A DNA stretch of 29,803 bases from positions 1 to 29,803 of IMG/VR virus record IMGVR_UViG_3300033153_002238; one strand, 5' to 3'. Source of the DNA: a virus. Below, piece after piece: positions 1-29,803 of this stretch; the first letter of the stretch is position 1; the number at the start of each line of letters is the position of its first letter. The notes under the pieces are model-generated. The model did no database searches and was not told where the DNA came from. It was given only the letters and a program-made list of their open reading frames with translations. A program made the position numbers and the translations under genes.

Positions 1-576
1 TTCAACCTGTTTGATAAAATCAGGTCGGCCAAGCATTCTTTTCGCCAAGACCTCAGTATCTGGATTTGCTCCACGGTTGACAATGGCCACCTCAATAAGC
101 TCAGGGCTGTAGATGTCCAGACCGGTTCTCATGCCTTCCTCATTCTTACGAGGGATAGCGTCAAGAGCCTTGAACCCTACAGATGACTCTGTGAGCGTTC
201 CCCGCCGCATCTTGCCGTCAAGTGCCATGGCATAATCATCGCCTGGATCGAACACCAGAGGCTCAATGTTTAGGCCCCATCCCTTTGATTCATGTCTCTT
301 TACCTTGGCCTTGGTCAATGGGCTAAAAAGGTTTGGCCGGTACATATCATGCGACCATGTACCGACAGGGGCCTTGTTGAATTGCAGAAGATCCCATCCC
401 GTGCCATTCTTTGACTTTCGCTGATGGACAATATCACCATCGGAGTCCAGCACTTCATTGGATGACCTGATTGCAAGATGCGTCTTTCCGTCCTCGCCTT
501 TTTGCAGGAAGTCTGTAGCACCGGTCTTGATGCAGATCATCCCCTTGTCCTTGAGGTCAATATATTCTGTTCTCAT
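1..576 (-). CDS. Prohead maturation protease, HK97 gp4-like (partial)
   Basis: Serine protease that cleaves scaffold and capsid proteins during HK97-type head maturation. I translated this region by hand: 192 codons are open from the ATG at 576 to the window edge, so the C-terminus is missing. A GGAGG ribosome binding site lies about 7 bases before the ATG. Family hallmarks are visible: WSHD near residues 74-77 (candidate catalytic His76), the block TESSVGF at about 129-135 (candidate catalytic Ser), and the ANPDTEVL block at about 170-177, which resembles the family's ANPxA ending. It follows the portal/MuF gene by 11 bases, the usual position before the major capsid gene. The family assignment is from motif recognition, not a search. 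Confidence 0.85.
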   Translation of the reverse strand, partial: MRTEYIDLKDKGMICIKTGATDFLQKGEDGKTHLAIRSSNEVLDSDGDIVHQRKSKNGTGWDLLQFNKAPVGTWSHDMYRPNLFSPLTKAKVKRHESKGWGLNIEPLVFDPGDDYAMALDGKMRRGTLTESSVGFKALDAIPRKNEEGMRTGLDIYSPELIEVAIVNRGANPDTEVLAKRMLGRPDFIKQVE

Positions 577-587
577 TCTCTTGCCTC

Positions 588-1544
588 CTACAGTACAGGT
601 ATGGTTTCACACCTGCAATTAATGACCTCTTCAGCATCGCCACCGGGCGCTTGCGGGAACGGTAACTCAACACCCGGGAAGGGATCGCCAACCTTGATTG
701 GCCCGGCATTCCCCGCGGTTACGTGCGTATCTCTCACAACGTCGTCGTCGTTTGTAAGCCATTCATGCTTGGCGAAGTCCTGATTCTTTATCTCAGCATA
801 ACGGGCGGTATTGTAAGCCGTGCCGACTTCAGTTCTGGCAATCACTGTTGCCCGGTTGATCCCGCCGGGAGCAGAAGCGAACCGCTTGCGAACAACGTGC
901 TGCACATCTGCCGTGCCTTCGCCGTCGATGACGGCGCTCTCTACCGCACCAAGAACGTCTTTGAATAGCGTATCTTCCATGCCCTTGATAAGGTTCTTGC
1001 GCTCTTTCAGGAAGTCACTGACTCCCGGGCTCCACTGGTGAACCTGCTTGAACATATTCAAAGCAGCATCCGACATCTTTCCATCGACCAATTCAAGGAT
1101 TGACCGTTCTCCCTCAAGAGCTGCGGCCTCATGGAGCGGAGTAGCGACCTTGGCCAGCTTCTTACCAAGATCCTTGAAAGCTGGCTTCAGTGCCGCCTTG
1201 GCTCCGGAGGCCGTCTTGATCTGCCCTGCCGCCTTCGCCGCCTTATCCATCACCGGCTGAAGTACCTTCTTCCACTCGGCCTTGAATGCCTTTTCCATCT
1301 TCAGCAGGCGCATATTGCGTTGAACTATTGCCCGGGTATTGCTCGCCCGCTTGCGGATCACTGCATTTGTGAGTTCGGCCTTGACGATCTCAGGCTCAGC
1401 CGCCTTGACCGGTTCATTTTTCGCTGGCGTATTCCACTCTTCTATCAGCTTTTCAAGCGGGGCAAGGCCACTGGATACCATTATGGTGTAGGCTCCTGGA
1501 ATTTCCTCAACTGGCAGTCCGAGCTCGAACCGCTGATTAAGCAC
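588..1544 (-). CDS. MuF-like (SPP1 gp7) minor head protein; probably continuous with portal
   Basis: Minor head protein of the Mu gpF/SPP1 gp7 family, usually bound inside the head at the portal. The last 90 residues carry the family pattern: an ARTEVGTAYN block, EWLTNDDDVVRDTH, a G-PFP segment, and a terminal NCRC motif. Residues about 60-130 are helical, Lys/Ala-rich. The first 35 residues (containing FELGLPVEEIPG and SSGLAPLEKL) look like the end of an HK97-type portal, not the start of a separate protein. The frame stays open upstream to a TGA at 1590-1592, so portal and MuF may be one fused protein split by a frame change. Possible starts are GTG 1544 or ATG 1481. The ATG shares its A with the portal stop (TAATG), a coupled start. 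Confidence 0.72.
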   Translation of the reverse strand: MLNQRFELGLPVEEIPGAYTIMVSSGLAPLEKLIEEWNTPAKNEPVKAAEPEIVKAELTNAVIRKRASNTRAIVQRNMRLLKMEKAFKAEWKKVLQPVMDKAAKAAGQIKTASGAKAALKPAFKDLGKKLAKVATPLHEAAALEGERSILELVDGKMSDAALNMFKQVHQWSPGVSDFLKERKNLIKGMEDTLFKDVLGAVESAVIDGEGTADVQHVVRKRFASAPGGINRATVIARTEVGTAYNTARYAEIKNQDFAKHEWLTNDDDVVRDTHVTAGNAGPIKVGDPFPGVELPFPQAPGGDAEEVINCRCETIPVL

Positions 1545-2593
1545 TGACCAGGGCAGTCCATCTTTGTGTGCCTTCCCCGCGATGCCCAGTCAAATCTAAT
1601 GTGGCAGTTGTACCTTTTGCCCAGAACGCCGGAAACGAACATCCTATCAAAAGCATCTGATATGCCTGTGAGCATCGGGACCAGTGTATTCTCGAAGTAC
1701 ATCCGCTTCTTGACTTGAGCATTGGAGTATTTTTCCTCAGTCCCAAACCCAAGCATGGACTTCGGCACCCCGTATACAGCGCAAATCTTATCCGGTTGGT
1801 TCGCCCCTGCCTCAAGTACTGCTGTTTCATCATCGCCAAAGCGGGGATCAATGGGCTTTAATCCGTTGGGTAGGATAGAGTCAGTCGGCACAGTTGCGTT
1901 ACCACGCCGCCTCGCCCTCAATGATGCCGCCGCTGTCTCAAGCTGCTGCGGTGTTGCGTCCTTGGTGTCCTCAAACAGGATCGCCTTTTCCCCGCCCCGC
2001 TGCACAATGTTCAGTGTCAGCTTGTCAGATCCAAGCTCAATCCCGTATGGCTTGGCCGCTGCCTGAAGTGGTGCCTGACCCTCATCCGGGTTGCGTACCA
2101 TCGTATTGCCCTGGTGCTGGTAGTCCCACCGGACAAGATCAAGCCCGTCAACTACGTTCTTCCAGTGATTGGGGTCTGTTTGGGGGATCATCATGGCAGG
2201 GCGGATAAGGTTATCGAACGGTACAAAGAACTCGCCCCGCATATTAAGCAGGGTCACAATCCATTTAATCAGCTCTGATTGGGAGAAGTAGGGGCTTGGG
2301 TTCCTGAATAGCGATCTGGTGGGGTGCATATCAGGCACGGCTGAATCTGGATCAGTTGGATCATTGAGGAAAAGAAGTGGAACCCCAGAGGCGTCACTGG
2401 CAAGTCTTGCTATACAGGCATAGGCTACCCATGAGTTAGAGTAGGCATTGTCTATGTTGTGCTGTCCAAGGGTCAGGGAATGCCCGCCTAGAAAAAGGCT
2501 GGAATGGTCGAAAGTTGTGGCTGCCTTGACCTCCGTGTCATTGGCAACCCTACTGATTTGGCCAGCTTTACTGGCTGCATAATCAAAAGCCAT
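1481..2593 (-). CDS. Portal protein, HK97 family (apparent frame change near 3' end)
   Basis: Forms the dodecameric portal through which DNA is packaged and to which the tail attaches. Family features in order: NSWVAYACIARLASDASGVP (about residues 50-69), a PTRSLFRNPSPY block, a GEFFVP segment, the core LNIVQRGGEKAILFEDT, and the ICAVYGVPKSMLGFG-EKYSN-KRMYFENTL-P block (about 290-330). Position directly after large terminase agrees. The last 30 or so residues after about position 1600 are unlike any portal end and have biased composition, while the -1 frame at the same place encodes a portal-like ending that runs into the MuF-like domain. The true product is probably longer than 370 residues. 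Start ATG 2593 follows the terminase stop by 15 bases with only a weak GGA ribosome binding site. Confidence 0.88.
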   Translation of the reverse strand: MAFDYAASKAGQISRVANDTEVKAATTFDHSSLFLGGHSLTLGQHNIDNAYSNSWVAYACIARLASDASGVPLLFLNDPTDPDSAVPDMHPTRSLFRNPSPYFSQSELIKWIVTLLNMRGEFFVPFDNLIRPAMMIPQTDPNHWKNVVDGLDLVRWDYQHQGNTMVRNPDEGQAPLQAAAKPYGIELGSDKLTLNIVQRGGEKAILFEDTKDATPQQLETAAASLRARRRGNATVPTDSILPNGLKPIDPRFGDDETAVLEAGANQPDKICAVYGVPKSMLGFGTEEKYSNAQVKKRMYFENTLVPMLTGISDAFDRMFVSGVLGKRYNCHIRFDWASRGRHTKMDCPGQCLISGSSSDCQLRKFQEPTP

Positions 2594-2608
2594 AAGTGAA
2601 TCCGTTCA

Positions 2609-4147
2609 CTATATGTTGATAACCCTGAAGCTACCGCCTGACGTGTTCAAATCAGCAGCGGCAAACCAAAGAGACATGAGTCGATCTCCATAGTGTTTAG
2701 CCTCCGGTGACCATACGCGCATCTCTTCCCTGAGTTGCTTGGTCTCTTCATTGGCTCCTATGTCGAGTCTCCCGGCCTCTAAGTCAGCAACGAGCATGGG
2801 AATGCCAAGCTCTTGATCTCTGCGCTTAGAGGTAGTGGTTCTACCGCTTACCCTTATATCACCTGCCTCGGCTTGTGTCAAGCCTAAAGCCCTCAGTGTT
2901 GACGGGGATCTGAGCATATCGACAACATAAACCTGGGCCGCATTGTCCTCTACAATGAACTTCGCATTGCCCCCAAGCAGGTTTACCGGGCGATGGTGTG
3001 TCCTGTAAATGGATACAATACGCCTCAGAATATCCATTATCTCCATCCGGTCACTCTCAAGATGGATTAGCCGGCGGCGGTGCCCCGATGCAATTATGGT
3101 GGTGAATGCCGACAAATCATGGCTTTCCCCCGGCTTGGTTGCCAAATCTACCCCCGTGCGGAGCTGGCACTTCCTGTCAATCCCGGGAACTTCCTGCTGC
3201 AGTGACTCGCACCAAAGCACTCTGCCATATGCCTGATCCCAGTACTGGCGCTTGAAGAAGTTCATCGTCTCACTGAGGGGCATATTGCGAAACTGCCGGT
3301 CATAGGCGGTCTGCCCCAGCTCTGCGAGGCGCTCATTTAGCCTTGACTGGGGGAATTGTGCGGGCCAAAGTGTTTCGTCACCTTCCCGCAGGGGGACGTT
3401 TGCATCGAGCTTTACCGAATGCCAGGCTGCCAGCTTGGCGAGTTCGTGCATAAAGTCATCGTGAAACCATGCGGTATCCAGTATCCAAAGGAACCCGCCT
3501 TTGTGGATACGCCCTATGATTTCGTCCTTGATACGGTCCAGCATCTTGGCCCGCATCTTCTCTGTATTCGTGTTCGATGCGTCCAGCCCGTTATCAATTA
3601 TCGCACCATGCAGCCTTGAACCAAGGATCTTCCCCTCTAATCCATAGGCCGCAAGGCTTGGATCAGGCGAACCCGGGGGCGAGCCCAGAACCCGGATACC
3701 CTCATTACCCCACGTTTCCCGGGACTTTCCAACCCCAGACAACAGCGGCTTAAGGTGCGGGTATACCTCACGCAGCTTCAGATTGCTCTCTATCTCCCGC
3801 TTGACCGCCCCAACCATCTTCTGCGCCTGGTCTGCCTTGGAAGAGATGTGGGCATACTGGCGATGCGGGTACTGGCCAAGCATCCGGCACCAGGTCATCT
3901 TGGCCTGCGTTGTCTTGCCGTGTTCAATGGGAAACCAGAGGATCACCCGGTCATTCTCCGTGGTGGTGGTCTGCCAAAGCCTGTGATGGTCAGCCTGAAT
4001 GATCGGTTCACCGGTCGCAGCGTTCTCAAAGCAGTATTCGCAGAAGTCGTTTGGATCGTTACGGGCGGCCCGGATCTCAGGTGTTGCGCGTCGTGAGCGC
4101 AGGCCCTCAACCAAGTACCGGGCCATGGCTGATTGGACATCGTTCAT
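2609..4147 (-). CDS. terL: Terminase large subunit (ATPase and nuclease)
   Basis: Motor that drives DNA into the prohead and cuts it. The N-terminal ATPase has a Walker A-like P-loop FPIEHGKTT at residues 72-80, with GKT preceded by His as in many phage terminases, and a Walker B-like strand AIIDN near 182-186. The C-terminal RNase H-like nuclease shows GVDLA with Asp334, FIVEDN with Glu400 and Asp401, and a late Asp in the segment before the C-terminus. At 512 residues the length is normal. The start ATG overlaps the small-subunit stop (ATGA type), so the two are translationally coupled. N-terminal Cys36 and Cys39 (CEYC) with His54 and His55 could bind metal, but this is only a suggestion. 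Confidence 0.93.
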   Translation of the reverse strand: MNDVQSAMARYLVEGLRSRRATPEIRAARNDPNDFCEYCFENAATGEPIIQADHHRLWQTTTTENDRVILWFPIEHGKTTQAKMTWCRMLGQYPHRQYAHISSKADQAQKMVGAVKREIESNLKLREVYPHLKPLLSGVGKSRETWGNEGIRVLGSPPGSPDPSLAAYGLEGKILGSRLHGAIIDNGLDASNTNTEKMRAKMLDRIKDEIIGRIHKGGFLWILDTAWFHDDFMHELAKLAAWHSVKLDANVPLREGDETLWPAQFPQSRLNERLAELGQTAYDRQFRNMPLSETMNFFKRQYWDQAYGRVLWCESLQQEVPGIDRKCQLRTGVDLATKPGESHDLSAFTTIIASGHRRRLIHLESDRMEIMDILRRIVSIYRTHHRPVNLLGGNAKFIVEDNAAQVYVVDMLRSPSTLRALGLTQAEAGDIRVSGRTTTSKRRDQELGIPMLVADLEAGRLDIGANEETKQLREEMRVWSPEAKHYGDRLMSLWFAAADLNTSGGSFRVINI

Positions 4148-4623
4148 TTCAAGTCCATTGATGCAATCCCAGCCATGATGTCATCCTTTAACGACTCATC
4201 CTTGACTTTATCATCAATTAATGCGATAACCCCATCAAGCAGTCTCTTAACGCCTTCTGTGAAAACAACTTCAGACACATCAGCAAACAGCCTCCTGTGT
4301 TTCCCAAGCAATTCAAAGGCCCGGTTGCTGGCTGAATAGTCTGGCCTATCTAACTGCTTTGCCTCTATGGCGTTGTCATATATCCCGCCCAATATATCTG
4401 CATCAGTGAACGAAGCAACCTCCATGATCCTGTCGTCAATACGCTTCCTGTGTTTTGCAAGGTACTCAATAACCTTTGCATTACTTGCCAGCCTGCTGCC
4501 TTGTGTGTCGGCGCTTCCCTTTGCATACCCTGCATCAATTGCCGATTGCGTCTGGCTCTTCTTTTGCAGCATACTAAGACAGAACAGCTCCTGTCGTCTG
4601 TTTAGCTTCTGTTCTCTGCTCAT
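4144..4623 (-). CDS. terS: Terminase small subunit, Terminase_2 (XtmA-like)
   Basis: DNA-recognition subunit that hands the packaging site to the large subunit. The N-terminal block LNRRQELFCLSML...SAIDAGY...GSRLASNAKVIEYLAKH matches the helix-turn-helix region of the Terminase_2 family, including the typical AGY and GSRL elements. I choose ATG 4623 over the upstream in-frame start at 4659: AAGGAGGTGG sits just before 4623, and the upstream start would lie upstream of the predicted -10 box at 4648-4653. The product is 159 residues, a usual size. It is the first gene of the late operon. Confidence 0.88.
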   Translation of the reverse strand: MSREQKLNRRQELFCLSMLQKKSQTQSAIDAGYAKGSADTQGSRLASNAKVIEYLAKHRKRIDDRIMEVASFTDADILGGIYDNAIEAKQLDRPDYSASNRAFELLGKHRRLFADVSEVVFTEGVKRLLDGVIALIDDKVKDESLKDDIMAGIASMDLK

Positions 4624-4647
4624 GGTCCACCTCCTTGTGGCTAGTCG

Positions 4648-4676
4648 ATTATACCCCATGATTAGTTATCATTCAA
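4648..4676 (-). promoter_or_regulatory. Late (head/packaging) promoter, sigma-70 type
   Basis: Read on the minus strand: TTGAAT (4676-4671), a 17-base spacer, then a perfect TATAAT (4653-4648). Transcription would begin about 17-20 bases before the terS start, leaving just room for its strong ribosome binding site. The spacer holds an imperfect palindrome TGATAACTAATCA (4671-4659) that could be an operator. Activity is inferred, not shown. Confidence 0.65.
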
Positions 4677-4723
4677 GTCAATACCGCCAACGGCAATGTG
4701 ACAGATCACCGCTTAGTCGCACA

Positions 4724-4752
4724 TTGACAAACCCGATGTTAAGAAATATTAA
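4724..4752 (+). promoter_or_regulatory. Early promoter upstream of the first rightward gene
   Basis: TTGACA at 4724-4729, a 17-base spacer, and TATTAA at 4747-4752, in an AT-rich stretch. It diverges from the late promoter at 4648-4676. The rest of the divergent region 4624-4840 shows no gene that I can support. Confidence 0.6.
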
Positions 4753-4840
4753 AGAATGTTAAATTAAAGGTTGCGCCCGCTCTGCCGATAAGGTAGATTG
4801 CAGGGGTAAGTAGGATTCAATTTGAACCAAGGAGAACGAC

Positions 4841-5008
4841 ATGAAACACAAATATTCATACCTACCGGGCGAGATCAAGCGGATGACTGACGAGGCATAT
4901 CATGATGGCTGGAGCCGGGGGATGCTGATCGGGGCCGTGATCTATATCCCGATGGGGATTGCCGTTGCCATGGGGACCGTGGCATTGTGGGCGAGGTTTG
5001 TGGTATGA
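4841..5008 (+). CDS. Small single-pass membrane protein
   Basis: 55 residues, first gene of the early operon, too short for many gene callers. It starts with ATG after an AACCAAGGAGAA leader (4825-4836). Residues 1-25 are polar and charged. A hydrophobic segment from about 28 to 53 (GMLIGAVIYIPMGIAVAMGTV) should span the membrane. Its stop overlaps the next start (ATGA). Function is unknown; position suggests an early host-directed or regulatory role, but that is a guess. Confidence 0.6.
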   Translation: MKHKYSYLPGEIKRMTDEAYHDGWSRGMLIGAVIYIPMGIAVAMGTVALWARFVV

Positions 5009-5214
5009 GTTTATTCGGGCAATGGCGTCTTGTTGTCGATCTTGTCAGTGAACTTGACGGGGTTGACAAAGTTGCGCTTGCCCTGAATGTCAATGAATCA
5101 ACCGTATGGCGCTGGCTTCAGGGCGATATCGTCCTAGAAGGGATTGCCCTTGTCGCAGTCAAGGCGATATTGAGACACCCGGAAGAGTATAAAACCAAGG
5201 AGGCTTTGAAGTGA
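5005..5214 (+). CDS. Small Cro-like helix-turn-helix protein
   Basis: 69 residues. Residues about 23-45 (DKVALALNVNESTVWRWLQGD) form a clear helix-turn-helix with the recognition-helix pattern of Cro/YdaS-like proteins, so DNA binding is likely. I choose ATG 5005, which overlaps the previous stop (ATGA), over the upstream in-frame ATG at 4987. Immediately downstream of the divergent promoter region, it is the best candidate in the window for an early/late switch regulator. No CI-type repressor with a peptidase domain is present to pair with it. Confidence 0.65.
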   Translation: MSLFGQWRLVVDLVSELDGVDKVALALNVNESTVWRWLQGDIVLEGIALVAVKAILRHPEEYKTKEALK

Positions 5215-5456
5215 TTAATCTCTTATTTCTGGCGCAAGAACTCAATTCGCCGGATTACCATGTGTTCCTGAACTTCAGCGGTCACATTAACCAGATATAC
5301 ATCTCAGTGCATCACGGGGGATGGAAGGAAAAAGTACACCCCACCAACTCATTTGAAATCTACACCGATGACGAACCCCGCCCGTTGTACGCCATTGACA
5401 CCGCTATTGCCTGGCTCAAGGAAGACCACCGGAAATTCAGGGAGGGCTCAGAATGA
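5211..5456 (+). CDS. Hypothetical early protein
   Basis: 81 residues from a GTG that overlaps the previous TGA, with AACCAAGGAGG (5193-5203) as ribosome binding site. Acidic C-terminus, no membrane segment, no recognised motif. It is followed by an ATGA overlap with the ERF gene, so it may act with recombination functions, but nothing in the protein shows this. Confidence 0.6.
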   Translation: MINLLFLAQELNSPDYHVFLNFSGHINQIYISVHHGGWKEKVHPTNSFEIYTDDEPRPLYAIDTAIAWLKEDHRKFREGSE

Positions 5457-6139
5457 CAACCGATTTCATGATTGCCTTTGTAGCCATGCAGGCTGATATC
5501 CCGGTGGTGGGCAAGAACTCACGGAATGCCCACGGGAAGTACAACTACACCGACCTTGCCCACGTTTGCGAGTTGGTCTACCCGGTCCTGCGGAAGCACG
5601 GCTTTGCTGTCTCACAGGTTGTTGACAATTACGACGGGCAGCCGAGCCTTAGAACGATATTGATGCACAAGTCCGGGGCCTGCATTGAGGGGAACTTCCC
5701 AATCAGCGAGGCGGGCATGAAGTCGGCGGCGAATAGTGCCCAGCAATTCAATGCTGCAATATCCTATGTTCGCAAGTTCGGACTGCTTGCCATAGTTGGA
5801 GCGCCAACAGACGATGATGATGCTGAATCCGTTGGGCCAGATCAGCCAGACGATGATGACGATGACAAAAACCCACACCCCACCGGCCTTGACCCCAGAT
5901 CCACAATGGGAAAGAACAAGAAGGCATTCACCCCCGGCGGAGACAACAGCCAGCAGAAGCAAGACACAAAGCCGGATCATGATGCTATGGAGATAACAGC
6001 GAAAAAGGCTTATACCTGCGCTATCTGCGGTGCTGGCGGTGAGGCTGGTTCAAAGCTGGCCTTCAAGCGGGAAGATGGAAAGCCTTATGTAGCCCACTGG
6101 AATTGCTTCGTTGATACTGAACTGAAAAAAGGGGAGTGA
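5453..6139 (+). CDS. erf: ERF-type single-strand annealing protein with C-terminal zinc motif
   Basis: Single-strand DNA annealing protein of the ERF superfamily (P22 Erf is the type member), used in phage recombination or genome circularisation. Residues about 20-125 follow the family order: KYNYTDLAHVCELVYPVLRKHGF, the TILMHKSG strand, then QQFNAAISYVRKFGLLAIVGAPTDDDDAE, whose start is the conserved helix with the YxRxxxL pattern. A very acidic linker (QPDDDDDDKN) follows. Residues about 184-218 add a CAIC...H-WNC pattern that looks like a small zinc-binding module, not part of the basic ERF core. The next gene starts two bases downstream. Confidence 0.82.
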   Translation: MTTDFMIAFVAMQADIPVVGKNSRNAHGKYNYTDLAHVCELVYPVLRKHGFAVSQVVDNYDGQPSLRTILMHKSGACIEGNFPISEAGMKSAANSAQQFNAAISYVRKFGLLAIVGAPTDDDDAESVGPDQPDDDDDDKNPHPTGLDPRSTMGKNKKAFTPGGDNSQQKQDTKPDHDAMEITAKKAYTCAICGAGGEAGSKLAFKREDGKPYVAHWNCFVDTELKKGE

Positions 6140-6140
6140 T

Positions 6141-6491
6141 ATGGAGATCAACATGAGCAAAGAACGGCTCGAAAGGTTTCGCCGCGGGGCTTCTGTGATA
6201 ATTGCCGAAGAGTTGATTGACATCCCGTTCGACATCACCATGGACCGAATACCCATGCACCGGGCCATTATGGTTAGGCTTGCCCGTGATGTATACGGGA
6301 AAAACCACGAAGGAACCACGGTCAAATACCCGGCTACCTGGTGGCAGGCATTCAAGGAGCAGTACTTCCCGTGGTGGCTGCTGAAGCGTTATCCGGTTGA
6401 AAGAACGGTGGTTTATGTCAACTTCAAGGAAATATACCCTGACTTTGTGCCTACTGATCCAGACATGAAACACTTCATAATGCTGGATTGA
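6141..6491 (+). CDS. Hypothetical early protein
   Basis: 116 residues, basic, rich in aromatic residues around 60-95 (WWQAFKEQYFPWWLLKRYP). No family recognised. Two starts are possible: ATG 6141 with GGGGAG 4 bases before, or ATG 6153 with GGAG 6 bases before. It closes the first early gene block; a structured intergenic element and a promoter follow. Confidence 0.6.
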   Translation: MEINMSKERLERFRRGASVIIAEELIDIPFDITMDRIPMHRAIMVRLARDVYGKNHEGTTVKYPATWWQAFKEQYFPWWLLKRYPVERTVVYVNFKEIYPDFVPTDPDMKHFIMLD

Positions 6492-6506
6492 CATCGGAGA
6501 CCGGGA

Positions 6507-6583
6507 GGGCTCCGAAACCCTGAGCCGTAGCGAGTTGGTGCTACCACTGCACACATTCGACTTCTTGCCGTGACCGGCTCAGG
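6507..6583 (+). ncRNA. Candidate structured RNA element (alternative stems)
   Basis: Intergenic element after the 6491 stop. CCTGAGCCG (6519-6527) is perfectly complementary to CGGCTCAGG (6575-6583). Inside lies GTAGC (6527-6531) / GCTAC (6540-6544), an 8-base loop hairpin that resembles a tRNA D-arm. GGCTC at 6508-6512 could instead pair with GAGCC (6522-6526), giving mutually exclusive folds. No full tRNA cloverleaf fits. It may be a regulated terminator, a stable small RNA or an mRNA-processing element. Confidence 0.4.
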
Positions 6584-6593
6584 CAATAAACTG

Positions 6594-6620
6594 TTGACAA
6601 ATGTTTGACATTGTTAGATT
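6594..6620 (+). promoter_or_regulatory. Early promoter, shared-motif copy 1
   Basis: CTGTTGACAA begins a 28-base stretch shared with the promoter at 11239, differing at only a few positions: TTGACAA-TGTT--ACA-TGTTAGAT. TTGACA is the -35 box (6594-6599). The -10 is probably within TAGATT (6615-6620), a short 15-base spacer. Conservation of the spacer suggests binding of a regulator or a non-standard -10. Confidence 0.55.
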
Positions 6621-6638
6621 GTTAACCAAGGAGATGTT

Positions 6639-6860
6639 ATGGGACAGCACGTGAACACGCTCAAGGAGACGGTCTGGGATTACGTTGACGCGATCATACG
6701 CAAGTCTTCCTTCGGGGATGACGTTCGTTATATTGACTGGTGTTTCTACGAGTCAGCCAGGAGAAGCGCGCAGGACGGGAGGAAGAGGTACATTCACAAG
6801 AAGCAGCAAGGTGACGAAACTGTATGCTGTGTCTCGTTGAGCGGAAACCCCGATGATTAA
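6639..6860 (+). CDS. Hypothetical early protein
   Basis: 73 residues, basic and polar, starting after AACCAAGGAGATGTT. No motif or membrane segment recognised. It is the first gene after the 6594 promoter. The next gene's AACCAAGGAGAA leader overlaps its TAA stop. Confidence 0.6.
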   Translation: MGQHVNTLKETVWDYVDAIIRKSSFGDDVRYIDWCFYESARRSAQDGRKRYIHKKQQGDETVCCVSLSGNPDD

Positions 6861-6873
6861 CCAAGGAGAACCC

Positions 6874-7572
6874 ATGGAAAACGCACCAGAATTATTACCA
6901 AAACCACCCTCAGCACCCAAGCCACTTGAAACCGGGCCGCTGCCTGTTCCCGAGATGGAGCCAAAGCCGGTGCAAAACGCCCACCTGTACGATGTTTCAG
7001 CCAGCTTTAACGATATCGTTGCACACCTTGAGGCGTCCGGCGGGGAGATGACAGAGAAAAACCTGGAGCTTTGGAATGGGATCCAAGGCGAGGCCGGGGA
7101 AAAACTTGACGGTTGCGCCATGCACCTGGAAGAGCTTTCATCAAGACACAGCGCCATCAAGTCCGCCGGCAAGAGACTGGCCGACAGGGCCAAGGCTGCA
7201 GGCAAGGACGTCGAGCGATTCAAAGGCTACATCCAACATCACATGACAAACATGGGCATGAGGGAGAACATCGGCACCGTGGCAACTCTCCGGGTTCAGG
7301 ATAACAATGCAGCCTGTGAAGTCATAGACGAAACCAAGGTGCCTGTCGAACTGACTACCGTATCTGTGACCATGAGCGGGGAAGCGTGGAACAACCTCCA
7401 GCCGGTACTGGCTGAGATCATCCCTGAAGACTCTGAAGAGTTCGGCGGGGAGTGGAAGATTGACAGAACAGTGGACAAGAAGGCGGTCATCAAGCGGTGG
7501 AAGGAAAGTCACGAGTCAGTTCAAACGGCTGGTACAATTGTATCTAAGGGCCAATCCCTGAGGTTGTACTAA
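6874..7572 (+). CDS. Siphovirus Gp157-like protein
   Basis: 232 residues. I start at ATG 6874, directly behind AACCAAGGAGAA (6859-6870), not at the in-frame ATG 6853 upstream of that site. The first 45 residues are Pro-rich and probably disordered. The rest follows the Sipho_Gp157 pattern: a long helical region with an EKLDG element, a second helix ending in a basic RLADRAKAAGKDVERFKGYI block, then MGMRENIGTVATLRVQDN and a late VDKKAVIKRW element. In Streptococcus phages this family has been linked to phage resistance. It generally sits beside annealing and replication genes, as here. The call rests on pattern, not a search. Confidence 0.7.
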   Translation: MENAPELLPKPPSAPKPLETGPLPVPEMEPKPVQNAHLYDVSASFNDIVAHLEASGGEMTEKNLELWNGIQGEAGEKLDGCAMHLEELSSRHSAIKSAGKRLADRAKAAGKDVERFKGYIQHHMTNMGMRENIGTVATLRVQDNNAACEVIDETKVPVELTTVSVTMSGEAWNNLQPVLAEIIPEDSEEFGGEWKIDRTVDKKAVIKRWKESHESVQTAGTIVSKGQSLRLY

Positions 7573-7799
7573 TGGACATCCGTTCAACCGTTTCTGGCGT
7601 AATCAAATACAATGTATCGCCATGCCCCGGCTGCGGGAATGATATTTCAGTCAGATTCCAGACGCACCTTGCAAACAAGTCGGCCCTTCCCGGGGATGCA
7701 GGGCAGTACAAGTGCCCGCTGTGCGGGGAGCCGATCAACTATATTCTTTCATCGCGGGCAGTTGTTGATGTGCTGCCGTACAAAAGGAGTGGGCTATGA
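7572..7799 (+). CDS. Small zinc-ribbon protein
   Basis: 75 residues starting at a TAATG overlap with the previous gene. CPGCG (about residues 18-22) and CPLCG (about 48-52) make a four-cysteine zinc ribbon. Small zinc ribbons in phage early operons often bind nucleic acid or host transcription proteins, but the partner here is unknown. Confidence 0.65.
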   Translation: MDIRSTVSGVIKYNVSPCPGCGNDISVRFQTHLANKSALPGDAGQYKCPLCGEPINYILSSRAVVDVLPYKRSGL

Positions 7800-8071
7800 A
7801 AAACCCTCCCCAGTTCCCAAGGCGTTGCCGGTTTGTATATGCCGCTCTCTGCGGGCAACTTGGATCAACACCATTCACGATAACGCACGGAGCATGGAGA
7901 AACGTTGACATTGTAGTGATCACCGGAAGGAGTTCGTCAGACCGGAAATTACGTGAGTTGATTAACGCTGTTCCCGGCCTCGTGGACTTCAGGTGGATCA
8001 AAGGCGATGACGGTACGAGGTTCAAGGTGTTTTGGATTAACAAGGACTACAAGGAGGATGACCATGGTTAA
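7796..8071 (+). CDS. Hypothetical early protein
   Basis: 91 residues, ATGA overlap with the zinc-ribbon gene upstream. Mixed alpha/beta-looking sequence with a hydrophobic strand NVDIVVITGR near residue 36 and a basic, acidic-tailed C-terminus. No family recognised. Confidence 0.58.
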   Translation: MKNPPQFPRRCRFVYAALCGQLGSTPFTITHGAWRNVDIVVITGRSSSDRKLRELINAVPGLVDFRWIKGDDGTRFKVFWINKDYKEDDHG

Positions 8072-8267
8072 CTGCCCGGGCTTTGAACCGTCACCGATTC
8101 AATCACTTGCCTGCGATGGTGACAACACTCAATGCGCCAAGTGCAAGCACCGCAACGACCCCTACTGTAAGCCAATCGGGCTGTCACGTTTCGATGACCG
8201 GACACCGATTGAAGACCGCTATCCTGCGGATTGTACTGATACACATAGCCCTGATTATGAGGGCTAG
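8064..8267 (+). CDS. Small cysteine-rich protein
   Basis: 67 residues. ATG 8064 overlaps the previous gene by 8 bases and follows AAGGAGGATG. Cysteines at about 4, 17, 24, 27, 35 and 57 include a CAKCKH pair, so a zinc site is likely. No family recognised. Confidence 0.55.
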   Translation: MVNCPGFEPSPIQSLACDGDNTQCAKCKHRNDPYCKPIGLSRFDDRTPIEDRYPADCTDTHSPDYEG

Positions 8268-8278
8268 AAAGGAATACC

Positions 8279-8485
8279 ATGGTGAAACAACCACTTGAGC
8301 GAGAGTTTTATTCCATTACTGAATTCATTGAACTCACCGGCCTGTCCCGGCAGGGTGTCTGGATGGCGGTTAAAGAGGGCCGCATCAAGTCATCCAGGGT
8401 TGGAAGGAAGTACCTTATCCATCGGAGTGTTTTGGACGAGGTGAAAGTTAACGGCATTGGTGAAAAAGGCATTGCCAAAGATTGA
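8279..8485 (+). CDS. Excisionase-like / MerR-type helix-turn-helix protein
   Basis: 68 residues, nearly all one winged-helix DNA-binding domain: YSITEFIELTGLSRQGVWMA (helix-turn-helix) followed by KEGRIKSSRVGRKYLIHRSVLDE, the wing and final helix of the HTH_17/excisionase family. AAAGGAA precedes the ATG. Members serve as excisionases, small-terminase-like proteins or transcription regulators. Because there is no integrase in the window, a regulator or origin-related role next to the replication genes is as likely as excision. Confidence 0.72.
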   Translation: MVKQPLEREFYSITEFIELTGLSRQGVWMAVKEGRIKSSRVGRKYLIHRSVLDEVKVNGIGEKGIAKD

Positions 8486-8515
8486 TAGGTAGGATAGAGT
8501 GGTCTTTCTGCCTTG

Positions 8516-8580
8516 CCGGGTAAGCTCCGGAACCAATGGGCAGATTGGCCGGGCGGGGGTTTCTCCAGGTACCCCCGCCC
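8516..8580 (+). promoter_or_regulatory. Structured leader of the replication gene (three hairpins)
   Basis: Three inverted repeats follow one another: CCGG/CCGG (8516-8519, 8527-8530), CCAAT/ATTGG (8533-8537, 8544-8548), and a perfect 10-bp pair GGGCGGGGGT/ACCCCCGCCC (8551-8560, 8571-8580; 10-base loop). No T-run follows the last, so a simple terminator is unlikely. It ends 9 bases before the GGAGG of the initiator gene and could limit its expression. Confidence 0.5.
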
Positions 8581-8600
8581 ACAAACCTTGGAGGCTTAGA

Positions 8601-9368
8601 TTGCAGTTCTTCCGTATACAAAAATGGGGCAAGTTTCAACACTACGACAAGCCCCGACCGCCTTGGATTAAAATCTACACGTCCATCAATGATTCAGATA
8701 CAGACTGGCGGTGCCTGCTTGACCATGAGCTAGGCCAGTTGATGCGCCTGTCTGCTTATGCCGCGCTGCATGAAAACACACTGCCGCTCAACGCAGAATA
8801 CCTTGAAGCAGACCTTGAACTAGACCAGAAGTTAGACCTTGGCAAGTTCGCTAAGTTGGGGATTATTAAGGTATTTCCAGACAAGTCTAGTTGTTTGTCT
8901 AGAGAAAAGTCTAGAGTTTTGTCTAGGAAATCGCCTAAGAAAAAAAAGGCTCTCCTAGATCAGAGTTCAGAGTTCAGAGTATCAGAGGGTAGAGATCAGA
9001 GTAAGAAGAAAGAATCTATGTCGGGCAAGCCCTCCGGTGATGGCCTCAAAAATAAATTAAAACAGGATGCTGCAGAAGTTCTGGAGTACTTAAACCAAGC
9101 TACGGGCAGAGCATTTTTAAAGACTGGCAATATTGTGGCCTGCCTAAAGCGGGAGAAGTGCGGAATTGTAGACTGCAAGCTGGTGATTGATCATAAGATC
9201 AAGGAATGGGGCAGTGACCCTGAAATGATCAAGCACCTTGACGCCACAACCCCATGGAGGAAAGCGCACTTCTCTGACTATCTGGACCAAGCAAGAGCCG
9301 GAGAAGCAACCACGGGTCACGATAGCAAGTCAGCCAGAGATGCAAGAATCTCAAGACTAAAGGACTAG
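8601..9368 (+). CDS. Phage replication initiator / replisome organiser
   Basis: Probable origin-binding protein that recruits the helicase loader. I start at TTG 8601 because GGAGG sits 6 bases before it at 8590-8594; the longer frame from ATG 8499 would translate the hairpin leader. N-terminal region: FRIQKWGKFQHY...PPWIKIYTSIN, then a winged-helix-like domain to about residue 95. The middle (about 95-140) is Ser/Lys-rich and disordered, and its DNA carries the iterons. C-terminal region: VLEYLNQATGRAF...IDHKIKEW...TPWRKAHFSDYLDQA, the pattern of the conserved phage C-terminal domain (Phg_2220_C type). 255 residues. The loader-like gene follows by 2 bases. The family is inferred from pattern. 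Confidence 0.75.
   Translation: MQFFRIQKWGKFQHYDKPRPPWIKIYTSINDSDTDWRCLLDHELGQLMRLSAYAALHENTLPLNAEYLEADLELDQKLDLGKFAKLGIIKVFPDKSSCLSREKSRVLSRKSPKKKKALLDQSSEFRVSEGRDQSKKKESMSGKPSGDGLKNKLKQDAAEVLEYLNQATGRAFLKTGNIVACLKREKCGIVDCKLVIDHKIKEWGSDPEMIKHLDATTPWRKAHFSDYLDQARAGEATTGHDSKSARDARISRLKD
8885..8938 (+). repeat. 12-bp iterons inside the initiator gene; candidate replication origin
   Basis: GTCTAG occurs at 8885, 8897, 8909 and 8921, exactly 12 bases apart, with a weaker GCCTAA at 8933 in the same register. A run of seven A (8940-8946) follows. At protein level the repeat is four codons, giving LSRE-KSRV-LSRK. Iterons inside the initiator gene next to an A-rich tract are the arrangement of the lambda O/ori region. 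Confidence 0.6.
8960..9001 (+). repeat. Second direct-repeat set next to the iterons
   Basis: CAGAGT starts at 8960, 8967, 8974 and 8996, with CAGAGG at 8982; the first three are exactly 7 bases apart. They lie just beyond the A-rich tract following the GTCTAG iterons and in the same linker-coding part of the initiator gene. Confidence 0.55.
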
Positions 9369-9370
9369 AA

Positions 9371-9787
9371 ATGAACAAGCACGAATATGACCTAGAGTAC
9401 ACAAACCTGGCTAATTATTTCCAAGCAAGGGACAACCCAGCAAAGTATGACTTGTGGTGGGACAGGATGAAACACCTTTCAATAACTGCATTTAGAAAAG
9501 CCTGTACCATTTGTATTGAAAATGGCAGGTACTTCCCAACGCTTGGAGAAATCAAAAGGCTGGCGTACGACAACAGGCTGCAAAGCGAAATTTACACCAA
9601 CGAGAAAGACCAACTTAAAATCAGCGAATCAGAGGCGGCAATGGGGAAAGAGCTGTTTCCGCTGTTCCTTGATTACCTGAATAAAAAAACATCCAGACCA
9701 GAATGGATAGAACAGATGAAATATTTTGCAGACAAGCACGGGCATGGAGAAGTAATGAGAAGGAGCATCCATGAACATCTTGGATAA
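9371..9787 (+). CDS. Helicase-loader-like protein (G39P-type)
   Basis: 138 residues. The N-terminal half has the pattern of phage helicase loaders/inhibitors like SPP1 G39P: YDLWWDRMKHLSITAFRKAC...NGRYFPTLGEIKRLA, with the conserved FPxxxEI element near residues 54-60. The C-terminal half is helical and basic. It starts two bases after the initiator gene, the normal initiator-loader order. No replicative helicase is encoded in the window, so it would load the host helicase. Family call by pattern only. Confidence 0.6.
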   Translation: MNKHEYDLEYTNLANYFQARDNPAKYDLWWDRMKHLSITAFRKACTICIENGRYFPTLGEIKRLAYDNRLQSEIYTNEKDQLKISESEAAMGKELFPLFLDYLNKKTSRPEWIEQMKYFADKHGHGEVMRRSIHEHLG

Positions 9788-9944
9788 GATCGCCCAAATA
9801 TTCATGCAACACTGCCCCGGTCGCATCGGGTTAAACGATCACCCACTAACCAGACCAAGGCCACAAGTTAGAGAGAAGATCGCTCAGAGGCGAAGCCAGG
9901 GGCTTTCTCTGGTTCCACCGATTACCAAGGAGAATGATCAGTGA
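9771..9944 (+). CDS. Small basic hypothetical protein
   Basis: 57 residues found by reading the region after the loader gene. ATG 9771 has AGAAGGAGC just before it and overlaps the loader's 3' end by 17 bases; its TGA overlaps the next GTG start. Basic (PLTRPRPQVREKIAQRRSQG), no membrane segment, no family recognised. Without it the interval 9788-9940 would be empty, which is unusual for this dense operon. Confidence 0.5.
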   Translation: MNILDKIAQIFMQHCPGRIGLNDHPLTRPRPQVREKIAQRRSQGLSLVPPITKENDQ

Positions 9945-10135
9945 GCATACAAAAGTACCGAGTCTGCGACAGATGTCATTGCGAAGTTAAGTCAGACGTC
10001 ACCGAGAGAGACGGGCTTCCAGACGGATGGCGGCAGCTTGTCATTGACAAGAAGGACAAAAGGGATCTTTGCGGGGATTGTTTTGATGACTTCAAGGTCT
10101 TCTTAAAAAGACCAGAGGCCGGGAGTGAATCATGA
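9941..10135 (+). CDS. Small four-cysteine zinc protein
   Basis: 64 residues from a GTG overlapping the previous TGA, after TACCAAGGAGAA (9923-9934). CDRCHC near residues 9-14 and CGDC near 44-47 form a likely zinc ribbon. It ends in an ATGA overlap with the next gene. Function unknown. Confidence 0.6.
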   Translation: MSIQKYRVCDRCHCEVKSDVTERDGLPDGWRQLVIDKKDKRDLCGDCFDDFKVFLKRPEAGSES

Positions 10136-10407
10136 CCGACAAAACCAAATCAGAAGTCCTTGAGGATGTATCCCTTGAGGTTGCCGGGCTTATTTCCGTG
10201 GTCATGGACGAACACCAGAAGGGGCGGATTCACAAGTTTGCTGCCATTGTTGAGATCAAGAGCCCGATCATCACACCGGGCAAGCAGAAGAAAAAGACGC
10301 AGCTTGTCGGAGTTATGGTGCCTATTGAACTGGCGCTGAAGATGAACCAAGCAGCTTTTGAGGTGTTCATGGACAGGGAAAGGGGCGCCGGGAATGTCGA
10401 AGGGTGA
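10132..10407 (+). CDS. Hypothetical early protein
   Basis: 91 residues, ATGA overlap upstream and 14-base overlap downstream with the HNH-type gene. Charged, with a beta-rich centre (KFAAIVEIKSPIITPG, QLVGVMVPIELALKM). No family recognised. Confidence 0.58.
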   Translation: MTDKTKSEVLEDVSLEVAGLISVVMDEHQKGRIHKFAAIVEIKSPIITPGKQKKKTQLVGVMVPIELALKMNQAAFEVFMDRERGAGNVEG

Positions 10408-10708
10408 AGAGTACAAAGCATGGGTTCGAAGGCAGCCGTGCTCTCACTGCCCAACTGATCAGCGGATTGAGGCGCACCACCTATCCGGGGACATGAACCA
10501 GAGCGGCATGAGAATGAAGCCGTCTGATTTCCTGACTCTCCCGTTGTGTTGCGTCTGTCATAGGAAGTTCCACGACTCCGACCGGCGGGAGTGGAAGACA
10601 TACGATGAGCGGATCCAGGCCCAGAGGCAATGGTTGCTCAGGACTTTGATCAAGGCAATAGAGCAGGGAGTGCTTGTGGCTGGGGATATACCGGGGCCGA
10701 TATGGTAA
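10394..10708 (+). CDS. HNH-type protein, YbcO/DUF968-like
   Basis: 104 residues. PCSHC (about residues 16-20), EAHHLSGDMNQSG (about 28-40), KPSDFLTLPLC-VCHRKFHD: paired cysteines, a His-His motif and CxxCHxxxH arranged like the zinc-bound beta-beta-alpha-metal fold of lambdoid YbcO and DUF968 proteins. Relatives are small nucleases found near recombination genes (YbcO, RusA, NinG neighbourhoods). I choose ATG 10394; the frame extends to 10358 but then overlaps the previous gene heavily. A Holliday junction or recombination nuclease role is inferred. Confidence 0.65.
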   Translation: MSKGEEYKAWVRRQPCSHCPTDQRIEAHHLSGDMNQSGMRMKPSDFLTLPLCCVCHRKFHDSDRREWKTYDERIQAQRQWLLRTLIKAIEQGVLVAGDIPGPIW

Positions 10709-10923
10709 ACGAGAAGACAGCGAAAGCCGTGATTGAGCTCCTTGTGTTCACTGGCCGGTGCTCCCCGCTTGACATTGGGGTCTGTGTTTTGGGCGAACCG
10801 GACGGCAAAAGAGCCTGGAATATTCTCAACGCCATGCGGGCTGAGGGGTATGTGTCCAAGGTCTGCTACGGTACATACACCGGCAGGAAAGGAGTTGCTG
10901 CGGCACAAATAAAGTTTTGGTAA
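10702..10923 (+). CDS. Small winged-helix-like protein
   Basis: 73 residues, ATG 10702 overlapping the previous stop. KAVIELLVFTGRCSPLDIG...NILNAMRAEGYVSKVCYGTYTGRKG reads as a helix-turn-helix followed by a wing, typical of small phage regulators, but no named family is certain. Confidence 0.55.
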   Translation: MVNEKTAKAVIELLVFTGRCSPLDIGVCVLGEPDGKRAWNILNAMRAEGYVSKVCYGTYTGRKGVAAAQIKFW

Positions 10924-10956
10924 TTATGTAAACCTTTTAACTGCAGGAGGATTAAG

Positions 10957-11235
10957 ATGGGAAACGAAACAAGGGTTGGCAAAGAAGCTTATCTGGGCAA
11001 GGTATTCCGTGATGTTGTTACGGGGTTCACGGGCACGGCGGTCGGCTACTTCAGCTGGATGACAGGATGCGACACTGCTCAACTTCAGCCGAAAGTTGAC
11101 AAAGACGGCAAGGATGTGGCAGCCGGTAACTTTGACATCAACCGACTTGAAGAGGTTAATGGCGAAGATGTTGAGGTTAACACGAGTGAGGTGAAGGGCG
11201 GGCCGCACGACTGCCCAACACAAAACCATATTTAG
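10957..11235 (+). CDS. Conserved phage hypothetical protein
   Basis: 92 residues after GCAGGAGGATTAAG. The block YLGKVFRDVVTGFTGTAVGYFSWMTGCDTAQLQPKV then FDINRLEEV is a pattern I recall from uncharacterised phage proteins (a small beta-rich fold), but I cannot name the family. It ends the second early block; a promoter begins 3 bases after its stop. Confidence 0.62.
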   Translation: MGNETRVGKEAYLGKVFRDVVTGFTGTAVGYFSWMTGCDTAQLQPKVDKDGKDVAAGNFDINRLEEVNGEDVEVNTSEVKGGPHDCPTQNHI

Positions 11236-11238
11236 CTG

Positions 11239-11267
11239 TTGACAACTGTTAAACAATGTTAGATATT
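11239..11267 (+). promoter_or_regulatory. Early promoter, shared-motif copy 2
   Basis: TTGACA at 11239-11244 and GATATT at 11262-11267 (17-base spacer) or TAGATA at 11260-11265 (15-base). It shares CTGTTGACAA-TGTT--ACA-TGTTAGAT with the 6594 promoter, arguing for a common regulator or polymerase recognition. Confidence 0.55.
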
Positions 11268-11275
11268 GTAGTGGC

Positions 11276-11400
11276 TTCCGTGGTGATACGGAATTGAACG
11301 TACACCAAACTTGTTCAACCGGAGGTCATGAAATGTATCGCCGTTAAAAGCGGAAACGTCCGGCGGGTCGGGAACAATTCGAGTGCTACGAACCCCGGCC
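11276..11400 (+). promoter_or_regulatory. Structured mRNA leader before the 11425 gene
   Basis: Downstream of the 11239 promoter are TTCCGT/ACGGAA (11276-11281, 11288-11293), CGCCG/CGGCG (11339-11343, 11361-11365), and a stem GGTCGGG/CCCGGCC (11366-11372, 11394-11400; one G-U) topped by TTCG/CGAA (11378-11381, 11389-11392). A possible 34-codon leader ORF (ATG 11328 to TGA 11432) crosses it, with GGAGG only 2 bases before its ATG. This accounts for most of the gene-free 11236-11424. Confidence 0.42.
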
Positions 11401-11424
11401 TGCTGGGTAACCAAGGAGAAAACG

Positions 11425-11613
11425 ATGACTGATCAAGACGAACCAACCGCCATGCGCCAGTCAATCACCCCCGAGAACAAAGCAGAACTATCCCTGATCC
11501 AGCGGCTTGAGCTGGCTGTCGAGAAGTCGGACGGGTTTACCAATGCCATTCTCAGCGTGGAGGACGTTCGCTTGGTTATTGGCATTCTGTCTGGAGGTTC
11601 TGCCGATGACTGA
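11425..11613 (+). CDS. Small acidic hypothetical protein
   Basis: 62 residues from ATG 11425 behind AACCAAGGAGAAAACG. Acidic, helical (IQRLELAVEKSDGFTNAILS). No family recognised. It is the first gene of the third early block. Confidence 0.58.
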   Translation: MTDQDEPTAMRQSITPENKAELSLIQRLELAVEKSDGFTNAILSVEDVRLVIGILSGGSADD

Positions 11614-11854
11614 CGAAAGCACCCTGTTTGAGAAATGGACACCAGTCCCCAATACAGGACTTTTGCTTACCGGCGACACAATCAGAACATTATCCAGGGA
11701 GGGCGTCATGATCTACGGTGTTGCTGAATATGTCACCAGCCAAGCACTTCACTTGCGTGTATCGAAGTACAATGGCACACGGTACGACCCCGGGGAATTG
11801 GTAACTTTCAACCGCTATGACTTGAGGCGAAGGAAGATTGAGGTGCTGAAATGA
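11606..11854 (+). CDS. Hypothetical early protein
   Basis: 82 residues, ATG 11606 with GGAGGTTC upstream, overlapping the previous gene by 8 bases and the next by ATGA. Beta-rich, basic C-terminus (YDLRRRKIEVLK). No family recognised. Confidence 0.55.
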   Translation: MTDESTLFEKWTPVPNTGLLLTGDTIRTLSREGVMIYGVAEYVTSQALHLRVSKYNGTRYDPGELVTFNRYDLRRRKIEVLK

Positions 11855-12213
11855 GTGAATTGAATAGATATGAATTCGACACGCATTACGGAACGGTTTC
11901 ACAATCAGAACACGGGCCATGGGTAGACGCCCCCGACGCCCTCGCTATAGAGCAGGAGTGTGATGCCCTGAAGGCGGAGGCTGTTGAGCGAGAGAAAGAA
12001 TTTAAGCGACAGGCCGACTTTTTGAAGTGGGTCTATCAAGCGGCATGGCCGTTTGCAATGGCCTGCTGGGAATCAGGATGTGACCATCCGGCAAGTGGAT
12101 TCTGGACCATTGACCAGATATTCTCAGACGGCGGGCCACCATCGGACATGGAAGATATCGACTTGGAGTTCAAGGAAATGTTTGCAGAGCCAGAAGAAGG
12201 GAGCAAGCCATGA
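11851..12213 (+). CDS. Hypothetical early protein with coiled-coil segment
   Basis: 120 residues, strongly acidic. Residues 29-58 are a charged helix likely to coil; an aromatic WVYQAAWPFAMACWES block follows. ATGA overlaps on both sides. No family recognised. Confidence 0.58.
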   Translation: MSELNRYEFDTHYGTVSQSEHGPWVDAPDALAIEQECDALKAEAVEREKEFKRQADFLKWVYQAAWPFAMACWESGCDHPASGFWTIDQIFSDGGPPSDMEDIDLEFKEMFAEPEEGSKP

Positions 12214-12764
12214 GTGAAGAACTGAAGCGCTGGGCATGGACCAAGAGCGGGATGCTGTCCGAGGTTGGCCAGACGCCTGATGCTAAATATGCGTGGACAA
12301 AGTTCACCACCGCCCGCCAGTCCATCGAGAGGCTGGAGGGGGAGAACCTGGAACTCAGGCAGGACAAGCTGAAGGTCGCCGAGGAACAGTACGAGAACGT
12401 CAAGAAATTTGTTGATCTCGCCACCGAAGACACAAAACTGCTACTGAAAGAATCAATGGATCGCGAGGTTGTGCTTGAGGGGCGGCTGGAGGCGGTGAAG
12501 GTCTTAGTCGATGATCGCAAGAAAGTAACTCACATTGGATCTTGTGCATTTTACACAATGGACTTTCAGACAGCCGATCGAATCCTCTCCGACACCCGTC
12601 CAGCCTTGGCTGTTGTGGAGGGGCTTGTATTTGCTGACAAGTTCTTGAAGGGGTCTTACTTCAACTATGACAGACTTGCTGTTTGGAGGGCAAGCGCCTG
12701 TGAGCATCCAGACTACAAGCTCGTCAAGGTGATAGTGCTACATGGAGGTGACTCCCATGATTAA
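12210..12764 (+). CDS. Coiled-coil hypothetical protein
   Basis: 184 residues. Residues about 30-100 form a long heptad-like helix (RLEGENLELRQDKLKVAEEQ and on). The last 80 residues are a mixed domain with two cysteines. The coiled coil suggests self-assembly. No known family recognised; ATGA overlap upstream. Confidence 0.58.
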   Translation: MSEELKRWAWTKSGMLSEVGQTPDAKYAWTKFTTARQSIERLEGENLELRQDKLKVAEEQYENVKKFVDLATEDTKLLLKESMDREVVLEGRLEAVKVLVDDRKKVTHIGSCAFYTMDFQTADRILSDTRPALAVVEGLVFADKFLKGSYFNYDRLAVWRASACEHPDYKLVKVIVLHGGDSHD

Positions 12765-12996
12765 CCCGCCACTCACCAAGGAAGAGGCGAGGGGGCGGAG
12801 GTATGGTTTCAACAGCCCTAACGGGGTGCCTTATATTGAAAGCCTCTGTGCTTATGCTGTTCGCCCAACGTATTTTGGGGACGGGAAATACCAATGCTCC
12901 CGCAAACCCGGACACGGCCCAGACAAACTGTACTGCAAGCAGCACGCTAGGATGGTGGGTAGACCACTCCCAGAGCCACCCGGAAAGGAAACGTGA
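12757..12996 (+). CDS. Small Cys/His protein
   Basis: 79 residues; I use ATG 12757 with GGAGGTGA before it, not the in-frame ATG 12742. Cysteines and histidine in ESLCAY...QCSRKPGHGPDKLYCKQHA resemble a small metal-binding module common in phage early proteins. Function unknown. Confidence 0.55.
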   Translation: MINPPLTKEEARGRRYGFNSPNGVPYIESLCAYAVRPTYFGDGKYQCSRKPGHGPDKLYCKQHARMVGRPLPEPPGKET

Positions 12997-13079
12997 TGAC
13001 CCCCTACGCATACCTTGGACTGGCATTTCTGCTGGCCCGTATCATTTGGATCTTCACTACGGAGGAGCTGCGACCATGA
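12996..13079 (+). CDS. Tiny membrane protein
   Basis: 27 residues (MTPYAYLGLAFLLARIIWIF then TTEELRP). One membrane helix with an acidic tail. It starts at a TGATG overlap with the previous gene, and its stop overlaps the next start. Supported mainly by coupling and hydrophobicity. Confidence 0.42.
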   Translation: MTPYAYLGLAFLLARIIWIFTTEELRP

Positions 13080-13174
13080 ACATCCTACCGCTGATCAAGG
13101 CAATCATAATCTGGATTTTGATAAATATGCCGCTCGACTCAGGGCCGGATATCTTCTGGTGGTTGAGGAAGTAG
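13076..13174 (+). CDS. Tiny membrane protein
   Basis: 32 residues (LPLIKAIIIWILINMPLDSG then PDIFWWLRK). One membrane helix, then an aromatic, basic tail. ATG 13076 follows CGGAGGAGC and overlaps the previous TGA (ATGA). It forms a pair with the 27-residue gene just upstream. Confidence 0.42.
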   Translation: MNILPLIKAIIIWILINMPLDSGPDIFWWLRK

Positions 13175-13193
13175 TCATTGAACAAGGAGAAGG

Positions 13194-13394
13194 ATGATGG
13201 ACACAAGAACAGGACAAATCTTCACAGACGAAGAAGTGCGCGAGATGAACGAGGAAGACCTTGCGTACATGAAGAGAATGGAGCGTCCGCCAACCGTGCG
13301 GCAAATCACCAGAAAGGTCATTGACAAGTACGATCCCTGTCCCTGCGGCAGCGGCAAGAAATTCAAATGGTGTTGCTGGACAGGTGGCAAATGA
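13194..13394 (+). CDS. SEC-C motif protein
   Basis: 66 residues. The C-terminus DPCPCGSGKKFKWCC (Cys49, 51, 60, 61) is a textbook SEC-C zinc-binding motif, known from the SecA C-terminus, where it binds SecB, and from many small accessory proteins. The N-terminal part is acidic and helical. Start ATG 13194 or 13197 after AAGGAGAAGG. A role in binding ribosomes or exported proteins is only suggested by the motif. Confidence 0.72.
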   Translation: MMDTRTGQIFTDEEVREMNEEDLAYMKRMERPPTVRQITRKVIDKYDPCPCGSGKKFKWCCWTGGK

Positions 13395-13438
13395 CCGACT
13401 TCAACGCAACCACCGGGGAATGGAAGGAGAGGAAATGA
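13391..13438 (+). CDS. Possible 15-residue coupling peptide
   Basis: ATG 13391 overlaps the SEC-C gene stop (ATGA), and its own TGA overlaps the next gene's ATG at 13435. It may only keep ribosomes moving between genes; coding value is uncertain. Confidence 0.25.
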   Translation: MTDFNATTGEWKERK

Positions 13439-13626
13439 CAATCAAGGAAGCTGCCATCGTAACCGCATACACGGGCATTACAATCGGTGACTTTAGCGAG
13501 GCGCATAAGTACATTGAGGAGATCATGGGCCGCCCAGTCTGGACACATGAGATGGCCGACAAGGCAACATGGGCATTGATCAAAGAAAAAGCCAAGGCAG
13601 ACTTTATTTCTATGGAGGTAGTTTGA
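13435..13626 (+). CDS. DUF7736-like small protein
   Basis: 63 residues. MTIKEAAIVTAYTGITIGDF, then IEEIMGRPVWTHEM and a KAKADFISM end, match a pattern that recurs in small phage proteins (DUF7736, from memory). Start chosen at 13435 behind GGAAGGAGAGGAA. Function unknown in the family. Confidence 0.65.
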   Translation: MTIKEAAIVTAYTGITIGDFSEAHKYIEEIMGRPVWTHEMADKATWALIKEKAKADFISMEVV

Positions 13627-13952
13627 TGACCAGAACTAAAACACTGCTACTACTGATCGCCCTGCTGCTCGCCACATCGGCGCAAGCAAGCCAGCAGACT
13701 TATCACTGGACAGCCGCACCCGGCGAAGTACACCACTACGAGGTTTGCATCACAACAGATGGCGGGGAGTGTATCACGCTTGCCGTGGAGCCGACAGAAA
13801 CAACCGTGACCCTGGAGTTTGAGGATAACGTGGTTTACACAGTTGCGGTTCGGGGGGTTGACAACAATCAGCATCCCGGCCCGTGGTCTGAGGCGAGTAA
13901 TCCTTATGCGTACACCATGCCGGGACAGCCCGGGCAGCCTTGGAGGGAGTGA
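13626..13952 (+). CDS. Exported fibronectin III-like protein
   Basis: 108 residues. MTRTKTLLLLIALLLATSAQ then AS is a clear Sec signal peptide with a likely cut after Ala22 or nearby. The mature part (YHWTAAPGEVHHYEVCITTD, VTLEFEDNVVYTVAVRGVDN, GPWSEASNPY) has the strands and the W/Y positions of one FN3 domain. Start at a TGATG overlap with the previous gene. An exported FN3 domain in a phage early operon is unusual. It could coat or guard the host surface, for example against superinfection. Confidence 0.68.
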   Translation: MTRTKTLLLLIALLLATSAQASQQTYHWTAAPGEVHHYEVCITTDGGECITLAVEPTETTVTLEFEDNVVYTVAVRGVDNNQHPGPWSEASNPYAYTMPGQPGQPWRE

Positions 13953-14173
13953 TGAACAGGTTTCTTTTATTCGGATACAATGACTACTACCCGCAAGGCG
14001 GAGGATACGACTTTCTTGCAGGGTTTCCAGAAAAACAGTTAGCGATAGATCACGGCCCAAAGAAAGGCAGGCCAAGATATTACCATGACAGATACCATGT
14101 CTTCGATGTTAAATTAGAAAAGGTTGTCTACCGCTGCATGAGCGACGGGACATCTGAGGACGGTGACGATTAA
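13952..14173 (+). CDS. Hypothetical early protein
   Basis: 73 residues, start at a TGATG overlap. Rich in Tyr, Gly and Asp (YNDYYPQGGGYDF), acidic C-terminus. No family recognised. Confidence 0.55.
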   Translation: MNRFLLFGYNDYYPQGGGYDFLAGFPEKQLAIDHGPKKGRPRYYHDRYHVFDVKLEKVVYRCMSDGTSEDGDD

Positions 14174-14175
14174 CC

Positions 14176-14700
14176 ATGAGAACGTGCAAGCAATGTGGCG
14201 GGAGCCTAGACGATCTCAGGTTCGGGGCAAAGTTTTGCGGCAAGGCTTGTAATAATAAACACAACAGGAATAAACGTAAACCAAAACCAAGAAATTGCAT
14301 TGTCTGCGGCTATTTATTTTCACCCCTAACAAAATCAACAATGACCGTCTGTTCTGACAATTGCAAAAACACAAGGAGGCACATCAAAGACAGGGTTGGT
14401 CAAAAGAATTGCCGGAGGTGTGGAACAGAGAACCCAGTCTGGAGAAGATTCTATTGCAGTACCTTTTGCTGCACAAGACACATGAAGGAGCAAGGCGCAA
14501 TACATTTGACGGATCAGTATTGTGCAGAACAAATAGCACGAAGGAGGAAGCAAATAAAACCATCGGACATTCCGAAAGAACTATGTGCATTGTACCGGGC
14601 TAAAATTAAATTAAACAGGGAGATTAAGAACCATGAAAAAGTTCAACCAAATGATCGAAAACATGACAGCAGCATCATCCAAGGTCGCGGAAAATCCTAA
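14176..14700 (+). CDS. Triple zinc-finger protein
   Basis: 174 residues, very basic. Three CxxC-n-CxxxC modules: CKQCG...CGKAC (residues about 4-25), CIVCG...CSDNC (about 41-64), CRRCG...CSTFCC (about 79-99). The tail is a Lys/Arg-rich helix. It looks like a nucleic-acid-binding protein with three treble-clef or FCS-like fingers. The last 68 bases overlap the next gene, so the true end of function may be near residue 155. Confidence 0.62.
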   Translation: MRTCKQCGGSLDDLRFGAKFCGKACNNKHNRNKRKPKPRNCIVCGYLFSPLTKSTMTVCSDNCKNTRRHIKDRVGQKNCRRCGTENPVWRRFYCSTFCCTRHMKEQGAIHLTDQYCAEQIARRRKQIKPSDIPKELCALYRAKIKLNREIKNHEKVQPNDRKHDSSIIQGRGKS

Positions 14701-14824
14701 GTTTGTCCCCCAGGCAAGAGAGATGTCAAACATCGCAGGCCGGGTGATCAGCGCACACCGGATGATGATCGAGTACCGGAAGGCCCGTGGCGAGGAACCT
14801 ACATCGCCATTCATGGACGAGTAG
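14633..14824 (+). CDS. Small conserved phage protein
   Basis: 63 residues, one helical domain (FNQMIENMTAASSKVAENPK, then a GRVISAHRMMIEYRKARGE segment) ending TSPFMDE. The layout resembles a common but unnamed phage family, recalled from memory. GGGAGATTAAGAACC precedes the ATG. Last gene of the early operon. Confidence 0.55.
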   Translation: MKKFNQMIENMTAASSKVAENPKFVPQAREMSNIAGRVISAHRMMIEYRKARGEEPTSPFMDE

Positions 14825-14833
14825 TCAAAATAA

Positions 14834-14868
14834 AGCGGGCGAAACCAAGGAGATTGATTTCGCCCGCT
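14834..14868. terminator. Bidirectional terminator between convergent operons
   Basis: Perfect 11-bp inverted repeat AGCGGGCGAAA (14834-14844) / TTTCGCCCGCT (14858-14868) with a 13-base loop. Ending minus-strand transcription it is followed by a T-rich TTTATTTT; on the plus strand the tail is weaker. The loop holds CCAAGGAG, the same core as the early gene leaders. Confidence 0.75.
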
Positions 14869-14900
14869 GCCATGTTTCCACGACCAGTATAACTTACCAC

Positions 14901-15365
14901 CTATTCCTCTGGTGGCAAAGCTAATTTTTCCATTTCTTTCTCAGATGCTTTCATCGAACCCAAAGCGGCGTCAAGTTCTGCTGGCCACTGTGCCAACGAT
15001 TCCTTGATTGTTCCAATGATCTCAATGAACTTCGCAGCCTCTTCCTCAGTAATCGTATCCGGCGTCTGCTCCTGAGATGCAATCCTCATTGATGCCGCAA
15101 GTTGGTTAATCCCGCCAAAGACCACAACACCACGGGCAGACACAACCTCAAGATCAATGATCGTCTGGATGTTTCGATCAAGGAAGTCATCGCTCCCCTC
15201 GCCAACCTTTGCGGCGTTCTCTTCCAGCCAATCCATAGCCGTGTCGATCTCTTTAACCGCCGGGCGCAGAGCTTCGATGATCGGCCTTGCCACCTTGATG
15301 ATCGAACCAGCGACCCCTATCACCTTGCCAATAACCCCAACAATGTTTCCCAAAAATCCAAACAT
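14901..15365 (-). CDS. Lysis-cassette protein with hydrophobic N-terminus
   Basis: 154 residues starting at a TAATG overlap with the endolysin stop. Residues 1-35 (MFGFLGNIVGVIGKVIGVAG then SIIKVARPII) are Gly/Val/Ile-rich and could insert in or lie on the membrane. The remainder is a soluble acidic helical region. It may be holin-like or envelope-related, but no holin family is recognised. Last gene of the late operon. Confidence 0.55.
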   Translation of the reverse strand: MFGFLGNIVGVIGKVIGVAGSIIKVARPIIEALRPAVKEIDTAMDWLEENAAKVGEGSDDFLDRNIQTIIDLEVVSARGVVVFGGINQLAASMRIASQEQTPDTITEEEAAKFIEIIGTIKESLAQWPAELDAALGSMKASEKEMEKLALPPEE

Positions 15366-15841
15366 TATTCCAACCTCCGTTTCAATTCTGAGACAGTCTC
15401 AAGGAAAGAAGTTTTCTTTCCGTCAACATATCCCCATCTTGCCTTCCATCGCCTAACGTCCAGATGAATCCTTGATATCTTATCCGGCCTGTCGTCCACG
15501 TAAAGCCCGATCCCACCGTCCCTGAACTCCGGCAGGCGTTGGGCCAATTCTACTATCTTGAGCAGGGAAACACCACGGAAAACACAATCAGCGGCAAGGG
15601 TGTAGTTTCCAAGCTCAGGATCAGGCATATGCTTTGATGCCTTGCCCGCCTTGTGGGTCTTCTCTAGGGCTCTGTTACGGGCCTCACAGCGAGACCCGCT
15701 TGTTATCCACACCGATGTTGCCCCGGACTGATTGACAAGCACCTGGACAGAGGCAGCAAGCATAGGGTGAGGATCAGCGAGGCCGCACCCGCAGGAGCAT
15801 TTGAACTCATGCCGGGACAGGTTAGCGGTTATGTCTCCCAT
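15365..15841 (-). CDS. Endolysin, M15-type D-Ala-D-Ala peptidase
   Basis: Zinc peptidase that cuts peptidoglycan stem peptides. 158 residues. SRHEFKCSCGCG at about 9-20 is the typical start of the Peptidase_M15_3 group. Zinc ligands visible are His71 (SKHMPDP), Asp85 (TLAADC) and His126 (RIHLDVR), followed by a Trp-rich WKARWGY. No signal peptide, so release should depend on a holin. TAATG overlap with the 28-codon gene upstream and with the next gene downstream. Confidence 0.83.
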   Translation of the reverse strand: MGDITANLSRHEFKCSCGCGLADPHPMLAASVQVLVNQSGATSVWITSGSRCEARNRALEKTHKAGKASKHMPDPELGNYTLAADCVFRGVSLLKIVELAQRLPEFRDGGIGLYVDDRPDKISRIHLDVRRWKARWGYVDGKKTSFLETVSELKRRLE

Positions 15842-15927
15842 TAAAAAGCCCCTAATGCCTTGGCAACAGCAGCGCCAAATGCGGTATTGATTAACACAAA
15901 AACAGTCGTTGCCTTGACTACCGCCAT
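15841..15927 (-). CDS. 28-residue hydrophobic peptide, holin candidate
   Basis: Found by reading between the 65-residue gene and the endolysin: ATG 15927 to TAA, giving MAVVKATTVFVLINTAFGAA and a short AVAKALGAF end. It is one membrane helix. Its stop shares an A with the endolysin ATG, and its start overlaps the upstream gene by 10 bases. Place and character fit a minimal holin, but no strong ribosome binding site is seen. Confidence 0.45.
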   Translation of the reverse strand: MAVVKATTVFVLINTAFGAAVAKALGAF

Positions 15928-16115
15928 ATTAGCAACCCCAGCTCCAGGTCATCAATGGCCTTGTCATGAGCGGCGCACTTTGTTCGCTGCCAAGTCTTCA
16001 GCTCAGACACTACAGAGCCGAGCTTTAATTGCGTGTCAACTGAAACCCTGTTCGTTTCTTCAAGAGTCCCGTGAAGCTTGTCCATTTGCTTTGAAAGTGT
16101 TTTCACGTCACACAT
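15918..16115 (-). CDS. Small coiled-coil protein of the lysis region
   Basis: 65 residues; ATG 16115 with AGGGGC upstream. Charged helix (TLSKQMDKLHGTLEETNRVS and on) of XhlA-like character, but without the C-terminal membrane segment XhlA has. Ends LGLLIWR. Might partner the hydrophobic peptide encoded just downstream. Confidence 0.5.
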   Translation of the reverse strand: MCDVKTLSKQMDKLHGTLEETNRVSVDTQLKLGSVVSELKTWQRTKCAAHDKAIDDLELGLLIWR

Positions 16116-16122
16116 AATGCCC

Positions 16123-17604
16123 CTAAGTGTTTGGCGGTATTTCCATAATTAACGAATCAATTGTCAATGTGTCGAAGTTGTATGTCCGTTCGATTATCCG
16201 GGCCTCTGCGATTGTCCTGCCATCCCCGGTTATCTCAAGGTCTTCTATCAGGTCGCCAATGCCTGTGTCAAATCCCATTGGCCCCTGTCTGATTTCGATC
16301 TCTGCCCGTGGCTTTGCATCGGAGGCCAGCCAGTTTGTGACGTGGATCATGCCGCCGCCGTCGGCAGATTTGTCCCATGTTGTTCCACTCAACCCAGTGC
16401 CAAGATCAACATGAGGCATGAGAAGATACGGGTAGTGCGAAACCTCAACAGCCATTGGCTGCCCACGGAAGTTTGAAATATACTCTTTCCCCTTGAGCCA
16501 GATTCTGCCAAATCTGCTAATGCTGTCGCTGTCTTCTTCCTCGTCTACCCACTTGCCGGCTGGCCTCGTGCCAAGGGTTGGCTCAGATGAAACCGACGCC
16601 TCTGTTGAGCCTGGTCGCGGTCCAGCGTAACCGTTAGTGTCTTCCCATGACTCTCGCACCGCCTCGCCCCAACTGCATTTAACAGAATTGAATATATGCT
16701 TTATTGTGCTCGTGTGGCTCAGTGCGTTAATGATCTGATCTCCGCTGGCAGTGAACCCGGTAACTCCGTGGGAGGGCCTTGTCCATGAGCTAGTTGATAG
16801 CTTCCCCGCCTCGTTAACGAATATCAAGTCCCTGCCGTGATTCATGCAGTCAATGAGGAAGTCAGATACCTTTGTCCCGGTCAACCGTCTGGCGTAAATC
16901 GTCCACCTTATATCAAGATCAGACCATGGTGAATCACCCGTGCTTAGATCATAAGCATCATGGGCGTCATCAAAGGCGTCTTGGTCTATGTAATCGGCAG
17001 GAACCCCGGCGTGCATGGCAGCAGACGCAACAACTTCAGGAGGAGTACCTGACCACGCGTAGGGATTATATTGGTGAAGTCTCCATGTCCCAACAACATT
17101 TTCCATGGCGATCAACAGTGCAACAGAATACCCGCCAGATTGATATGGCACGTCTCCGGTTGATCCAGTATTTTCGTTGTGAACAAAGCCTGTTTTATAA
17201 ACCGGGTTCTTGTTAAATGCGCTCTGTGTCCCTGTTGGGTTAGCTGGAGAAAGCGGGAGCAGGTCTTTTTTGTAGTGGCTTGGCTCAAGCCTTACCCATT
17301 GCGCATTATCGGCAAAAGCCTTTGAAGCGACGCCAACGCCAAAGCATGACATACATTTGATGACTTCTGCGCTTGACGTTTCAACGGCATAGAAAAACCC
17401 AGAGTCGTACCCGGGGTTATCCTGAACCCTTGATCCATCGCCACCAAGGGCATACGGTTCCTGGTAAATTTCCAGCGGGCCTACAAAGAACTCTCTGAAC
17501 CCATCACTGGCCACTCCGTTATTGAGCCCGTCAGTGAATTCAGACATATCGTGCCACAAGGCAGCGAGCCCGAGGTTTCCCCAAAATGTTCCACCAAGAG
17601 GCAT
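16123..17604 (-). CDS. Tail tip / hub protein (probable)
   Basis: 493 residues from ATG 17604, which shares its A with the previous TAA (TAATG). The sequence is beta-rich with Trp/Gly/Asp patches, a middle stretch (WTIYARRLTGTKVSDFLIDC then MNHGRDLIFVNEAGKLS) typical of hub-type domains, and a C-terminal ARIIERTYNFDT part. Together with the 214-residue gene upstream it sits where siphophages encode the baseplate hub. No exact family recognised; function comes from position and style. Confidence 0.55.
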   Translation of the reverse strand: MPLGGTFWGNLGLAALWHDMSEFTDGLNNGVASDGFREFFVGPLEIYQEPYALGGDGSRVQDNPGYDSGFFYAVETSSAEVIKCMSCFGVGVASKAFADNAQWVRLEPSHYKKDLLPLSPANPTGTQSAFNKNPVYKTGFVHNENTGSTGDVPYQSGGYSVALLIAMENVVGTWRLHQYNPYAWSGTPPEVVASAAMHAGVPADYIDQDAFDDAHDAYDLSTGDSPWSDLDIRWTIYARRLTGTKVSDFLIDCMNHGRDLIFVNEAGKLSTSSWTRPSHGVTGFTASGDQIINALSHTSTIKHIFNSVKCSWGEAVRESWEDTNGYAGPRPGSTEASVSSEPTLGTRPAGKWVDEEEDSDSISRFGRIWLKGKEYISNFRGQPMAVEVSHYPYLLMPHVDLGTGLSGTTWDKSADGGGMIHVTNWLASDAKPRAEIEIRQGPMGFDTGIGDLIEDLEITGDGRTIAEARIIERTYNFDTLTIDSLIMEIPPNT

Positions 17605-18248
17605 TATGTCACCGTCCAAGTAAAGTCAAGCCCGCCAACCCCTGTGCCAGTCATCGCGTGATCCGTTGCATCGTCAATAGTCCACACCCGCCTGAGTGCA
17701 TCCCACGCCCCGACCTGTTCGCAGGTGATCGTTGTTTGCGCCCCAACTACATTGCCCTGTCCGTCTCCGGTATCCTCATGTCTGAGCTCTGTTATCCGCC
17801 CAACAAAATCCATGTGCTCAATTCGTGACCAGTCATGCTTTCCGCCGGTCCCTATGTTGACATAAAGGCAGTGCTTGATAAGGCATTCACTGGGGTTCGC
17901 CAGGTATGTTTCGTAAATATTATAAAAGCTGTTTGGGTGGCTCTCGTAAAAGTGACCGTCGGAATTGTCCACAACAAAAGAATATCTCAACGCCCTCGGG
18001 GAGTTCCTTACATTCGGAGAAGGGTTGAAGACAATGTGTTTTCTTTGCCCTGCTTTGATGATTCTTTTTGTAACAAGCTCCCACGCCACCACCGCATCAA
18101 TGCTGAATATCCCGGCATCAATTGGAACGGTTACATAAAAAGAATGGGCCGCAGATGTTGGCACGAGAATATCCCACGTCTGCCGGATAGTAGCACCAGC
18201 AGCAATCGCCGTCCTTTGGGCCGATGCAAGTCTTCCCGTTACTGCCAT
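17604..18248 (-). CDS. Tail hub N-terminal-type protein (probable)
   Basis: 214 residues. Central strands include NPSECLIKHCLYVNIGTGGK and MDFVGRITELRHED, the VGRI-ELRHED part resembling the first domain of tail hub proteins. ITCEQVGAWDALRR follows. ATG 18248, 10-base overlap with the exported protein gene upstream. It may form a split hub with the downstream gene. Confidence 0.52.
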   Translation of the reverse strand: MAVTGRLASAQRTAIAAGATIRQTWDILVPTSAAHSFYVTVPIDAGIFSIDAVVAWELVTKRIIKAGQRKHIVFNPSPNVRNSPRALRYSFVVDNSDGHFYESHPNSFYNIYETYLANPSECLIKHCLYVNIGTGGKHDWSRIEHMDFVGRITELRHEDTGDGQGNVVGAQTTITCEQVGAWDALRRVWTIDDATDHAMTGTGVGGLDFTWTVT

Positions 18249-18763
18249 GTAAACGGCCTTATCGTTGTGATGAAGTGGTTGATGGTTATGACATCCCCGT
18301 CACCGTCCGATGTTATCACAAGCTGGATCTCGTCACCTGTGGCAATCTCTACAACGCAGGTTCCAGACAAGGCATACGGCTCCGTTTGGGTCTTGCAAAG
18401 TGTTCCCATAATCCCAACAGGAACGTCGGTGTTTCTCTTTATGCCTAGATGGATAGTTGCCGCAGGGGTGTTGCAAGTTGCCGAGGCGTGCCAGTCGATC
18501 TCGAATAGACGCGTCCTCTGCAAGTCGTATTCGATATGATCAACGACAAAGCTAAATCCCTCTATCACTTCATTGTTAAACGGCCCAGCGATTTGATAAT
18601 ACGTCCCGGCTGTTGTGATTGTCGTATTGGTTGCCGATGGCAGGAAGGCATAGACATAAGCCGGGGGATCTGGCGAGAGCCCTTCAGGAGTAGCCACGCC
18701 AAACGATTGGGCAGACGCTACCGATGCGATTAGCATGAACAGGAGTACTAGTTTCTTAATCAT
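18239..18763 (-). CDS. Signal-peptide-bearing jelly-roll-like protein
   Basis: 174 residues. MIKKLVLLFMLIASVASAQS is a textbook Sec signal peptide (cut after ASA or AQS). The mature part reads like a trimeric jelly-roll tip domain: TTAGTYYQIAGPFNNEVIEG, FEIDWHASATCNTPAATIHL, GIKRNTDVPVG, and paired Cys. Such domains bind receptors in phage tips, but phage structural proteins normally lack signal peptides. GGGGGAA is the ribosome binding site. Confidence 0.68.
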   Translation of the reverse strand: MIKKLVLLFMLIASVASAQSFGVATPEGLSPDPPAYVYAFLPSATNTTITTAGTYYQIAGPFNNEVIEGFSFVVDHIEYDLQRTRLFEIDWHASATCNTPAATIHLGIKRNTDVPVGIMGTLCKTQTEPYALSGTCVVEIATGDEIQLVITSDGDGDVITINHFITTIRPFTWQ

Positions 18764-18775
18764 GGCATTCCCCCG

Positions 18776-19585
18776 TTATTCTTTGTACCAGATTTGGATT
18801 GACCCGTAGTTCAGGACGTTTGTTGTTGTCGTTGTCACTGAGAAAAGTATCCCTTCGCTGTCGTTACCTTGGATCACAACACCGGAGCTTGTTCGCTTGA
18901 ATGCCCCAGGTTCGTCAGAAATGCAGGATGTTTCTGTAACGTGCGTTCCTGACATCGTTTGGATATATGGCGGGACCGGCTCGCTCCCTGCTGCATAGGT
19001 CCATCCTGTTGCTTTATGGTGGATGATGTTGACATCAAATCCCGCATCTGTCTTATCTGCGCTCCAGAGAGCCTCGAAGGCGTAGACAGTGAAATCATTG
19101 TTCGCATCGTCCCAGTATTTACAGAACCCGTAATTCATAAGCCGATCTGTCCCGGCTGTTTTCGTTACCGTGACTTGGCCAATCCACTTCTCCGGGGTCT
19201 CGTAATAAGTGGCCTCGGATGCAGAAACCAACTGCAAAACAGCAGAGTCGCCTTCGGTCCTTACCCCGGCATCCGTGATAGAAGTCCCCTCAATGGTAAC
19301 CTCGCAGTCAACAGCGCCAGCAGCGGCAACCACCATAAAATGCGCCGCATAACTTCCATTTGCAGTGCCGAAGTCAACGGCAGGATTAAAGTCATTTGCC
19401 GACGTTCCAAACAAATAGAACCCGCCAGTGTATGTCTCGCCTGAAGCAGAGCTTGTCCCCATTGGCCAAGACATCGGCCTCATGTGGGTATCAGTGCCAA
19501 GCGGGATCGTAACACCTAAGGACTGCCCCAGTACGGGAAAGGCCAAGGCTACAAAGACGGCCACAAACAAAAGTAATTTTCTCAT
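18776..19585 (-). CDS. Signal-peptide-bearing beta-rich protein
   Basis: 269 residues from ATG 19585 (a GTG at 19597 is the longer option). MRKLLLFVAVFVALAFPVLG then QS is a signal peptide. Mature N-terminus QSLGVTIP matches QSFGVATP of the neighbouring exported gene, suggesting a duplicated leader. Beta-rich with TYTGGFYLFGTSANDF and repeated Trp/Thr strands; resembles a tail-fibre or adhesin shaft. No family recognised. Confidence 0.62.
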   Translation of the reverse strand: MRKLLLFVAVFVALAFPVLGQSLGVTIPLGTDTHMRPMSWPMGTSSASGETYTGGFYLFGTSANDFNPAVDFGTANGSYAAHFMVVAAAGAVDCEVTIEGTSITDAGVRTEGDSAVLQLVSASEATYYETPEKWIGQVTVTKTAGTDRLMNYGFCKYWDDANNDFTVYAFEALWSADKTDAGFDVNIIHHKATGWTYAAGSEPVPPYIQTMSGTHVTETSCISDEPGAFKRTSSGVVIQGNDSEGILFSVTTTTTNVLNYGSIQIWYKE

Positions 19586-19589
19586 TTTA

Positions 19590-21329
19590 TCACTCACAAT
19601 AAGTAGGGTAATAGTCAGTCGGCGAAGTCACTCCAACCTCAACTTGCGCCCCGTCCAGGTACACGCCGTCACCGGCTCCCGTGCCGTTGCCCCAAGGGAA
19701 TGTTCTAAACGAAAACTCATGGCCACTTGCCCCGGCGGTAGCAAGATCAACTGTCATCCAAATGCGATACCAGCCACTTCCAAGGTCGTCTAAGCCTTGG
19801 CCATCGTTTACGCCCGATCCAATTATGGTAGCCACCCCGCTACCGCCAAGATTCCACTCAAGCCCCACTTTATATTCTGCTGAATCATCGTGATCATAGA
19901 GCGCAATCTGGTAGATCCAGCCGTCCGACCGTTGGTGAAATTTAACAATTGAAGACACAGTAACATCGTCGCCAACAATATCTATATGCTCGCTAACGGC
20001 ACCAACCCAAGCATCGCCGCCATCGGCATTAACAACAAGCACCGCATCGTTACCGACTGCACCAGCTTGATCTGGTGTAATTGTGAACACTGAAGATGAT
20101 GCCGTCCAGCAGTCGGTTGTCCCGTCGATGCTGAAACTGTCGGTTAATTCGTTCAGCACCGGAGGGCTGGCCTTTGCCATCCACCAGCGCAAATGAGAAT
20201 AAAAAGAATCGGCAATTTGCTGGTAACCAATGTAACTTGGATGAACCCTATCGGTGATTACAAGTTTAGTTGTGGCCGAACGGGCGCTCTCGGCTACCGT
20301 GGCAACCTGATATCCATAGGTCCGGTCAACCCATAAGCCGTCAAAACAAACGTCCACTTGTGTGCCGTAGCTCCCCCCGTCGAAAACATCAAGAAGGCGC
20401 TTGTTTATTTTCTGCAATGAAAGCATGGAATAGTAGCGGAAATTCCAGCCCTCTCCGCTATAAGAATAAACCGTAGGATCCCAAGCACCCGTAGGCTCAA
20501 TCCCTATAATGACCTTACAGCTTGGGTACCCGTCTGTTGGATCAAGGATCGCATCGACTAAATTCTTAGCATGGTCAATGCAGTACGTCTCAATCTCTGC
20601 GGCAGTCCATTCCCGTGTAGGGTCAACCCAGTTGTTTGAGTCGTTTATCCCGAGATTGATAACCACATAATCAATGCCACCGGCAATTGAATTGTCAGTA
20701 CAATATTGCTGGAAGTCCAACTTCCCGCTGATCCAGAAAGGATTATCCACGGTGTCAGTTGCAAAGTACCGATACAGCCAGCCGCCCTTGCCTTCATGGT
20801 TAACGATTATCCCGTTCACCGTGTCTGTCTGAGTGCCAACCATTGCGACAGTGCCACCACCATCGGCATCAAATAATGAATCTACAACGGCCACAACTTC
20901 ACCGGCATACATCAAAGAGTCACCGATGAACAGTACATTGCTTTCCGCCGTCCTTGCCCCTCCGGTCTTCAGGACCGCCTCAAGTATAACATCCGTTGAT
21001 CCTGTTTCTTTCATGCCTGGATCTTGAATCTTTATCTCAAGGCCATCAGATGATGCGGTAGTTGGCGTGTACCTGTATGATCTGGAATGAACCCCTCCAA
21101 CATCGGAAAAGGTTACAAAACCAAAGTATGAAATACTAGGGAACTGCAGCCCGATGGCGTTATTCCAAATGTTCATCTCCCTGTCAACAGCAACGGCCAT
21201 TGTATCCGGCATGATGACGCTACCAAGAGAGGTATCGCCGCCGGACGCCCCAGTATACCCCTGCCCTATGTACCCCTGCCCAAAGCAGACAACAGGCAGC
21301 AACAGAATTAAGCAAAGTAGATTTTTCAT
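19590..21329 (-). CDS. SGNH/GDSL esterase with signal peptide and C-terminal binding domain
   Basis: 579 residues. MKNLLCLILLLPVVCFGQG is a signal peptide. The SGNH hydrolase domain spans about 130-385: FIGDSL with Ser138, a Gly-containing block II (EGKGGW near 179-184), LGIND with Asn229, and DRVHPSYIGYQQIAD with Asp360 and His363, so all four name-giving blocks are present. The last 190 residues form a beta-sandwich with GWYRIWMTVDL and DGVYLDGAQVEVG...PTDYYPTY, a carbohydrate-binding pattern frequent at tail-fibre ends. Likely removes acyl groups from surface polysaccharide. Start at TAATG overlap. Confidence 0.78.
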   Translation of the reverse strand: MKNLLCLILLLPVVCFGQGYIGQGYTGASGGDTSLGSVIMPDTMAVAVDREMNIWNNAIGLQFPSISYFGFVTFSDVGGVHSRSYRYTPTTASSDGLEIKIQDPGMKETGSTDVILEAVLKTGGARTAESNVLFIGDSLMYAGEVVAVVDSLFDADGGGTVAMVGTQTDTVNGIIVNHEGKGGWLYRYFATDTVDNPFWISGKLDFQQYCTDNSIAGGIDYVVINLGINDSNNWVDPTREWTAAEIETYCIDHAKNLVDAILDPTDGYPSCKVIIGIEPTGAWDPTVYSYSGEGWNFRYYSMLSLQKINKRLLDVFDGGSYGTQVDVCFDGLWVDRTYGYQVATVAESARSATTKLVITDRVHPSYIGYQQIADSFYSHLRWWMAKASPPVLNELTDSFSIDGTTDCWTASSSVFTITPDQAGAVGNDAVLVVNADGGDAWVGAVSEHIDIVGDDVTVSSIVKFHQRSDGWIYQIALYDHDDSAEYKVGLEWNLGGSGVATIIGSGVNDGQGLDDLGSGWYRIWMTVDLATAGASGHEFSFRTFPWGNGTGAGDGVYLDGAQVEVGVTSPTDYYPTYCE

Positions 21330-21721
21330 TATTCACCCCAGAAAGTTGCTGTGCCGGACTCCGTAACAATGACCTCTAGCCGGATGCTGTTGAAGTAGAA
21401 GAACGCTCCGGCTGGCGGGGCCAAGGTAGTGTCACCATCCGATGCCTTGGTTGGCGTAATCTGTACCCATGTCGAATCACTTACTGACCTGTTGCGCCCC
21501 CAGAATGAGCCCTTCCATGAGCTGGTTTCAATCACCTGGATCATGGACAGCGCAACGCTTGCCTCATAGACTGAATCAGCGATTGCCGTTTTACCTGTCG
21601 TGATGTCATTGCCAACCCACTTTGGAGAAGTCACGGCCTCCGAGTTTCTGCCAGCCACCAAGAGGACCACCGCGACAAGCAAGGACACCAGGATTATCAC
21701 CATTGTTTTTCTATTCATCAT
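21329..21721 (-). CDS. Membrane-anchored or exported small protein
   Basis: 130 residues. MMNRKTMVIILVSLLVAVVL and following residues form a hydrophobic N-terminal helix; with no clear cleavage site it may stay as an anchor. The rest is a beta-rich domain (SSWKGSFWGRNRSVSDSTWV, GAFFYFNSIRLEVIVTESGT). Stop and start overlap both neighbours (TAATG, ATGATGA). Fourth member of the exported block. Confidence 0.6.
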   Translation of the reverse strand: MMNRKTMVIILVSLLVAVVLLVAGRNSEAVTSPKWVGNDITTGKTAIADSVYEASVALSMIQVIETSSWKGSFWGRNRSVSDSTWVQITPTKASDGDTTLAPPAGAFFYFNSIRLEVIVTESGTATFWGE

Positions 21722-23523
21722 AGCACCGTCTCCTCAAGGTTAAGCGGATCAGCCAGCCAGTGCTGGAAGTCCACCTGTTTCAATTGCAACATCCCTAAAA
21801 CGTGTGATCCTCCAGCGGCGCTGCGGATCGTTTGCGGTATCCCGGTAATCTGGTAAACTCTGCCCCGTTGAATAGCTGCGAACTGTAGGGCGATTGGATC
21901 AGTCAGGGCAAGGTGTATATTGTATACTTCACCGGCTGTCATTGCGCCCTCGTCTACCCGTACAGAAAGGATCAAGCCCGGATAGGCATGATGTCCAGAG
22001 CCGTCCTTGCCTATCCGTATGGCCGTTGCAGAGCTGCCGAAATCTATCTTGTTTGTGGCCATGTCAACATCGCCAACGTGTACCCCGTTGACGTAAACAG
22101 ACTGAACGTCACCATTCCAGACGAAAGCCGCTGTGTTTATTTCACCCGGTAGCAGTGGGCTGGTTGTCGTTATGTTAAATGACTCATTCCCGCCAGCAGA
22201 ATCCCGCACAAAGATATACTGATCGCCTGAATAGTCCTTGATGACCCTCATATCAAGTGAAGTTGTACCAAAGAAGGCAACATTTGCCTTGAGTGCGTAT
22301 GTCTCATTCAACCAATCAGGAACAAAGAATGATGTCACAAGCGAACCCTGCTCCGGCATGGCCACACCCGAGACAGTTTCAATATCATTTGTTCCAGCGT
22401 ATGAGCTTGAATCTGTCCAGTAACCGCCGCCGCTATAAGCCCCTCCGCCTGCTTGTTGACATTGCGTAGGTCCGATCTCAAATGAACCAGAGACACCATC
22501 GGAGCTTGACAGGTAAAGAGTCAGTGATGGAACCGACAGGCTCCAGTCTGCTTCGTTGCGTGTAATAATCAATGGAGTCCAGCCGTCGAAGCGCTTGGCC
22601 CCTAGCGCTCTCGGGGTTGTCCCGGTTGCTCCGGTCAATAAAATGAGCGCATCTTCTGGCAGTTGCCCACGGACCCAAATACAGAACACCATATCCCCGC
22701 CGCCGGTTGGCGTGTACCCGCCATAATTACCGTCACCTGGATCAAACAAGCCTTTAACTTCTATATGCCGCAGGTTTGATACGTCATCGGTATAAGCAAC
22801 TTTCAGCGAGTCAGGACAGTCAGGATGCCCAAAGCCCCCGGAGTTGTGTGTGAACGTGATCTGGGCAACGTCTGTGCCGCCCTTAACCCAGCCGGAGTTA
22901 GTTCCCCCGGTGGCCGATCCTGCGCCCTTGGGGTAGGCTGGGCTCATGAGGTTGCGGATATTACGGGGAGCACCAACAGCGGCGCCGCCAGGAGTGTGGA
23001 AGATTTGCAGAACATCGGATACAGGCTTCTTGGCAAACCGCCGCTTGGCCTCATCCCAGAGCAGTAAAGTACCAGATGATTGCGTGTGCTTAATAGCGTG
23101 GTTGCCGGTCAAGTCGTAGGCTGTTCCGCCGTTAAGGTAGGTTGTCCCGTCCATCAAGATCGGCCTGAAAGCGAACTCTGTGTTTCTCCCGTAGTTGGGG
23201 CAAACCAAGACTTTCGCCCGTTGCTGCATCCAGTGTTCAAGACGCCGGGCCTTCTCGTTGGTGATGTAGTCAATGCTTAGACTGAGGTTGCGCCGGATGA
23301 CCCGTGTTTGATGGCCGATGGCTCCGGTAATGAAGTTGAGTGGATAGTCGATATTATCAAAGCCAGTTGGAGCCGGGATGGCACAAGGGCAGCCGTCCGG
23401 GTTCTCCAGCTTGATCTCATCATGCCGCTCAAACAATTCGCCTTCGGTGTAGTCGTGGTCATCGACTTCATCGATGGTGTTGAGCCGGACCAGGTTAATT
23501 AATGCGCCGCCACTCATTGTCAC
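21718..23523 (-). CDS. Distal tail protein with LamG-like domain
   Basis: 601 residues. N-terminal 130 residues resemble distal-tail/tube-end proteins (HDEIKLENP, INRNLSLSIDYITN-type strands, EHWMQQRAKVLV). From about 360 to 540 a concanavalin/LamG-like beta-sandwich is visible (AAFVWNGDVQSVYVNGVHVG, ATAIRIGKDGSG). The C-terminal 60 residues return to a tail style. GTG 23523 overlaps the tape-measure stop with GGAGG 7 bases before; ATG 23517 is the other choice. Likely joins tail tube to tip and binds host glycan. Confidence 0.58.
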   Translation of the reverse strand: MTMSGGALINLVRLNTIDEVDDHDYTEGELFERHDEIKLENPDGCPCAIPAPTGFDNIDYPLNFITGAIGHQTRVIRRNLSLSIDYITNEKARRLEHWMQQRAKVLVCPNYGRNTEFAFRPILMDGTTYLNGGTAYDLTGNHAIKHTQSSGTLLLWDEAKRRFAKKPVSDVLQIFHTPGGAAVGAPRNIRNLMSPAYPKGAGSATGGTNSGWVKGGTDVAQITFTHNSGGFGHPDCPDSLKVAYTDDVSNLRHIEVKGLFDPGDGNYGGYTPTGGGDMVFCIWVRGQLPEDALILLTGATGTTPRALGAKRFDGWTPLIITRNEADWSLSVPSLTLYLSSSDGVSGSFEIGPTQCQQAGGGAYSGGGYWTDSSSYAGTNDIETVSGVAMPEQGSLVTSFFVPDWLNETYALKANVAFFGTTSLDMRVIKDYSGDQYIFVRDSAGGNESFNITTTSPLLPGEINTAAFVWNGDVQSVYVNGVHVGDVDMATNKIDFGSSATAIRIGKDGSGHHAYPGLILSVRVDEGAMTAGEVYNIHLALTDPIALQFAAIQRGRVYQITGIPQTIRSAAGGSHVLGMLQLKQVDFQHWLADPLNLEETVL

Positions 23524-25442
23524 AGGTTAGCCTCCGCAAGTTTTTTGACAGCCGTTTCCGTTGCCTCGGCAAGATCCATAGCATCAAGCATTCCAATAGG
23601 GCGGGCGATGTTCATTGACACGCTCAAGTTCCTGCCGCCGCCGCTGGACAACGTAGCAGGATCGGCCATAGCTGAAGACTCCCTAGCTGCGAGGTATCCC
23701 CTGAGCTGTTGTGAGAGGCTTCTGTCAAGCATATATTCCCCGGGCATCGCCATGACAGGAACTGAATCCCTGCCCCTTGGCCCGTCCGGCACGGAGAAAC
23801 CTCTTGCCGCCCGCAGGACTGCCCCGCCGTGAGCCATTGGGATTGACCCGCCGTCCTTGACCCCGCCGAATATATTACCGAACGTGCTTATAGCCCTGAG
23901 GAAAAGCATCTTTGCGATGGCCGCAGATATGGCATTGATGACCTCGTTTTGTATCGCATTGGCAAATGCCTTCATGGTGTTCTCGCCACGAAGGAAAGCC
24001 TGGACTGTGGACTCACCTATTCTGGCAACGGCATTAGCAGCGGCAAGCGCCTGCTCATATGCTTCCGCTTCTGCCTTTAGCCTGTCCTCGTTTGCTTTCG
24101 CTATTTCGTCAAGCTGCTCTATGTTCGTAAGGCGTGCGTCTTCTTCCTCTGCCCACATATCAAAATGAAGCTGCCTGATTTCCTGAAGCTCTGCTTTTGC
24201 CGCAGCCTCGGCAGCAACAAGCTCTTCCCATAGTACAATTTCTCCAGGGTCGATTGTGACAACAGGGGCAACATCTTGATCATCCCGCTTGTCTTTCCCG
24301 CCGCCCTTTTCAATCTCTTCTCTTAATGCCTTTATCGCCAACCGGCGCTCCCTGAGATCATCAACAAACTTCGTTGTCGCCCCCTCGGCACCTTCTCCAC
24401 GGCCAGCAAGCAGCAGTTGGAATTTTTTTACCGCCTCGGACGCCTCGTTGATTTCTTTCTTTGTTGATCCGCCTAGTGTTTTAATTGCGTCAATGGTGCC
24501 CTTGACCATTGCTGGGCCGGGGACAAGCGCGGTTGTAACGTCGCCAAGCTGCTTGATCGCATCCAGCCCAGTGATCACGGGGACGATGGCATTGCTTATG
24601 TCATCAAGTCCCATTGCAATTTCCATCATCAAGTCAGAGGCAGTCACTCCGCCAGTCTTGAATTCATCAAATAGCGATGTCACCTCAAGGGCAAACGTCT
24701 CTATCAGTTGGGCCGCGTCTGTACCGTATGCAGCGACAAGTTCACGGCCAACCCCACCAGCGGTTTTACCAAGCAGATCCAAGGCATCGTTTAATGCAGC
24801 AGCCCCGTCGGTGAACTCCTGCGAATAAACAAGGCCCAGGCTCTTTGCCAGTTCCTTTTGAGTCTCAAGCTCTTCGCTTGTTTGCCTGATAACGGGAAGC
24901 ATTCTCATGCCGCTTTTGCCAAATATCTGCTGGGCAAATGCCGCTTGCTCTGTTGTACTGGACAGCCCGGCGAGTGCAGCCATGACATCGTTAAAGACGT
25001 CCTCGGCTTTACGCATCTCCCCGCTGGCGTCTGTAGTCTCAACCCCTAGATCCTTGAAGGCGTCAACGGATAGCTTCGTGCCATCTGCGACGCCCTTCAT
25101 TTGGGTAATGAGGCCCTTCATTGCAATCTCAAGAGTCCCGGCATTTCCACCGGCCCGCTCAATTATGAACACCCACTCAGACAGAGATTCAATTGAAACA
25201 TCAATGCGCTTGCTCATCTTGTCGAACTGATCGCCAAGAGTTATCGCAGCCTTGACCTGTTCCTTGGTGGCGTTAAACATCTTAACAAAAGCAGCGGCAA
25301 CAACAACCGCCGCAGCCGCAGCCGCAACACCCATTGCAACTATGGCTTTTTTGCTTTTGCCTACATTGCCGTTAAAGGTCTTCAGCTTGGCAGAAGCCTT
25401 GTCCTTGGCATTGATGATAACTTCCAAGACTCTGTTCGACAT
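23520..25442 (-). CDS. Tail tape measure protein
   Basis: 640 residues, sets tail length. Starts MSNRVLEVIINAKDKASAKL, typical of this family. Residues 33-52 are Ala/Val-rich and may insert in the membrane on DNA entry. A long helical body includes FGKSGMRMLPVI and EFTDGAAALNDALDLLGKTAG blocks known from TP901-1-like tape measures. Gly-rich C-terminus with GGSIPMAHGGAVL and a GEYMLDRSLSQQL part. With about 0.15 nm per residue, a short tail near 95 nm is expected. Start at TAATG overlap with the frameshift ORF. Confidence 0.88.
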   Translation of the reverse strand: MSNRVLEVIINAKDKASAKLKTFNGNVGKSKKAIVAMGVAAAAAAVVVAAAFVKMFNATKEQVKAAITLGDQFDKMSKRIDVSIESLSEWVFIIERAGGNAGTLEIAMKGLITQMKGVADGTKLSVDAFKDLGVETTDASGEMRKAEDVFNDVMAALAGLSSTTEQAAFAQQIFGKSGMRMLPVIRQTSEELETQKELAKSLGLVYSQEFTDGAAALNDALDLLGKTAGGVGRELVAAYGTDAAQLIETFALEVTSLFDEFKTGGVTASDLMMEIAMGLDDISNAIVPVITGLDAIKQLGDVTTALVPGPAMVKGTIDAIKTLGGSTKKEINEASEAVKKFQLLLAGRGEGAEGATTKFVDDLRERRLAIKALREEIEKGGGKDKRDDQDVAPVVTIDPGEIVLWEELVAAEAAAKAELQEIRQLHFDMWAEEEDARLTNIEQLDEIAKANEDRLKAEAEAYEQALAAANAVARIGESTVQAFLRGENTMKAFANAIQNEVINAISAAIAKMLFLRAISTFGNIFGGVKDGGSIPMAHGGAVLRAARGFSVPDGPRGRDSVPVMAMPGEYMLDRSLSQQLRGYLAARESSAMADPATLSSGGGRNLSVSMNIARPIGMLDAMDLAEATETAVKKLAEANL

Positions 25443-25633
25443 TACTTCTTTGTCGCTCTCTCTAGTACCGCATAATCAAACGCAGTGAGTACATCATCCT
25501 TCTCAAGCCAGTAGCTCGGCGGCTGCCCATAGCGAACCGCCAAAGCGTCAAGCGCCCCTGCTAACCAGACTCCGCCGGGGCCGTGCAGGAGTTTGGCATA
25601 GGGTCCACTGAAAGCCCGGAGCCGAGGAACGAT
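25442..25633 (-). CDS. -1 frame extension of tail assembly chaperone (frameshift product)
   Basis: In the -1 frame relative to the 126-residue gene, the stretch from after a TAA at 25634-25636 to the TAA at 25442-25444 is open. It encodes GPYAKLLHGPGGVWLAGALD and continues to DYAVLERATKK, protein-like and ending exactly at the tape-measure ATG (TAATG). No credible start codon exists in it, so ribosomes must enter by a -1 shift between 25633 and 25561, like the lambda G-GT pair. No textbook slippery heptamer is visible. Confidence 0.6.
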   Translation of the reverse strand: MVPRLRAFSGPYAKLLHGPGGVWLAGALDALAVRYGQPPSYWLEKDDVLTAFDYAVLERATKK

Positions 25634-25941
25634 TTAAGCAGCGGCCCGGTGACTGGATCAAGCTCCGGCCAATCCCTGTCGCCATGGACAAATGGAACAC
25701 CAGCGATGGCAACCAATGCCACCTTGCAGATATTGCCCTCCATGATCACTGATCTTTCGATATGCGCCGCTGTGTCCTCTTGCCTTTGTTCCGGTGTTCT
25801 TTCGCCACCACCGGAGAGCAATCCGAACACCTGCCGCACATCGCCAAGCTGCAACATCAAGGCCGTGGTCCTGTGCTTTAATTCAAACACAACGCCACTG
25901 ACCTTCACCTCATACGTTCCAATCCCTTTAAGGGCTTCCAT
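25561..25941 (-). CDS. Tail assembly chaperone (G-like)
   Basis: 126 residues between tail tube and tape measure, the place of lambda G. YEVKVSGVVFELKHRTTALM, then LGDVRQVFGLLSGGGERTPE; a beta-strand start then helices, as in chaperones that hold the tape measure before tube assembly. The C-terminal 10 residues (PNSCTAPAESG) look non-conserved, while the overlapping -1 frame looks real, as expected for a frameshifted pair. Confidence 0.7.
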   Translation of the reverse strand: MEALKGIGTYEVKVSGVVFELKHRTTALMLQLGDVRQVFGLLSGGGERTPEQRQEDTAAHIERSVIMEGNICKVALVAIAGVPFVHGDRDWPELDPVTGPLLKSFLGSGLSVDPMPNSCTAPAESG

Positions 25942-25950
25942 CGTTTCCTC

Positions 25951-26823
25951 CTATGCCTGTGTTGTAATAACGAGGTCTTGAGCCTCTACATTGATTGGGA
26001 ACTGGGTAATGCCTGCACCAAGAGCCGGGCCGTCCCCACTCATGTACGCAGCGCCAAGGGTGAAGTCGCCAATGACAATATCACCGAGGGTAGTACCGGC
26101 AAAGAACAGATCAAGGATTGCTTCAGAATCCGCATTGGTATCGTCTGAAAGCTCAACGTTCAGCGTGCTTGCCAAGGTTGTCCTGCCTGCCCAGACTGGT
26201 TGCTTGATAACACCAGAGCCCAAGCACTTGCGGTCTGATCCGACTGTTGGGAAAGTAATGTCAACGGTTCCAGTTAAGGAACACATTGCCGTTCCGCCGA
26301 TGGAAACAGAAGACAGGTCATTGGCCCACAAGATGCCGGTCTCACTTGGTTTCGTGAGTGCAGCAGCAGTTTCCTTTGACCATGACTGAGCCAAGAACCC
26401 AAGGGTAACCATGACCGCACTATCAGGGGTGAACTCAAAGCGCATCGACTGATAGACTGCGCCGAGGTACTGAATGACATACCCGCCATAATCCACCCAA
26501 AGCGACTGGCCCCATTCATCAGGAGCAGCGCCGCTGCCGATGGTGTAGTCATCTGATACGAGGTTCCCGGCACCGGCCAAGATCCCGCCGATCACGCTGC
26601 GGTGATCATCATAGGCCACTGTGATTTCGCCATCGACAAACCCGCCGCCATACTTCCTGACAGCGTTGTTAGCCACACCCAAAACAGGGGAGGGCAGCAG
26701 GGGGATTGTTGGGGCAAGTGAAGTGCTCACTCCATGCTGGGTTATGTACCCAACCGAAGCTGTTCCGTAGGTAGTCTCAGGCCCGACCCTGATCCCGCCT
26801 TTGTCACCAATTTTTACGCTCAT
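25951..26823 (-). CDS. Major tail tube protein
   Basis: 290 residues, second largest block of the tail module, upstream of the chaperones. Starts VKIGDKGGIRVGPETTYGTA, a pattern common to siphovirus tube proteins. Long beta-rich sequence with two halves (FVDGEITVAYDDH and TGTVDITFPTVG) that look alike, fitting a duplicated or enlarged tube fold. Likely forms the hexameric tube rings. Family inferred from place and sequence style. Confidence 0.75.
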   Translation of the reverse strand: MSVKIGDKGGIRVGPETTYGTASVGYITQHGVSTSLAPTIPLLPSPVLGVANNAVRKYGGGFVDGEITVAYDDHRSVIGGILAGAGNLVSDDYTIGSGAAPDEWGQSLWVDYGGYVIQYLGAVYQSMRFEFTPDSAVMVTLGFLAQSWSKETAAALTKPSETGILWANDLSSVSIGGTAMCSLTGTVDITFPTVGSDRKCLGSGVIKQPVWAGRTTLASTLNVELSDDTNADSEAILDLFFAGTTLGDIVIGDFTLGAAYMSGDGPALGAGITQFPINVEAQDLVITTQA

Positions 26824-26841
26824 ATCAAAACCTCCGACGGT

Positions 26842-27315
26842 TTACCAGTTCTCGCTTTGAGACCATGTGAATGTTGTGGGGAATTCAAACCCCGCCTTTT
26901 TTTCCGGTGATAGCAACCCGCCATCGTAGGAAGTTCTGCCGAACTTTGTAGCAGCGCCCCGGCCAACGCCCGCCCTTATTTCATCAAACCCTGTATGCAG
27001 CGCTGTCCTTGCGTCCTGTTCAAGCGACATGGCAAGCGCCCTCGGGTGTTCTGTTTCGTATGTTGCGACACCGACGACCATGATAGTAAGCTCTTGGTTG
27101 ACCCTTGCCGGTCCTCCGGTAAAGTGAACCGGGGTATCTCCAGATGTAGCATCAAAGAACAGCTTATATTTCGCTGTGCTGTTCTCGAAGTCATCCCAAT
27201 TATCAAACACCGCAGCGTCGCAGTTATAGGCCAGCGCCTTTGAGATTAACCGCAGCCTGGTTTCAACGAACTTCAGCAGCCTGTAAGGTACAAAGTCATC
27301 GATTTTATTTGGCAT
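26842..27315 (-). CDS. Tail terminator protein (probable)
   Basis: 157 residues just before the tube gene. Helix (LLKFVETRLRLISKALAYNC) then strands (NQELTIMVVGVATYETEHPR) and a second helix ALAMSLEQDARTALHTGFDE: the layout of gpU-like tail terminators that cap the tube. 11-base overlap with the gene upstream. Confidence 0.65.
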   Translation of the reverse strand: MPNKIDDFVPYRLLKFVETRLRLISKALAYNCDAAVFDNWDDFENSTAKYKLFFDATSGDTPVHFTGGPARVNQELTIMVVGVATYETEHPRALAMSLEQDARTALHTGFDEIRAGVGRGAATKFGRTSYDGGLLSPEKKAGFEFPTTFTWSQSENW

Positions 27316-27913
27316 TGCCCAACCCCAGTGCTCTGTCTACTGCCTGATCCATGCGCTTGTTGCGGTCCTTTTCAGTGTTCTTTATTGCCCTGTCCAGTGA
27401 CGGACGCGGGGGAAGTTTTACCTGCTTCTTAAGGATATACATCACCAGTAAACTACTAGCGCCGTCCGATTTAACCAGCAGGTTATTTCCCCTCTGGCTC
27501 TTGATGAAAAACAGGTTATCGACATACCTTGGCCAAACACCTTTGGGTGCGTTCTCTGTTGGGATGGCAAGATACTTGCCCTTGGCCCTGATAGTCCCGC
27601 CTTCTTCAATTGTCCTTGCTCTTGGCAATGCCGATCCGTAAGCCCCGGACATCCCGCCCGGTCTCCAGTCCCTATGGAATGACTTGGACAGTTCCCCGGT
27701 CCTTGAAGTCCACCGCTTGCTGACAGCCCTGCTCTTGCCGCCCCGGTTGGTTTCGACTTTCTTATGCCTCCGCTCAATAATCACAAGCTGATCACGAACA
27801 CCAAGGGAGATTTCCTTCCTCATGTTCTTCGCTGCGCCTGCTATCATGCGCTCAAGTCCTCGTGAATTTACGGAAGCGGTAAACATCAGCTCAACACCTT
27901 GTACTTTTGCCAC
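27305..27913 (-). CDS. HK97 gp10-like head-tail completion protein
   Basis: 202 residues, highly basic. Middle block RTGELSKSFHRDWRPGGMSG, GSALPRARTIEEGGTIRAKG, and a basic C-terminal helix DRAIKNTEKDRNKRMDQAVD are typical of the HK97 gp10 / minor tail Z family that joins head and tail. The position between connector and terminator agrees. 28-base overlap with the connector gene upstream. Confidence 0.7.
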   Translation of the reverse strand: MAKVQGVELMFTASVNSRGLERMIAGAAKNMRKEISLGVRDQLVIIERRHKKVETNRGGKSRAVSKRWTSRTGELSKSFHRDWRPGGMSGAYGSALPRARTIEEGGTIRAKGKYLAIPTENAPKGVWPRYVDNLFFIKSQRGNNLLVKSDGASSLLVMYILKKQVKLPPRPSLDRAIKNTEKDRNKRMDQAVDRALGLGNAK

Positions 27914-28482
27914 AATGAAGCGGCCTCTTTTATAACCCCGTTGCGGTCCATTTGGATAGATTCGCCATTGGCAGAGTGAGATTGCACCCCGACTTCACCG
28001 GCCATCCGTTTAAGGTCAACCCTGCCCTGATAGATTGCGCCCATAACCACGTCCCCGGGGACCGTCGCCCAGCCGCCGAAGTATTCAACCTCTATGTAAT
28101 CGGCACCCTCAAGGCACGGGAAGCACCCGCCAACCAGGTCAACCCGTGAATAGAAGTCATCGGTAGTCACGACAAGATCGACATCATTGGCTGAGTATGT
28201 TTCGTTAAGAACCCCAGCGATGTATACTTTTACAGTGAGATCATGCGTTGAAAGATCTGTGTTATAGACCGGTGCCCGCAGGAAGATCATTGGGGAGCGC
28301 TGCCCCCGGTGGGTTTCCTTGATTGCCGTAGAAAGATCCTGGTTGATCTGGACCCTGCCCATTGTGGCCTTGGCCTTGTCAGACAGGCCGTTGATCAGGT
28401 AGATAAGGTTATCCTCATCGTTGAAGTCGAACACCCTCTTGGCTTCCTGCTCGGCAATGATCGGGTCTGTAGTCAATTCCAT
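27886..28482 (-). CDS. Head-tail connector, gp6-like
   Basis: 198 residues. N-terminal helices (DPIIAEQEAKRVFDFNDEDN, LIYLINGLSDKAKATMGR) resemble the start of gp6-type connectors; a beta insert follows, then VPGDVVMGAIYQGRVDLKRM and EAASLWQKYKV, the usual C-terminal helix and end. Proteins of this family add to the portal after packaging. Larger than most (about 100 residues), owing to the insert. Confidence 0.65.
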   Translation of the reverse strand: MELTTDPIIAEQEAKRVFDFNDEDNLIYLINGLSDKAKATMGRVQINQDLSTAIKETHRGQRSPMIFLRAPVYNTDLSTHDLTVKVYIAGVLNETYSANDVDLVVTTDDFYSRVDLVGGCFPCLEGADYIEVEYFGGWATVPGDVVMGAIYQGRVDLKRMAGEVGVQSHSANGESIQMDRNGVIKEAASLWQKYKVLS

Positions 28483-28490
28483 GATTCCCC

Positions 28491-28838
28491 CTATGCCGTG
28501 TAGTGCCGTGGTTGGCGGATCTCAATCACGAATTCATTGCAGAAGTCAACGGTCGATGCATAAACCAACCGGATCTGAGCATCAAGGTCGGCCTTGGTGT
28601 CAATCTGTCCGGCGGTTGGGTAGAAGTACCACCATCCGTCTGTACCATCTTCCTTTGTCAAGGTCGCAGCTTCGATCTCGTAAGCAGTACCGGATAGTGA
28701 TTGAGCCGAGATTGTGGCGCTAACGGTGTCCGTCTGGTCAATAGCCGCCCCGGTGTCCTGGTCTCGCATCTGAAACCGCAGCTTGCGCCCGGTTGCCCCA
28801 ACGTAGGTTATAATCCTTCTGCGTTCTTCACTGGCCAT
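28491..28838 (-). CDS. Small beta-rich head/connector-region protein
   Basis: 115 residues, beta-strand rich (VGATGRKLRFQMRDQDTGAA, DTVSATISAQSLSGT, FVIEIRQPRHYTA). It looks like the phage Ig-like or BppU-N-like small fold, but the exact role is unknown. Start ATG 28838 overlaps the previous stop. Confidence 0.55.
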   Translation of the reverse strand: MASEERRRIITYVGATGRKLRFQMRDQDTGAAIDQTDTVSATISAQSLSGTAYEIEAATLTKEDGTDGWWYFYPTAGQIDTKADLDAQIRLVYASTVDFCNEFVIEIRQPRHYTA

Positions 28839-29365
28839 TATGGAACCTCTGTAAGTGTGTTAAAGTCTCCATCATCTGGCATTTCGATCTGTCCGATGTA
28901 TTCATACACGCCCGTCTCGCCACCTGAAGACCATCTCCAGAAAACGTCAACCAGAACACCAATCAATTCAATCGTTACCCCGGTTAACGTCGATTCATGC
29001 GGGGAACTCTGCTCCGGTGACGAGGCTGGCATGGTGGCCACAACATCGCCAGATGTCTCCCTTAATTCTATTTGAGCGGTACAATCAGAGCCGGTTGTCG
29101 TGGTGGTCGATACGAATAGCCTTGTATCAAATTCCCAGCCTTCAGCCTTGAGCAGGAACACAGAGAGCCTTGGAAGGACAAGCCCTGCGATTCCCGGCCC
29201 GCAAGATACTGCCTCTTCCGCATCGCCTATTTGGGGAATAGCTGCGGAAGAGACACCCGCTGAGACAATAACCTCAGCGACGGCAGGCATAGACAATCCG
29301 GTACTTGAAACGCTGGAAGGAATCTCAAGATCAGCCGGTTGAATCCTGTCTATGCCTGTGCTCAT
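28838..29365 (-). CDS. Hypothetical structural-region protein
   Basis: 175 residues, acidic, rich in Ser/Val/Gly: AVAEVIVSAGVSSAAIPQIG, then DCTAQIELRETSGDVVATMP. Beta-sandwich style; possibly decorative or a head-fibre part. No family recognised. Overlaps both neighbours by stop/start contact. Confidence 0.5.
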   Translation of the reverse strand: MSTGIDRIQPADLEIPSSVSSTGLSMPAVAEVIVSAGVSSAAIPQIGDAEEAVSCGPGIAGLVLPRLSVFLLKAEGWEFDTRLFVSTTTTTGSDCTAQIELRETSGDVVATMPASSPEQSSPHESTLTGVTIELIGVLVDVFWRWSSGGETGVYEYIGQIEMPDDGDFNTLTEVP

Positions 29366-29781
29366 TACTTCGTTTTCTCCGAGTGGGTGATGATCTTGGT
29401 TTCCATGTCCCGATCCTGGCAGACGAAATATTTACCGTTCCGCAACTGCCGGAATTTACCGATGGACATCCGCTCAATCACGGGATCAAAGGTTTGTCCT
29501 GGTGCAATGAAGTCGCCATTTGGAACCCGGAATTTCCTGATACACTCGCAGGGCCCGGAGCCCAGCCTTGATGGAACATCAAAGTACTTACCCTTGGCCG
29601 TGAATACATCGACTGTTCCGCTTGGCAGGTGCAGCGTGTAGGCGTTGGCTCGTGAGAACATATCAACACCCTCGTTGCGCTTCTTTACCGCCTCGTAGTC
29701 GTCTGGCCGGTAATCAGGGACAGGCTCTTTTACGGCCTTCTTCTCTTTTACGGCCTTGGGCTCTCCCTTTTTGAAAGTCAT
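29365..29781 (-). CDS. Hypothetical head-region protein with basic N-terminus
   Basis: 138 residues; I start at ATG 29781, 6 bases behind GGAG, not at the TTG 29793. The first 40 residues are Lys/Glu-rich with a KAVKEKKAVKEP repeat, probably disordered. The rest is compact and basic (VDVFTAKGKYFDVPSRLG, SGPCECIRKFRVPNGDF). The gene expected upstream (beyond the right edge) is the major capsid gene. No family recognised. Confidence 0.52.
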   Translation of the reverse strand: MTFKKGEPKAVKEKKAVKEPVPDYRPDDYEAVKKRNEGVDMFSRANAYTLHLPSGTVDVFTAKGKYFDVPSRLGSGPCECIRKFRVPNGDFIAPGQTFDPVIERMSIGKFRQLRNGKYFVCQDRDMETKIITHSEKTK

Positions 29782-29803
29782 TTCTTTCTCCAATGTTTAT
29801 GGT

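Follow-up and report, generated by a model that had tools for sequence, protein, structure and literature searches.

The viral genome segment examined here (the window, meaning the whole 29,803-nucleotide stretch of DNA that was analysed) carries a cluster of short direct repeats inside a gene that appears to encode a replication initiator. This arrangement raises the question of whether the repeats are a product of the amino acid sequence encoded there, or whether the same nucleotides also mark the place where the phage begins to copy its DNA. Our analysis indicates that nucleotides 8885-9020 very probably constitute a replication origin of the phage, located in the part of its initiator gene that encodes the protein's linker.

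The repeat array and its host gene

A previous sequence-only reading of this DNA described four GTCTAG hexamers at exact 12-bp spacing plus a fifth, degenerate copy in register, and all five are present (Table 1). The run of A nucleotides that follows was reported as seven and is actually eight. The four CAGAGT copies of the second repeat family were also correctly recognized, but each is located one base further on than the positions given (8960, 8967, 8974 and 8996), and a CAGAGG variant is present among them at 8983. There are no copies of GTCTAG on the + strand of the window beyond those at 8885, 8897, 8909 and 8921, and CTAGAC occurs in the whole window only at 8820 and 14206. The 12-mers of the array are self-complementary at 6-10 of 12 positions, four of which are contributed by the CTAG core alone.

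Table 1. Coordinates of features at the putative origin and in the adjoining gene.
Feature	Position	Strand	Basis or remark
Putative initiator gene, 255 aa, TTG start, repeats in linker	8601..9368	+	ORF, PF09524, PHROG 428
N-terminal domain, PPWIKLY family, helix-turn-helix-like topology	8601..8880	+	AlphaFold2, family alignments, tree
Repeat 1, GTCTAG	8885..8890	+	Within 12-mer AAGTCTAGTTGT
Repeat 2, GTCTAG	8897..8902	+	12-mer TTGTCTAGAGAA, self-complementary 10/12
Repeat 3, GTCTAG	8909..8914	+	12-mer AAGTCTAGAGTT, self-complementary 10/12
Repeat 4, GTCTAG	8921..8926	+	
Degenerate repeat 5, GCCTAA, in register	8933..8938	+	Matches GTCTAG at 4/6
Purine-rich low-stability tract, candidate unwinding element	8937..9020	+	69% purine, 62% AT
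A8 run	8940..8947	+	
Second repeat family, CAGAGT (8961, 8968, 8975, 8997)	8961..9002	+	Counterpart of relatives' (CAGAGA)n tracts
ATGTCGGGCAAGCCCTC, like relatives' hairpin element (PBR31 GTCGGGCAAGCCCGAC)	9018..9034	+	Stem degraded
138-aa protein, possible helicase loader, next gene	9371..9787	+	Position; PHROG 2289, tblastn (weak)

The claim that such exact spacing exceeds what Lys and Ser codons would demand is borne out by synonymous-codon shuffling of the initiator gene. At least four GTCTAG copies appear in only 2 of 20,000 shuffles and at least four CAGAGT copies in 53 of 20,000, while an array of at least four copies of any hexamer at a constant spacing of 7-30 was never generated in 3,000. 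Likewise, 100 windows of 29.8 kb simulated with a first-order Markov model yielded no hexamer array of at least four copies. Within the real window, the only regular hexamer arrays of at least three copies are the GTCTAG array and an overlapping TCAGAG/CAGAGT array. The best 80-bp segments within 8885-9020 rank in the top 0.4% of the window for purine content and in the top 0.06% for low stability. The hairpin-like element that follows is not counted as evidence for this site because it is degraded in the window. A change in GC skew at 8.9 kb had been suggested as a check, but skew tracks the direction of the genes and does not shift at that position, and we judged the measure uninformative.

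The protein encoded by the host gene matches PHROG 428 'replication initiation protein' (7.3e-12), and its C-terminal domain corresponds to Phg_2220_C (PF09524; 4.9e-9, 36.6 bits versus a Pfam cutoff of 27), whereas the score for this domain falls under the NCBIfam TIGR02220 cutoff. AlphaFold2 predicts a fold with confidence for most of residues 1 to ~93 (block means 74-97) and with moderate confidence for the C-terminal part. The array begins in codon 95, and pLDDT falls below 50 for residues 108-143, in agreement with the proposal that the cluster is located in a disordered linker between two folded domains. When modelled alone, the N-domain (mean pLDDT 88.7) exhibits a helix-turn-helix-like order of elements. 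Foldseek and VIA-align comparisons with solved structures yielded no firm match for the whole initiator model or for the N-domain alone, and for this reason we infer, rather than assign, a DNA-binding function for this domain. A perfect 10-bp inverted repeat (GGGCGGGGGT...ACCCCCGCCC) is also present at 8551-8580, 20 bp upstream of the TTG start. The RNA fold of 8540-8610 has a z value of -2.85, and this element, which has no T-tail, possibly controls initiator translation.

Repeat arrays among relatives of the initiator

Direct searches with the window protein recovered few relatives, and therefore an alignment of the N-domain was needed. Searches with this alignment gave 80 loci in IMG/VR, taken from 385 confirmed relatives, and 11 in bacterial genomes, and a second alignment added more. 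About ten phage records of an annotated collection carry the domain, and the N-domain of the window protein has no match among plasmids. Limnohabitans phage DC33 and Iodobacter phage PhiPLPE are examples of relatives that have been cultured. Relatives share a common layout composed of the N-domain, short direct repeats, a CAGAGA-type purine-rich tract and a variable C-domain. Among 99 non-redundant N-domain genes (window included), 88 carry the tract. In array typing (motif length 6, threshold 0.78, periods 10-13), 54 of the 99 have a significant array just before the tract, with 50 at 11 bp, three at 10 bp and the window alone at 12 bp; the same test finds no significant regular array in the other 45. 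The sequence-only reading had named as adverse the case of relatives that keep the protein and lose the repeats. Instead, most relatives keep repeats at the same place, with a clade-specific sequence and usually with 11-bp spacing.

Whole-gene scans reveal a significant 11-bp period (p<0.01) in 32 of 78 genes, compared to none of 53 other open reading frames from the same loci. Periods of 13, 17 and 19 are significant in only 2-4 genes. Raised counts are also seen at even periods, among them 8, 10 and 12 (24-26 genes), and we attribute these to the purine tract. Periodicity is maximal ~64-93 amino acids after the PPW motif, and when the analysis is restricted to linkers, the excess over shuffles is found at 11 bp and at twice that spacing (22).

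Two repeat types dominate among relatives, both with 11-bp spacing: one resembling TGCTAGCA and the other resembling GATATCA. Family linkers contain 60 copies of GATATC versus 12 expected, 71 of GCTAGC versus 8.5 expected, and 185 of GAGACA versus 52 expected. Because 11 is not a multiple of three, GATATC is read in all three codon frames (18/18/24), and so protein repeats provide no explanation. Judged from these counts, the excess of GATATC and GCTAGC shows a constraint that acts at the level of DNA.

The type of repeat also tracks the phylogeny of the N-domain. The GATATC type (B type) requires four changes on the N-domain tree versus a shuffled mean of 24.0, and the A type requires seven versus 31.1, with none of 500 shuffles as low in either case. 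This tree has few well-supported forks, and kinship of near relatives alone would give some clustering. Related C-parts are paired with both main repeat types in 57 pairs. The simplest reading of these sequence comparisons is that repeat recognition resides in the N-domain and that C-parts can be exchanged.

The window itself is an outlier in this family by virtue of its 12-bp GTCTAG form. No relatives bearing the same GTCTAG repeats were found, and a search of IMG/VR for GTCTAG-N6 triplets gave many arrays but, among the matches listed, none near the initiator family (HMM). The arrays inspected from that search consist for the most part of simple coding or microsatellite-like sequence, and we consequently rejected GTCTAG itself as a hallmark. 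The window protein occupies a long branch near L011, L248 and L211, with its exact placement unsure. These neighbours lack the two common repeat types, and a distinct repeat sequence in the window is in keeping with this. In L011, the N-domain relative of highest identity, the repeats at 1942-2053 belong to another family, of GCGCTACACA type and spaced by 45 bp. GTCTAG is also observed where array and tract meet in the linkers of L031, L080, L024 and further family members, for example within TTGTCTAGAG(A/G) (13 copies in 10 genes, the window's four included, versus 2.8 expected), and the window repeat may be derived from this junction element.

Several other variations were observed. Four relatives (L047, L052, L067 and L242) have no regular array by the typing test and carry, where the repeats would be, linker sequence that by eye resembles an HNH endonuclease, which could reflect invasion of the origin by a homing endonuclease. 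In L012 (1489-2163) the tract is reversed, as (TCTGTC)n coding SVSVSV, which suggests that the strand of the tract can flip. Hairpins of varied sequence occur 70 nucleotides after the tract in some family genes (e.g. GTCCGGAAAAAGTTCCGGAC in L057, and also L215, L075 and L090), and stems of at least 7 are present downstream of the tract in 18 of 85 relatives versus 3.7 expected.

Genes that follow the initiator provide a further clue. In relatives, the next genes include ones for DnaB (L016, L265, L238), IstB/DnaC-like proteins (L018, L266, L043), a Toprim primase (L038) and lambda P-like loaders (L017, L248), and 26 of 78 next open reading frames, picked mechanically, contain a Walker A motif. 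The product of the gene that follows in the window matches PHROG 2289 'helicase loader' weakly (E=0.0079), and tblastn weakly matches it to a gene annotated as a replisome organizer (E=0.3).

Known in-gene origins and competing explanations

Origins embedded in initiator genes have precedents. In phage lambda, dimers of O bind iterons within gene O and open an adjacent purine-asymmetric, AT-rich region (PMC5043065). The lambda iterons are annotated at codons 117-145 of O. As in lambda, the repeats of the window follow the N-domain, occupy the inter-domain linker and adjoin a purine-asymmetric region that, judging from composition and stability, should open easily. The lambda loader gene is downstream of O, and the gene after the initiator in the window is a weak candidate for such a role. 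However, lambda repeats are 18-19 bp long, spaced by 20-24 bp and located beside an AT-rich tract, whereas spacing is 12 bp in the window and 11 bp in relatives, and the tract is of the CAGAGT/CAGAGA type. Homology with lambda O was rejected, given that hhalign of a 31-sequence alignment against the single lambda O sequence returned a probability of 0.2% (E 0.37). In phage SPP1, oriL lies in initiator gene 38, where gp38 binds repeats, and loader gp39 and helicase gp40 are needed (PMC6316719). The resemblance to oriL is one of layout, with direct repeats and an unwinding region inside the initiator gene (PMC6316719), and SPP1 has a second origin, oriR, of which no equivalent is seen in the window. 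Iteron plasmids (P1, RK2, pSC101) place helically phased, initiator-bound direct repeats beside an easily melted region, but those iterons are bound by monomers with help from DnaA (PMC5043065), and the window repeats differ from them in lying inside a gene and, for some of the 12-mers, in being near-palindromic. By analogy, the best reading is that the window site would work like the in-gene origins of lambda and SPP1.

Arrays of palindromic sites would also suit a repressor, and an excisionase-type helix-turn-helix gene is present upstream at 8279-8485. The repeats might serve to regulate transcription, for example by autorepression, as sites for the initiator itself or a different regulator. 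We consider this improbable, because the array is inside the gene, ~285 nucleotides from its start, consensus promoter matches nearby are weak, the purine tract nearly always follows the array, and replication genes adjoin it in many relatives. Even less probable is that the DNA has no role and that the repeats record a low-complexity protein linker or a tandem coding duplication (24-nt or 22-nt repeats). The 12-bp repeats of the window keep the reading frame and could also represent a 24-nt unit that was duplicated (83% identity), and the simple coding repeats that make up most of the GTCTAG arrays inspected among the listed IMG/VR matches lend this idea some weight. However, synonymous shuffles do not reproduce the array, its cores are identical while the spacers differ, and the 11-bp arrays of relatives pass through all three frames. 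Packaging, partition or recombination sites may also be repeat arrays, but such a function is very unlikely here because the repeat sequence co-varies with the N-domain of its host gene and the setting in relatives is replication rather than packaging.

We favor the origin interpretation because the window's only regular hexamer arrays exceed the effects of codon choice and coincide with its extremes of low stability and purine asymmetry, because relatives keep an array at the same point with a significant 11-bp period, because repeat type follows the N-domain while C-parts are swapped, and because DnaB, DnaC/IstB-like, Toprim and P-like loader genes are among the neighbours of relatives. The earlier comparison with the lambda origin thus gains support from the repeats of relatives, the strand-asymmetric tract and the frequent helicase or loader neighbours. 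Counting against the interpretation are the absence of a relative with the same GTCTAG repeats, the in-frame 12-bp spacing seen only here among significant arrays, the unsure long branch of the window protein, the weakly loader-like next gene, the lack of a GC-skew change at 8.9 kb, the 45 family genes in which array typing detects no significant regular array, and the want of a firm structural match for the N-domain.

If the origin functions by analogy with lambda O and SPP1 gp38/gp39/gp40, the initiator N-domain would bind the GTCTAG repeats, the near-palindromic 12-mers probably being occupied by dimers. With several molecules bound, the DNA might come under strain and the purine-rich tract next to the repeats might open. 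A loader, for which the product of the next gene is a possible candidate, could then place the helicase on the exposed strand. Replication would start after helicase loading.

A candidate class of phage replicators

We lean towards the view that this locus represents a large class of phage replicators that is known mainly from metagenomes and seems not to have been described before. Its members would combine initiators bearing the PPWIKLY N-domain with clade-specific palindromic arrays in their own genes (TGCTAGCA, TGATATCA and, in the window, GTCTAG) at 11-12 bp, a strand-asymmetric CAGAGA-type tract, sometimes a hairpin, and exchangeable C-domains that link to different helicase-loading partners. 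We found no description of such arrays in the open-access literature searched, and the records of these phages and prophages that we have seen carry no annotated origin. If this view is correct, sequence alone would be enough to locate the origin in the uncultured phages of this large family and in some prophages. Moreover, since the same DNA would serve as both codons and origin, the repeat sequence and the DNA-binding domain must then change together, and the family would provide naturally matched pairs of protein and DNA site in which the evolution of specificity could be studied.
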